From an uncultured Flavonifractor sp. (GTDB taxonomy: Bacteria > Bacillota > Clostridia > Oscillospirales > Oscillospiraceae): 46,059 bases of DNA. The notes under the pieces are model-generated. The model was not told the DNA's origin and ran no database searches. It was given only the letters and a program-made list of their open reading frames with translations. The translations under genes and the position numbers were made by a program. The stretch spans positions 1-46,059 of the forward strand of contig CANSQX010000005.1 of NCBI GenBank assembly GCA_947649225.1, read 5' to 3'. Below, one piece after another: positions 1 to 46,059 of this stretch (positions are counted from its first letter, which is position 1; the number at the start of each line of letters is the position of its first letter).

Positions 1-275
<275 letters not shown>

Positions 276-314
276 GAGGCACAGACGCTCCCCGCCTCGG
301 ACTGACAGTAAACC

Positions 315-356
315 AGACGCCCCGGTACACCGCTTACGCGGCGTACCGGGGCGTCT
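315..356. terminator. Hairpin between eno and the convergent small gene
   Basis: Bases 315-328 and 343-356 form a perfect 14-bp stem around a 14-base loop. It lies between the stop of eno and the stop of the convergent gene 358-660, so it probably ends transcription from both sides. Neither side has a real T tract, so it may be a factor-dependent or mRNA-protecting hairpin instead. Confidence 0.55.
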
Positions 357-357
357 G

Positions 358-660
358 CTATATGTGGCCGGAGGTGCCGCTGTCGGGCGGCGGCGCCCCG
401 CTGTCCTCCCCTTCCGTGGGGACGGAATCTGCAATGCGGTCGATCTCGCCCCGCAGAACCTCCAGACGCTTTTGCAGTGCGTCCCGGTCCACCGTCAAGC
501 CCTCGGCGGCGGCCAGCATGGCCAGATTCAGCATGCGGTGCAGGCGCTCTGAAATGGCGTCCAGCGCCTGTGCGGCAATGGCCTCCGGCGGCTGTGCTCC
601 GGCGCTGTTTCCCGTCCACTCCGCCTGATAATCCTCGGGCTCTTGATAGCTGTCCGGCAT
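358..660 (-). CDS. Small acidic protein of unknown function
   Basis: A 100-residue protein that I do not recognise. The start is ATG 660, chosen because AGGGAGGAG lies just upstream; the frame stays open further upstream but without a ribosome site. Residues about 25-80 look like two amphipathic helices (ALDAISERLHRMLNLAML and DALQKRLEVLRGEIDRI), possibly a short coiled coil, flanked by acidic, Pro/Gly/Ser-rich ends. It has no signal peptide or membrane segment. It converges on eno and stands alone. The function is unknown, and the coding call rests on the ribosome site and heptad-like helix pattern. Confidence 0.6.
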   Translation of the reverse strand: MPDSYQEPEDYQAEWTGNSAGAQPPEAIAAQALDAISERLHRMLNLAMLAAAEGLTVDRDALQKRLEVLRGEIDRIADSVPTEGEDSGAPPPDSGTSGHI

Positions 661-745
661 CGCTGCTCCTCCCTTCCGGCTCCCTGTGCCCAGGGACTCC
701 ATCCGTGTTCCCCGCCGCCACGCACATGGCCGGCGGCGAACGAAT

Positions 746-835
746 CTTCTTTTTGCCCGCATTTGCCCCAAGGGGCTTGGGCATCCTTACCCGCATCCGC
801 GAAAAACCTCTGCTCTCTCCAGAAAAAGAAGGTTG
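746..835. repeat. Dispersed repeat, copy 1
   Basis: This stretch holds CTTCTTTTTGC, then TTTGCCCCAAGGGGCT, and ends in AGAAAAAGAAG. The same order of blocks occurs at 6853-6940, and the outer blocks recur at 25331-25470 and 42396-42432. The repeat lies just upstream of the promoter at 833-861. Its role is unknown. Confidence 0.6.
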
Positions 836-861
836 ACAAAACAGGCGTTCGATGGCATAAT
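833..861 (+). promoter_or_regulatory. Sigma-A-type promoter of the radical SAM operon
   Basis: TTGACA at 833-838 and CATAAT at 856-861 are separated by 17 bases. This is one mismatch from the sigma-70/A consensus with ideal spacing, 38 bases before the start codon at 900. The -35 directly abuts the end of dispersed repeat copy 1. Confidence 0.75.
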
Positions 862-899
862 AAGCAGGTACAGACGTTCTATTTTTGGAGGTGCAGACG

Positions 900-2162
900 A
901 TGGAGCTGATGGAAAAGCTGGAGGTGCTGGCGGACGCCGCCAAATATGACGCTGCCTGTACCTCCAGCGGACTGCACCGGGGGAATCGGGGTGGGATCGG
1001 CACCACCACCATGGCGGGCTGCTGCCACAGCTTTTCGGCCGACGGCCGGTGCGTCACCCTGTTAAAGGTCCTGCTCACCAACCGCTGTGTCTATGACTGC
1101 CAGTACTGCGTGAACCGCCGCTCCAACGACGTGCGCCGGGCCGCGTTCACCCCCCGGGAGCTGTGCGAGCTGACCATGGGGTTCTACCGGCGGAACTATA
1201 TCGAGGGGCTGTTCCTCTCCTCGGCGGTCTGGGGCAGCCCCGACGATACCACCGAGCGGATGATCGAGACCCTGCGGCTGCTGCGGGAGGAATACAATTT
1301 CTGGGGCTATATCCACGCCAAGGCCATCCCGGGGGCCGACCCCCTGCTCACCCGGCGGCTGGGCCTGCTGGCTGACCGGCTGAGCGTCAACATCGAGCTG
1401 CCCAGTGAAGCGTCCCTCCGCCTGCTGGCCCCGGACAAGGAGAAGTGCGCCATCCTGCGGCCCATGGCCCAGATCCGGGACGGCATCCAGGTCTCCCGGC
1501 AGGAGGTGGCCCGATACCGCCACGCCCCCCGGTTCGCCCCGGCGGGGCAGTCCACCCAGATGATCATCGGGGCCACCCCGGAGAGCGACCGGCATATTTT
1601 AACCCTGACTCAGGGGCTCTATGACAAGTACCGGCTCAAGCGGGTGTTTTACTCGGCCTACCTGCCGGTATCGGACAGCGGGCTGCTGCCGGCGCGGCAG
1701 GGCTTCCAGCCCCCGCTGCTGCGGGAGCACCGGCTCTACCAGGCCGACTGGCTGCTGCGGTTCTACCACTACCGGGCCGAGGAGCTGCTGGATGAGGCCC
1801 ATCCCGACCTGAGCCCCCTGGTGGACCCCAAGTGCAGCTGGGCCCTGAACCACATGGAATTTTTCCCGGTGGAGGTCAACACCGCCGAGTACGAGGCGCT
1901 GCTCCGGGTCCCCGGGGTAGGGGTGACCAGCGCCCGGCGGATCCTCACCGCCCGGCGGTGCGGATCCCTGACCTTCGAGGGACTCAAGCGGCTGGGAGTG
2001 GTGCTCAAGCGGGCCCAGTACTTTCTCACCTGCTCGGGCCGCCGGATGGAGGGCCTGCGGGTGAGGGAGGACGGGGTCCTCCGGCATCTGGTGGCCCTGG
2101 AGCGCCCCATGCTGGCTCAGGAGGCCCCGGAGCAGCTCACTCTGTTCGACAACACCGGCTGA
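900..2162 (+). CDS. Putative DNA modification/repair radical SAM protein
   Basis: A 420-residue radical SAM enzyme. The Fe-S cluster motif is CVYDCQYC (C63, C67, C70), which would bind a [4Fe-4S] cluster and S-adenosylmethionine. The C-terminus, about residues 333-352 (LLRVPGVGVTSARRIL), is a helix-hairpin-helix typical of non-specific DNA binding. The start is ATG 900, with GGAGG eight bases upstream. This fits the radical SAM family known to be paired with a DUF4130-type protein and, in some species, with a uracil-DNA glycosylase domain (TIGR03916-like). The partner gene follows after 13 bases. The substrate has not been established for the family as far as I know; DNA damage reversal or base modification is an inference. 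Confidence 0.88.
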   Translation: MELMEKLEVLADAAKYDAACTSSGLHRGNRGGIGTTTMAGCCHSFSADGRCVTLLKVLLTNRCVYDCQYCVNRRSNDVRRAAFTPRELCELTMGFYRRNYIEGLFLSSAVWGSPDDTTERMIETLRLLREEYNFWGYIHAKAIPGADPLLTRRLGLLADRLSVNIELPSEASLRLLAPDKEKCAILRPMAQIRDGIQVSRQEVARYRHAPRFAPAGQSTQMIIGATPESDRHILTLTQGLYDKYRLKRVFYSAYLPVSDSGLLPARQGFQPPLLREHRLYQADWLLRFYHYRAEELLDEAHPDLSPLVDPKCSWALNHMEFFPVEVNTAEYEALLRVPGVGVTSARRILTARRCGSLTFEGLKRLGVVLKRAQYFLTCSGRRMEGLRVREDGVLRHLVALERPMLAQEAPEQLTLFDNTG

Positions 2163-2175
2163 GGAGGGGGACAAG

Positions 2176-2955
2176 ATGGCGGATTGGACCACCGTGGCCT
2201 ACGTTTACGACGGGGGCTTTTCCGGTTTTTTAACCTGCGTCTATGAGAGCTACGTCCATCGGGAGGCCCCCGCCTGCTTCGCCGCGCCGGAGGACCCCCG
2301 GGTCACCCTGTGGCCCGAGCGGCGGGTAGAGGCCCACGAGGCCCATGCCCGGCGGGTCTACCGCTCCCTGGGAGAGAAGATCGCACCGGGGGCCCGGGCG
2401 CTGGTGGCACGGGGCTTTCTCACCTGCCTGCCGGAGCGGGAGCTCTGGCTGTGGCGGTTCATCCAGGCGGGCTACCGGCGGGGCGGGGCCATGCTTCAGG
2501 ACCTGGCCGATCCCCTGGTGTCCACCCTGAACAAGGCGGTCTATCAGCTCAACCACGAGGCCCACATGTACACCGGCTTCGTGCGCTTTTCTGAGCAGTC
2601 CGGGGTGCTGGTGGCCGAGATCGCGCCCAAAAACCGGGTGCTGCCCGTGCTGCGGCCCCACTTCTGCACCCGGTTCTCCCGGGAGACCTTTGTCATCTAC
2701 GACCGCACCTATCGGGAGGCCCTGTTCTACCAGCCGGGCCGGTGGGCCATCGTGCCTCTGGCCGAGTTCCGGGCGGCCGCCCCCGGCGAGACCGAGCTGG
2801 ACTTCCGCCGGCTCTGGCGGCGGTTCTACGACGCCATCGCCATCCAGGACCGGGTCAACCCCAAGCTGCGCATGAATAATATGCCCAAGCGGTACTGGCG
2901 CCTGATGACCGAGTTTCAGACCGATCCAGGGGAGCCCCCCAGGGCGCTGCCGTAG
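2176..2955 (+). CDS. DUF4130 (TIGR03915-type) DNA metabolism partner protein
   Basis: A 259-residue soluble protein that follows the radical SAM gene by 13 bases, with GGAGGGGG as ribosome site. It starts with the family-like VAYVYDGGFSGFLTCVYE and ends with RMNNMPKRYWRLMTEF, both hallmarks of the TIGR03915/DUF4130 family. In many bacteria this protein is encoded next to the radical SAM protein, and in others it is fused to a family 4/5-like uracil-DNA glycosylase. No glycosylase domain is present here. The two genes very likely act as one unit on DNA; the exact reaction is not known. Confidence 0.87.
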   Translation: MADWTTVAYVYDGGFSGFLTCVYESYVHREAPACFAAPEDPRVTLWPERRVEAHEAHARRVYRSLGEKIAPGARALVARGFLTCLPERELWLWRFIQAGYRRGGAMLQDLADPLVSTLNKAVYQLNHEAHMYTGFVRFSEQSGVLVAEIAPKNRVLPVLRPHFCTRFSRETFVIYDRTYREALFYQPGRWAIVPLAEFRAAAPGETELDFRRLWRRFYDAIAIQDRVNPKLRMNNMPKRYWRLMTEFQTDPGEPPRALP

Positions 2956-2990
2956 GGTCTGCTCCACAGGTCCAAACAGCGTGCGTATCA

Positions 2991-3026
2991 AACTGCCCGG
3001 CGGCTGATGCCGCCGGGCAGTTTTGC
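2991..3026. terminator. Bidirectional terminator
   Basis: A perfect 14-bp stem (2991-3004 with 3009-3022) has a TGAT loop and is followed on the + strand by a T-rich stretch. It separates the DUF4130 gene from the convergent end of livF and can serve both. Confidence 0.85.
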
Positions 3027-3039
3027 TCTTCCGGGTGCG

Positions 3040-3747
3040 TCAGCCGCCCAAATAGGCCCGCTTGACGCTCTCGTCGGCCAGGAGCTCCGCGCCGGTACCG
3101 GTGGTAACGATATGGCCGGTCTCCAGCACATAGCCCCGGTGGGCGATGGACAGGGCCATCCGGGCGTTCTGCTCCACCAGCAGGATGGTGGTGCCGTCCT
3201 GATTCAGGGCCTTGATGATATCAAAGATCTGCTCCACCAGGATGGGGGCCAGCCCCATGGAGGGCTCATCCAGCATCATCAGCCTGGGCTTGGACATGAG
3301 GGCCCGGCCCATGGCCAGCATCTGCTGCTCGCCGCCGGACAGGGTGCCCGCCACCTGCCGCCGCCGCTCCTTGAGCCGGGGGAACTGCTCGTACACCCGG
3401 GCGATACCGCCGCTCACCTCGCTGTTGGGGCGGGTGAAGGCCCCCATCTCCAGGTTCTCCTCCACCGTCATCTGGAGGAACACCTGCCGCCCCTCGGGCA
3501 CCTGGGCCAGGCCCTGGTACACGATCTTGTGGGCGGGGACCCCCGCAATGCCGTGGTCCAGGAAAGTGATGGACCCGGTGCGGCTGTGGAGGAGGCCGGA
3601 GACCGTCTTCAGGATGGTGGACTTGCCCGCGCCGTTGGCGCCGATGAGGGTGACGATCTCCCCCTCGTCCACGTGGAAGGAGATGTCCTTTACGGCGTGA
3701 ATCGCGCCATAGTACACATTGATCCCCTCGACATTCAGCATGGACAC
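3040..3747 (-). CDS. livF: Branched-chain amino acid ABC transporter, ATPase LivF
   Basis: A 235-residue cytosolic ATPase that powers the importer encoded by the four upstream genes. Visible motifs are Walker A GANGAGKST (residues 36-44), the ABC signature LSGGEQQMLA, Walker B LMMLDEPSMGL and the switch histidine region replaced by LLVEQN, as is normal for LivF. The start is taken as GTG 3747, because GGAGGAG lies seven bases upstream; ATG 3741 is the alternative. It is the last gene of the liv operon, four bases after livG. The terminator 2991-3026 follows. Confidence 0.95.
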   Translation of the reverse strand: MSMLNVEGINVYYGAIHAVKDISFHVDEGEIVTLIGANGAGKSTILKTVSGLLHSRTGSITFLDHGIAGVPAHKIVYQGLAQVPEGRQVFLQMTVEENLEMGAFTRPNSEVSGGIARVYEQFPRLKERRRQVAGTLSGGEQQMLAMGRALMSKPRLMMLDEPSMGLAPILVEQIFDIIKALNQDGTTILLVEQNARMALSIAHRGYVLETGHIVTTGTGAELLADESVKRAYLGG

Positions 3748-3751
3748 GGCG

Positions 3752-4603
3752 TCACTCCTCCTTCCCGCTGCCCAGATAGGCCTTGATCACTTCCGGGTTG
3801 TTCTGGATCTCCTCCGGGGTGCCCTTGGCGATGATCTGCCCGAAGTTCAAGACGCAGATGCCCTCGCAGATGCCCATGACCAGGCTCATGTCGTGCTCGA
3901 TGAGCAGCACGGCGATCTGGAAGGTGTCCCGGATCTTGACGATGTTCTCCATGAGCTCGGCGGTCTCGGAGGGGTTCATACCCGCCGCCGGCTCGTCCAG
4001 CAGGAGCAGGGAGGGGTTGGTGGCCAGGGCCCGGACGATCTCCAGGCGGCGCTGGGCGCCGTAGGGCAGGCTCCCCGCCTTGGCCCCCGCCAGATCCTCC
4101 ATGTGGAAGATGGACAGGAGCTCCATGGCCCGCTTGTGGGCAATCTTCTCCTCCCGCCAGTAGCCCGGCAGGCGGAGCACCCCGGACAGGGCCCCGTACT
4201 TGATGTGGTTGTGGAGGCCCAGCTTCACGTTGTCCTCCACGCTCAGATTGGAGAACAGGCGGATGTTCTGGAAGGTCCGGGCGATGCCCGCCTTGTTCAC
4301 CTGGACGGTGTTCATGTTGTGGGTGTCCACCCCGTCCAGCAGGATGGTGCCCCGGGTGGGCTGGTAGACCTTGGTCAGCAGGTTGAACACCGTGGTCTTG
4401 CCCGCGCCGTTGGGGCCGATGAGGCCGGTAATCTCGGTGCGGCCAATGGCCATGGTGAACTCGTTGACGGCGGTGAGGCCGCCGAAGTCGATGCCCAGGT
4501 GCTGGCACTCCAGGATGGGAGATTTGTCCGCATCCCGCTCCGGGATCATGTTCTTGCTGGGCACCGGCACCAGCTTGGTGGCCGGACGATTGGTCTGGCT
4601 CAT
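3752..4603 (-). CDS. livG: Branched-chain amino acid ABC transporter, ATPase LivG
   Basis: A 283-residue ATPase partner of LivF. Walker A is GPNGAGKT (residues 63-70), Walker B is LLLLDEPAAGM, the H-loop is LLIEHDM, and the signature reads LPYGAQRRLEI, the degenerate form usual in LivG rather than LSGGQ. About 27 polar residues precede the ABC domain, slightly more than usual. Its ATG overlaps the stop codon of livM, which suggests translational coupling. Confidence 0.95.
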   Translation of the reverse strand: MSQTNRPATKLVPVPSKNMIPERDADKSPILECQHLGIDFGGLTAVNEFTMAIGRTEITGLIGPNGAGKTTVFNLLTKVYQPTRGTILLDGVDTHNMNTVQVNKAGIARTFQNIRLFSNLSVEDNVKLGLHNHIKYGALSGVLRLPGYWREEKIAHKRAMELLSIFHMEDLAGAKAGSLPYGAQRRLEIVRALATNPSLLLLDEPAAGMNPSETAELMENIVKIRDTFQIAVLLIEHDMSLVMGICEGICVLNFGQIIAKGTPEEIQNNPEVIKAYLGSGKEE

Positions 4604-5709
4604 TGCTCGCCGCCTCCCTTCTGATCGGTCTCACCGGCCAGCTTCCGGGCCGCGCGGAAGCGCAGCAGAAGCAGGTCCTTGATCCACTTGGACAGCCGGG
4701 TAAAGAAGCCCCGGATCTGCGGGTTGTTGGTGGCCAGCATGACCAGAATCAGCACGATGGCGTACACCAGCATCCGGTACTCGGAGAACTGCCTTAACGC
4801 CTCGGGCAGGATGGTCAGGGCGGCGGCGGCAATGATGGAGCCCCACATGCGGCCCAGGCCGCCCAGCACCACAAAGACCAGGATCAGGATCGAGGTGTTG
4901 AAGTCGAACTTAGTGGCGATGACTGTGGTCTGGCCCTGGGCGAACAGGGCGCCTGCGGCCCCCGCCAGAGCCGCGGAGATCACAAAGGCCATCATCTTGT
5001 ACTTGGTGATGCTGATGCCCACGCTCTCGGCGGCGATGCGGTTGTCCCGCACCGCCATAATCGCCCGGCCGGAGCGGCTGTTCACCAGGTTAAAGATGAT
5101 GAACAGGGCCACCAGAATGAGGAGGAACCCGGCGGTGAAGGTGGAGATCTTGGTGATGCCCGGGATGCCCATTGGGCCGTTGAGGATCATCCGTCCCCCC
5201 TCCCCCAGGGTCATGGTGTTGTTGAGGAAGCGGGCGTGGAGGCCGCCGCCGTCCATGCCGATATACAGGTTGTTGACAATGCTCTTGATGATCTCGCCGA
5301 AGGCCAGGGTGACAATGGCCAGGTAGTCGCCGTTGAGGCGGAGCACCGGGATGCCGATGAGGAACCCGGCCAGTGCGGCGCAGGCCGCGCCCACGATGAG
5401 GGCCACCAGCAGCCGCACCCCCGCGGAGGGGATGGACGCCTGGAGGCTGACGGCGGCCACGGTGCCCGCGAAAGCCCCTACGCTCATAAAGCCCGCGTGG
5501 CCCAGGGAGAGCTCGCCCAGCACGCCCACCGTCAGGTTGAGGGACAGGGCCATCACCACATAGGCGCAGATGGGCACCAGCTGGCCCTTAAGGGTGGAGG
5601 ACAGCATCCCGCCCTGCCCCAGGATCTGGAGCACCAGGAAGACGATGATCACCATGGCGTAGGTGGCGAAATTGCTCCGGGTGTTCCGGCTGATATTCAA
5701 TCGCTTCAT
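4600..5709 (-). CDS. livM: Branched-chain amino acid ABC transporter, permease LivM
   Basis: A 369-residue integral membrane permease with about nine hydrophobic segments. The LivM family signature GEIIKSIVNN lies in the cytoplasmic coupling loop, and the GAAGALFAQ and VFVVLGGLGRMWGS segments are also typical. It would form the channel heterodimer with LivH. The C-terminal ~40 residues are charged and cytosolic. The start is ATG 5709, seven bases after livH, with a weak AGGTGG ribosome site. The stop overlaps the livG start. Confidence 0.94.
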   Translation of the reverse strand: MKRLNISRNTRSNFATYAMVIIVFLVLQILGQGGMLSSTLKGQLVPICAYVVMALSLNLTVGVLGELSLGHAGFMSVGAFAGTVAAVSLQASIPSAGVRLLVALIVGAACAALAGFLIGIPVLRLNGDYLAIVTLAFGEIIKSIVNNLYIGMDGGGLHARFLNNTMTLGEGGRMILNGPMGIPGITKISTFTAGFLLILVALFIIFNLVNSRSGRAIMAVRDNRIAAESVGISITKYKMMAFVISAALAGAAGALFAQGQTTVIATKFDFNTSILILVFVVLGGLGRMWGSIIAAAALTILPEALRQFSEYRMLVYAIVLILVMLATNNPQIRGFFTRLSKWIKDLLLLRFRAARKLAGETDQKGGGEQ

Positions 5710-5716
5710 AGACCAC

Positions 5717-6607
5717 CTACACTTTCTCGCGGATCATCTTGCCCAGCAGCCCGGCGGGCTTGACCAGCAGCACGATGATAAGCACCGCGAACACAATGGC
5801 GTCGGAGAGCTGGGTGGAGATGTACGCCTTGGCCAGAATCTCGATGATGCCCAGCAGGAGCCCGCCCACCAGGGCCCCGGGGATGGAGCCGATGCCGCCG
5901 AACACGGCGGCGGTGAAGGCCTTGATGCCGGGCATGGAGCCGGTAGTGGGCTGGAGGGTGGGATAGGCCGAGCAGAGCAGCACTCCGGCCACCGCCGCCA
6001 GGCAGGAGCCGATGGCGAAGGTCATGGAGATGGTGGTGTTCACATTGATGCCCATCAGCTGGGCGGCGGCCTTGTCCTCCGAGCAGGCCCGCATGGCCTT
6101 GCCCATCTTGGTCTTGCTGGTAAAAAGGGTGAGGGCCACCATGATCACAATGCACACGATGATGGTCACCAGGGCGGCATAGGAGATGTTTAGCCCGCCG
6201 TCAAAGAGGCTCACGCCGGTCTGGCCGCCGAAGCTGAAAAAGGTGGGGAAGATCTTGGGGTTGGAGGTCCAGAGGAGCTGGGCGGCATTTTGCAGGAAGT
6301 AGCTCATGCCGATGGCGGTAATGAGCACGGCCAGAGAGGTGGCCTGCCGCAGGGGCTTGTAGGCCAGACGCTCAATGACCACGCCCAGGACGGTGCAGAC
6401 CACCATGGCGAGAATCACGCCCAAAATGGGGGGCAGGCCGAAGCTGGAGGACGCAAAGAAGCACACATACGCCCCCACCATAATCACGTCGCCATGGGCA
6501 AAGTTGAGCATCTTGGCGATGCCGTACACCATGGTGTACCCAAGGGCGATGATGGCGTAGACGCTGCCCAGACTGATCCCGTTGATCAGATGGTTCAGGA
6601 AGCTCAT
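5717..6607 (-). CDS. livH: Branched-chain amino acid ABC transporter, permease LivH
   Basis: A 296-residue membrane permease. Characteristic LivH segments include GSVYAIIALGYTMVYGI near the N-terminus and FTAAVFGGIGSIPGA near the C-terminus. I chose ATG 6607 with GAGG eight bases upstream; an in-frame GTG at 6616 overlaps that ribosome site and is less likely. It is separated from livJ by 333 bases that contain a strong hairpin and a dispersed repeat. The permease genes may therefore be read less than livJ. Confidence 0.94.
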   Translation of the reverse strand: MSFLNHLINGISLGSVYAIIALGYTMVYGIAKMLNFAHGDVIMVGAYVCFFASSSFGLPPILGVILAMVVCTVLGVVIERLAYKPLRQATSLAVLITAIGMSYFLQNAAQLLWTSNPKIFPTFFSFGGQTGVSLFDGGLNISYAALVTIIVCIVIMVALTLFTSKTKMGKAMRACSEDKAAAQLMGINVNTTISMTFAIGSCLAAVAGVLLCSAYPTLQPTTGSMPGIKAFTAAVFGGIGSIPGALVGGLLLGIIEILAKAYISTQLSDAIVFAVLIIVLLVKPAGLLGKMIREKV

Positions 6608-6707
6608 AACACACACCTCGTCATGGAATGGACCTGTGAGAACGGGCCAAGAGCCTTCGCCCGCTCTCAGAGATCCATTCCCGTTTCATTTCGGAAAAAG
6701 CAGTTTG

Positions 6708-6742
6708 CCGGGTGGATCGCCCAAAACCGGCGATCCACCCGG
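6708..6742 (-). terminator. Hairpin between livJ and livH, candidate partial terminator
   Basis: Bases 6708-6721 and 6729-6742 form a perfect 14-bp stem with a 7-base loop. Read on the minus strand it is followed by CAAACTGCTTTTT, a short T tract displaced by about eight bases. Such hairpins after a binding-protein gene commonly end or stabilise part of the transcripts, giving more binding protein than permease. Confidence 0.6.
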
Positions 6743-6852
6743 AGCTGCTGTGTTTATCGCGATTGAGACTCAGAATGCCTCGATACCATCCGCATACCGT
6801 CACCGGGCGGCAGTCTGCCGTCCTGTCCCAGGGCCGGAAGCGGGGTGGAAGT

Positions 6853-6940
6853 TCTTTTGGTCCTTTGCCCCAAGGGGCTAGGAATCCCTAACGCGTACGC
6901 TTCGCGTTTGCGAAGGGCTTCCCATCTTTCAAGAAAAGGA
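6853..6940. repeat. Dispersed repeat, copy 2
   Basis: It reads GTTCTTTTGG, TTTGCCCCAAGGGGCT, an imperfect palindrome around CTTCGCGTTTGCGAAG, and ends CTTTCAAGAAAAGGA directly against the livJ stop codon at 6941. It shares block order with copy 1 at 746-835 and its end with copies at 25441 and 42406. Confidence 0.6.
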
Positions 6941-8218
6941 CTAGTCCATGCCGACGTAGCCGCCGTTCTCGATGACCATGCCCTTGGGGCTCTTGGAGAC
7001 CGCGCCGGAGGCGTCCCAGGTCATGCCCTCGCCGGTGAGGCCGTCGAAGGTGATGCCGGTGATGCCGTTCATCAGCAGGTCGCACAGGTCGCTGGCGCTC
7101 ATGTCGGGGGTGGCGTTGGCGCTCTTGAGCACCTCATAGATGGCATACACGCAGTCATAGGCGTCGGCGGCAAACTGGTTGGGGATCTCGCCGTAGCGCT
7201 CCTGATAGGTGGTCACAAAGTTGACGGTGCGCTCGTCCTCCGCGTCGGCGTTGAAGGGGGTCAGCAGCATGACGCCCTCGGCCAGGGTGGTGTCAAAGCC
7301 CTCCAGGGTCAGGATGCCGTCCATGCCGTCCACGCCGAAGAACTTGGGCGTGTAGCCGATGGCGCTGCACTGGCTGAGAATCAGAGAGGCGGGGGTGTAG
7401 TACATGGGCAGGAACAGCAGGTCGGCACCCTTGTCCTTGGCGTCGCCGATCTGGACGGAGAAGTCGTTCTGGCTGTCCTCGGTGAAGGTGGTGGTGGAGA
7501 CGACCTCCAGATTCAGCTCGGCCGCCTTGGCCATGAAGCTGTTGTAGATGCCGGTGGAGTACACGTCGTCATTCTTGTAGATGATGGCGATCTTCTGGCC
7601 CAGGCCGTTCTGGGCGATATACTGGGCGGAGGCGTCGCCCTGGTTGGGGTCCATGAAGCACATCTGGAAGGCGTTGTCCTTGCGGGGCACGTCCACGGTG
7701 CCGGTGAGGGGGTTGGCCACGCCGCCCAGCACGTCGGTGGAGGAGGCGGAGGGGGTCAGCAGGAAGATGTGGTCGGAGTTGCTCTCGGCAGAGGTGGCCA
7801 CGCAGGGGGTGGAGGTCACGGAGCCCAGGAAGATCTGCATCCCCCAGTCCTTCAGGGTGTTGTAGGCGTTGCCGGCCTTCTCGGCGTCGTGCACGTCGTC
7901 CTCATAGCGCAGCTCGAACTGGATGTCGCCGCCCAGGGCGTTGATCTCGTCCACGGCGATCTGGGCGCCGTGATAGGCGTTGTTGCCATAAATGGCCGCG
8001 CCGCCGGTCAGGGGGCCGGTGCCGCCAATCTTGAACGCCGCGCCGGAGGGGGTGGAGCCGCCGTTGCCGGGGGCAGAGCTGTCGGGGGCGGCGGCGCCGC
8101 TGTCGGGATTGGCTGCCGTGCCTCCGGCGCCGCTGTCGCCGGAGCCGCCGCAGGCCGCCAGGGTCAGGCAGAGCGCGCCCGCCATGACAAGAGACAGGAA
8201 ACGGAATTTCTTCATCAT
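6941..8218 (-). CDS. livJ: Branched-chain amino acid-binding lipoprotein LivJ/LivK type
   Basis: A 425-residue extracellular substrate-binding protein (periplasmic binding fold type I). It has a lipoprotein signal: positive MMKKFRF, a hydrophobic core and the lipobox LAAC with acceptor Cys23. A Gly/Ser/Pro/Ala-rich linker of about 38 residues follows, then FKIGGTGPLTGGAAIYG, the classic start of the Leu/Ile/Val-binding domain. Starts at ATG 8218 or ATG 8215 are equally possible; GGAGG is six bases before the first. It is the first gene of the liv operon and has the strongest promoter in the window. The exact ligand cannot be read from sequence; aliphatic amino acids are the family norm. Confidence 0.93.
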   Translation of the reverse strand: MMKKFRFLSLVMAGALCLTLAACGGSGDSGAGGTAANPDSGAAAPDSSAPGNGGSTPSGAAFKIGGTGPLTGGAAIYGNNAYHGAQIAVDEINALGGDIQFELRYEDDVHDAEKAGNAYNTLKDWGMQIFLGSVTSTPCVATSAESNSDHIFLLTPSASSTDVLGGVANPLTGTVDVPRKDNAFQMCFMDPNQGDASAQYIAQNGLGQKIAIIYKNDDVYSTGIYNSFMAKAAELNLEVVSTTTFTEDSQNDFSVQIGDAKDKGADLLFLPMYYTPASLILSQCSAIGYTPKFFGVDGMDGILTLEGFDTTLAEGVMLLTPFNADAEDERTVNFVTTYQERYGEIPNQFAADAYDCVYAIYEVLKSANATPDMSASDLCDLLMNGITGITFDGLTGEGMTWDASGAVSKSPKGMVIENGGYVGMD

Positions 8219-8297
8219 TCATTACCTCCAAGTGTTTCCAAACCGAACCCGCCCCGCCGGGGCGGAGCCGGGACCGCAGTCCTTGTTCGGAATGTTG

Positions 8298-8332
8298 TTG
8301 ACAATTATACCGTCCTGCCACAAAATTGTCAA
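8298..8332 (-). promoter_or_regulatory. livJ promoter embedded in an inverted repeat
   Basis: On the minus strand, TTGACA (8327-8332) and TATAAT (8304-8309) are 17 bases apart, a full consensus sigma-A promoter. A 9-bp perfect inverted repeat, TTGACAATT/AATTGTCAA (8298-8306 and 8324-8332), covers both hexamers, so a dimeric regulator bound here would block polymerase. The transcript start would be near 8297, about 80 bases before livJ. Confidence 0.85.
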
Positions 8333-8343
8333 CCCAAGAAATA

Positions 8344-8376
8344 CACAATGACCGCCCGGGACGGACGGCCATTGTG
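8344..8376 (-). terminator. Hairpin after the dehydrogenase gene
   Basis: CACAATG (8344-8350) pairs with CATTGTG (8370-8376), and the inner bases pair further through CCG/CGG. On the minus strand it is followed by TATTTCTTGG. It lies 30 bases past the stop of the dehydrogenase gene and upstream of the livJ promoter. Confidence 0.5.
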
Positions 8377-8405
8377 AGAGATATTGACGAAATCCGGGCC
8401 GGATC

Positions 8406-9131
8406 TCAGATGACAAGCCCCCCGTTGGGGGCGATCACCTGGCCGGTGAGGAACCGGGCGGCGTCCGAGGCCAGGAAAAACAGGCTCTCCGCCACGTCCT
8501 CCGGGGTTCCGATGGTCTCCAAAGGGGTCTCCAGGCGCAGCGCCTCCCGGTCCTCCTGCGTCAGGGCGGCGTTCATCCCGGTGTCGATGAATCCGGGGGC
8601 CACACAGTTAACCGCAATGCCGGAGGGCCCCAGCTCCTTGGCCAGGGCCTTGGTCAGGCCGATCACCGCCGCCTTGGAGGCCGAATAGGCCGCCTCGCAG
8701 GAGCCGCCCACCTGCCCCCACATGGAGGAGACCGTTACGATCCGCCCCGCCTTCCGGTGGATCATGTGGGGCAGGACGGCCCGGACTGTGTAGAACACCC
8801 CATCCACGTTTACGGCGAACATCCGGCGCCAGTCCCCGTCGGTCAGATCGGTGAACAGCTTCTGCTGGGCGACACCGGCATTGCATATCAAAATGTCAAG
8901 TTGACAAAATTTATCCAACACATTGTCAACCATACGGCGGACCTGCTCCGGGTCGCTCACGTCGGCCTGGACGGCAATTCCCCCCAGCTCCTCCGCCAGG
9001 GCCCGGGCCTGGGCCTCCGACCGGCAGTAGTTGACGGCGACGCGATAGCCCGCCGCCGCGAAGCGCCTGGCCGCCGCCGCGCCGATCCCCCGGCTGCCGC
9101 CGGTGATCAGCACTGTTTTCGCCCCGCTCAC
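8406..9131 (-). CDS. Short-chain dehydrogenase/reductase, FabG-like
   Basis: A 241-residue NAD(P)-dependent oxidoreductase of the classical SDR family. It shows the cofactor motif TGGSRGIG (residues 10-17), the NAG motif (ICNAGVA), catalytic Ser136 (VTVSSMWG), Tyr149 and Lys153 (YSASKAA), and the C-terminal TGQVIAPNGG. FabG (3-oxoacyl-ACP reductase) is the closest well-known match, but no other fatty-acid gene is near, so the substrate is open. I prefer GTG 9131, which overlaps the esterase stop (GTGA) with AAGGGG close by; ATG 9146 would add five residues. It is translated together with the esterase gene. Confidence 0.88.
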   Translation of the reverse strand: MSGAKTVLITGGSRGIGAAAARRFAAAGYRVAVNYCRSEAQARALAEELGGIAVQADVSDPEQVRRMVDNVLDKFCQLDILICNAGVAQQKLFTDLTDGDWRRMFAVNVDGVFYTVRAVLPHMIHRKAGRIVTVSSMWGQVGGSCEAAYSASKAAVIGLTKALAKELGPSGIAVNCVAPGFIDTGMNAALTQEDREALRLETPLETIGTPEDVAESLFFLASDAARFLTGQVIAPNGGLVI

Positions 9132-9913
9132 AGCCCCTTCAGCCATTCCAGGCACAGGGGGAACCAAGTGGCCACATGGGGGTCCTGCTGGTCGGGCCGT
9201 CCCTGGGAGCGGGCATCGGCCAGCGCCATAGCGTGGGGCCCGCTGGGATAGAGGTGGAGCTCAAAGGGCACGTGCGCCTGCCGCAGGGCTGCGGCACAGA
9301 GGAGGCTGTGCTCCACGGGTACGGTGGCGTCGGCCACCGTGGCCCAGAGGAAGGTGGGCGGCGTTTGAGGCCCTATGGCGTTCTCCAGACAGAGGGCGGC
9401 GGGGACCGGAGCCCCCTCGCCCAATAAATTCTGGTAGCTGACCACGCTGCCGAAGGGGGGCTTGGCGGTAATTACGGGGTAGCAGAGCACGGCGGCATCG
9501 GGCCGGGCGGCTCCCTCGGGCAGGTCCAGGGTCTCCCGTACCTCCGGGGCGTCCCACAGGTTGGCGGCGCAGCCCGCCAGATGGCCGCCGGCGGAGAAGC
9601 CGCACACAGCCACCCGGGCCGCCCCCCGCCTGCGGAGGAACGCCACAGCCGCGGCGGCCTCCAGCAGCGGGAGAGGCCAGCGGTCGGGGGCCACGCTGTA
9701 CTCCAGTACGGCGGCGGCGTATCCGGCCTCAGCGAAGGCGGCGGCCACGGGGTGTCCCTCCCGATCGGCGGCGGTGAGCCCGTAGCCCCCGCCGGGCAGG
9801 ACTACCACCCCCCAGTCCGCCCGCTCCGGGCCATAAGCGGTGAGGGCAGCCCTGGTGGCTCCGGCAGGGAGCCTGGGATGGATGGCCGTGCGGTCAAGGC
9901 GTTGGATATTCAT
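9128..9913 (-). CDS. Alpha/beta hydrolase, acetyl-esterase-like
   Basis: A 261-residue cytosolic serine hydrolase. The nucleophile elbow is GFSAGG (Ser107), the oxyanion region is LPGGGYG (39-45), and likely Asp195 and His227 (SGPHAMA) complete the triad. The pattern fits the acetyl-esterase/xylan-esterase branch (COG0657-like, BD-FAE-like). GGAGG precedes the ATG at 9913. It is the first gene of a two-gene unit with the overlapping dehydrogenase, which suggests release of an ester followed by oxidation or reduction of the product; that link is an inference. A promoter could not be fixed in the 140 bases upstream. Confidence 0.87.
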   Translation of the reverse strand: MNIQRLDRTAIHPRLPAGATRAALTAYGPERADWGVVVLPGGGYGLTAADREGHPVAAAFAEAGYAAAVLEYSVAPDRWPLPLLEAAAAVAFLRRRGAARVAVCGFSAGGHLAGCAANLWDAPEVRETLDLPEGAARPDAAVLCYPVITAKPPFGSVVSYQNLLGEGAPVPAALCLENAIGPQTPPTFLWATVADATVPVEHSLLCAAALRQAHVPFELHLYPSGPHAMALADARSQGRPDQQDPHVATWFPLCLEWLKGL

Positions 9914-10053
9914 CGGGTATCCTCCTATCTATCTCCGGTCGCGCAGGTGTTAGTTAAATAATGGGTTTTTCATCGACTTATATCGAAATATGTCGGTTTT
10001 CCAGGGGTTTGTCATAATATGGAGATACAACTATCAGAAAGGGTGGTCTTGCA

Positions 10054-10443
10054 ATGATGACAAAATCCGAACGGCTGCTCCGGTCCATCCTGGGCCCCGT
10101 GCGGGCGGACGTCCGCCCCCTGGCCTACGCGGTGGATATTGCGGGGGAGCTCCTTTTTGAGCGGCATATTCCGATGGACGATATCCGGGTAACAAAGGAC
10201 GTGTACCCCTGGGTGGCGGAACAGATCAACCGGAGCCCCGGTGCAGTTACCCGCCGGGTGGAACGCCTGGCCAATCTCTGCTGGGACACCCTGATGGAGC
10301 GGAATCTGGTGGCGGCCTATATCGGCACGCCGCTCAAGGACATCAAGGCGCCCCGGGACCTGATCCTGTACCTGGCCTTTTACATTGAGTTTGAGCGCCC
10401 CTTCTTCGATGTGGTCAACCAGGAGCCCGCGCTACTCTTCTAG
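10054..10443 (+). CDS. Stand-alone Spo0A C-terminal-like DNA-binding protein
   Basis: A 129-residue protein that matches only the effector domain of Spo0A. VTKDVYPWVAEQINR (residues 46-60) aligns with [15 protein letters not shown] in the Spo0A encoded at 20695-21453, and the helix-turn-helix ends in CWD/AWD in both. There is no receiver domain. The recognition helix differs (SPGAVTRRVERL against [12 protein letters not shown]), so it probably reads another site than the 0A box. The start is the first of two ATGs (10054), with GGGTGG seven bases upstream. It is divergent from the esterase gene and may regulate it. The C-terminal ~40 residues are hydrophobic and have no evident match in Spo0A. 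Confidence 0.8.
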   Translation: MMTKSERLLRSILGPVRADVRPLAYAVDIAGELLFERHIPMDDIRVTKDVYPWVAEQINRSPGAVTRRVERLANLCWDTLMERNLVAAYIGTPLKDIKAPRDLILYLAFYIEFERPFFDVVNQEPALLF

Positions 10444-10451
10444 CCTGCAAA

Positions 10452-10484
10452 AATTCCCCCTGCCGCACAGCGGCAGGGGGAATT
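10452..10484 (-). terminator. Terminator of the flagellar operon
   Basis: A perfect 14-bp stem (10452-10465 with 10471-10484) has a 5-base loop and, on the minus strand, runs into AATTTTTGC. It is the terminator of the leftward flgM-to-yjfB operon and also separates the convergent Spo0A-like gene. Confidence 0.85.
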
Positions 10485-10490
10485 GGGCCG

Positions 10491-10664
10491 TCAGGCGTAG
10501 GTATCAATGAAATCGCCCTTGGCGGGGAGCTCGGGGAGCATGTTAAGCAACTCCTGTCCGGCCAGCTCCTGGGCATCCATCATCTTTTTGGTCACTGCCA
10601 TGGAGTAGTTGGTGGCAAAGCTGGCTGCGCTCATATCCATTGCCATGCTGGCAATCGAGTCCAT
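10491..10664 (-). CDS. YjfB-family putative motility protein
   Basis: A 57-residue protein from ATG 10664 to TGA 10491. Its sequence begins MDSIASMAMDMSAASFATNY and carries MAVTKKMMDAQELAGQELLNML, the pattern of the YjfB motility family (PF14070-like) found near flagellar genes in Firmicutes. It lacks membrane segments and is helical. GGAGGA lies 10 bases upstream and overlaps the end of csrA. It is the last gene of the flagellar operon. Its molecular role is not known. Confidence 0.8.
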   Translation of the reverse strand: MDSIASMAMDMSAASFATNYSMAVTKKMMDAQELAGQELLNMLPELPAKGDFIDTYA

Positions 10665-10670
10665 CACAGG

Positions 10671-10943
10671 TCATTCCTCCTTTCCTTCTGGGTCTTTGGG
10701 CTTTCCCTTCCGGCCGTCCAGAACGCCGCCCAGCAGGCTGAGCAGCGCAGTGGGAGCGGCCTCCTCCTGAGCGGACTCCCGGTTGGCTGTGGCGGCTGTG
10801 ATCAGCTCATCCCGGAGAATGGGCACATCCTCCGGGGCGGAGATAGCCAGCCGGACCCGCATTCCGTCTACCGAGAGCACGGAGACGGTGATATTTTCCC
10901 CGATTACCACGGACTCGCCTGCCCGCCTCTGAAGAATCAGCAT
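10671..10943 (-). CDS. csrA: Carbon storage regulator CsrA
   Basis: A 90-residue RNA-binding translational repressor. The N-terminal ~48 residues (MLILQRRAGESVVIGENITVSVL..., then VRLAISAPEDVPILRDEL) are canonical CsrA, forming the dimeric beta fold that binds GGA in hairpin loops. The C-terminal tail of about 40 residues is Ala/Gly/Lys-rich and longer than in B. subtilis (74 residues total) or E. coli (61). ATG 10943 has GGGAGGGG six bases upstream and lies inside the end of fliW (7-base overlap). In Firmicutes, CsrA represses flagellin translation and is held inactive by FliW. Confidence 0.95.
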   Translation of the reverse strand: MLILQRRAGESVVIGENITVSVLSVDGMRVRLAISAPEDVPILRDELITAATANRESAQEEAAPTALLSLLGGVLDGRKGKPKDPEGKEE

Positions 10944-11392
10944 GGCGCCCCCTCCCAGCGGCCGAACTCGGCCAGAGGATGGCGCATCTCGTAGCAGCCG
11001 GTCTCCAGAATCACCTGACGGGCCTCCCGGGTCTCCGGGTGGATAGCCACCGGGCATTTCAGGTTGACCGTACTGTCCGACACCGGATTTTTCACGACGC
11101 AGAGCACATAAAAGCCCAGCTCCTGGCTCTCCTTGACGCCCAGGGCCTTGAGCTCCTGGGGCTGGAGGGAGGGGGCGTAATCGGGGCGCAGGGCAAAGGG
11201 ATCCATGGCCACAAAGGCCAGGGCAGGGGTCTGGACGCTCTGGAAGCAGAGCAGGGTACCGGCGCTGCCCTCAAAGGGGAGCAGGAGAAACTCCCGCTCC
11301 TCCTCGAAGCCGAACAGTCCGGCGGCGAAGCGGATGATCTCCGCCTCCTCGTACTCAATTTCGCCAAAATATTTGGTCTGGAGCTTTCGCAT
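10937..11392 (-). CDS. fliW: Flagellar assembly factor FliW
   Basis: A 151-residue cytosolic protein that binds either CsrA or flagellin and so couples flagellin level to its translation. Typical features are YFGEIEYEEAEIIRFAAGLFGFEEEREFLLL at the N-terminus (only partly quoted elsewhere) and NLKCPVAIHPETREARQVIL near the C-terminus. GAGGAGG precedes ATG 11392, and csrA overlaps its end, as in B. subtilis and many clostridia. Confidence 0.95.
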   Translation of the reverse strand: MRKLQTKYFGEIEYEEAEIIRFAAGLFGFEEEREFLLLPFEGSAGTLLCFQSVQTPALAFVAMDPFALRPDYAPSLQPQELKALGVKESQELGFYVLCVVKNPVSDSTVNLKCPVAIHPETREARQVILETGCYEMRHPLAEFGRWEGAPC

Positions 11393-11404
11393 AGCGCCTC
11401 CTCG

Positions 11405-12013
11405 TCAGGCCTCCACGTCGATGGGCTGGTGATTGGGATCGGCGGAGGGGGGGACATACAGAGGACCGCCCACGTATTTGATGATCACATCGGGCTGCTG
11501 CTTCACCGAGAGCTCAATGTCGCCCGGGGTAAACTCAAAGTGGGGCTGGTTGACCCGCCAGTCAAAATTCAGCTTATCCATCTCATAGCGGATGTGCATC
11601 TCGCCCGGGTCCCAGGTGATCTCAGGGGGGACGGAGGGCAGGAACTCAAGCCCCACATTGGGCTTGTAGTTCTTATTCTGGGCGTCGGCGGCGAACTGGG
11701 TCACCATCTCCTGGCCGATTTTGGCGTCCAGGAGCAGCTGCCCCTGCTGGGCAAAGGTGGCCGTGGCCGAATAGGCGGCCTGCTGGCCCTGCTGGGCGTA
11801 CTGCTCCACAGAGCGGACCGCTGTGGGGGTGATGGAGTTGCGTGCCTCAAAGGTATCGATATTCAGGCGGATGGGGCGGCTCTTGATGCTCAGGCCGCCA
11901 TCATTGCGGGAGATCTCCAGATCTGCCGTGCCCCTGGTATACTCCAGCTTGGCATGGCTCACCTTCATCTCGATCTCAATTGGCACGGTTTTGATCTCGA
12001 TCAGTGGATACAT
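11405..12013 (-). CDS. YviE-like flagellar operon protein (DUF6470 type)
   Basis: A 202-residue soluble protein starting at ATG 12013. It has repeated beta-like segments around IEIEMKVSHAKLEYTRGTADLEI and a central Gln/Ala-rich helix (EQYAQQGQQAAYSATATFAQQGQ). Gene order flgK-flgL-yviE-fliW-csrA is that of B. subtilis, which supports the YviE identity. The function is unknown. The best ribosome site (AAGGAG) is 14 bases from the ATG, unusually far, and lies inside the end of the small ORF 12018-12203; coupling to that ORF is possible. Confidence 0.8.
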   Translation of the reverse strand: MYPLIEIKTVPIEIEMKVSHAKLEYTRGTADLEISRNDGGLSIKSRPIRLNIDTFEARNSITPTAVRSVEQYAQQGQQAAYSATATFAQQGQLLLDAKIGQEMVTQFAADAQNKNYKPNVGLEFLPSVPPEITWDPGEMHIRYEMDKLNFDWRVNQPHFEFTPGDIELSVKQQPDVIIKYVGGPLYVPPSADPNHQPIDVEA

Positions 12014-12017
12014 AATA

Positions 12018-12203
12018 TCATTCCGCGCTCCTTTCCAACACAGAACTTGGAGCCTGCATGCAAAACCGCAAAACACCGCCCTGCCGGGTCCTCTCGCCGC
12101 CCCGCGGCACAAAATCATCGCAAATAAAAGCCCGGTCTCTCTCTATGTTCTGCCCGGCAGGACGTTCCAGTCCCCGGCAGTCCGGTGTTTCCCGGTGATC
12201 CAT
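12018..12203 (-). CDS. Possible small gene between flgL and the yviE-like gene
   Basis: A 61-codon frame from ATG 12203 to TGA 12018, preceded by a strong AAGGAG with seven bases spacing. It fills most of a 241-base gap in an otherwise tightly packed operon and ends four bases before the next start. The protein is polar and charged with two or three cysteines (DCRG, FICDD, RFCMQ). I recognise no family. It could instead be untranslated leader that merely looks open at this GC content. Confidence 0.42.
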   Translation of the reverse strand: MDHRETPDCRGLERPAGQNIERDRAFICDDFVPRGGERTRQGGVLRFCMQAPSSVLERSAE

Positions 12204-12254
12204 GCTGGTCTCCTTCGCCGGGTTTCACACAGTTCAAACAATTCCAAAAACAGA

Positions 12255-13811
12255 CTAATTCAGATAGTCCATCAGGCTCTGAGACAGGATGCTGTTGCCC
12301 ACCTTCAGGGCGGCGTTGTAGCAGTACTGCGCCCAGATAAAGGAGGTAATGGCCTCCGCCATGTCCACGTCCTCCACGCCGGAGATCTGCTCCGTCAGGT
12401 TGTAGGCGGTATCCTCCAGCAGCTCGCCGTTGTTTTTGAGCTTCTGGGTGGCGGCGGAGAGGTCTGTATAGGCGGAGTCCAGGTCGCCCATGGAGTCCTC
12501 CAGCTTGCCGGCCAGACGGTTGAACTCCTCCCAGTGGGCATTTTCCTTGCCCCACGGCTCATCCTTGTACGTGGAGCAGATCTCCCCCATCCGCTTGATC
12601 AGGGAGACGATGTTCTTCGGGTCGCCGTCCTCATCCACGCCGTAGCCCAGGAAGGTAATGCCCTGGAGGGAGGAGTCATAGGCGCTGGAGGCAATCAGCT
12701 GGTCGGTGTCGGGGTTCTCCTTCATGCCCAGGCCGATGTCCACGTAGGTGGCCTCGTCGTTCATCATATACTGCAGCTTTTTCATGTCCGCCTCGGCCTT
12801 CTCATAGTCGGTCTTGGTGATGGTGTCCTCTGCATCGATAGCGGCGGCGGTGTCGTCGTCGCCAATCACCAAGTAATGAGTTCCATTGGGATCCAGCTTG
12901 CCGTCGGCGTCAAACGTTGCGGGATTCGCTCCATCCATGAGCAGTTTGGGCACCTTTGGAATGGCAGGGGGCTTAACGATAACCTCCTCGCCGTCCTGGG
13001 TCAGCAGCCCCGCAGCCTTCAGGTCATCCACATCCGTCTGCTGAATCTTTCCGGCGGCAATCAGTTCCTGAATCGGATCCGCCGTCGTCGTTGGATTATC
13101 CGCCAACGCCTTCGACACTCTTTCGGCGGCCTGATCCAGGCCCTCCGCCTTTGTCTTTGCAGCCACAGCGGCCTGGTAGTCCGCAGCGGAGATGGCGGAC
13201 GTATTCTGCGCTTTCAAATAGGTGCCGGAGCCGGGGTTGATTGCCCCGGTGGCCGGATCGATTTCAATCGGATTCGTGCCGTCCTGCACCAGCGCGGGCA
13301 CCTCGGTATCGACGGCCACGCCGCGGTAATAGAGCTTGCCGCCCTCCCAGGTAAAGGGGACGTTGAGACCGTCGGCCCCGGCAAAGATGAAGGTATCGCC
13401 ATACTTGGAGTTCATAGTCTGAACCACGGTATCGGCAATCTGACTCAAGACCTTGCCCAAGGCGGTGCGGGCGTCGCCGGTGGGGTCGTTCAGGCCCTCG
13501 AGCACCGTGCTCCAGGCCTCGGCGTTGTCGCCGGTGGAGCGGCTCTTCAGCAGGCTCTGCACGCCGTCGATGGCGCTGTACGCGGTATCATACTTGCGGT
13601 TGACCGCTTCGTTGATGGTGTACTGGGCCTCCACCCGGGACAGGGAGCGGCGCATCTGAAACGCCCGGGAGGCGGCCGCCGGGTCCTCGGCGTAGGAGTT
13701 GAAATTCCGCTGGGTGAGCATCGTTTCCCGGGCCTTATTCTGCGCAATAAAGGAGTGCATCAAATTGCTGCGGTAGGTCCGGAGCACGCCGCCGGTGGTC
13801 GATCGAATCAT
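12255..13811 (-). CDS. flgL: Flagellar hook-filament junction protein FlgL with a large insert
   Basis: A 518-residue FlgL (HAP3), secreted by the flagellar type III system to join hook and filament. The N-terminus (MIRSTTGGVLRTYRSNLMHS), NSYAEDPAAASRAFQMRRSL, FIFAGADG and the C-terminal helix ALKVGNSILSQSLMDYLN are typical. The usual length is near 300 residues; here about 180 extra residues lie at 170-350. The insert contains two related units: VPALVQDGTNP (171-181) and VPKLLMDGANP (287-297), each followed by an Asp/Gly/Pro-rich stretch and then ISAADYQAA or ITKTDYEKA. The insert would be the surface-exposed domain. GGAGGG precedes ATG 13811. Confidence 0.92.
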   Translation of the reverse strand: MIRSTTGGVLRTYRSNLMHSFIAQNKARETMLTQRNFNSYAEDPAAASRAFQMRRSLSRVEAQYTINEAVNRKYDTAYSAIDGVQSLLKSRSTGDNAEAWSTVLEGLNDPTGDARTALGKVLSQIADTVVQTMNSKYGDTFIFAGADGLNVPFTWEGGKLYYRGVAVDTEVPALVQDGTNPIEIDPATGAINPGSGTYLKAQNTSAISAADYQAAVAAKTKAEGLDQAAERVSKALADNPTTTADPIQELIAAGKIQQTDVDDLKAAGLLTQDGEEVIVKPPAIPKVPKLLMDGANPATFDADGKLDPNGTHYLVIGDDDTAAAIDAEDTITKTDYEKAEADMKKLQYMMNDEATYVDIGLGMKENPDTDQLIASSAYDSSLQGITFLGYGVDEDGDPKNIVSLIKRMGEICSTYKDEPWGKENAHWEEFNRLAGKLEDSMGDLDSAYTDLSAATQKLKNNGELLEDTAYNLTEQISGVEDVDMAEAITSFIWAQYCYNAALKVGNSILSQSLMDYLN

Positions 13812-13832
13812 ATTGGTATGCCCTCCTTACTG

Positions 13833-15770
13833 TTAGCGTCCGGCCACGCCGGTGTTGCTGATCAGCCGCTCCAGCGCCTCGTCCATGGCGGTCATGATCC
13901 GGCAGGCGGCGGTGTAGGCCTTCTGATACTGCATCATATTCATGGCCTCGTCGTTCAGGTCCACGCCGGAGACCGAGTCCCGGCTGGTATTGAGCTCCAC
14001 CGAGGAGCCATAGGACGCATTGAGCTTGATGTTGGTGCTCCGCTGGTCGTCGCCCAGGGTGGTCATCATGTGGTCCAGCATCTCCTGGAAGGAGCCCTCG
14101 AAGAGGTATTCGCTGATGGGGAGATCCGGATCCGGAGGATTGGCGCCTTTATCATACAGATCCTGCGGGTTAAACGTCAGGTCCTTGTCAATGAGGGTGA
14201 TCATGTGGTTCACATTGTCGTTCTGGGTGGTATCATCCAAGTCGTCGGGCTTGGTGGCGGTGCCGTTGGCGATGGCCTCCATGCCCGCAATGGTCTGGTC
14301 CACCTTGAGGAGAACGTGGACCTTGCCGTTGGCCCAGCTCTGGGAGATGGAGATATTGGCGGCGGTGATGCCGCTCATATCGTCGCTGTCGCCGTGGTTG
14401 CTGAACAGGCTGACCTTCTTGCCCTGCTTCGCAAGCACATCCAGCTCCTCCGTCGTCAGGTCATGGTCAGCTGTAATGTCAGCGCCGTTCAGTTGAACGG
14501 GTTTTCCATCTTCACCCACATAGACCCCGTCCTTGACGGCGTACTGCATGTTCAGATCGTTGAACTCCTCGGCGATCTTCTGGGCCAGCAGATCCAGGGA
14601 GCGCTGGTAGTAGGGGATGCCCCGCTTGGTAGTGGCGCTCTCGTCAACGTCCAAGTCCTTTTCGGAGGTAAACTCGCCCTTCTCGGTGAGCATTTCGCGC
14701 ATGGCCTGGAACGCGCCGTGGAGGTCGTTGTCGTCCAGGTCCACCTGCTCCGAGGGAACCAGGTTGCCCTGGTCGTCCTTCACCATCTTCACGCGGCCCT
14801 TGACGTCCTCCAGGCGGCTTATGATGATGTCATAGTTGTCGTTGAACGCCTGGGCCGCCTCCATAGGGTCGTCGGTCGGGTTGCCGTTTTCGTCCTCGTA
14901 GGCCTCGGCGCCCCCCTTGGTGTTGGCCTTGGGCGTCGCCAGCTGGGCGCAGTAGACGCCGTCCACCAGGGTTGCCTCATCGGTCTCCACTCCGGGGTCC
15001 GGGTTGGCGTCTCCCAGGGTAATGGTCAGCTTCTCCACCTTCTGGCCCGCGCCGATGTCCTCATAGCTGTAGGTGACGTTGATCTTCATGTACTGGGAGA
15101 GATCGTCAATGAGGCGGTTGCGCTCGTCGCGCATCTCCAACGCGTCGTCACCGTGGATCTCGCTCTTGCGGATGGCGGAGTTCAGCTCCCGGATGCCGGT
15201 CAGGATGCTGTTGACGTCGTTGATATCCTGCCGGAACATGTTTTCGGTCTGCTCCTTCTGGGTCTGGAGCTTGTCGGCATAGCTGTTGAGGAGGGTACAC
15301 AGATTCCCCGCCGCCACCCGGGTCAGCCGCTCGTACTGCTCCTGACCTGCGCTATTGCTCAGATCGATCAGGGACTTGGCCAGCTCGCTGAGCTGGGCGT
15401 AGACGATGCCGTTCTCGTCGTCGCCGGACCCCACCTCGTCCAATACGGAGGCCAGGTTGTTCAGGATAGCCAGTTTGGTGTCCTGATAGCCCACGTCGGA
15501 CATCTCATTGCGGTAGCGGATATCCAGATAGGGGTCCCGGATCTGGGAGATACCAGTGACCAGCGCGCCGTTGCCCACCCGCGCGCCGTACTTGGACTGA
15601 TAGCGGTCCGCGCCGCCGGTGCGCAGGCTCACCTGGTCCACCACCTGGCGGGTATAGCCCGGGGTGCTGATGTTGGAGATATTGTTTCCCGTCACGGTCA
15701 GGCCCTTCATGGCGGCGTAGATGCCCAGCCGGGCCTGGGTAAAGCTTCCGAAACTGCCGATACTGCCCAT
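13833..15770 (-). CDS. flgK: Flagellar hook-associated protein FlgK
   Basis: A 645-residue hook-filament junction protein (HAP1). The N-terminal GLTVTGNNISNISTPGYTRQ and the C-terminal SGVDLNDEAMNMMQYQKAYTA are the conserved rod/hook-type D0 helices. The central half (about 230-500) is acidic and Asn/Asp-rich, as expected of the variable exposed region, and makes this protein longer than many FlgK. AAGGAG lies eight bases before ATG 15770. It follows flgN, its likely chaperone, in the same operon. Confidence 0.95.
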   Translation of the reverse strand: MGSIGSFGSFTQARLGIYAAMKGLTVTGNNISNISTPGYTRQVVDQVSLRTGGADRYQSKYGARVGNGALVTGISQIRDPYLDIRYRNEMSDVGYQDTKLAILNNLASVLDEVGSGDDENGIVYAQLSELAKSLIDLSNSAGQEQYERLTRVAAGNLCTLLNSYADKLQTQKEQTENMFRQDINDVNSILTGIRELNSAIRKSEIHGDDALEMRDERNRLIDDLSQYMKINVTYSYEDIGAGQKVEKLTITLGDANPDPGVETDEATLVDGVYCAQLATPKANTKGGAEAYEDENGNPTDDPMEAAQAFNDNYDIIISRLEDVKGRVKMVKDDQGNLVPSEQVDLDDNDLHGAFQAMREMLTEKGEFTSEKDLDVDESATTKRGIPYYQRSLDLLAQKIAEEFNDLNMQYAVKDGVYVGEDGKPVQLNGADITADHDLTTEELDVLAKQGKKVSLFSNHGDSDDMSGITAANISISQSWANGKVHVLLKVDQTIAGMEAIANGTATKPDDLDDTTQNDNVNHMITLIDKDLTFNPQDLYDKGANPPDPDLPISEYLFEGSFQEMLDHMMTTLGDDQRSTNIKLNASYGSSVELNTSRDSVSGVDLNDEAMNMMQYQKAYTAACRIMTAMDEALERLISNTGVAGR

Positions 15771-15810
15771 AAGCGTTACTCCTTAATCAAATACTCAGCC
15801 CGACCTGCCG

Positions 15811-16287
15811 TCAGGCGCGAAAATCTGTCTTCATCTTCTGGGGCGGCTCTGCATTTGGCGGGGCATACCCCGCGCCGCTCTCGGACTGGGGCCCGCCCAT
15901 CTGTCCAATGGCCTTATCCAGGTCCCGGAGGTTGGACTCCAAAACCTGCCGGGCCCTTTCGGACTCCTGCCGGTAGGCCGCATAGCTCTGCTGCAAAGCC
16001 CCGGCCGTCTGGGCGGCCCTGGCCTGCAGATCAGCCGGGCTGTGGGCGGCCAGCGCAGACAGCGGGACGTTTTCCAGCCGGAGGCCGGCGGCCAGCTTCA
16101 GCCGCTTCTGCTCGTACCCCCGCAGGGACAGGGAGATGGCCTGCTCCTGCTTGAGCACCTCGTCCAGGTCCAGGAGATTGTCCCGGCGGACGGCGTCGGC
16201 CTTCTGACGGGCCAGCTCGCTGAGCCGGTCCAGGCTGCCGAGCAGCTCATCCAAAAGCTCCAGATAGGAGCGGAATTCCTGCCCCAT
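15811..16287 (-). CDS. flgN: FlgN-family flagellar chaperone
   Basis: A 158-residue, almost wholly helical cytosolic protein. Residues 1-120 form a long coiled-coil pattern (SYLELLDELLGSLDRLSELAR, then LLDLDEVLKQEQAISLSLRGYEQKR), as in FlgN, the export chaperone for FlgK and FlgL. Identity is supported by position between flgM and flgK. The C-terminal ~30 residues are Pro/Gly-rich. GAGGGA lies near ATG 16287, one base after the flgM stop. Confidence 0.87.
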   Translation of the reverse strand: MGQEFRSYLELLDELLGSLDRLSELARQKADAVRRDNLLDLDEVLKQEQAISLSLRGYEQKRLKLAAGLRLENVPLSALAAHSPADLQARAAQTAGALQQSYAAYRQESERARQVLESNLRDLDKAIGQMGGPQSESGAGYAPPNAEPPQKMKTDFRA

Positions 16288-16288
16288 C

Positions 16289-16603
16289 CTACAGTCCCTC
16301 GCCCAGGAGCAGGATCCGGGCAGCCATCGCCATGGGGTCGGGCGTATACTGGCCGGAGGCCACCGCCTGGCGCAGGGCGTGGATATCGCCGGTGGTGGTG
16401 GCGGTGCGCACCTCCTGGGACAGGCGGCTTACCATATCCATGCGGAACCGGCTCTCCCTCGTGGGCACGGAGGTGAGGGTGACGCTGTCGTAGCTGCCGT
16501 GGTTCTGGACGCCCTGGGTGCGGAGCTCCCGCTCCACGGTGGTACGGTAGGGCTTGGCCGGTGAGACGGGGGAGATAGCGCCATAGCCCGAAGAAGTCAG
16601 CAT
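16289..16603 (-). CDS. flgM: Anti-sigma-28 factor FlgM
   Basis: A 104-residue FlgM. The C-terminal half (RMDMVSRLSQEVRTATTTGDIHALRQAVASGQYTPDP..., quoted in part) carries the sigma-28-binding helices and the family GQYxPDP motif. The N-terminal half is polar and probably disordered, suited to export. FlgM holds the flagellar sigma factor inactive until the hook is complete. It is the first gene after the sigma-28-type promoter at 16711-16737, giving the usual negative feedback. Confidence 0.9.
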   Translation of the reverse strand: MLTSSGYGAISPVSPAKPYRTTVERELRTQGVQNHGSYDSVTLTSVPTRESRFRMDMVSRLSQEVRTATTTGDIHALRQAVASGQYTPDPMAMAARILLLGEGL

Positions 16604-16710
16604 AGGATCTCACATCCTTTTTCTCAAAACAAATGGGTGGGGAGCCGGTCCGCCGGACTCCCCCTGATTTGGGGCTCCCGGTGCGGATCCGCCTCGTTAC
16701 TTCAATATTA

Positions 16711-16737
16711 TTATCGGCAAAAATGGCGGGAACATAA
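16711..16737 (-). promoter_or_regulatory. Sigma-28 (FliA/SigD)-type promoter of the flgM operon
   Basis: On the minus strand a perfect GCCGATAA (-10, bases 16711-16718) is preceded after 11 bases by TTATGTTC (16730-16737), 5 of 8 matches to TAAAGTTT. The -10 and spacing are the sigma-28 consensus, about 100 bases upstream of flgM. Confidence 0.75.
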
Positions 16738-16831
16738 GAAATACCAGGAAAATTCTTTCCGGCCGGGCGGGAACGGGGCCGGGAGCCCTTGTGCTTCCTG
16801 GCCCGGAGCGCCGGATTTTTCGATCAAAAGA

Positions 16832-16866
16832 GCGCCCCCCGGCAGAAAATATCTGCCGGAGGGCGC
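16832..16866 (-). terminator. Terminator of the corrinoid protein gene
   Basis: GGCAGA/TCTGCC with outer GCGCCC/GGGCGC forms a slightly bulged stem. On the minus strand it is followed by TCTTTTGATC. It lies 30 bases past the stop of the corrinoid gene. Confidence 0.7.
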
Positions 16867-16896
16867 GAAAGAAGCCGGGAGAAACAGGCCTGACGC

Positions 16897-17529
16897 TCAG
16901 GCCAGGAAGCTGGCGGCCACAGCGGCGGCGGTGGCCGCGTCGGGGGTGTAGGCGTCGGCGCCGATGGCCTCGCGGAACTTGTCGGTGACGGGGGCGCCGC
17001 CCACCATGATCTTCACCTTGTCGCGGATTCCGGCGGCCTTGGCCTGCTCCACGACCTCGCCCATGGCGGGCATCGTGGTGGTCAGCAGGGCGGAGCAGGC
17101 GATGATGGAGCAGTTATTGTCGATGGCGGCCTTCACGAAGGTCTCGGGGGCCACGTCGACACCCAGGTCGATGACCTCGATGCCCTTGCCCTCCAGCATC
17201 ATGCGCACCAGGTTCTTGCCGATATCGTGGAGGTCGCCCTTCACGGTGCCCAGGCATGCCTTGCCCAGGGGCTCCACACCGGCCTCGGTCATGTAGGGCT
17301 TGAGGATCTCGGTGCCGGCGTTCATGGCGCGGGCGGCCACCAGGACCTCGGGCACGAAGACCTCATTGTTCTTGAACTTCTCGCCCACGATGTTCATCCC
17401 AGCCAGCAGGCCCTCTTCCAGGATGACCTTGGCGGAAATGCCCTCCTCCAGAGCCTTGGGAACCAGCTCCTTGACCTGCTTGGCCTTGCCCTTCTGCATG
17501 GCGGTGGAAATCTCTGCTACGATGCTCAT
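16897..17529 (-). CDS. Methyltransferase-type corrinoid protein (MtaC/MtbC-like)
   Basis: A 210-residue cytosolic B12-binding protein. Residues 1-85 form the helical cap domain (EISTAMQKGKAKQVKELVPKAL..., LLAGMNIVGEKF, EVLVAARAM). The Rossmann-type cobalamin domain has D99-L-H101-D-I-G104, where His101 would be the lower cobalt ligand, S146-A-L and G177-G178. Such proteins carry a methyl group on cobalt between a substrate methyltransferase and a second methyltransferase. Neither enzyme is encoded nearby. GGAGGAG precedes ATG 17529. It lies 31 bases behind the PocR/AraC regulator gene, on the same strand. Confidence 0.92.
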   Translation of the reverse strand: MSIVAEISTAMQKGKAKQVKELVPKALEEGISAKVILEEGLLAGMNIVGEKFKNNEVFVPEVLVAARAMNAGTEILKPYMTEAGVEPLGKACLGTVKGDLHDIGKNLVRMMLEGKGIEVIDLGVDVAPETFVKAAIDNNCSIIACSALLTTTMPAMGEVVEQAKAAGIRDKVKIMVGGAPVTDKFREAIGADAYTPDAATAAAVAASFLA

Positions 17530-17560
17530 GACTGTTCTCCTCCATTATGTAAATTTTCTG

Positions 17561-18874
17561 TCACGACTCCGGAAGGCCCGGCCGCTCCTTATCGGCGGCC
17601 AGGCGGCCCCGGCGGGACCGGAATTTGGCGGGGGTCACGCCGGTTTGTTTCTTGAACACCTTGGTAAAATAGCTCTGGTCGTCAAAGCCCACCTGGGCGC
17701 AGATCTCCATGATCGAGGCGCTTCCCGCCAGCAGCAGGGCCTTGCTCCGGTCGATGCGCAGCTCGTTCAGGTAGGCGCTGAAGGTGCAGCCCATCTCCTC
17801 CTTAAAGACCTTGCTGAAGTAGGAGGGGGAGAGCCCCACATACCCCGCCGTGCTCTCCAGGGTGATTTTGGAGGGATAGTGGCATTTCATATAGTCAATG
17901 GCCTTGTAGATCACGTCCTTGTGCTTGATGTCCACCAGGTCGAAGACCAGATCGGTGAACCGCTCCATCACACGGGTGAGCCAGAAGACCAGATCCTCGC
18001 TGGATCGCAGCCGGTCGATCTCGCTGAGATAGCGGCAGTTGAGACCGAAAATCTGGTCCAGATCGCCGCCGCCGTCGGCCGCCGCCCGGGAGAGCACCAC
18101 CATGAGCTCCAGGGCCCGGGCCCGCATCAGGGTAAAATCTCCGCCGGTGGAGAAGAGGATGTGGCCGAGCAGCTCGTTGAGCAGCCGCCGGGCGGTGCTC
18201 TGGTCCCCCTCGGTAATGGCGGTGACCAGGGCGCGCTCCTTTTCGATGGGATAGGCGGGGGCGGCCCCCTCGTTTTTGAGCTGCTGGAGATAGGTGCCGA
18301 TGTCCTGCTGCTGGGCCAGCTCCCCCCGCTGGAGGAAGAGGGCGTGGCTGCTGTCCCCCACGTAGACCGAGGCTGCGAAGAGAAGGGCGGACAGATGGCT
18401 CAGCCGGGCGGGCTCCATCCGGGGGAAGGTATCCAGCACCGGGCGGAACTGCTCCAGGGCGTCATGGGGGATGACCCGGCCCGCCGGAGTGTCCCCGGCC
18501 AGGTAGTCCTCCGGGTCCATAATGAGGACCGGCCCGCCCACCAGGCTCCCGGCTGTCCGCCCGCCCACTATAATGGGGGAGGAGCAATAGGCCATGCCCG
18601 AGGGGCAGAAGTAGATATAGCGCCCGCCGAAGCGTTCGGCCTGATAGGCGCCGTAGAGGTGGACCTGTTCGCAGTGCGCGGCCCCGCCGGTGACTTGAAA
18701 GAGCTTATGGCAGAAGGCGCACGCCGAGCCGTTCAGGTTCCGTTCGTGGAGCAGGACGCCTTCTGCGGAAAAGAGCTTGCAGTTGACGCCGCAGGAGAGG
18801 GAGAAGGCGTCCACAATTTCCCGTGCGGCGCTCAGATCGAAGCTCACGTCATGATGCCTGGACGTCTTTTCCAT
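17561..18874 (-). CDS. PocR-sensor AraC-family transcriptional regulator
   Basis: A 437-residue regulator. Residues about 10-180 match the PocR ligand-binding domain, with a cysteine-rich part (C54-AFC57, then HCEQVHLYG, YFCPSG, YCSSP). Residues about 330-425 are two AraC-type helix-turn-helix motifs (ITLESTAGYVGLSPSYFSKVFKEEMG and IMEICAQVGFDDQSYFTKVFKKQTG, quoted in part). PocR domains are common on regulators of B12-dependent and C1 pathways, which fits the corrinoid gene 31 bases downstream. The ligand is unknown. AGAGG precedes ATG 18874. Confidence 0.9.
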   Translation of the reverse strand: MEKTSRHHDVSFDLSAAREIVDAFSLSCGVNCKLFSAEGVLLHERNLNGSACAFCHKLFQVTGGAAHCEQVHLYGAYQAERFGGRYIYFCPSGMAYCSSPIIVGGRTAGSLVGGPVLIMDPEDYLAGDTPAGRVIPHDALEQFRPVLDTFPRMEPARLSHLSALLFAASVYVGDSSHALFLQRGELAQQQDIGTYLQQLKNEGAAPAYPIEKERALVTAITEGDQSTARRLLNELLGHILFSTGGDFTLMRARALELMVVLSRAAADGGGDLDQIFGLNCRYLSEIDRLRSSEDLVFWLTRVMERFTDLVFDLVDIKHKDVIYKAIDYMKCHYPSKITLESTAGYVGLSPSYFSKVFKEEMGCTFSAYLNELRIDRSKALLLAGSASIMEICAQVGFDDQSYFTKVFKKQTGVTPAKFRSRRGRLAADKERPGLPES

Positions 18875-19307
18875 CGTGATTCCTCTTTCTGCAACATATT
18901 ATAAGAGAGCGGGAACCGGAGCCGCTATAACAGATTTATTGAAAATAGAAGTTTTTTACGAAATCACAGAAAAATGCAGTTCTATTATATCATTTTACTA
19001 TGCTTTTGCATAGAAAAAGATCCTGGTTTTTCCCTCCAACCCGCGCAGATCCGGCCAATTTCCGGAAAAGCGGCAGAAAGAGGATGTATCATTTCCGGAT
19101 GGGCGGCGGGACGGGCGCTGGGCGGTCCTTCCAAGGCAAAGGCGTGTTTCATTGCCAGCGGCGGCGGCGCTTGATTTGCCGCATCCGGTCCATACTGAAC
19201 AGCGGGATTCCGCACGGCGGCGCGCCGGGCGGTGATCTCCGGCGCGAAGCCGGGCGCGGCCGTGCGCCTGGTGCGTTTGAACATTTCATGGATAAAGGGG
19301 TGGTTGC
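18875..19307. other. 433-base non-coding region between the regulator and spoIVB
   Basis: I see no convincing gene. The left part (18930-19020) is AT-rich, unlike its surroundings, and holds TATAAT-like hexamers on the minus strand (for example at 18976-18985) and a CTATGC/GCATAG hairpin near 19000-19015, so it probably carries the promoter of the regulator gene. CATACTG at 19191-19197 resembles a forespore sigma-G -10 for spoIVB, but no good -35 is visible. Confidence 0.4.
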
Positions 19308-20414
19308 ATGAAGGAGGAACAAAAGGTGTGGCCGTGGGCGCTGGGACTGGTGCTGGTCCGGGCTGCGGTGCTGTCGGCAGTGCTGGGCGCGGCCTTTTTT
19401 CTGCTCCGCACGCCGGCGCGGGCGGCCGGGCCGGAGGCTGTTCCGGCCTGGGGGCCGGCGCGGGCGGCGGAGCAAACGGCGGTCCGGCAGGTGATCCCCA
19501 TGGGCCGGGCCGTGGGGATTAAGCTCTTTTCCGACGGCGTGATGGTGGTGGGCTTTTCCGAGGTGGCCACCGAGTCGGGCAGCAGCGTCCCGGCCCGGGA
19601 CTGCGGCCTGAAGGAGGGCGACATCATCACCCATATCAACAGCGAAGAGGTGGACACCATCGAGGAGGTCCAGGCCGTCCTCCAGGACCTGGAGGGGGCG
19701 CAGATGAGCATCCGGGCAGTCCGCGGGGATCAGCAGGTACAGATGACCGCCCAGGCCGTCCAGTGCAGCGCCGACGGCTCCTACAAGCTGGGGGCCTGGA
19801 TCCGGGACTCCATGGCCGGCATCGGCACGCTGACTTTTTACGACCCGGACTCCGGCGTCTTCGGCGCGCTGGGGCACGGCATCAACGACGTGGACACAGC
19901 CCAGATCATGCCCCTCCAGTCGGGCAGCATCATGTACGCCCAGGTCTCCGATGTGAAGCGGGGGGAGAGCGGCGCGCCCGGCGAGCTCCACGGGGCCTTC
20001 CAGGTGGATCGGGACATGGGCGATCTCTACGCCAACACGGACAGCGGCGTCTTCGGGCGGCTCACGGACCTGAGCCTCACCGGCGGCCGGACCCCGGTGG
20101 CGGTGGCCGGCCGGCGCGAGGTGACGGTGGGCCCTGCGGTGATCCTCTCCAACATCGCCGGGGAGGACGTGGAGGAGTATCAGGTGGAGATCACCCGGAT
20201 CTACCCCTCCGGCGGGGCGGACACTCGAAATATGATGATTAAAGTGACCGACCCCCGCCTCCTGGCCGCCACCGGCGGCATTGTCCAGGGCATGAGCGGC
20301 AGCCCTATCCTGCAAAACGGCAAGCTGGCCGGCGCCGTAACCCATGTCCTGGTGAATGATCCCAGTCAGGGCTACGGGATCCTGGCGGAAAACATGCTGG
20401 CCGCAGCCTCGTAA
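19308..20414 (+). CDS. spoIVB: SpoIVB peptidase
   Basis: A 368-residue serine protease with one N-terminal membrane segment (residues about 9-33). It is secreted from the forespore to cleave SpoIVFA and so trigger sigma-K activation. A PDZ domain spans about 65-150 (CGLKEGDIITHINSEEV), and the S55-type peptidase follows with His190 (GALGHGI) and Ser332 (GMSGSP). The length is shorter than B. subtilis SpoIVB (about 426). AAAGGGG precedes ATG 19308. It lies directly upstream of spo0A, the conserved order in endospore formers. Confidence 0.95.
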   Translation: MKEEQKVWPWALGLVLVRAAVLSAVLGAAFFLLRTPARAAGPEAVPAWGPARAAEQTAVRQVIPMGRAVGIKLFSDGVMVVGFSEVATESGSSVPARDCGLKEGDIITHINSEEVDTIEEVQAVLQDLEGAQMSIRAVRGDQQVQMTAQAVQCSADGSYKLGAWIRDSMAGIGTLTFYDPDSGVFGALGHGINDVDTAQIMPLQSGSIMYAQVSDVKRGESGAPGELHGAFQVDRDMGDLYANTDSGVFGRLTDLSLTGGRTPVAVAGRREVTVGPAVILSNIAGEDVEEYQVEITRIYPSGGADTRNMMIKVTDPRLLAATGGIVQGMSGSPILQNGKLAGAVTHVLVNDPSQGYGILAENMLAAAS

Positions 20415-20425
20415 CCGGGTAAGGA

Positions 20426-20466
20426 CCCTGTGCATACGCAGACCGTATGCACAGGGCCTTTTTCTT
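20426..20466 (+). terminator. spoIVB terminator
   Basis: A perfect 13-bp stem (20426-20438 with 20444-20456) and a 5-base loop are followed by CCTTTTTCTT. It separates spoIVB from spo0A, so spo0A needs its own promoter. Confidence 0.88.
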
Positions 20467-20593
20467 ACCGGCAGCCCGGCCTGACAGCTGCGGCGGCCCC
20501 TCCCAGGGCCCTGCTTTTCGGCGCCTGCGGCCTCCGGCCGAAAAAAGTCGGAAAAGGTCGAATCTTAATTATCCAAAAAATGTCAGAAAAGTA

Positions 20594-20622
20594 TTGCGTT
20601 TGCAGACGAATTATGGTAAATT
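20594..20622 (+). promoter_or_regulatory. Candidate spo0A promoter
   Basis: TTGCGT (20594-20599) and TAAATT (20617-20622) are 17 bases apart in an AT-rich island that starts after the spoIVB terminator. A 0A-box-like GGTCGAA lies upstream at 20556-20562, one mismatch from TGTCGAA. Both are candidates only; a sigma-H site could not be fixed. Confidence 0.45.
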
Positions 20623-20694
20623 ATAGGCAACCGGTCAGATGCCTTGGCCAGGCAGGAAGCAAAAAGCAGAGAACTGCTGGAAGGGGAGTCAACA

Positions 20695-21453
20695 ATGGAA
20701 AACAAACGGATTCTGGTGGCGGATGCCAGCGAGGAATTTCGCCGCCTCTTTGTGGGGACGCTGGAGGAAGAGCCCGACATGACGGTCACCGGCGAGACGG
20801 GCGACGGCGAGGAGGCCGTGCGCATGGCTCGGGAGCTGGCCCCGGATGTGGTGGTTATGGACATGGTGCTGGCCCGGATGGACGGCATGGAGGTGCTCAA
20901 GATGCTGGACGGTCTCTCCCCCAGGCCGAAGATGCTGGTGCTCTCCAGCTTTGTACGGGGCAGCGTGGCCGATCTGGCCGCCCAGCTGGGGGCTGACTAC
21001 TTCATCATGAAGCCATGCCGGACGCCTGCGGTGGTGGAGTGTATCCGCCAGCTGGTGGATCAGGGCGGAGCGGACGGCGGGGCGCACAGCCCCCGGGCCC
21101 AGAATCTGGAGGGCGTCGTCACCGCTATCATCCATGAGATCGGGGTGCCCGCCCACATCAAGGGATACCAGTACCTGCGGGAGGCCATCCTCATTGCGGT
21201 GGACGACATGGAAGTCATCAACGCCGTGACCAAGATTCTCTATCCCGAGGTAGCCAAGCGCTTCGGCACCACGGCCAGCCGGGTGGAGCGGGCCATCCGC
21301 CACGCCATTGAGGTGGCCTGGGACCGGGGCGACCTGGAGACCCTGCAAAAGTACTTCGGCTACACCGTCTCCAACGCCAAGGGCAAGCCCACCAACAGCG
21401 AGTTTATCGCCATGATCGCCGACCGCCTCCAGCTCCAGCGGAAGGAGAAGTAA
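20695..21453 (+). CDS. spo0A: Sporulation master regulator Spo0A
   Basis: A 252-residue response regulator that commits the cell to sporulation. The receiver domain (about 1-120) has phospho-acceptor Asp56, Ser84/85 and Lys106. The second residue of the acidic pair is Ala11 (VADAS instead of VADDN), and the usual MP after the Asp loop is LA (D56-MVLARMDG). The effector domain is very conserved: [20 protein letters not shown] and [20 protein letters not shown], the latter the DNA-recognition region. The start is ATG 20695 with AAGGGGAG upstream. Confidence 0.97.
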
Positions 21454-21471
21454 CAGGGCGGGACGCAGAGA

Positions 21472-21505
21472 GGGACCGCAGGCGCCTTCCACGGCCTGCG
21501 GTCCC
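21472..21505 (+). terminator. spo0A terminator
   Basis: GGGACCGCAGGC (21472-21483) pairs perfectly with GCCTGCGGTCCC (21494-21505). A weak T-rich tail, CCTGTTTTGG, follows after a few bases. Confidence 0.7.
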
Positions 21506-21571
21506 TCCGTCCTGTTTTGGGGCACCTCCGGCCCGTGGGGCGCATAGAGTGGGGAAAGGAGGAATTTGCTC

Positions 21572-21994
21572 ATGTCTCACGCTGTATCCCCCCTCCCCCG
21601 GGTGCTGCTGGAGGAGCGTCCGGCCGCCGCGGCCCTCCTCTGCGGAGACGGGGCCCACCCGGACCTGGCCGGCGAGGCGCTGTTCTACCCCTGGCAGTCC
21701 GGAACCCTGGCCCTCCTGCGGCTGGCGGGCCTGCCGGAGGACGGACTCTACCCCCTCCACATCCACCGGGAGGGGACCTGCCGCACGGGAGGCGACGTGC
21801 CCTTCCACTGCGCGGGCCCCCGGCAGGCCCCTGGAGAGGTCCAGCTGGCCCCGGTCCTGGGGTGCGGGGGCGCGGCTTTCTCTGTCTGCTACACCGGCCG
21901 CTTTACTCCCGATCAAGTTCTGGGCCGGACCCTGGTGCTCCACGCCCCGCAGGGGGCGGGCCGTCTGGCCTGCGGGGTGGTCGGTCCCCCCTGA
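21572..21994 (+). CDS. Superoxide dismutase (Cu/Zn family)-like protein, zinc site missing
   Basis: A 140-residue protein with the outline of Cu/Zn SOD: LHIHREGTC (His63, His65, Cys70), His79, then FTPDQVLGRTLVLH (His124) and RLACGVVG (Arg131, Cys134). These match the four copper ligands, the disulfide pair and the active-site arginine of the family. The zinc ligands, normally two further His and an Asp between His79 and the F..R loop, are replaced (PRQAPGEVQLAPVL). It has no signal peptide, so it would be cytosolic, unusual for SodC. AAAGGAGG lies nine bases before ATG 21572. Its last 92 bases overlap the 3' end of the opposite gene. Activity is inferred, not certain. Confidence 0.72.
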   Translation: MSHAVSPLPRVLLEERPAAAALLCGDGAHPDLAGEALFYPWQSGTLALLRLAGLPEDGLYPLHIHREGTCRTGGDVPFHCAGPRQAPGEVQLAPVLGCGGAAFSVCYTGRFTPDQVLGRTLVLHAPQGAGRLACGVVGPP

Positions 21995-23234
21995 CCATGG
22001 CCCGGCGGTACAGGGCCTCGGCCGCAAACTGGAGCTCGGTGGGGTTGAAGCCCGGCTCCAGCGGGTAGATAAAATAGGTGTTGTCCGGGGTGGACAGGGT
22101 GATGCAGGGGCCCTTGCCCCGGTAGTCGTACTCGGTGTGGATGGAGAAGGTGGCCCCGGGGGGAAAGCGGAGGGTCTTGGGGGCCTGCTCCCCGTAGTCG
22201 GTGAGGGTGAGGGCGAAGCCCGCGCCATCGTGGCGCAGCCGCCCCTCCCCCAGATCGATAAAATTCACCGCGTTGGGCAGGGACTCGATATGGACCCGCT
22301 GGTCCAGCCCGTAGGTCCCCCCCTCGATGGCGGCCTCCACCTGGGTCCGCTCCCACTCGTACCAGTCGGGGATGTGGGGAAAGCGGGCGGGGCGGCCCGC
22401 CCCCTCCAGGCGGCCGTACTCGTCCATGCGCCAGCGGGCGCCGCAGGCGGTACAGAAGAGCTCCGCCCCCCGGGAGGCCATGTGAAAGGCCGTCCCGCAG
22501 TCCGCGCAGCGGTAGAGGGGGAGCTCCAGCCCCTCGGCCCGCCAGGGGGCCCGGACGGCCATGTGCCGCTCCGCCTGCCAGGCGTACTCGTCGTAGGACA
22601 GGGCCCTCTGCACGGCTTCCTGGATCGCCCCGGCGCTGAGGGCGGCGGCCTCCTCCGCCGTGAAGAGGCGGGAGAGGGTGGCCTCCAGCCGGACGCCCCT
22701 CCGGCGCTTCAGATTCCAGATGGGGGACTGTAGATAGTTCCCCCGCATCTGGAGAACCACCACCGGGACCTTCAGGTACTGGATCAGCTTCCCCACCGAG
22801 GCGGGGAGCTCCGAGCTGGTGCCAACATTGGCGTACCGGGCCTCCGGGTAGAGCACCAGGATCCCCCGGCGCTCCATGCACCGCCGGATGTTCTTCACCA
22901 GGGCCAGGTCGTTGACAAACTTCCGGGTGCCCAGACAGCCGATCTGCCGGTAGGGCCACTCGCCGAAGTTCTCGAAGCCCTCCAGCTCGGAGACATAGTT
23001 GGCCCGGTGGGGAAAGAGGCACAGGGGCGTCACATAGAAGTCCATAAAGGCGTGGTGGGTGCCCAGCACCAGGAAGGGGGGCTTTAACCCTTTCATCCCC
23101 ACCTTATGGATGCGCAGCCGCCCCGGCCGGGTGGCCAGCCAGCACCACAGCCACAGCAGGGGCATGATCAGCAGGTTCTGCTTGGGCGGCACCCGCGCCC
23201 GGTCGAAGGGGGTGGGGTCGATGGGCCGCTTCAT
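21903..23234 (-). CDS. PlsC-type acyltransferase with zinc ribbon
   Basis: A 443-residue membrane-associated protein. Residues 20-35 are hydrophobic. The acyltransferase block has H60-HAFM-D65 (the HX4D motif) and LYPEARYANVG (128-138) in place of the usual PEGTRS. A four-cysteine zinc ribbon follows at C243, C246, C261 and C264, then a ~170-residue C-terminal domain I do not recognise (EWERTQVEAAIEGGTYGLDQRV...). It would transfer an acyl group to a lipid such as 1-acylglycerol-3-phosphate; the real acceptor is unknown. The start is read as ATG 23234, overlapping the permease stop by 4 bases. The tail overlaps the SOD-like gene convergently. Confidence 0.8.
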   Translation of the reverse strand: MKRPIDPTPFDRARVPPKQNLLIMPLLWLWCWLATRPGRLRIHKVGMKGLKPPFLVLGTHHAFMDFYVTPLCLFPHRANYVSELEGFENFGEWPYRQIGCLGTRKFVNDLALVKNIRRCMERRGILVLYPEARYANVGTSSELPASVGKLIQYLKVPVVVLQMRGNYLQSPIWNLKRRRGVRLEATLSRLFTAEEAAALSAGAIQEAVQRALSYDEYAWQAERHMAVRAPWRAEGLELPLYRCADCGTAFHMASRGAELFCTACGARWRMDEYGRLEGAGRPARFPHIPDWYEWERTQVEAAIEGGTYGLDQRVHIESLPNAVNFIDLGEGRLRHDGAGFALTLTDYGEQAPKTLRFPPGATFSIHTEYDYRGKGPCITLSTPDNTYFIYPLEPGFNPTELQFAAEALYRRAMVRGDRPPRRPDGPPPAGRGAPGSGPELDRE

Positions 23235-24661
23235 ACCGTCAGCCCCCCTCGATCCTGAAGCAGATAGCGCCGGATGGGCGGTACCCGGCTCAGCCCCCAG
23301 TAGAGCAGCCCGGTCCCCAGGAAGGAGAAGCCCGTGGGGGTGAGATAGAACAGGGGCATACAGCGGATGGCCCCGGTCACCGGGTTGTAGACGGCCTGGG
23401 ACATGGCCACCCCCGCCGCAACGCAGGACAGGCCCACCCAGTTGAACCCCCGGCTGTAACGGTAGGCCGTGTGTCCCGGCAGGCCGCAGGCCGCCCGCAG
23501 ATCGATGCGCTGGCGGCGCACCAGGAAGAAGTCAGCAAAGAGCAGAGCGGCCAGCGGCGCGTAGATACAGGCCCCGATGGTGAGGAAGGAGCCGAAGTAG
23601 TCGATCACCCGCCCCCAGACGCACAGGGCGCATACATAGGCCGCCAGGATCAGGATTACAACCCGGTAGCGGGCGGTCTGGAAGGTGGATTTCAGCATCA
23701 CCCCGTACAGATAGGCCCCCACCGCCTGGGTGCCGATGTTGGCGAAGGCCACCAGCAACAGGGAGCACAGGGCCAGGGCCGGAGCCGCCAGGGTGGCCAG
23801 CATCAGGGTTGGGTCCTCCGCCATCTGCCCGGTGACGTGCTGCATGGCGATGGCCATCACCGCCCCCACCACAACAAAGAAGGACCCGGCCAGCCCCTGG
23901 CCCAGCACCCCGGCCCAGAGACCCGCACGCTCGGTCCTCACCAGCCGGGGCACCCCGGCCATGCCCCCCACCAGGGTGACCACAAAGGCAAAATTCGCCT
24001 CAATGGAGAGGAGATAGGGGACGATTCCGGCCTGTCCGGCCGGGCGGTAGTCCCAGATGGCCGCCGGGGGCACCGCCCGGAAGCCAATCATCACCACCAG
24101 CACCCCCACCGCCAGCAGCACAGGCACCAGAATGCGGGTGGTCCAGGTGATGGCTCCGATGCCCCGCCAGGCGATGAAGGTCCCCAGCAGCACGCAGGCG
24201 ATGCCCAGCAGCACGTGGAGCCCCTGGGGGATCACAACGCCGAACAGGGCCGCCAGGTTGGACATGGAGGATGCGAACAGATCGGCGCACACGGCGTACC
24301 AGGGGTAGTTGATGAGGATGATCACCACCGCCATGATCCCCACCCCGGCGGGGCCGAAGACCGCCCGCAGCCAGATCCAGATATCGATGCCGTAGCGCAC
24401 CGACAGAATCACCGGCAGCTGGTAGATGCACAGCATGAGGATGGCCCCAAAGAAAGCCCCGATGAGGAGCTGCCGGAACCCCACCAGCGTGGCCAGATAG
24501 GCCCCCTGGGTATAGCTCCAGGTGGCGATGCAGTAGCCGGACAGGACCAGCAGGGCGTCCAGAAAGCCATAGACCCGGCCGCCGGACAGGACGGGGACCA
24601 CGCCGAAGGCGGCCTCCTGCCCGATCCGGCGTTCCACCTCCTCCGGCGTCCGGCCCCTCAC
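23231..24661 (-). CDS. NCS1-family nucleobase:cation symporter
   Basis: A 476-residue permease with about 12 membrane segments. GRVYGFLDALLVLSGYCIATWSYTQGA near the N-terminus (partly quoted) and INYPWYAVCADLFASSMSN in the middle fit the cytosine/purine/uracil/allantoin permease family. It would import a nucleobase or related compound with H+ or Na+. The substrate cannot be assigned. I chose GTG 24661, which overlaps the small upstream gene (GTGA) with GGGGG seven bases before; GTG 24667 is the alternative. It is coupled with the small membrane protein upstream and the acyltransferase downstream. Confidence 0.86.
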   Translation of the reverse strand: MRGRTPEEVERRIGQEAAFGVVPVLSGGRVYGFLDALLVLSGYCIATWSYTQGAYLATLVGFRQLLIGAFFGAILMLCIYQLPVILSVRYGIDIWIWLRAVFGPAGVGIMAVVIILINYPWYAVCADLFASSMSNLAALFGVVIPQGLHVLLGIACVLLGTFIAWRGIGAITWTTRILVPVLLAVGVLVVMIGFRAVPPAAIWDYRPAGQAGIVPYLLSIEANFAFVVTLVGGMAGVPRLVRTERAGLWAGVLGQGLAGSFFVVVGAVMAIAMQHVTGQMAEDPTLMLATLAAPALALCSLLLVAFANIGTQAVGAYLYGVMLKSTFQTARYRVVILILAAYVCALCVWGRVIDYFGSFLTIGACIYAPLAALLFADFFLVRRQRIDLRAACGLPGHTAYRYSRGFNWVGLSCVAAGVAMSQAVYNPVTGAIRCMPLFYLTPTGFSFLGTGLLYWGLSRVPPIRRYLLQDRGGLTV

Positions 24662-24840
24662 AGCCACGCCCCCAGGAGCACCAGCGCCAGGCTCCCGGCC
24701 GCCACCACAGCCCAGAGCAGGGCGTCCCCCCGGGAGAAGCGCCGGGGAAAGACATAGCCGGGCCGCTCCATCTCCTCTACCTTGGCCTCAATCTCCCGCT
24801 GGAGACGCTGTTCATAGTCGGAAGCGGATATGCCTCTCAT
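24658..24840 (-). CDS. Small single-span membrane protein upstream of the permease
   Basis: A 60-residue protein: a charged helix (SDYEQRLQREIEAKVEEME) followed by one membrane segment (LLWAVVAAGSLALVLLGAWL) at the C-terminus. GAGGGG precedes ATG 24840, and the stop overlaps the GTG of the permease. Small partner proteins of this kind are known for some symporters; here the link rests on coupling alone. No family recognised. Confidence 0.75.
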   Translation of the reverse strand: MRGISASDYEQRLQREIEAKVEEMERPGYVFPRRFSRGDALLWAVVAAGSLALVLLGAWL

Positions 24841-24875
24841 TACAATCCCCTCGTTTCACGGTTCTTGTTTCAACT

Positions 24876-24904
24876 ATAATAGCATATTCTGGGACAAAAT
24901 GCAA
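24876..24904 (-). promoter_or_regulatory. Promoter of the permease operon
   Basis: On the minus strand TTGCAT (24899-24904) and TATTAT (24876-24881) are separated by 17 bases, 36 bases before the start codon of the small membrane protein. Confidence 0.7.
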
Positions 24905-24919
24905 AGCGGGCAGACAAAA

Positions 24920-24960
24920 AAGTCCGGTCCGGAATACAAATTGTATTCCGGACCGGACTT
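24920..24960 (-). terminator. Terminator of the rpsF-ssb-rpsR operon
   Basis: A 20-bp palindromic arm pair (24920-24939 and 24941-24960) folds into a long stem with a tiny loop. On the minus strand it is followed by a six-T run. It is one of the strongest terminators in the window. Confidence 0.92.
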
Positions 24961-24987
24961 GATCCGATGATAAATCTTTGACAGGCG

Positions 24988-25227
24988 TCAGTCGGTGACG
25001 AAGGGCAGCAGCGCGATCTGACGGGCGCGCTTGATGGCCTCGGTCAGCTGGCGCTGATGCATGGCGCAGGTCCCGGTGGTCCGGCGGGGCAGGATCTTGG
25101 AACGCTCGGACAGGAACCGGCGCAGCTTGGCGGCGTCCTTGTAGTCGATGTGCTCCACCTTGTCCACGCAGAAGGTACAGACCTTGCGGCGCTTGCGGCC
25201 GCGGGGACGCTCTCTATCCATAGCCAT
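24988..25227 (-). CDS. rpsR: 30S ribosomal protein bS18
   Basis: A 79-residue ribosomal protein that binds 16S rRNA together with bS6 on the platform. Conserved parts are [44 protein letters not shown] and [13 protein letters not shown]. The CxxC pair (CTFC) and a further Cys and His suggest the zinc-binding form. ATG 25227 is preceded by GGAGG at eight bases. An unusual 242-base spacer with dispersed repeats separates it from ssb. Confidence 0.97.
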
Positions 25228-25330
25228 AGGGCAAACCTCCTTGTTCAATTTGTAACGGGTACGATCTCCCGCGAAGTGCGCTGCCGTATCAGGGGCGCTC
25301 CCGCCCCATCCAACCGGCAGCCGCAAGAGG

Positions 25331-25470
25331 AATCTTTTTGCCTGCTTTTGCCCTCGGGGGCTCTGAGACTCTAGGGCGTGTGCTTCACACTTGCCCAGCC
25401 GCGTATGGCCTCACAGGAGGACAAAATGGAAGTTCTTTTTGCCTACTTTTTCTTTCAAGAAAAAGTAGGC
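25331..25470. repeat. Dispersed repeat, copy 3, inside the rpsF-ssb-rpsR operon
   Basis: Two repeat starts occur: ATCTTTTTGCCTGCTTTTGCCCTC at 25331 (partly quoted) and GTTCTTTTTGCC at 25432. The unit ends in a perfect 30-base palindrome at 25441-25470 (14-base arms, GCCTACTTTTTCTT and its complement). The last base belongs to the ssb stop codon. In the mRNA it is a hairpin right after the ssb stop. Confidence 0.7.
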
Positions 25471-25943
25471 TAGAAGGGCAGCTCGCCGTCGTCGTCGGAC
25501 AGCTCGGAGAACTGGTCGCCGCCGGCCGGAGCCGGAGCGGCGTAGCCGCCGGAGGGCGCGGGCGCGGAATAGCCGCCGCCCATGGGCGGGGGCGGGGCGT
25601 ACCCGCCGCCTTCGGCATCCCGCTTGGAATCTCCGAAGTAGACGTTGTCCGCGATGACCTCGGCGCTGCGGCGCTTGTTGCCCTCCCGGTCGGTCCAGTC
25701 GCGGATCTGAAGCCGCCCCTCCGCCACGGCCATGCGGCCCTTGGTGAAGAAGCGGGAGACGAACTCGGCCGTCTGCCGCCAGGCTACGATGTCGATAAAA
25801 TCGGTGGCCTTCTCGCCGGTCTGCTTGTCCTTAAAGTCCCGGTCCACCGCCAGAGTGAAGGAGGCCACAGGGGTCCCCGTCTGGGTGTGGCGGAGCTCCG
25901 GATCGCGGGTCAGGCGGCCCATCAGGATGATTCTGTTGAGCAT
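25470..25943 (-). CDS. ssb: Single-stranded DNA-binding protein
   Basis: A 157-residue SSB. The OB-fold (residues 1-107) starts MLNRIILMGRLTRDPELRHTQ and includes FTLAVDRDF and the RDWTDREGNKRRSAEVIADNVYF block. A Gly/Pro/Ala/Tyr-rich linker follows, and the C-terminal DDDGELPF is the acidic tip that recruits replication and repair partners. AAGGAGG precedes ATG 25943, 13 bases after rpsF. Confidence 0.98.
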   Translation of the reverse strand: MLNRIILMGRLTRDPELRHTQTGTPVASFTLAVDRDFKDKQTGEKATDFIDIVAWRQTAEFVSRFFTKGRMAVAEGRLQIRDWTDREGNKRRSAEVIADNVYFGDSKRDAEGGGYAPPPPMGGGYSAPAPSGGYAAPAPAGGDQFSELSDDDGELPF

Positions 25944-25956
25944 GGGACTCGCCTCC

Positions 25957-26253
25957 TTACTCGTCCTTGCAGACGATCATGGAGCGCATCACGCCGTCGG
26001 TAATGCGGAAAATACGGTCCAGCTCCCGGGGGAACTCCGGGGCGGCGGAGAAGGTCATCAGCACGTAATAACCCTCGTTGAGGTCCTGGATGGGATAGGC
26101 CAGGTGGCGCTTGCCCCACTCGTCAACCTCGGACAGGGTGGCCTTCTCCTCGACCAGGGCGCGGAACTTGGCCACCATGGCGGCGGTGGCCTCCTCGCCC
26201 AAGTCGGGCCGCAGGATGTAGACCGCCTCATAATTTGCACTCAGCTTTGCCAT
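25957..26253 (-). CDS. rpsF: 30S ribosomal protein bS6
   Basis: A 98-residue ribosomal protein, partner of bS18. It shows NYEAVYILRPDLGEE, the YPIQDLNEGYYVLMTFSA block and the conserved C-terminal helix with ELDRIFRITDGVMRSMIV. AAGGAGG lies 10 bases before ATG 26253. It opens the conserved rpsF-ssb-rpsR operon. Confidence 0.98.
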   Translation of the reverse strand: MAKLSANYEAVYILRPDLGEEATAAMVAKFRALVEEKATLSEVDEWGKRHLAYPIQDLNEGYYVLMTFSAAPEFPRELDRIFRITDGVMRSMIVCKDE

Positions 26254-26281
26254 TTACTTTGCACCTCCTTATGGACGTATG

Positions 26282-26303
26282 GCCCCCGCTCGCAGGCGGG
26301 AGC
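26282..26303 (-). promoter_or_regulatory. Leader hairpin before rpsF, candidate S6:S18 autoregulatory site
   Basis: In the ~80-base leader, GCTCCCGC and GCGGGGGC pair around the loop CTGCGA (minus strand). Many bacteria control rpsF through a leader bound by the S6:S18 dimer. The position fits; I cannot confirm the full published consensus. Confidence 0.35.
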
Positions 26304-26341
26304 AAGGATGTGCCTGTTTCTCTCAACAAACAAGCCTTATT

Positions 26342-26369
26342 ATTATACCGGATATTTCAAATTTGTCAA
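26342..26369 (-). promoter_or_regulatory. rpsF operon promoter
   Basis: On the minus strand TTGACA (26364-26369) and TATAAT (26342-26347), both full consensus, are separated by 16 bases. The start of transcription would be near 26335. Confidence 0.88.
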
Positions 26370-26406
26370 GCAAAATTCCGCCGCAGGGCGGGATTTTTGC
26401 GCTGAT

Positions 26407-27879
26407 TCAGGGCGTATTGACCTGGAGATAGAGGTTGATGGCGCAGGTGAGGCCCAGCTGCGTGACTGTCCGCCCGTCGTTCAGGTCCACGCCCGTCAGC
26501 TCCCGGATTTTCTGGAGGCGCTTGGCCAGGGTGTTCCGATGGATGAAGAGGGCCCGGCAGGCGGCGGAGGGGGAGCCGTTTACCTCCAGATAGACCTCCA
26601 AGGTGCGGGCGAGCTCGGCGGCGTTCAGCCGGTCGTAGTCCTGGAGGATCTCCACCGCCGGGTGGCGGAACAGCCGCACGTCGGCGTGCTTGGCCAGATC
26701 GTGGATCATCTGGAGGGCCAGATTCATGCCGTAGCGGATCAGCAGCTCCTGGGGGTAGAGCTTCCCCAGGGCCTCCAGGGTGGAGATGGCCTGGGCGAAG
26801 TACCTGGGGGCGTCCATCAGGTCGGAAAAGGGCTGGCTCATGGCGCCCTGGAGCTTGTTGATGGCCAGGAACTCCCGCAACACATAGTTGGAGTTGAGCA
26901 GCCCGCCGGCGTCCTGCTTCTGCCCCAGCAGGATGGCGAAATAGCGCTCGTGAAAAATAGTGGGATTGTTGGGCATCAGCAGCCGGATCTGCTGCAAAAT
27001 GGAGTGGAGGGAGTTGTTGTCCGGGGTGCCTGAGAGCCACTGCACCGCGATCATGCAATAGCGGTCATGGCTGGGGAGGCGGAGCTGCCGCTTCATGCGC
27101 TCCATGGACGCCCGGCCGCGGTAGGCGCCGGACAGCAGGTCCCGCAGGAAGATGTCCTGATGTCCGCCGGTGTTGGCGTGGTAGTCCTTCTCCGTCATGA
27201 AGTAGGTGGAGATCACATTGCGCAGCAGCTGGACCAGGGCGATGTCCCGCTCGGACAGGGCCCGGTACACCTGGGAGACCACGATCCAGGCCACCGTGAC
27301 CCGCTCAATCTTCACCGCGCTTAAAATCCAGCGCTGATCGCCCACATGGTAGACCTGGGGCATGTCCTCGTCAATGGCCGCCCGGTGGGCGTTGTACCAG
27401 GCGCTCTGACAGGCCTGGGCCGCCTGGAGGAACTCCTCCCGCAGCCGGGGGTTCACGCTGTCCCCCGCGTCCTCCGGCGGGTCGGTCAGGGGGAGAAAGG
27501 CGAAGTCGTGGAGGGTGACCGGGTTCTCCAGCAGCTCGGAGGCCAGGGCGACGATCTTTTGCAGGCTCTTCCCGTTCCAGAGGGCGGTGATCAGCCGGGA
27601 GAGGGCCGCGTGCTCGGCGGCGGCCTGGGTCCACCCCTGCTCCAGCTGCTCATAAACCGTGTCAAAGGAGAGGGACGGCGGGACGGAGAGCCCGCAGCAG
27701 CTCTCCGGAAACCCAACCGACGCAAACTCCTCCGGCCGCCCCAAGTAGAGGATACGCTCGTTCCACTTCCCCACCTCGCCGCCCAGACGGCGGCAGAGGG
27801 ACATGGGCCGGTCCCCGCAGTCCCCCACCAGGCGGCAGCCCAGGGGCTCCAGCCGCTGTTGAATCTCCTTTGCAGTCAT
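26407..27879 (-). CDS. PucR-type helix-turn-helix regulator
   Basis: A 490-residue cytosolic regulator. The C-terminal ~60 residues (CRALFIHRNTLAKRLQKIREL, then GVDL and LGLTCAINLYL) are the PucR HTH_30 domain. The ~430 residues before it are helical and lack a recognisable ligand domain; such regulators often control purine, allantoin or amino-acid breakdown. I chose ATG 27879 because GGGGAGG is four to five bases upstream; an upstream in-frame start at 27927 has no ribosome site. It is transcribed alone. Confidence 0.85.
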   Translation of the reverse strand: MTAKEIQQRLEPLGCRLVGDCGDRPMSLCRRLGGEVGKWNERILYLGRPEEFASVGFPESCCGLSVPPSLSFDTVYEQLEQGWTQAAAEHAALSRLITALWNGKSLQKIVALASELLENPVTLHDFAFLPLTDPPEDAGDSVNPRLREEFLQAAQACQSAWYNAHRAAIDEDMPQVYHVGDQRWILSAVKIERVTVAWIVVSQVYRALSERDIALVQLLRNVISTYFMTEKDYHANTGGHQDIFLRDLLSGAYRGRASMERMKRQLRLPSHDRYCMIAVQWLSGTPDNNSLHSILQQIRLLMPNNPTIFHERYFAILLGQKQDAGGLLNSNYVLREFLAINKLQGAMSQPFSDLMDAPRYFAQAISTLEALGKLYPQELLIRYGMNLALQMIHDLAKHADVRLFRHPAVEILQDYDRLNAAELARTLEVYLEVNGSPSAACRALFIHRNTLAKRLQKIRELTGVDLNDGRTVTQLGLTCAINLYLQVNTP

Positions 27880-27955
27880 ACTTCCTCCCCGTCCCGTGGG
27901 TCCTATCTGTCGGGGACAGTGTACCACGGCGCGGCGGACCGCGCAACTGTGAAAA

Positions 27956-27997
27956 CGCCCCCAGAAGCTCCGGCGGAACCCGGAGCCCCTGGGGGCG
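27956..27997 (-). terminator. Hairpin downstream of the flavoprotein gene
   Basis: CGCCCCCAG (27956-27964) pairs with CTGGGGGCG (27989-27997), and inner CTCCGG/CCGGAG extends the stem. On the minus strand GTTTTCAC follows. It lies about 150 bases past the flavoprotein gene, beyond the nested palindrome. Confidence 0.65.
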
Positions 27998-28021
27998 CGG
28001 CAGTCAGACAGAATTTGGCCG

Positions 28022-28149
28022 AGCGCCTATCCCGAAATCAGACGTGCGCCGGTTGCGCCGTCAGTTTTTGCGCCCGGCAAGAAAAACCAACGCAGTATGG
28101 CGCAAAAGACGCAGGCGCACTGTGTGCGGATTATGGGGGGATAGGCGCT
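28022..28149. repeat. Nested palindromic element A
   Basis: Outer 12-base arms (28022-28033 and 28138-28149), middle GTGCGCC/GGCGCAC (28044-28050 and 28114-28120) and inner TTTTGCGCC/GGCGCAAAA (28066-28074 and 28099-28107) are all perfect and nested. The whole 128 bases can fold into one long cruciform or RNA. Its right end touches the flavoprotein stop codon. Confidence 0.75.
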
Positions 28150-29084
28150 TACTTCTCCGGACGGCTGGGGGTGATGAACGCCTTGTACCTGGCCATGCGC
28201 TGCTTATAGGCGTCGGTGGACTTGATGGCCATGGCGCGGCCCTCGTTCTCCCGGATGTCGTCGGCGTGCATGAACTTGCCGGACAGGGTATCGTGGGCGT
28301 GGGCGATCTGCTCCTCGGGGAAGACGAAGGAGAGCTTGCCGTCCTCCACCTTGATCGCGCCCTCGATGCCGCACAGGCAGCAGATGGCCTTGCCGGCGTC
28401 CTGGTCCAGGTAGAAGTTGCGGCTGTGGCAGTGGGGGCAGACCCCGGGCTCGCCCTTGTACTGGGCGTGCTCGATGTCCCGGGCGGCCTCCACCAGGTTC
28501 CGTCCGATCTCCCGGACCCGGGCGATCTTGTCGTCCTCCATGATGATGGTCTTGGACCAGGAAAACACGTCGTTGTCGATGATCTTCCACATGGGGGTCA
28601 GGGCCTGCATGGCCATGGAGCACTGGATCCGGGTCGCCCAGTCGGATCCGCCGATGCCCACATAGGAGACCACCTTGTCGGTGAGGAAGCGGGGGTCGGG
28701 CACGGGGTTGCCCTTCTCCTGGGCCATCTTGGTGCCGATGACGTTCATGCCCCGGTCCATGCGGGGGCCAAAGCGGTCGGTGATGGTGTGGAACAGGCCG
28801 CAGGCGGTCTTCTCGAAGATGGGGACGGACCAGAAGATGCCGTCGGCGTCATAGCAGCGGTCCAGCAGCCAGTTGAAGTCGTCCTTCAGCGCACAGCGGT
28901 TGCCGTTGCCCATCACCAGGGACCGGGAGCAGGCCACGCAGCCGGTGCAGTGCTTGATGTCCAGGTCCATGGCGTGGATGAACTCCACCTCGGCTCCCAT
29001 ATCCTGGGCGACCATCAGCACCTCCTTGCACATGGCGTCGTTGCTGCCGTCCCGGCTGCCCAGGGAAATGGCCAGAATTTTCAT
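28149..29084 (-). CDS. NADPH-dependent FMN reductase/iron-sulfur flavoprotein-like, with zinc ribbon
   Basis: A 311-residue protein with a flavodoxin-like N-terminus (MKILAISLGSRDGSNDAM, the FMN phosphate loop). A cysteine cluster HCTGCVACSR lies near residues 45-54, as in flavoproteins of the iron-sulfur type. A four-cysteine zinc ribbon (CPHCHSRNF and CCLCG) lies near residues 215-235. It probably reduces a small substrate or metal; the substrate is unknown. GGAGGAGG lies eight bases before ATG 29084. The LysR gene upstream on the same strand probably controls it. Confidence 0.82.
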   Translation of the reverse strand: MKILAISLGSRDGSNDAMCKEVLMVAQDMGAEVEFIHAMDLDIKHCTGCVACSRSLVMGNGNRCALKDDFNWLLDRCYDADGIFWSVPIFEKTACGLFHTITDRFGPRMDRGMNVIGTKMAQEKGNPVPDPRFLTDKVVSYVGIGGSDWATRIQCSMAMQALTPMWKIIDNDVFSWSKTIIMEDDKIARVREIGRNLVEAARDIEHAQYKGEPGVCPHCHSRNFYLDQDAGKAICCLCGIEGAIKVEDGKLSFVFPEEQIAHAHDTLSGKFMHADDIRENEGRAMAIKSTDAYKQRMARYKAFITPSRPEK

Positions 29085-29140
29085 CGCGATGTACCTCCTC
29101 CAAATGATCCCGTCATTTTTGACAAGGTTTTGTCTCTTTG

Positions 29141-29146
29141 ATTATA
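29141..29146 (-). promoter_or_regulatory. -10 box of the flavoprotein gene
   Basis: TATAAT on the minus strand, 57 bases before the start codon. The -35 is poor (TTACCG at 16 bases), which fits a promoter needing an activator such as the neighbouring LysR protein. Confidence 0.5.
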
Positions 29147-29208
29147 CGCCGTTGTCCATTTTCGGTAAAACAGAAAAAAGAAGTACAGGCACAACAAAAA
29201 AGCTGTGA

Positions 29209-30108
29209 TCAGCTGCCATAGAGGGCGGAGCTGAGGGCGAGCAGGGGCTCCAGCCGGCCGGATACCCCGCCGTTCCAGGCGGCGATGATCTCCTCCCCGG
29301 GCCAGTCGTCCCGCCAGGCGATGGGGAAGCTCTTGAGCTGGGCGCCCACGCTCCGGAACATCTCCGGAAAGCCCACCGTGATCCCCTGGCTGCCGCAGAG
29401 GGCCACCTCCAGGGCGTTGACGCTGTGGAAATACTTGATGCTCTTGGGCAGGAAACCCGCCCAGCGGCAGTGCTCGATGATCTTGGTGCTGGCCACGCTG
29501 GAGTACACATCGGAGAAGAAATAGAACCGCTCGTCCTTCACGTCCAGGATATCCAGCCTGTCCCGCCGGGCCAGGGGGTGGAGGTTGGAGAGAATGATAG
29601 CCAGGTGCAGGGGGGCCAGGGGCCGGTTCCGGAAGGAGCCGGGGAGCTGGAGGACCTCGGAGCGCACCGTGTAGATGAGGTCCAGCTCCCCCCGCATCAG
29701 CAGCTCCTGGAGGGTCCGGAAGGGATAGACCTCGTACTCCAGCTCTGCGTCCGGGTGCTGGCTGCTGAAGGCGGCGGCCAGGCGGGAGACCCGGTCGATA
29801 ACGTCGGCCAGCTCGCACACCCCGATGCGCAGGCGTATCCTCTGCCGTCCCCCGGCCTCGGCCACCCGCCGGAGGGTCTCGTCGATGCGGATCTGAATAT
29901 CGGCCCACTCTCCGGCCAGAATCCGCCCGCTCTCGGTGAGCTGCACCCGGCGGCCGCTCCGGTCGAAGAGCCGGACCCCCAGCTCCTCCTCCAGCAAGCC
30001 CACCTGCTTGCTCACCACCTGCTGAGAGACGTACAGCCGCCGGGCGGCCTCGGTAAAGTTCAGCGAGGCGGCCACCTCCATAAAATACTTGATCTGGGAC
30101 AGGGTCAT
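29209..30108 (-). CDS. LysR-family transcriptional regulator
   Basis: A 299-residue LysR regulator. Residues 1-60 are the winged helix-turn-helix (MTLSQIKYFMEVAASLNFTEAARRLYVSQQVVSKQV..., quoted in part). The rest is the two-lobed ligand-binding domain. ATG 30108 is preceded by GGGAG at seven bases; the frame is open further upstream without a start signal. The flavoprotein gene 124 bases downstream is the natural target. The ligand is unknown. Confidence 0.92.
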   Translation of the reverse strand: MTLSQIKYFMEVAASLNFTEAARRLYVSQQVVSKQVGLLEEELGVRLFDRSGRRVQLTESGRILAGEWADIQIRIDETLRRVAEAGGRQRIRLRIGVCELADVIDRVSRLAAAFSSQHPDAELEYEVYPFRTLQELLMRGELDLIYTVRSEVLQLPGSFRNRPLAPLHLAIILSNLHPLARRDRLDILDVKDERFYFFSDVYSSVASTKIIEHCRWAGFLPKSIKYFHSVNALEVALCGSQGITVGFPEMFRSVGAQLKSFPIAWRDDWPGEEIIAAWNGGVSGRLEPLLALSSALYGS

Positions 30109-30195
30109 GCCGCATCTCCCTCCTCTCCTGCCGCTTTTCTCCAGTATAGCAAAAAACCGCAGAAATTCCAACCGGAAAAACCTTTTTCGTAAAAG

Positions 30196-30231
30196 CCGGG
30201 AGGCCCTTCGCAAACGCGAAGGGCCTCCCGG
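30196..30231 (-). terminator. hppA terminator
   Basis: A perfect 16-bp stem (30196-30211 with 30216-30231) has loop AAAC and, on the minus strand, is followed by CTTTTACG. It lies 16 bases past the hppA stop. Confidence 0.88.
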
Positions 30232-30246
30232 TTTCCAAAGAAAGCC

Positions 30247-32367
<2,121 letters not shown>

Positions 32368-32511
32368 CTCCTTTTGCTCGTTCCGGTGCAGTCAGACCCT
32401 GTGGAATGCCGCTTTACGGTCCGCCTCCTCCGTATCCCAGCCCGTCAACACGGCGCTACACCGCCGGGAAACCCGGTTAAGCCCGAGCTTCCCTATCTTT
32501 CATGCCCCTTA

Positions 32512-32541
32512 ATTTTAGCGCATTTCCCCTTGGTTTTGCAA
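32512..32541 (-). promoter_or_regulatory. Candidate hppA promoter
   Basis: On the minus strand TTGCAA (32536-32541) and TAAAAT (32512-32517) are 18 bases apart, about 140 bases before hppA. The leader contains a CGGG/CCCG hairpin near 32465-32485. Confidence 0.5.
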
Positions 32542-32606
32542 GGAGTTCTTTCCGGAACCGGAAATCAAATCAAGATTTTGACGTTTTGAACAAAAATAAG
32601 CGGAGA

Positions 32607-34061
32607 TCAGGAGCGTTTCCAGGCAGTTCCGCTGAGCAGAACCAGGATGGGCAGGACCTCCAGGCGGCCCACAATCATGCACAGGGACAAAATCAGCTTG
32701 GAGAGGCCGGAAAAGGCCGAGAAATTGCCCATGGGCCCCACCATCTCCAGTCCGGGCCCGATGTTGCTGATACAGGCCACGACAGCGGTAAAGGTGGTGC
32801 CGAAGGTAAAGTTGTCCAGGGCCACCAGCAGGGAGGCCCCCAGAATGATAAACAGGTAGGCGGCAAAGAAGATGAGGACCGAGCAGAGCACATCCTCCTC
32901 CACCACCCGGCCGTCCAGCTTGACCACGTTGACCGACCGGGGGTGGATGACCCGCCGGATCTCCCGCTTGATGCAGCGGAGGATCAGGAGCACCCGGGAG
33001 CACTTCAGCCCGCCGCCGGTGCTCCCGGCGCAGGCCCCGATGAACATGAGAATCACCAGCAGGCAGCGGGAGAACTCGGGCCACAGGTTGAAATCCGCGC
33101 TGGCGAAGCCGGTGGTGGAGATGATGGTGGCCACCTGGAAGGCGGCGTGGCGCAGGGCGCCCCCCTCCGGGTAGTACCCGGCGATGTTGAAGGCGATGAG
33201 CAGGGTGCTGGCCGCCACCACGAGGAGGAAAAAGCGCAGCTCGTCGCTCTGAAGGGCCTGCTTCACTTTGCCGCACAGGACCAGGAAGAACAGGGCGAAG
33301 TTGATGGAGAAGAGGAGCATGAACACGGTGATGATGATCTCCACGGCGGGGCTCTGGTAGGCGGCCACCGACAGGTTGCGGGTGGAGAAGCCGCCGGTAC
33401 CCGCAGTGGCGAAGGCGTGGACCACGCTGTCATACCAGGGCATTCCGGCCAGGCGCAGGGCGATCACCTGGGCCCCAGTGAGCACGCAGTAGATGCCGTA
33501 GAGGATCTTGGAGGACTGGCTGGTCTTGGGCACCAGCTTGGAGACCACCGGGCCGGGGGACTCGGCCTTCATCAGGTTGAGGGACCGGGAGCCCATGGAG
33601 GGCAGCAGGGCCAGGGCCAGCACCAGCACCCCCATGCCCCCCAGCCAGTGGGTGAAGGAGCGCCAGAAGAGGATGCCCTTGGGCAGGGGCTCCACGGCGG
33701 TGAGGATGGAGGAGCCGGTGGTGGTAAAGCCGGAGACCGACTCAAAAAAGCAGTCGATAAAATGGGGAAAGAGGCCGGAGCCGGGGTTGAGCCGGCTCCA
33801 GCAGAAGAAGGGCAGGGCCCCGAAGAACCCGATAAGCAGCCAGATGAGCCCCACGGCGAAGAACCCCTCCCGGGGGAAGAAGCTGTCCTTGCCCTTCAGG
33901 GCGGACAATGCCAGCCCCACGGCCAGCAGAATGGGGATAGGGATCAGAAAGGGGAGGGGATTTTCCCGGTAAAGCAGCGTGACCGCCAGGGGCAGCAGCA
34001 TGGCGGCGGCCTCCACCAGGAGGACCCGCCCCGCCAGCCGGAAGACCAGCTTGAAGTTCAT
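32607..34061 (-). CDS. trkH: Trk potassium uptake system, channel subunit TrkH
   Basis: A 484-residue K+ transporter subunit with four pore repeats. Selectivity-filter-like segments are visible in order: SGFTTTGSS, ATAGTGGFST, ISTTGFASAD and ISNIGPGLE. The GSTGGGLKCSR loop after the third filter is typical of TrkH/KtrB. Its ATG overlaps the trkA stop, so the two are coupled. Confidence 0.95.
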   Translation of the reverse strand: MNFKLVFRLAGRVLLVEAAAMLLPLAVTLLYRENPLPFLIPIPILLAVGLALSALKGKDSFFPREGFFAVGLIWLLIGFFGALPFFCWSRLNPGSGLFPHFIDCFFESVSGFTTTGSSILTAVEPLPKGILFWRSFTHWLGGMGVLVLALALLPSMGSRSLNLMKAESPGPVVSKLVPKTSQSSKILYGIYCVLTGAQVIALRLAGMPWYDSVVHAFATAGTGGFSTRNLSVAAYQSPAVEIIITVFMLLFSINFALFFLVLCGKVKQALQSDELRFFLLVVAASTLLIAFNIAGYYPEGGALRHAAFQVATIISTTGFASADFNLWPEFSRCLLVILMFIGACAGSTGGGLKCSRVLLILRCIKREIRRVIHPRSVNVVKLDGRVVEEDVLCSVLIFFAAYLFIILGASLLVALDNFTFGTTFTAVVACISNIGPGLEMVGPMGNFSAFSGLSKLILSLCMIVGRLEVLPILVLLSGTAWKRS

Positions 34062-35449
34062 TCCGCCCCCTCCACCGCATCCGCAGGCCGGTCCTCATAG
34101 ATGTCGTTCACGTCCAGAATCACCTTGTCCCGGGAGACGATGATCACCGTGTCCCCCGCCCGGATCACCGAGGAGCCCTCCGGAATGACCACCTGGTTCT
34201 GGTGGATGATGACGGCCAGCAGAATGCCCTTCTTGAGCTTCAAATCCTTCAGCGGGACCCCCAGGCCCCGGGTCTTCTCCGAGACCACGAACTCCATGGC
34301 CTCCGCCTGGCCCCCGGCGATCTTGTACAGGGCGTTCATGACGCTGCCCTTGGAGTTCTGCATCCCCCGGACCACCTGCAAAATCTGGCTGGCGGTGATG
34401 AGCTTGGGGGAGATCACGCTGTCCAGCCCCACCGATCGGGCGATGCCCGCATAGTTCTGCCGGTTGGATTTGGCGATCACCTTGGCGATCTTCTGCTGGA
34501 GGGCGTACAGGGAGATGATCAGGTTATCCTCGTCCCGGTCGGTGAGGGCGATAAAGGCGTCGCAGGCCCCCACGTTCTCCGACTCCAGGAGCTCCTGGTC
34601 GGTGCCGTCCCCGCAGATGACCAGGGTGTGGGGCAGCATGTCGCTGAGCTGGCGGCAGCGCTCCATGCTCCGCTCCACCAGCTTGACGTGCATCCCCAGA
34701 TGCTCCAGCGCGGCGGTCAGGTAGTGGGCGATTCGCCCGCCGCCCACGATGAAGACGTCTTTGATCTTGGGGGTGTACCGGCCCAGCAGCTTGAAGAATT
34801 GGTTGATCCCGAAGGGCTGGCCGATGAGGTAGAGCTTGTCCCCGGGCTGGGGGACGAACGCGCCGTTGGGGATGATGGCGCTCTCCCCCCGCTCGGCGGC
34901 GCAAAAGAGCATGGGGAGGGCGCGGACCCGGTGGTCCAGGCCGGCCAGGGGCTGGCCGCAGAGGAAGTCCCCCTCCTGGAGGCGGAGCCCCACCAGCTCT
35001 ACCCGGCCCCGGCAGAAGGTGTCGATGTTGGCCGCTGTGGGGAAGCGCAGGAGCCGGGCGATCTCTACGGCGGTGGCGTTCTCCGGGTTGATGATGAGGT
35101 CGATGTCCAGGTCCTTTTTCAGCTGGGAGAGCTCCTTGGCATACTCCACATTGCGCACCCGGGCAATGGCGTATTTGGCCCCCAGCCGCTTGGCCGCCAG
35201 ACAGCAGATCATGTTGACCTCGTCCATACTGGTGGCGGCGATCACCACGTCGGCCTTTCCCGCCCCCGCCTCCTGGAGGGCGGAGAGGGTGGCCCCGTTG
35301 CCCTTGACGCACATCACATCCAGCATATCGGAGGCCCGCTTGAGCGCCTCGTCGTTGGTATCGATGATGGTGACGTTGTGGTCCTCCTGCGAGAGGTGCT
35401 CCGCCAGAGTAAAGCCCACCTTGCCGTCCCCGGCAATGACAATATCCAA
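34058..35449 (-). CDS. trkA: Trk potassium uptake system, regulatory NAD-binding subunit TrkA
   Basis: A 463-residue cytosolic gating ring subunit with two RCK units. The first Rossmann motif is IVIAGDGKVGFTLAEHL at the N-terminus, and the second is DVFIVGGGRIAHYLTAAL. Each is followed by a TrkA-C domain. I chose TTG 35449: translation from it gives the normal start (LDIVIAGDGKVG) and the family length, whereas the longer frame to 35590 adds a Pro/Ala/Arg-rich tail without homology. AAAGG lies upstream at some distance, so the start needs care. Confidence 0.9.
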   Translation of the reverse strand: MDIVIAGDGKVGFTLAEHLSQEDHNVTIIDTNDEALKRASDMLDVMCVKGNGATLSALQEAGAGKADVVIAATSMDEVNMICCLAAKRLGAKYAIARVRNVEYAKELSQLKKDLDIDLIINPENATAVEIARLLRFPTAANIDTFCRGRVELVGLRLQEGDFLCGQPLAGLDHRVRALPMLFCAAERGESAIIPNGAFVPQPGDKLYLIGQPFGINQFFKLLGRYTPKIKDVFIVGGGRIAHYLTAALEHLGMHVKLVERSMERCRQLSDMLPHTLVICGDGTDQELLESENVGACDAFIALTDRDEDNLIISLYALQQKIAKVIAKSNRQNYAGIARSVGLDSVISPKLITASQILQVVRGMQNSKGSVMNALYKIAGGQAEAMEFVVSEKTRGLGVPLKDLKLKKGILLAVIIHQNQVVIPEGSSVIRAGDTVIIVSRDKVILDVNDIYEDRPADAVEGAE

Positions 35450-35634
35450 TCTAAATCCGACCTTTCCTATGTCCGTCCCACGGCGCACGAGCGCCCCGCC
35501 GGCCGGGGAAGCCGGAGGGGCGGGCACAGCCGCGGCAGAGGGCCGTCCGCGCCCGGCGGCCGGCTCTGCTCCGCAGGATTTCTGAAACACACAAAATTGG
35601 AAGCGTACAAAAGGGGCGCTTCCCTGCTGTGGCT

Positions 35635-35663
35635 ATCTTAACGCAATCCCCAAGAATATGCAA
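35635..35663 (-). promoter_or_regulatory. trkA-trkH promoter
   Basis: On the minus strand TTGCAT (35658-35663) and TAAGAT (35635-35640) are separated by 17 bases. A GC-rich leader of about 180 bases precedes trkA. Confidence 0.6.
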
Positions 35664-35756
35664 GGCCGAATCGGCGCATTCTGCCAAACGGGCCGCCCGG
35701 AGGAAGGATTTCCCTGTCCGGCGCATAGAATTAGAGGGAGAAAGGGGGCGGCGGCA

Positions 35757-36338
35757 GTGGCGGAACGGTTCAGCCTGGCCGGGGGCCGGGGGAGCCTGAC
35801 CCTGACCGGGCTGGGGGACAGGGTCAGGGCGGAGGTCCGCCTGGCCGACGACGGCCGGGGGCTCTATAAGGCGTACCTGCTGGGCCGCGGGGGCCGGTTC
35901 CTGCTGGGGACTCTGGTGCCGGAGGGGGGCGCGCTGGTCCTGGACAGGACCCTGGGCCTCGCCGGGCTGGTGCAGAAGGGGGTGTGGCCCCCGCTGGGGG
36001 GCACGGCCGAGCTGGCCTTCGCCTTCGGGACGGGCGCCGGGCAGCCGGAGGGGGCGCAGGGACGGCCGCAGCGGGCGGCGCCCGTCCCCCCGGGCTGGCG
36101 GCGTGAGCCCCGCCCGGAGCGTCTGTTCGGGGAGGCCCTGCTCCAGCAGAGCGCCCAGGGCCTGCGGGGCGCTCTGGTCCGCCGGGAGGGGGACAGAATC
36201 CGCCTGGCCCTCCCATGGCGGCCGGATGGAGTCTTCCCCCTCACCCCTCTGTTCTGCTTCGCCGTGCCGGAGCGGCTGGACGGGGCGCTGTATGTGAGCT
36301 TTCTGCTGAACGGGCGGGGCTGTCCCATCTCTGCATAA
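35757..36338 (+). CDS. Conserved-looking protein of unknown function
   Basis: A 193-residue soluble protein, Gly/Leu/Arg-rich and beta-like, which I do not recognise. It starts VAERFSLAGGRGSLTLTGLGDRVRAE..., has a central Pro/Arg-rich linker (about 95-125) and ends LYVSFLLNGRGCPISA. Two halves, each of about 80 residues, flank the linker: the first reads as a beta domain (YKAYLLGRGGRFLLGTLVPEGG). The start is GTG 35757 behind AGGGAGAAAGGGGG; there is no signal peptide. It is divergent from trkA. Confidence 0.6.
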   Translation: MAERFSLAGGRGSLTLTGLGDRVRAEVRLADDGRGLYKAYLLGRGGRFLLGTLVPEGGALVLDRTLGLAGLVQKGVWPPLGGTAELAFAFGTGAGQPEGAQGRPQRAAPVPPGWRREPRPERLFGEALLQQSAQGLRGALVRREGDRIRLALPWRPDGVFPLTPLFCFAVPERLDGALYVSFLLNGRGCPISA

Positions 36339-36389
36339 CACAGGGCCGCAGGTGGGATACTACGGACACCGGCAGGGGCCGTCCGCCCC

Positions 36390-36521
36390 GGGGTCTGTTC
36401 CCATAAGTCCAAACGCACGTCTTTCCGGCAAAGTTTCCTGTCTGCCGCGTTCCCATTTTCCCTTGTATCCGGCGAAAATTTGCTTCGAAATCCGCACATT
36501 TGGTTTATGGGAACAGGCCCC
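36390..36521. repeat. Nested palindromic element C
   Basis: Arms of about 24 bases (36390-36413 and 36499-36521) are inverted copies with two or three mismatches; the core CTGTTCCCATAA/TTATGGGAACAG (36395-36406 and 36505-36516) is perfect. Inside, GCAAAGTTT and AAAATTTGC pair further. The element ends 49 bases before the first coat-like gene. Confidence 0.65.
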
Positions 36522-36570
36522 GGCCGCGGCGGCCCTCCGGCCGAAATGCAGAAGCAAGGAGGAATGCGCC

Positions 36571-36756
36571 ATGGCGAATCTCACCACCAAGGAGCTCAGC
36601 GCCCTGTCCGATCAGCTGGATTTTGAAAAGGTCATCTGCTGCAAGTACCAGGCCGCCGCCCAGGAGTGTACCGAGCCCGACCTGAAGAGCTGCTTTCAGC
36701 AGTATGCCCAGCAGCACCGGCAGAATTACGACTGCCTGTTGAATTTTCTGAAATAA
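36571..36756 (+). CDS. Small spore coat (CotF-like) protein
   Basis: A 61-residue helical protein (TTKELSALSDQLDFEKVICCKYQAAAQE..., then HRQNYDCLLNFLK). The two-helix pattern with a CCKY motif and an H-Q-N near the end resembles the short ferritin-like CotF family proteins of clostridia. AAGGAGG lies eight bases before ATG 36571. A CotF-like gene follows after 14 bases, so they are one unit. A direct assignment as coat protein is an inference. Confidence 0.7.
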   Translation: MANLTTKELSALSDQLDFEKVICCKYQAAAQECTEPDLKSCFQQYAQQHRQNYDCLLNFLK

Positions 36757-36770
36757 GGAGGGGTGTTTCC

Positions 36771-37025
36771 ATGAACGATCAGGAGCGAATGACCGACTTT
36801 ATTCTGGCTGAGAAAAAAATGAGCGCCAACTATGACGCTTTCGCCTCGGAGTGCGTCAACGTCCAGCTCCGGGACGAATTTCTGAAGATCTTCAACCAGG
36901 GCCATCAGACCCAGAGCGAGCTCTTCAAAACCGCCCAGTCCAAGGGCTGGTATCAGGTGGAGGCCGCCCCTGCCAGCAAGGTGAGCACCGCCTACCAGCG
37001 GTTCAGCAACCAGAAGCCCCAGTAA
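36771..37025 (+). CDS. CotF-family spore coat protein
   Basis: An 84-residue helical protein. ERMTDFILAEKKMSANYDAFASEC and LRDEFLKIFNQGHQTQSELF (partly quoted), then KGWYQVE, are the pattern of the coat F family (PF07875-like), whose members lie in the spore coat or bind hemes and metals in a ferritin-like fold. AAGGAGGGG precedes ATG 36771. Confidence 0.82.
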   Translation: MNDQERMTDFILAEKKMSANYDAFASECVNVQLRDEFLKIFNQGHQTQSELFKTAQSKGWYQVEAAPASKVSTAYQRFSNQKPQ

Positions 37026-37046
37026 CCGTCCGGCCGCAATAAAAGG

Positions 37047-37085
37047 GCCTGGATGCTCACAGAGCGGAGCATCCAGGCTTTTTTA
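37047..37085 (+). terminator. Terminator of the coat gene pair
   Basis: A perfect 12-bp stem (37047-37058 with 37067-37078) is followed by a six-T run. On the minus strand it also lies just past the gltX stop. Confidence 0.9.
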
Positions 37086-37104
37086 TACGGTTTGGAATCA
37101 ATAT

Positions 37105-38598
37105 TCACTGCCCGCCCAGCTGGGCGACGCCCTGCCGGATGCGGCGGAGGGACTCCTCTTTCCCCAAAATATGGCACAGCTCCACCGCGCCGCCCGGGGT
37201 AACCGCCTTGCCGCTGAGGGCCGTGCGCACCGGCCACAGGATCCGGCCGTTTTTCAGCTCCAGACGCTCCGCCAGGCCGAGGAGGGCGGCATGGAGGGCG
37301 TCATAGGTCCACGGCTCCAGGCCCTCCAGCACGGGCAGAACCGCCTGGAGGGCCTCCAGGGAGTTCTCCTCGTTGGTCTTCATCTTCTTGTGGCGGTAGA
37401 GCTCGTTGGAGTAGGCCGGCAGGGCGTCGAAGAAGTCCACCTGGGGGGCGATGTCCCGCCAGGTGTCGCACCGGGGCTGGACCAGGGGGGCGATGAGGGA
37501 CAGGTCAAGGCCCGGGGTTTTCACCGCCTCCCGCAGGCAGGGCTCCGCCCCCGCCAAAAAGTCCTCCGGGGAGAGGGCCCGCAGGTAGCTGGCGTTAAAA
37601 TATTTCAGCTTCTCCAGGTCGAAGATGGCGGGGGACTTGGAGATCCCGGCCACATCGAAGATCTCCGCCAGCTGGGGCAGGGTGAAGAACTCCTCCTCGC
37701 TGTGCTCCCCCCTGGGGGACCAGCCCAGCAGGGTCACGTAGTTGACCACCGCCTCGGACAAAAAGCCCATGGCCAGCAGATCCTCATAGGAGGGGTCCCC
37801 ATGGCGCTTGGACATCTTGTTGTGCTGGTCCCGCATGACGGGGGAGCAGTGGATATAGGTGGGGACCTCCCAGCCGAAGGCCTGGTAGAGCAGATTGTAC
37901 TTGGGGGCGGAGGACAGGTACTCGCTGCCCCGCACCACGTGGGTGATGCCCATCAGGTGGTCGTCCACCACGTTGGCAAAGTTATAGGTGGGCAGGCCGT
38001 CCGACTTCATCAGGATCTGGTCGTCCAGGGCGGCGTTCTCCACGGTGATGTCCCCGAAGACCGCGTCGGAGAAGGTGGTGGTCCCCTCCCGGGGGATCTT
38101 CTGGCGGATCACATAGGGCGTCCCGGCGGCCAGCCTGGCCTCGATCTCCGCCTGGGGGAGATCCCGGCAGTGGCCGTCGTAGCCGCCCGGGCCGTCCGCC
38201 CCGTGGAGGGCTTCCAGCCGCTCCTTATCACAGAAGCAGCGGTAGGCAAAGCCCTTCTCAATGAGCAGATCGGCGTATTTTCCATAGAGATCCCGGCGCT
38301 CGGTCTGAATATAGGGGCCCACGGGGCCGCCCACGTCGGGGCCCTCATCCCAGGTCAGGCCGCACTTGCGCAGGGTAGCGTAAATCACATCGGCCGCATC
38401 GGCCACCAGCCGCCCCTGATCGGTGTCCTCGATGCGCAGGAGAAAGGTCCCGCCGCTGTGGCGGGCGATGAGCCAGGTATACAGGGCGGTGCGCAGATTG
38501 CCCACGTGCATATAGCCGGTAGGCGAGGGCGCAAACCGGGTGCGGACCTTTCCCCTGGGGATGCGGGCCTCCATCCCGTCAAACCATTGCTTGTCCAT
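37105..38598 (-). CDS. gltX: Glutamyl-tRNA synthetase
   Basis: A 497-residue class I synthetase that charges tRNA-Glu. RFAPSPTGYMHVGNLRTAL holds the HIGH-type motif, and NKMSKRHGD is the KMSKS-type loop. The zinc-like cysteines YRCFCDKE and the C-terminal anticodon-binding helices are present. ATG 38598 has AAGGAGGAG seven bases upstream; the frame continues upstream but lacks a site. No T-box leader is present (leader of about 34 bases). In this lineage Glu-tRNA may also be made into Gln-tRNA by GatCAB; not visible here. Confidence 0.97.
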   Translation of the reverse strand: MDKQWFDGMEARIPRGKVRTRFAPSPTGYMHVGNLRTALYTWLIARHSGGTFLLRIEDTDQGRLVADAADVIYATLRKCGLTWDEGPDVGGPVGPYIQTERRDLYGKYADLLIEKGFAYRCFCDKERLEALHGADGPGGYDGHCRDLPQAEIEARLAAGTPYVIRQKIPREGTTTFSDAVFGDITVENAALDDQILMKSDGLPTYNFANVVDDHLMGITHVVRGSEYLSSAPKYNLLYQAFGWEVPTYIHCSPVMRDQHNKMSKRHGDPSYEDLLAMGFLSEAVVNYVTLLGWSPRGEHSEEEFFTLPQLAEIFDVAGISKSPAIFDLEKLKYFNASYLRALSPEDFLAGAEPCLREAVKTPGLDLSLIAPLVQPRCDTWRDIAPQVDFFDALPAYSNELYRHKKMKTNEENSLEALQAVLPVLEGLEPWTYDALHAALLGLAERLELKNGRILWPVRTALSGKAVTPGGAVELCHILGKEESLRRIRQGVAQLGGQ

Positions 38599-38638
38599 GG
38601 TGCAGCTCCTCCTTATCAAACAACAGGCTGTGCCTGTC

Positions 38639-38668
38639 ATTGTAGCGTTCCAAGGTTAGGATTGTCAA
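38639..38668 (-). promoter_or_regulatory. gltX promoter, overlapping the trpS promoter
   Basis: On the minus strand TTGACA (38663-38668) and TACAAT (38639-38644) are 18 bases apart. The -35 shares five bases with the trpS -35. Confidence 0.8.
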
Positions 38669-38690
38669 GCCCTACCGATTGTGATATGAT
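38662..38690 (+). promoter_or_regulatory. trpS promoter, overlapping the gltX promoter
   Basis: TTGTCA (38662-38667) and TATGAT (38685-38690) are separated by 17 bases. The two promoters are back to back with a common -35. Confidence 0.8.
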
Positions 38691-38729
38691 AATTCCGTAT
38701 GAGAAAATACAGGCAAGGAGTGCTTTCAA

Positions 38730-39731
38730 ATGGAAAACCAGAAAAAAGTTATGCTCTCCGGCATTCAGCCCAGCGGGGATCTCCACCTGGGCAACTATCT
38801 GGGGGCCATCAAGAACTGGGGGGCCCGGGCCGAGGCGTTTGACTGCTATTATTTTATGGCCGACATGCACACCATCACCGTGCGGCAGACCCCGGCCGAC
38901 CTGCGCCGCCGGACCCTGGAGCAGCTGGCCCAGTATATCGCCTGCGGCCTGGACCCGGAGAAAAACGTGCTCTTCGTCCAGTCCCACGTCCACCAGCACG
39001 CCGAGCTGGGCTGGGTCCTCAACTGCTACACCATGTTCGGCGAGCTCTCCCGCATGACCCAGTTCAAGGACAAGAGCGCCAAAAACGCCGACAACATCAA
39101 CGGCGGCCTCTTCACCTACCCCGCCCTGATGGCCGCCGATATTCTGCTCTACCAGCCCGACTTCGTGCCGGTGGGCGAGGATCAGAAGCAGCACGTGGAG
39201 CTCACCCGCAACGTGGCCCAGCGGTTCAACCACATCTACGGGGACGTGTTCAAGGTTCCCGAGCCCTACATCCCCAAGGCCGGGGCCCGGGTGATGGGCC
39301 TCACCGTCCCGGAGAACAAGATGAGCAAGTCCATCCCCGAGGGCTGCGTCTTCCTGATGGAGAAGCCGGAGGATATCCAGCGCAAATTCAAGCGGGCGGT
39401 CACCGACAGCGACACCGAGCGCTGCGTCCGCTATGACCCGGAGCAAAAGCCCGGCGTCTCCAACCTGATGCAGATCTATGCCGCCTGCACCGGCCGCACC
39501 CTGGACCAGATCGAGGCCGAGTTCGACGGCAGGGGCTACGGGGCCTTCAAGCCCGCCGTGGGGGAGGCGGTCATCGAGCTGCTGCGCCCCATTCGGGAGG
39601 AGGCCGCCCGGCTGCTCTCCGACAAGGCGTATCTGGAGCAGGTCTGCCGCACCGGGGCCGAACGGGCGTCCTATGTGGCGGAGAAGACCCTGCGGAAGGT
39701 CTACAAAAAGGTGGGCTTTCTGGCCCGGTAA
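38730..39731 (+). CDS. trpS: Tryptophanyl-tRNA synthetase
   Basis: A 333-residue class I synthetase. GIQPSGDLHLGNYLGAI carries the HIGH motif, PENKMSKSIPEG is the KMSKS loop, and LLYQPDFVPVGEDQKQHVELTRN is the tryptophan/ATP region. AAGGAG lies nine bases before ATG 38730. The leader is only about 30 bases, so no T-box is present, unlike many Firmicutes trpS genes. Confidence 0.97.
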   Translation: MENQKKVMLSGIQPSGDLHLGNYLGAIKNWGARAEAFDCYYFMADMHTITVRQTPADLRRRTLEQLAQYIACGLDPEKNVLFVQSHVHQHAELGWVLNCYTMFGELSRMTQFKDKSAKNADNINGGLFTYPALMAADILLYQPDFVPVGEDQKQHVELTRNVAQRFNHIYGDVFKVPEPYIPKAGARVMGLTVPENKMSKSIPEGCVFLMEKPEDIQRKFKRAVTDSDTERCVRYDPEQKPGVSNLMQIYAACTGRTLDQIEAEFDGRGYGAFKPAVGEAVIELLRPIREEAARLLSDKAYLEQVCRTGAERASYVAEKTLRKVYKKVGFLAR

Positions 39732-39746
39732 GCGGCCGGTTCGGCC

Positions 39747-39911
39747 AGGCCTTGTTTGAAAATTGGCGAAACGGCCAACGGCGAGAGAGCTTTTCGCCCG
39801 GCAAGGCAAAAAATCCGCAGGAATACCTCGTGTAGTTCAAAGGATTTTTAACGTAGCAGGTGGGAAAAAGGTCCGCCGCCTGGCCGTTTTACATTTTTTC
39901 GCACAAGGCCT
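39747..39911. repeat. Nested palindromic element B
   Basis: Outer AGGCCTTGT/ACAAGGCCT (39747-39755 and 39903-39911), middle AAACGGCCA/TGGCCGTTT (39769-39777 and 39881-39889) and inner AAAAATCC/GGATTTTT (39809-39816 and 39842-39849) are perfect and nested over 165 bases. The core CTTTTCGCCCGGCAAG resembles TTTTGCGCCCGGCAAG in element A. It lies between trpS and the TagO-like gene. Confidence 0.75.
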
Positions 39912-39931
39912 AAAGGAGCGTTTGAAACTGC

Positions 39932-41098
39932 ATGAAACTTGAATTACAGCTCGTCGCCGTTGTGGCCTGCGCCCTGGGGGCGGCCTTTTTGGTCGCCCTG
40001 GTGGCCACGCCGGTGGTAAAGCGCCTGGCCTTCCGGGTGGGGGCGGTGGACGTGCCCAAGGACAGCCGCCGGATGCACAACCACCCTATCCCCCGGATGG
40101 GAGGTCTGGCCATTTTTCTGGGCTTTCTCCTGTCCGTCCTCCTCTTTGCCGATCTGACCACCCAGCTGCGGGGGATGCTGCTGGGGGCGGTGATCATCGT
40201 GGTGCTGGGCATTCTGGACGATATCTACGCCCTGGGGGCCAAGCTCAAGCTGGCGGTCCAGATCGCCGCCGCCCTCGTCGCCGTCTTCTCGGGCAATGTG
40301 ATCGAAACCCTGTCCAACCCCAACGTTTTCTCCACCGACCTCTACTGGGACTTGGGCTGGCTCTCCATCCCGGCCACCGTGATCTGGATTGTGGCCATCA
40401 CCAACGCCGTCAACCTCATCGACGGCCTGGACGGGCTGGCCTGCGGCGTGTCCACCATCAGCTCCATGACCCTGCTGGTCATCTCCCTGCTGGTGGCGGA
40501 CGCCCCGGTGGCCATCCTCATGGCCGCCCTGGCGGGGGGGTGCCTGGGCTTTCTCCCCTACAACTTGAACCCGGCCAAGATCTTCATGGGGGACACCGGC
40601 TCCACCTTCCTGGGCTATATCCTGGCGGTGGTCTCCATCCAGGGGCTCTTTAAGTTCTATACCATCATCTCCTTTGCGGTGCCCTTCCTCATGCTGGGCC
40701 TGCCCATCTTCGACACCTGCTTCGCCTTCATCCGGCGCATCGCCCATGGACAGAGCCCCATGCACGCCGACCGCAGCCACGTCCACCACCGGCTCATCGA
40801 CATGGGCTTCAACCAGAAGCAGGCGGTGGCGGTGCTCTATGTAATCAGCGCCATTCTGGGCCTGTCCGCCGTGGTGCTCACCACCAGCGGGGCTCTCAAG
40901 GCCATGATCCTGCTGCTGGCTCTGTGCTTTGCCGGGGCGCTGGCAGCCCTGATTTACACCGGCGGCGGAAAGAAAGGGACCGCCAGGCGTCCGGCGGAGC
41001 CCTCCGGCGAGCCGGCCCCGGAGGCCGAGCCAGAGTCCGGCGGGGCTCCCCCCGCCCAGGAGGCGGCCCCCGGCGGCGGAGAGGAGGAGAAGCCGTGA
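39932..41098 (+). CDS. tagO: Undecaprenyl-phosphate N-acetylglucosaminyl 1-phosphate transferase (TagO/WecA-like)
   Basis: A 388-residue membrane protein with about 10-11 spans (MraY/WecA superfamily). It transfers a HexNAc-1-phosphate from UDP-sugar to undecaprenyl phosphate and so starts teichoic acid or surface polysaccharide synthesis. Motifs in order: DSRRMHNHPIPRMGG, GILDDIYALG, NAVNLIDGLDGLA, KIFMGDTGSTFLGY and the cytoplasmic HADRSHVHHRL. The C-terminal ~60 residues are a Pro/Glu/Ala-rich tail not seen in typical TagO. AAGGAG is 13 bases from ATG 39932, a long spacing. Its stop overlaps the GTG of the epimerase. Confidence 0.93.
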   Translation: MKLELQLVAVVACALGAAFLVALVATPVVKRLAFRVGAVDVPKDSRRMHNHPIPRMGGLAIFLGFLLSVLLFADLTTQLRGMLLGAVIIVVLGILDDIYALGAKLKLAVQIAAALVAVFSGNVIETLSNPNVFSTDLYWDLGWLSIPATVIWIVAITNAVNLIDGLDGLACGVSTISSMTLLVISLLVADAPVAILMAALAGGCLGFLPYNLNPAKIFMGDTGSTFLGYILAVVSIQGLFKFYTIISFAVPFLMLGLPIFDTCFAFIRRIAHGQSPMHADRSHVHHRLIDMGFNQKQAVAVLYVISAILGLSAVVLTTSGALKAMILLLALCFAGALAALIYTGGGKKGTARRPAEPSGEPAPEAEPESGGAPPAQEAAPGGGEEEKP

Positions 41099-42237
41099 GC
41101 ATTCGTGTGATGACCATCTTCGGCACCCGGCCGGAGGCGGTGAAAATGGCCCCCCTGGTACAGGCGCTGAACAGCCGGGCCGGCATCGAGGGCCTGTGCT
41201 GCGTCACCGCCCAGCACCGGGAGATGCTGGACTCGGTTCTGGACATCTTCGGGCTCAAGCCCGACTACGACTTAAACATCATGGAGCCCCGCCAGACCCT
41301 GTCCTCCATCACCAGCAAGTGCCTGCTGGGCATGGAGTCGGTGCTGGAGGATGCAAAGCCGGATCTGGTGCTGGTCCATGGGGACACCTCCACCACCTTC
41401 GCCGGGGCCCTGGCGGCCTTCTACCGCCAGATCCCCGTGGGCCATGTGGAGGCGGGGCTGCGGACCTATGACAGGTACTCCCCCTTCCCGGAGGAGATGA
41501 ACCGCTCCCTGGTGGGGCGCATCGCGGCCCTCCACTTCTGTCCCACCCCCGCCAACCGGGACAACCTGACCCGGGAGGGGATCCGGGAGGGCCTCTTCGT
41601 CACCGGCAACACCGTGATCGACGCCCTGAAAACCACGGTCCGGCCGGATTTCCGCTTCTCCACCCCCCTGCTCAACCAGCTGGACTATGAGAAGCAGCGG
41701 ATCATTCTGGTCACCTGCCACCGGCGGGAGAACTACGGCGCGCCCATCGCCCAGATCATGACCGCCCTGCGCCGCCTGGCCGACACCCACCCGGCGGCCG
41801 CGCTGGTCTATCCGGTCCATCTCTCCCCGGTGGTGCGGGAGGCGGCGGGCCGGTATCTGGCCAACCACCCCCGGATCCACCTCATCGACCCCCTGGACGT
41901 GGCCGAGATGCACAATTTGATGGCCCGCTGCTCCTTTGTCATGACCGACTCGGGGGGGCTCCAGGAGGAGGCCCCCGCCCTGGGCAAGCCGGTGCTGGTC
42001 CTGCGCCGGGAGACCGAGCGGCCCGAGGCGGTGGCCGCCGGGACGGTGAAGCTGGCCGGCGTGGAGGAGGAGGCCGTCTTCCGCATGGGCGCAGAACTGC
42101 TGGAGGACCCGGCGGCCTACGCCGCCATGGCTCACGCGGCCAACCCCTACGGCGACGGCCAGGCCTGCCGCCGTATCGTGGACGCCATCGCCTGGCACTT
42201 CGGCCTGTCCCCCCAGCCGCCCGCGCCCTTCGCCTGA
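41095..42237 (+). CDS. wecB: UDP-N-acetylglucosamine 2-epimerase (non-hydrolysing)
   Basis: A 380-residue cytosolic enzyme that makes UDP-ManNAc from UDP-GlcNAc. It shows IFGTRPEAVKMAPL at the N-terminus, VLVHGDTSTTFAGALAAFY, VGHVEAGLRT, the catalytic loop CHRRENYG and TDSGGLQEEAPALGKPVLVLR. Start GTG 41095 overlaps the TGA of tagO and has GGAGGAG upstream. With TagO it supplies sugar for wall polysaccharide with ManNAc, for example a teichoic-acid linkage unit; no later glycosyltransferase lies in the window. Confidence 0.96.
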   Translation: MSIRVMTIFGTRPEAVKMAPLVQALNSRAGIEGLCCVTAQHREMLDSVLDIFGLKPDYDLNIMEPRQTLSSITSKCLLGMESVLEDAKPDLVLVHGDTSTTFAGALAAFYRQIPVGHVEAGLRTYDRYSPFPEEMNRSLVGRIAALHFCPTPANRDNLTREGIREGLFVTGNTVIDALKTTVRPDFRFSTPLLNQLDYEKQRIILVTCHRRENYGAPIAQIMTALRRLADTHPAAALVYPVHLSPVVREAAGRYLANHPRIHLIDPLDVAEMHNLMARCSFVMTDSGGLQEEAPALGKPVLVLRRETERPEAVAAGTVKLAGVEEEAVFRMGAELLEDPAAYAAMAHAANPYGDGQACRRIVDAIAWHFGLSPQPPAPFA

Positions 42238-42265
42238 GCGGAATTTTCTCAGAAGCACAGCAAAA

Positions 42266-42287
42266 TCTGCGGGATTTTCCCCGCAGA
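42266..42287. terminator. Weak hairpin after wecB
   Basis: TCTGCGGG and CCCGCAGA pair over eight bases with a six-base loop, 30 bases past the wecB stop. There is no T tract on the + strand, so termination here is uncertain. Confidence 0.35.
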
Positions 42288-42395
42288 ACGGCATTCATGT
42301 GTTCCCTTCATCGGAAAGAAGCCCGGATCTCCACCCATCTCGCGTGACCGGACGGAAACTCGAAGGGAACCATCGCATGTTCAGCGCGAGCAGAC

Positions 42396-42432
42396 GTTCT
42401 TTTTGCTTCTTTTTCCTTTCAAGAAAAAGAAG
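42396..42432. repeat. Dispersed repeat, copy 4
   Basis: GTTCTTTTTGC leads into CTTCTTTTTC (42406-42415), a 7-base loop and GAAAAAGAAG (42423-42432). It ends next to the ribosome site of the following gene and so could hide or mark its start. Confidence 0.65.
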
Positions 42433-42446
42433 AAGGGGGGGAGTGT

Positions 42447-43220
42447 GTGGAGCGGAGAAACCGGAATATTCTGGTGGTGCTGATCGCGGCGGTGATCAGC
42501 GTGGCGGTGCTGGCCAGCTTCGGACTGAATCTGTTCGCCGCCCCGCTGCCCCCTATTGTGATGCCCACGCCTCCCGCGGACGCGGGCCAGGGGGTGGACC
42601 CGGACGGGCTCCAGGGCAGTACCGGGCTGGTGCGGGTGGAGGTCACCCCGGAGACCGTGCAGAACGTGATCGCCACCCTGTCCCGGCCCGACAGCTACTA
42701 CCGGGAGGTCACCCTCACCGACTTCTGGGGGACGGACGGCAGCGCCTCCACCACCGCCCGGGTGTGGGTGGACGGCGGCTGGACCAAGACCGAGGCCGTC
42801 TGGAGCTCCGGCACGGTGCGCACCTCCATCGTGGGGGACGGCGCCGTGTGGTGGTGGTACCAGGGCAGCCGGGAGGCGGCCTCCGCCCCGGCCGACGGCC
42901 GGTCCGCCGACCTGGAGGGCCAGCGCATCCCCACCTATGAGGACGTTCTGGCCCTGGACCAGGCGCGGATCACCGGCGCCCGCTATGAGGAGCGGGAGGG
43001 TCTGTCCTGCATCTACGTGGAGACTGCGTCCAGCCGCCTGGGCCGGCTGGAGCGCTACTGGGTATCCGAGGAGAGCGGCCTTCTGGTGGCCGCCGAGACC
43101 CTGGACGGAGATCGGGTGATCGCCTCCATGTCGTCCTATACGGTGGAGCGGCCCGTACCGGCCAACGCCGCCTTTACCCTGCCCGACGGCACGGTCCTCC
43201 ACCGGCCTGGGCAGGAATAG
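42447..43220 (+). CDS. Membrane-anchored extracytoplasmic protein, LolA/RseB-like fold suspected
   Basis: A 257-residue protein with an N-terminal anchor (NILVVLIAAVISVAVLASFGLNLF) and a Pro-rich linker, then a ~190-residue exported domain. It runs through beta-like segments (YYREVTLTDFWGTDGSASTTARVW, AVWWWYQGSREA, CIYVETASS, RYWVSEESGLLVAAE, quoted in pieces) and ends in FTLPDGTVLH. This order (variable tests, then a signature of the prior value) recalls LolA/LppX-type or RseB-like lipid-binding folds, but I could not confirm a family. The start is GTG 42447 with GGGGGGAG immediately upstream; the spacing is short. Confidence 0.6.
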   Translation: MERRNRNILVVLIAAVISVAVLASFGLNLFAAPLPPIVMPTPPADAGQGVDPDGLQGSTGLVRVEVTPETVQNVIATLSRPDSYYREVTLTDFWGTDGSASTTARVWVDGGWTKTEAVWSSGTVRTSIVGDGAVWWWYQGSREAASAPADGRSADLEGQRIPTYEDVLALDQARITGARYEEREGLSCIYVETASSRLGRLERYWVSEESGLLVAAETLDGDRVIASMSSYTVERPVPANAAFTLPDGTVLHRPGQE

Positions 43221-43329
43221 GGGGCGGCCTGGCGTCTGCTTAAAATCCGTCAGGATTCCCGCGTCAAACCCGCTTGCCAGACGAAAAAATACCTTGCTGC
43301 CGGGCACGTTGTCAGTGTTCAAACAGACC

Positions 43330-43641
43330 CTACTCCAGCCCCAGCAGCAGAATGAGCCCCAGGGTGATGAGGAGCTCCAGATTGTCGTCCCCCTCCAGGG
43401 CCAGGAAGAGCAGGATGAGCAGAAGCAGCACGTCCCCGGCGTCCAGACTGTCCAGCTTCAGGCCCTTGAGCAGGCCGGACAGCCCCTTGGCGGCCTGCTG
43501 CCCGGAGCCGGGCTCTTTCCGGGCAGGGGGCGGGGGCTCCGGCGGATCGGGCGGCCGGGCGGGCGGCGGCTCGGGTGCCGGCGCGTCCTCCATGGGAATG
43601 CGGGTGTAGGAGTCCCCGTTGGGGATATAGCGGTTATACAT
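43330..43641 (-). CDS. Small hydrophobic protein, unknown
   Basis: A 103-residue protein with a Pro-rich N-terminal half (PPPARPPDPPEPPPPARK) and a C-terminal part that is leucine-rich (DVLLLLILLFLALEGDDNLELLITLGLILLLGLE), probably two short membrane segments. Its start overlaps the end of the upstream gene. No family recognised, though similar short Leu-rich proteins occur in related Clostridia. It may be a membrane anchor for its neighbours. Confidence 0.65.
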   Translation of the reverse strand: MYNRYIPNGDSYTRIPMEDAPAPEPPPARPPDPPEPPPPARKEPGSGQQAAKGLSGLLKGLKLDSLDAGDVLLLLILLFLALEGDDNLELLITLGLILLLGLE

Positions 43642-44152
43642 CCCCGCCGCCCCCTTCCTGCCGGAACAGCCGGAGGCCCGTCCGGATCACCCGGGCCAGC
43701 CGGGCGATCTGGATGGCCCGGTCCACCTTGGCGTACCGCTCCGGGCGGACAAAGGGCTTGAGCGCGGTCAGAAGCGCCGTCTTCCGGTCGTCCGCGGCGT
43801 TGTACTCCGAAAAGAGGGTCAGCGCTCCCTGGATCAGCCGGGGGTCCAGGTTCCCTAGGGCGGACAGGGGGGAGGCGTCCCCGCCGCCCCCGGCCAGGCC
43901 GCCCAGCAGCCCCAGCAGGCCGCTGAGATCGAGTCCCTCCTGCCCGGCCTCCTCCTCCGGGGCGCACTCCCCCGGCCCGGGCCCGCCGGTCTCGGGGGGA
44001 TCGGCTTCGGAGTCTCCCGCCCCGGCGGGCCCGGCCGCCGGGGACTCCGGCTCCCCGCCGTCCCCGGACAGCGCCTTCGCAATGGAGACAATCTGCCCCA
44101 TGGCCTCCGGATCCCCCAGCAGGGCGTTCAGCTTTTCTTCAAACTCGGCCAC
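43634..44152 (-). CDS. Protein of unknown function with low-complexity linker
   Basis: A 172-residue protein. Residues 1-30 are a helix (FEEKLNALLGDPEAMGQIVSIAKALS), 31-100 are Gly/Pro/Glu-rich, and 100-172 are helical (LIQGALTLFSEYNAADDRKTALLTALKPFVRPERYAKVDRAIQIARLAR, quoted in part). The start is GTG 44152 with GGAGGGA upstream. The PERYxKVDRAIxIARL pattern suggests a conserved helical domain. It overlaps the next gene by eight bases. Function unknown. Confidence 0.7.
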   Translation of the reverse strand: MAEFEEKLNALLGDPEAMGQIVSIAKALSGDGGEPESPAAGPAGAGDSEADPPETGGPGPGECAPEEEAGQEGLDLSGLLGLLGGLAGGGGDASPLSALGNLDPRLIQGALTLFSEYNAADDRKTALLTALKPFVRPERYAKVDRAIQIARLARVIRTGLRLFRQEGGGGDV

Positions 44153-44232
44153 GGCGCTCCCTCCTCTCCCCGGCCCGGGCGGGGGACCCGCCGGTCAGAC
44201 CGCCGCCCGGCGCACGTCCCCCGGCGCTCCCC

Positions 44233-44520
44233 TTACTGCCCCGCCTTGGGCGCGGTGCTGCTCAGGCGCTCCACCACCTGGGCTCCTTCCTTACTGTGCA
44301 TCACCTGATTCAAAATGCCGGTGAGGGCGGCGGTGTCCCCCTTGGCGGCGGACTCGGCCGCCGCCTTCAGATTGCCGCCCGCGTTCTGGTTCAGCAGGTC
44401 CATCAGGCGCTTGGTGTCGGGGGATTTGAGAATCGAGCTCAGCAGGGCCTTGTTTTTCAGCAGGCCGGCGGCCTTGGGGTCCTTCATCAGTTCATCCAGA
44501 TTGGACTGCGGCTTTGCCAT
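44233..44520 (-). CDS. Small helical protein, unknown
   Basis: A 95-residue soluble helical protein (NLDELMKDPKAAGLLKNKALLSSILKSPDTKRLMDLLNQNAG, quoted in part). GGAGGG lies nine bases before ATG 44520. It is the first of three co-oriented small genes; the next starts 80 bases downstream. Like the 172-residue protein, it begins with a helix containing the theme of short motif repeats (LLKNKALLSSIL and ALTGILNQVM). Function unknown. Confidence 0.75.
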   Translation of the reverse strand: MAKPQSNLDELMKDPKAAGLLKNKALLSSILKSPDTKRLMDLLNQNAGGNLKAAAESAAKGDTAALTGILNQVMHSKEGAQVVERLSSTAPKAGQ

Positions 44521-44601
44521 GGGTTTGTTCCCTCCATCCGTTTCTACCATTATAGTTGCGTGCAGACTATTATATGTGCGTGAGCAGAGAAGGTGCGCGG
44601 C

Positions 44602-45069
44602 ATGAAAATTCTTGTGTTCTCCGATTCCCACGGCAATACGGCCCATATGGAGCGGACCGTGGCGCTGATGCGCCCCGATCAGGTCCTCCACCTGGGGGAC
44701 GTGGCCCGGGACGCCCGGGCGCTGGCCCGGCGGTTCCCCCAGCTCCCCGTGACCTGGGTGGCGGGCAACTGCGACGGACCCGGGACCGGGGACCCGGAGC
44801 AGCAGCTTCTGACCCTGGAGGGCCGGAGGATCCTGATGACCCACGGCCACCGCTATCAGGTCAAGCTGAGCCCCTATAGGGCCATTCTGGCCGCCCGGGA
44901 GGCGGGGGCCCGGATCCTCCTCTTCGGCCACACCCACAACCCGGTGTGCTTTCAGGAGGGCGGCCTTTGGGTGATGAACCCGGGCAGCGTCCTGGGGTCC
45001 GTCTCCCCCACCTGCGGCGTGATTCTGCTGGAGGGGGACCGGACCGAGTGCGCCCTCGTGCCGGTCTGA
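44602..45069 (+). CDS. YfcE-type metallophosphoesterase
   Basis: A 155-residue cytosolic phosphodiesterase. It has the metal-binding series DSHGN, LHLGDVARDA, GNCDG, THGH and GHTHNP, complete for a two-metal (often Mn2+) calcineurin-like enzyme. Family members split phosphodiesters such as glycerophosphodiesters or cyclic dinucleotides. ATG 44602 has only a weak AAGGTG nearby; GTG 44593 would add three residues. The coaX gene follows 41 bases later in the same direction. Confidence 0.92.
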   Translation: MKILVFSDSHGNTAHMERTVALMRPDQVLHLGDVARDARALARRFPQLPVTWVAGNCDGPGTGDPEQQLLTLEGRRILMTHGHRYQVKLSPYRAILAAREAGARILLFGHTHNPVCFQEGGLWVMNPGSVLGSVSPTCGVILLEGDRTECALVPV

Positions 45070-45110
45070 GCAGCGGCGCCGGACATCCACACAGCGGGAG
45101 GAACACACAT

Positions 45111-45896
45111 ATGCTGATTGCGATTGACGTGGGCAACACCAATATGGTCTTCGGCCTCTTCCGGGGGGAGGCGCTGGCGGGCAGCTTCCGCCTGAAGACC
45201 GATGCCAACCGGACCTCGGATGAGATCGGCCTGCTGGCCACCGCCTATTTCAGCCGCTTTGCCCTGGACCCGGCGGAGGTGGAGGCGGTGATCATCGCCT
45301 CGGTGGTGCCCCAGGTCATGTATACCCTGAACAGCGCCATGATCAAATACTTCGGCCGGGAGCCTCTGGTCATCGACGGCAACGTGGACCCCGGACTGCC
45401 CTACGGCGTGGCGGGGGACGAGCGCCTGGGCCCCGACCGGGCGGTGGCCGACATCGCCGCCATTGAGAAGTATGGCGCGCCCCTGATTGTGCTGGACTTC
45501 GGCACCGCCACCACCGTGGACGCCCTGAGCCGGGAGGGGACCTATCTGGGGGGCTGCATCACCGCCGGGGTGCGTATCTCGGTGGACGCCCTGTTCCAGA
45601 AGGCCGCCATGCTCCCCAGCGTGGAGCTCACCGTCCCCGGCACCGTGCTGGGCTCCACCGCCGTGGGCCAGATCCAGGCCGGGGCGGTGCTGGGCTATAT
45701 CGGCTCCATTGAGTATCTGATCCGCCGGACCAAGGCCGAGATGAACTGCCCGGAGCCGATCCGGGTGGTGGCCACCGGCGGCCTGGCCCGGATGGTGGCC
45801 GACCACACCTCCCTCATCGACGTGGTGGACGGCCGCCTGATTCTGGACGGCCTGCGCCTCATCTACCGGCGGGAGAAGGACGCGGGGCGGATCTGA
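45111..45896 (+). CDS. coaX: Type III pantothenate kinase
   Basis: A 261-residue cytosolic kinase that phosphorylates pantothenate in the first step of coenzyme A synthesis; type III enzymes are not feedback-inhibited by CoA. IAIDVGNTNMVFGLF (phosphate-1), a GPDRAVADIAA loop and LIVLDFGTATTVDAL (phosphate-2), then VVATGGLARMV (adenosine) are in order. GGGAGG lies upstream of ATG 45111. Confidence 0.96.
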   Translation: MLIAIDVGNTNMVFGLFRGEALAGSFRLKTDANRTSDEIGLLATAYFSRFALDPAEVEAVIIASVVPQVMYTLNSAMIKYFGREPLVIDGNVDPGLPYGVAGDERLGPDRAVADIAAIEKYGAPLIVLDFGTATTVDALSREGTYLGGCITAGVRISVDALFQKAAMLPSVELTVPGTVLGSTAVGQIQAGAVLGYIGSIEYLIRRTKAEMNCPEPIRVVATGGLARMVADHTSLIDVVDGRLILDGLRLIYRREKDAGRI

Positions 45897-45903
45897 GCGT
45901 AAA

Positions 45904-45935
45904 AAAGCCCGTCCGGCATTTGCCGGACGGGCTTT
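45904..45935 (+). terminator. coaX terminator
   Basis: Bases 45904-45918 pair with 45921-45935 in a near-perfect stem with a tiny loop (AAAGCCCGTCCGGCA and complement). A-rich before and T-poor after, it can also act in reverse. Confidence 0.75.
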
Positions 45936-45939
45936 GACG

Positions 45940-46059
45940 ATGGGAATGAGAGGATGTTGGGCCCCGCCCAAACCCGGGGGGGGGTTGGCCCCGGGCCCCC
46001 CCCCCCCGGTTAAAGGGGGGGCGCGCAAGTTGTATTTGTGCTACCCAGGGAGGGTGTTG
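45940..46059. other. Low-quality or artefactual end of the contig
   Basis: The last 120 bases hold runs such as nine G, 14 C and seven G within a short span, unlike the rest of the window, and no gene-like signal. It most likely reflects a poor-quality read end rather than real sequence. Confidence 0.7.

Follow-up and report, generated by a model that had tools for sequence, protein, structure and literature searches.

In reduced SOD1, Cu(I) is held by three histidines (H46, H48 and H120), the bridging histidine being released. To our knowledge, eukaryotes have well-described SOD derivatives devoid of metal sites (CCS, the Cu-only SODs and CSRP), while in bacteria only a few inactive SodC-like proteins, with no established role, have been reported. 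The open-site Cu-only SODs, all known examples of which are extracellular, combine an intact four-histidine copper site, including an equivalent of the bridging histidine, with the absence of a zinc site, an abbreviated loop VII and a Glu/Asp remnant (PMC13017621). Domain II of human CCS, which has three of the four copper histidines, binds no copper, yet Cu(I) can bind after disruption of its zinc site or loss of the zinc (PMC13017621). Removal of loops IV and VII from SOD1 leads to total metal loss (PMC6536575), and in simulations of the human H63R variant of SOD1 the copper is released (PMC8446448). Bacillus subtilis YojM, a SodC-like protein in which the copper site is broken, is inactive (PMC10432803); according to the title of its structure paper, it lacks two copper ligands.

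The window, i.e., the whole stretch of 46,059 nucleotides that was analysed, derives from a gut-type anaerobe near Flavonifractor, whose source is one metagenome-assembled genome (MAG; 80.7% complete, 157 contigs) and whose genus is represented by that one genome. It contains the following gene of the SodC family:

21572..21994, + strand: SodC-derived open reading frame of 140 amino acids, predicted to form a loop-deleted Cu/Zn SOD barrel (sequence, alignments, model)
21555..21562, + strand: Shine-Dalgarno sequence AAAGGAGG, 9 nt 5' of the ATG at 21572 (sequence)

The reading frame is a real gene, given its 140 codons, its Shine-Dalgarno sequence, a third-position GC content of 0.86 and a branch omega of 0.41 outside the loops. 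Its GC content by codon position is 0.81/0.57/0.86, the third value resembling that of the neighbouring genes. As the initial annotation had stated, the 140-residue product has the listed histidines, cysteines and arginine at their given positions and carries no export signal, the N terminus being free of any hydrophobic stretch by inspection. It is a single domain with no fused Atx1-like copper domain. Sequence searches with the protein alone are weak: its Pfam match to Sod_Cu reaches 16.2 bits, under the cut-off of 28.9, a sequence search of the PDB (phmmer) gave weak matches, and single-protein scans of the genome and viral contig collections gave none. A pattern scan was built on a closer 6-row alignment and not on the more diverse 18-row one. 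In the whole-genome search of the same family, 46 of 300 genomes yielded homologues (best E 8e-40), the closest named one being the SodC of Flavonifractor plautii ATCC 29863 (L144; 57.7% identity). SodC is thus patchy in the family, and of the 20 genomes in the genus to which the nearest relative belongs, 3 have it. A search of the 80.7% complete host genome for a second, intact SOD gave no passing match to Sod_Cu, Fe/Mn SOD or superoxide reductase, a weak negative given that the Sod_Cu profile misses the window protein as well.

The surroundings of the gene are as follows:

20695..21453, + strand: spo0A, the upstream neighbour of the SodC-like gene; the association is not conserved
21454..21519, + strand: strong terminator-like hairpin separating the SodC-like gene from spo0A (-49.3 kcal/mol, z -5.8)
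21903..23234, - strand: convergent acyltransferase-like gene, overlapping the SodC-like 3' end by 92 nt

The gene does adjoin spo0A, which lies upstream of it, but the link to sporulation that the initial annotation drew from this position finds no support. In relatives, spo0A has other neighbours with no SodC adjacent, and SodC has a different location: in one genome (G050) it adjoins a gene read as proC, and in both F. plautii and G050 an HPr-kinase-like gene lies no more than a few kb away. The lack of the pairing in relatives, together with the hairpin that separates the two genes, speaks against a sporulation operon. On the other side, the acyltransferase-like reading frame is about 20 codons longer than in relatives and runs antisense over the SodC-like 3' end (21903-21994, - strand). 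In the overlap, its tail does not show the GC3 signature expected for that frame, and the extension is probably a stop-codon shift, judging from the sequence. Elsewhere in the window (16897-18874, - strand), a methyltransferase-type corrinoid-binding protein adjoining an AraC-type regulator was identified by reading.

The metal ligands were compared by aligning the window protein with 17, 68 and then 82 relatives, and from the order-level matches only those fetched as loci were used. The relevant features are:

21758..21766, + strand: His63-Ile-His65, corresponding to the human SOD1 copper ligands H46 and H48; without variation among canonical relatives (alignments)
21779..21781, + strand: Cys70, putative disulfide cysteine equivalent to human C57 (alignments)
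21806..21808, + strand: His79, the copper ligand proposed in the initial annotation; the aligned position varies freely
21818..21859, + strand: remnant of the zinc loop (loop IV), residues 83-96; the bridging histidine is Arg84 or deleted, two zinc histidines are deleted and the zinc aspartate is aligned with Gln91
21941..21943, + strand: His124, equivalent to copper ligand H120 (alignments)
21944..21964, + strand: remnant of loop VII, the electrostatic loop, from which about 10 residues, PDDYxSQP among them, are deleted (alignments)
21962..21973, + strand: Arg131 to Cys134, equivalents of human R143 and C146 (alignments)

In the alignments with 68-82 relatives, three of the four copper histidines (63, 65 and 124) are kept, as are Cys70, Cys134 and Arg131, and the earlier reading of these last three as the disulfide pair and the active-site arginine is borne out by their canonical positions in the alignments. 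The zinc-ligand stretch is indeed gone: all four ligands of the zinc site (three histidines and one aspartate), invariant in the canonical relatives, are lost. The column of the bridging histidine, in the motif G-H-[YF]-[ND]-P (human H63), contains histidine in 82 of the 82 other SodC proteins and Arg84 in the window protein, while the pairwise alignment to F. plautii SodC places a deletion there. Depending on gap placement, the column of the zinc aspartate is occupied by Gln91 or by a leucine, and Glu89 is placed either close to or exactly at the Glu of the Glu110/Asp113 remnant of the Cu-only SODs. The deletions comprise about 7 residues in the zinc loop and about 10 in the electrostatic loop, both in frame and with no stop codon; the second, a feature that had passed unmentioned in the initial annotation, includes the aspartate that links the two metal sites. 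A zinc loop hidden by a frameshift was rejected, as the other frames of the region contain neither HYNP nor HPxHAGDLP.

The initial annotation had aligned four histidines with the copper ligands, naming free variation of these residues among homologues as one observation that would speak against it. His63, His65 and His124 do not vary and are canonical, but His79 does: its column, in the motif PF-x-CAG, contains alanine in 32 of the 68 relatives, serine in 14, proline in 8 and histidine in 4, and histidine occurs there also in some relatives with a full metal site. All three alignments (17, 68 and 82 relatives) speak against His79 as the fourth copper ligand, the true position of which is Arg84 or deleted.

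The distribution of the losses is far from even. Forty columns show a conservation of at least 90% among the 82 relatives. The window protein keeps 25 of them and differs at 15, while the relative that deviates most after it differs at 6. Inside the two loops 13 of 16 such columns are lost, versus 2 of 24 elsewhere (Fisher p 4e-6, the zones having been chosen after seeing the alignment), a concentration that appears unlike random decay. Codon differences from the F. plautii gene fall mostly on the third position (41, 32 and 72 at positions 1, 2 and 3), and outside the loops the window branch has an omega of 0.41 (bootstrap 0.22-0.82, with 0.65% of the replicates reaching 1 or more), a branch average that includes the time before the deletions. 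The remaining codons are under purifying selection, averaged over that branch. The barrel has accumulated 0.76 substitutions per site since the shared ancestor, versus 0.34-0.41 in the three nearest relatives, and this faster change would also fit relaxed constraint or slow decay. In the FastTree phylogeny the window protein appears as a derived SodC, sister to the F. plautii enzyme, support for the exact sister being modest (0.69).

The structure prediction that the initial annotation had called for, an AlphaFold2 model from the 18-row alignment, yielded a confidently predicted SOD barrel (mean pLDDT 86.8), with values of about 95 in the strands and 65-69 in the remodelled loop that bears His79. 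Structural comparison by VIA-align matched the model to SOD1 (Z 14.9, rmsd 2.5 Å, 116 residues) and to domain II of CCS (Z 14.8), and also, with low rmsd, to human SOD1 engineered to lack loops IV and VII (4bcz; Z 14.3, rmsd 1.6 Å, 99 residues) and to SOD1 devoid of zinc ligands (3hff; Z 14.4, rmsd 1.8 Å, 100 residues). SOD5 is absent among the 50 matches listed for the model, an absence from which nothing is concluded.

Set beside the described kinds of SOD, the window protein shares with canonical SodC its descent, a predicted Greek-key β-barrel and, by alignment, the disulfide cysteine pair and the active-site arginine, but is devoid of the complete set of four copper histidines including the bridging one, of the zinc site and of the electrostatic loop. 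The cytosolic F. plautii SodC, which has the same barrel, HIH motif, cysteine pair and arginine and likewise no signal sequence, retains all copper and zinc ligands as well as the electrostatic loop. The fungal Cu-only SODs (such as Candida SOD5) and animal CSRP resemble the window protein in the absent zinc site and the shortened loop VII, yet they are active, extracellular proteins with four copper histidines and, in the active forms, Glu110/Asp113. The interpretation given in the initial annotation stands in part: the protein belongs to the SOD family, lacks the zinc site and an export signal and comes from a relative of anaerobes. A Cu-only SOD is not supported: the copper site is incomplete (Arg84), the Asp position is Gln91 or Leu, and the N terminus suggests a cytosolic location. 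As the bridging histidine is absent, the intact four-histidine site that defines the class is missing, which places the protein outside it. Domain II of CCS has the same fold and also three of the four copper histidines; human CCS, however, keeps the zinc site, has lost a different histidine (the H120 equivalent), which makes it an imperfect parallel, and is fused to other copper-binding domains such as the Atx1-like one. YojM, compared by description only, is likewise a Firmicute protein of SodC fold with a broken copper site and is inactive; there, two copper ligands are missing, whereas the window protein has lost one of the four, the bridging histidine, along with the zinc site, and has kept three. 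The engineered SOD1 variants 4bcz, 4bd4 and 3hff are close structural counterparts of the model, loops IV and VII having been removed in the first two, but these are laboratory constructs with total metal loss, while the natural protein retains three copper histidines and the cysteine pair.

The reading we favour, with a probability of roughly two in three, is that of a SodC pseudoenzyme, derived from an SOD by loss of the two loops and possibly endowed with a weak three-histidine Cu(I) site. In its descent from the cytosolic Cu/Zn SOD of Flavonifractor-like Oscillospiraceae, two in-frame deletions, one of the zinc loop with the bridging histidine and one of the electrostatic loop, have left a disulfide-capable β-barrel with the copper histidines 63, 65 and 124. 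Because the bridging histidine and the zinc site are absent, cycling between Cu(II) and Cu(I) would be inefficient, and, also in view of the copper release from H63R SOD1 and of the copper-free domain II of human CCS, the protein is probably not an effective dismutase. Weak binding of Cu(I) in the reducing cytosol is conceivable, since the kept trio corresponds to the histidines that bind Cu(I) in reduced SOD1, and since CCS domain II binds Cu(I) upon zinc loss; the protein may then serve as a copper sink or hand-off protein. The copper-carrier role suggested in the initial annotation may to this extent be retained. Alternatively, the protein could be a metal-free scaffold or binding protein. 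Besides the faster change of the barrel and the imperfect CCS parallel, two points count against the pseudoenzyme: the evidence comes from one MAG, a second species with the same deletions being absent from the comparison set, and the three copper histidines, both cysteines and the arginine are more than a pure scaffold needs.

The same residues would be expected in an unconventional zinc-free dismutase, in which His79 of the remodelled loop IV completes the set of copper ligands and the open site functions in the manner of the fungal Cu-only SODs, which likewise lack the zinc site and electrostatic loop (PMC13017621). The loop with His79 is short and modelled with low confidence, which leaves some room for such an arrangement. 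It is nevertheless quite improbable, as His79 is homologous to no ligand, its column being mostly Ala, Ser or Pro and including His where the site is full, the bridging histidine has given way to Arg84 or a deletion, the Asp characteristic of active Cu-only SODs is aligned with Gln91 or Leu, and the known open-site enzymes all act outside the cell (PMC13017621). Inactivation is a somewhat more serious contender, though still an unlikely one: the two deletions would recently have ended the function of a gene in slow decay, the rest of which is still undegenerated. Such a fate would suit a variant seen in a single genome, its faster barrel evolution and an often dispensable gene of patchy occurrence, and a degenerate full-length copy lies close to a canonical one in another genome of the family (see below). 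Decay, however, would hardly be expected to produce two separate deletions, each of them in frame and within an active-site loop, nor to spare 25 of 40 conserved columns, including all kept ligands, and a strong ribosome site, nor does it agree with an omega of which so few bootstraps reach 1. That assembly or sequencing of the MAG dropped about 7 and 10 codons is extremely improbable in spite of the fragmented assembly, as the deletions are multiples of three and residues in what remains of the loop are substituted too, with Arg for His and Gln for Asp, changes that a gap in the assembly would not produce.

SodC derivatives of related kinds occur elsewhere in the family. In the genus g45, a SodC-derived reading frame (L169; G192:C60:6181-6540, - strand) has lost both loops, all metal ligands and both cysteines, and in that genome (G192) is unrecognised by Pfam. 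The loop-less barrel is present in 4 of the 16 species of the genus (L169-L172), the other copies being 63-76% identical to that of G192, always beside the same symporter-like gene, with pairwise omega values of 0.21-0.32 among the four species. Its model is again a predicted SOD barrel (pLDDT 88.4), best matched by loop-deleted SOD1 structures (4bd4: Z 14.8, rmsd 1.9 Å, 96 residues), and the conservation of its sequence indicates that the bare barrel is clearly maintained. In G131, 6 kb from the canonical copy, the degenerate full-length paralogue (L140/L173; G131:C1:487574-488065, + strand) has QIY in place of HIH and lacks the first cysteine. Like the window protein, the g45 barrel appears to be a SodC-derived gene maintained after deletion of the zinc and electrostatic loops, but none of its metal ligands and neither of the disulfide cysteines is left. 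Stripping of the SodC metal loops has thus happened at least twice in the family. The window protein is plausibly an intermediate form relative to the g45 barrels and, belonging to a different clade, not their ancestor. A wider and more tentative hypothesis is that Oscillospiraceae have repeatedly cut both metal loops and retained the barrel for a new function other than dismutation, with the window protein as an intermediate with a three-histidine site that acts as a cytosolic Cu(I) buffer or carrier, and the g45 protein the metal-free end state.

The present locus thus provides a natural SodC barrel without both functional loops, which mirrors the laboratory construct made for SOD1 folding studies. 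The purifying selection on the ligand-less version in the sister genus, where it presumably serves as a scaffold or binding protein, lends weight to the idea that a selectable function other than dismutation can reside in the barrel itself. The window protein may be either copper(I)-binding or purely structural.

Follow-up and report, generated by a model that had tools for sequence, protein, structure and literature searches.

A nested palindrome of 128 bases ends on the stop codon of a flavoprotein-like gene in an uncultured Flavonifractor sp. (contig CANSQX010000005.1), and the question raised by this locus is whether the palindrome belongs to the gene, as a terminator or a structured RNA, or is a mobile element that has come to rest behind it. 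A sequence-only reading of the whole 46,059-nucleotide stretch analysed, hereafter the window, had described three perfectly paired arm sets at 28022-28149, directly at the stop codon, and had offered two guesses, a small mobile element of the MITE kind or a structured RNA; its proposal was to fall if no related genome held a second copy and no compensatory base changes could be found. The features of the palindrome and of the element that we describe below, element A, are as follows.

28022-28033 and 28138-28149: outer arms, AGCGCCTATCCC and GGGATAGGCGCT, 12 bp, perfect, nested
28044-28050 and 28114-28120: middle arms, GTGCGCC and GGCGCAC, 7 bp, perfect, nested
28066-28074 and 28099-28107: inner arms, TTTTGCGCC and GGCGCAAAA, 9 bp, perfect, nested, in a region that spans the site of a putative deletion of about 33 nt
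28023-28148, plus strand: element A, 126-bp member of a mobile family, apparently a deletion derivative of a form of about 160 bp
28023-28043, plus strand: left TIR of A, type GCGCCTATCC, a variant of GAGCCTATCC
28128-28148, minus strand: right TIR of A
28044-28127, plus strand: core of A, 84 nt, matched by our covariance model R1 at 55.6 bits, E 2.5e-12

The arms are as regular as described: there are 28 nested paired bases per side of A, a number reached by none of 298 random 128-nt stretches of the window (median 7, maximum 23), and the RNA fold of the region has an energy of -64.5 kcal/mol (z -3.1), with 1 of 200 shuffles as good. The contact with the stop codon is exact, because the last arm base, 28149, also opens TTA 28149-28151, with which the flavoprotein-like gene on the minus strand ends (stop codon TAA). 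The core of A is 84 nt long compared to 117 nt in the full-length copy on contig C133 of the same genome, and the absent part, about 33 nt, falls between short direct repeats (GCGCCGGACAAG and ACGCCCGGCAAG) of full-length copies, suggesting that an internal slippage deletion turned the full-length form into A. Elsewhere in the window, a 38-nt inverted repeat pair (6900-6937 and 30184-30221, 87% complementary, with a CTTCGCGTTTGCGAAG core) lies near the 3' ends of two minus-strand genes and is possibly another small dispersed repeat or a shared terminator.

Second copies exist. Element A used as a query found partial copies on three other contigs of its own genome, and among 60 genomes searched, its own included, two others held copies (8 matches in G029, 15 in G030). 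The copies read with their flanks start GAGCCTATCC, finish GGATAGGCTC and are mostly 157-163 bp long, with length variants of 55, 108, 121, 126 (element A), 199, 217 and 223 bp, and their anatomy is a TIR of 21-24 bp, an imperfectly palindromic core of about 118 nt and a second TIR. The 3-mers to the left and right are the same, mostly TAA/TAA or TTA/TTA, in 29 of the 43 copies of A's TIR type, compared to a mean of 15.8 and a maximum of 26 in 10,000 shuffles, which reveals a TWA target duplication. Element A itself shows no such duplication, either through loss or from the start, as its left flank is CGA and its right flank TTA. At E<=1e-3, R1 matches 45 places in the own genome (G000) and 116 in G030. 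The 126 bp of A, with no transposase gene, lie within the size of prokaryotic MITEs (about 50-500 bp), and the family has the other marks of that class, which are TIRs in common with an autonomous element, a target-site duplication and many dispersed copies. Because an exact 20-mer in the left half was the starting point for part of the copy collection, conservation there partly reflects how the copies were chosen; this does not affect the right half or the genome counts made with R1. A sequence from Sedimentimonas (L116) that has this 20-mer without the rest of the element was taken as chance. Some copies (L101, L115, L087, L120, L134 and L131) have an additional hairpin, or some other repeat-like insert, inside the element, and the family is therefore modular inside too. 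Neighbouring elements are also found in pairs, within about 50-160 bases of each other (L245 1590-1868, L281 1596-1877, L259 1577-1973); those in L245 and L281 differ in TIR type, and the L245 pair abuts at a common CTAG.

The gene behind which A lies, and the sequence on the far side of A, can be described by three further features.

28149-29084, minus strand: flavoprotein-like gene, 311 aa, FMN_red family, with a weak C-terminal zinc-ribbon match
28149-28151, minus strand: stop codon TAA of this gene, identical with the insertion target TTA at the right junction
27956-27997, minus strand: G+C-rich hairpin followed by TTTT, seen in the sequence; with fewer than five T it received no score in the terminator search

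The naming of the neighbour as a flavoprotein is borne out as flavoprotein-like by a Pfam match to FMN_red (E 9.5e-12). Its orthologues in G033 and G030 (60 and 59%) align to residues 310 and 309 of 311, share the same C-terminus and terminate in TAA, and R1 finds no match in the 3,960 bases of the G033 locus or the 3,957 bases of the G030 locus. The common C-terminus and TAA of these element-free orthologues place A at the native stop of an FMN-reductase-like gene. The downstream sequences of the two orthologue loci are unrelated, the comparison being one between species and not within one. The position directly behind a stop codon and the strong fold are what one would expect of an intrinsic terminator or a REP-like hairpin of the flavoprotein gene, yet we consider this reading very improbable and reject it because of the dispersed copies with unrelated neighbours, the TIRs and the target duplications; the relatives in which the gene lacks the element also speak against it. 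A G+C-rich stem followed by a run of T in the direction of the gene is not what A contains, as the one weak terminator match is plus-strand and runs against the neighbouring genes. The separate hairpin and T tract at 27956-27997 is probably the terminator of the flavoprotein-like gene, which now lies beyond A on its far side.

How an element without a transposase might move is suggested by insertion sequences (IS) that end as it does. A 917-bp IS (L150) in the genome of Bacterium 1XD42-1 has AGAGCCTATCCC(G/A)AAAT at both ends, TAA flanks and two overlapping transposase reading frames that both match NCBIfam IS5_3; the right end of a second IS (L159) is like it, and the TIR of the L150/L320 IS is the same as that of A's type. 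Other element TIR types are fitted by the IS ends in L168 (GAGCCTGTTTAAAA), by those in L148 and L151 (CTTGTTTGAAAAAT), and by the IS in L169, which has ends TAAACACTGATTAATTC and a single-frame IS5_4 transposase. The agreement, judged by eye, is limited to about 16-20 terminal bases and no part of the core is seen in the IS ends read, so the family does not belong to the class of IS deletion derivatives: its interior is not derived from an IS5-family IS. No partner was found for four of the eight tabulated TIR types, nor was an IS5-type element with a fitting TIR found in G029 or G030. The window's own genome gave no PF01609 or PF13340 match for an IS5-type transposase, which counts for little because this assembly is 80.7% complete in 157 contigs. 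IS5-type elements with the TIRs GCGTCGTCAATAAA, TAGATAGTGTCTAC or GGTAGTGTTCACATAA fit no element type; one with the left end GGTAGTGTTCACATAA is present in high copy at contig ends throughout Bacterium 1XD42-1 (L323-L339, G060), behind TTA or CTA.

The copies lie between genes and are often found at stop codons. As counted with a home-made, unvalidated gene caller, on 63 copies from G000 and G030 and 53 of a second set (after removal of duplicate or weaker matches and of copies truncated at contig ends), none of 116 copies lies inside a called gene and 33 have a stop codon exactly at the junction (19 of the 63 and 14 of the 53). If the motif sites between genes and those at stops are taken together, the elements themselves counted, stops make up 4-8% for TWA and 4-15% for YTAR; the use of stops is therefore about twice what the motif predicts, or more, through either a preference of the transposase or the survival of such insertions. 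Some copies lie upstream of genes. The orientation relative to the abutting stop is strongly biased in G000 and G030 (16:3, that is, 16 of 19 with the stop at the right end) but not in the second set (6 right, 8 left), so we claim no consistent sense strand and no longer count this bias towards an RNA role.

The window holds a second member of the family.

39747-39911, plus strand: element B, TIR type GGCCTTGTTTGAA, core at 39771-39887

It had been noted that A and B have a short core sequence in common. The 11-mer CGCCCGGCAAG does occur in both (at 28071 in A and 39795 in B), but with one mismatch allowed it is found 3 times in the window where 3.25 are expected, and we rejected it as proof of kinship; the kinship itself stands on R1, which was built without B and finds its core at 33.8 bits (E 1.4e-6). 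A weak R1 match at 38489-38543 (12.9 bits, E 0.41), where the exact sequence GTGCGCAGATTGC occurs, is probably chance; it overlaps a minus-strand open reading frame (37105-38640).

Beyond the window the family is widespread, as judged by different E limits at different ranks. At E<=1e-3, R1 matches at least 191 of 400 genomes of the window's family, in 70 of 106 genera, with at most nine candidates scored per genome, and about 140 of the 191 reach E 1e-6 or better by a hand count. At E<=1e-6 the matches are in 37 of 295 genomes from the order, in nine families, and in 3 of 299 phylum genomes, namely the window's own, one of its family and one outside the order (G643). This last match (L242, G643:C71:17116-17234, E 1.9e-7) has palindromic flanks, and possibly reflects horizontal transfer or misbinning. 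Plasmid and phage collections gave no match and a viral collection one contig.

The most unusual property of the family is that the same core of about 118 nt carries at least seven sets of TIRs, several within one genome. Besides GAGCCTATCC, the two best-read genomes have the types GAAGCTGTAT, GAGGGTGTCTTCAA, GGCCTTGTTTGAA and GAGCCTGTTTA, and elsewhere the same core is found with the ends GTAAGCGCTGATTAATTC (goat omasum Clostridia), GGAAGCACTGATTAAATC (Ruminococcus), and GGCAATACCGCATAAT and relatives. When 152 non-redundant copies were compared with eight TIR patterns, one of the patterns matched both ends of 98 copies, and 54 copies remained without a fit; the distance from the start of the TIR to the core has a median of 21-23 bases in seven of the eight types, the eighth being one copy with 18. 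Two copies of G029 (L219 and L229) have cores that are 87% identical and different ends (GAGCCTGTTTA and GAACCTATCC), compared to a median core identity of 75% among copies with GAGCCTATCC ends. A core tree (89 cores, 120 columns, a quick search with many open forks) requires 14 type changes among 64 typed rows of seven types, where the minimum possible is 6, and its well supported branches force at least 5 changes for the GAGCCTATCC type. The tree and the pair in G029 thus indicate that TIR types are clustered but exchanged. As the core is not part of the IS and bears at least seven TIR types, its lineage has gone through several changes of ends and, with them, probably of helper transposase.

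In order to address whether the core is kept as a folded strand, we aligned 32 diverse cores without the use of structure (alignment A1) and designed a structure for them from the folds of these sequences. This structure pairs 88.2% of cells, compared to 77.6 +- 0.7 in shuffles and 26-46% with slid partners, and 151 cells are changed on both sides compared to 61 +- 7.5; two further measures on A1, the pairs with change on both sides and the pair types, do not exceed the shuffles. R1, built from A1, gathered 95 matches in 86 sources (alignment A2, which is fitted to R1 and so leans to the model, and whose 95 rows include two antisense matches of copies already there, L184 and L109). In A2, 37 of 38 pairs change on both sides (93 distinct sequences), 669 cells are changed on both sides compared to 190 +- 18.5, the covariation score is 0.544 compared to 0.204 in shuffles, and all five covariation measures exceed all 500 shuffles. 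The compensatory base changes whose lack was to count against the earlier proposal are therefore present. Two positions inside the fold are conserved as unpaired, an A-G at columns 10/148 (39 of 50 rows, 2 of them Watson-Crick) and a G-A at columns 59/95 (38 of 49 rows, 3 Watson-Crick), and a GA/GA inside the palindrome is present in 24 of 53 rows. Covarying stems together with conserved mismatched loops make a specific fold, and the folded strand, be it RNA or single-stranded DNA, is therefore probably under selection.

These data bear on two other accounts of the core. The arms of quasipalindromes are homogenised by templated repair, and the symmetry might be kept at the level of DNA only, with template switching and hairpin repair perfecting the palindromes and producing compensatory changes without any selection on the fold. 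Whole stem blocks that are swapped between relatives, for example between G030 and Oscillibacter copies, are in keeping with such repair; yet the internal loop mismatches and wobble pairs, which repair should erase, are conserved across genera, and the core measures 117-121 nt in 65 of 74 distinct cores, so that we hold this account to be rather unlikely. On the pattern of the alignments, selection that acts on the single strand folded in this orientation would be more likely than palindrome repair alone, although this is not proof of RNA. The other account goes further and would make the core primarily a structured RNA, a 3'-UTR element or a small RNA used by the host, which transposition merely spreads. 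It would explain the covariation far above controls, the A-G and G-A positions that never turned palindromic, and the reading strand, on which G-U pairs outnumber A-C (255 compared to 65) and five pairs are mostly G-U with none mostly A-C. However, the G-U excess shrinks to a modest 71 compared to 42 in A1 when the G-U-majority pairs are left out, the orientation to stops found in G000 and G030 does not hold in the second set, copies lie upstream of genes too and no promoter-like match was found within A. Rfam gave no match at the gathering score in 6 loci, and only chance-level matches at the window locus. The guess of a structured RNA thus survives in its first part, the fold, which the covariation and the conserved loops support, and not in the RNA role, for which there is neither a consistent orientation nor an Rfam family; as the primary nature of the core we judge it unlikely.

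The mobile-element guess has fared better. In its support, the element recurs within its own genome and those of relatives, it has TIRs, the family shows target duplications and IS5-family partners, and relatives hold the gene without it. We therefore regard A as very probably a MITE, a non-autonomous transposable element, whose superfamily is found in gut bacteria of the Oscillospiraceae type and which would be moved via IS5-family transposases. These transposases, supplied in trans, would recognise the TIRs, and insertion would take place at short T/A targets, TWA for A's type. Stop codons (TAA/TAG) fit such targets and are a frequent landing site, which would explain why A starts exactly at a stop codon. 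More tentatively, and with somewhat less than even confidence, we propose that the evolving unit is the folded core of about 118 nt, a structured single strand, selfish or of use to the host (RNA, or DNA in replication or transposition), which would spread through the order by repeated change of its 21-24-bp ends and so recruit successive IS5-family transposases, while selection keeps the stems, the A-G and G-A mismatches and the apical loop.

A single IS that moves many unrelated short passengers is familiar. In the open-licence literature we found no description of one passenger core whose fold is retained as its ends give way to others that suit different transposases, and no description or name of A's family, a negative that is weak because it covers open-licence texts only. 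Mosaic non-autonomous Tn3-type elements have different cores between like ends (PMC4133298) and are the reverse of A's family, which has like cores between different ends. The IS5-family IS themselves (NCBIfam IS5_3 and IS5_4) have the 16-20 terminal bases and the T/A-rich targets in common with the family, but the element has no transposase and the IS ends read have nothing visible in common with the core. Closer likenesses, all of them compared by description, are found among the small repeats of other bacteria. The Correia/NEMIS elements of Neisseria, as PMC2229807 and PMC10969869 describe them, are likewise non-coding, intergenic and about 100-155 bp long, with TIRs, target duplications and strongly folding transcripts; they differ in the phylum of the host, and A's family has several TIR types per core that fit the IS5 family, and 3-4-bp T/A-rich targets. 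BOX and RUP of Streptococcus pneumoniae are, in what PMC3049150 says of them, MITE-like repeats of high copy number for which RNA structures are predicted and whose TIRs resemble a resident IS; BOX is modular inside (boxA-B-C), whereas A's family exchanges its ends around a constant core, across an order. ERIC of the enterobacteria, a 127-bp intergenic palindromic MITE of the RU-1/ERIC class (PMC2229807, PMC10969869), is also found at the 3' ends of genes, and A's family differs from it in having IS5-family partners with the same TIRs.

As this family is common in the genomes of an order, it lets one ask whether selection acts on the folds of MITEs, and on which nucleic acid, by what route TIRs are exchanged, and how many of the insertions directly behind stops affect mRNA ends in gut bacteria; R1 also provides a practical means of annotating a so far unnamed repeat. 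By analogy with what these sources describe, its anatomy and behaviour would place it with MITEs of the ERIC, Correia and RUP kind (PMC2229807, PMC10969869, PMC3049150). As a MITE it is ordinary; what makes it unusual is its breadth, the strictness with which fold and length are kept and, most of all, the exchange of its ends.
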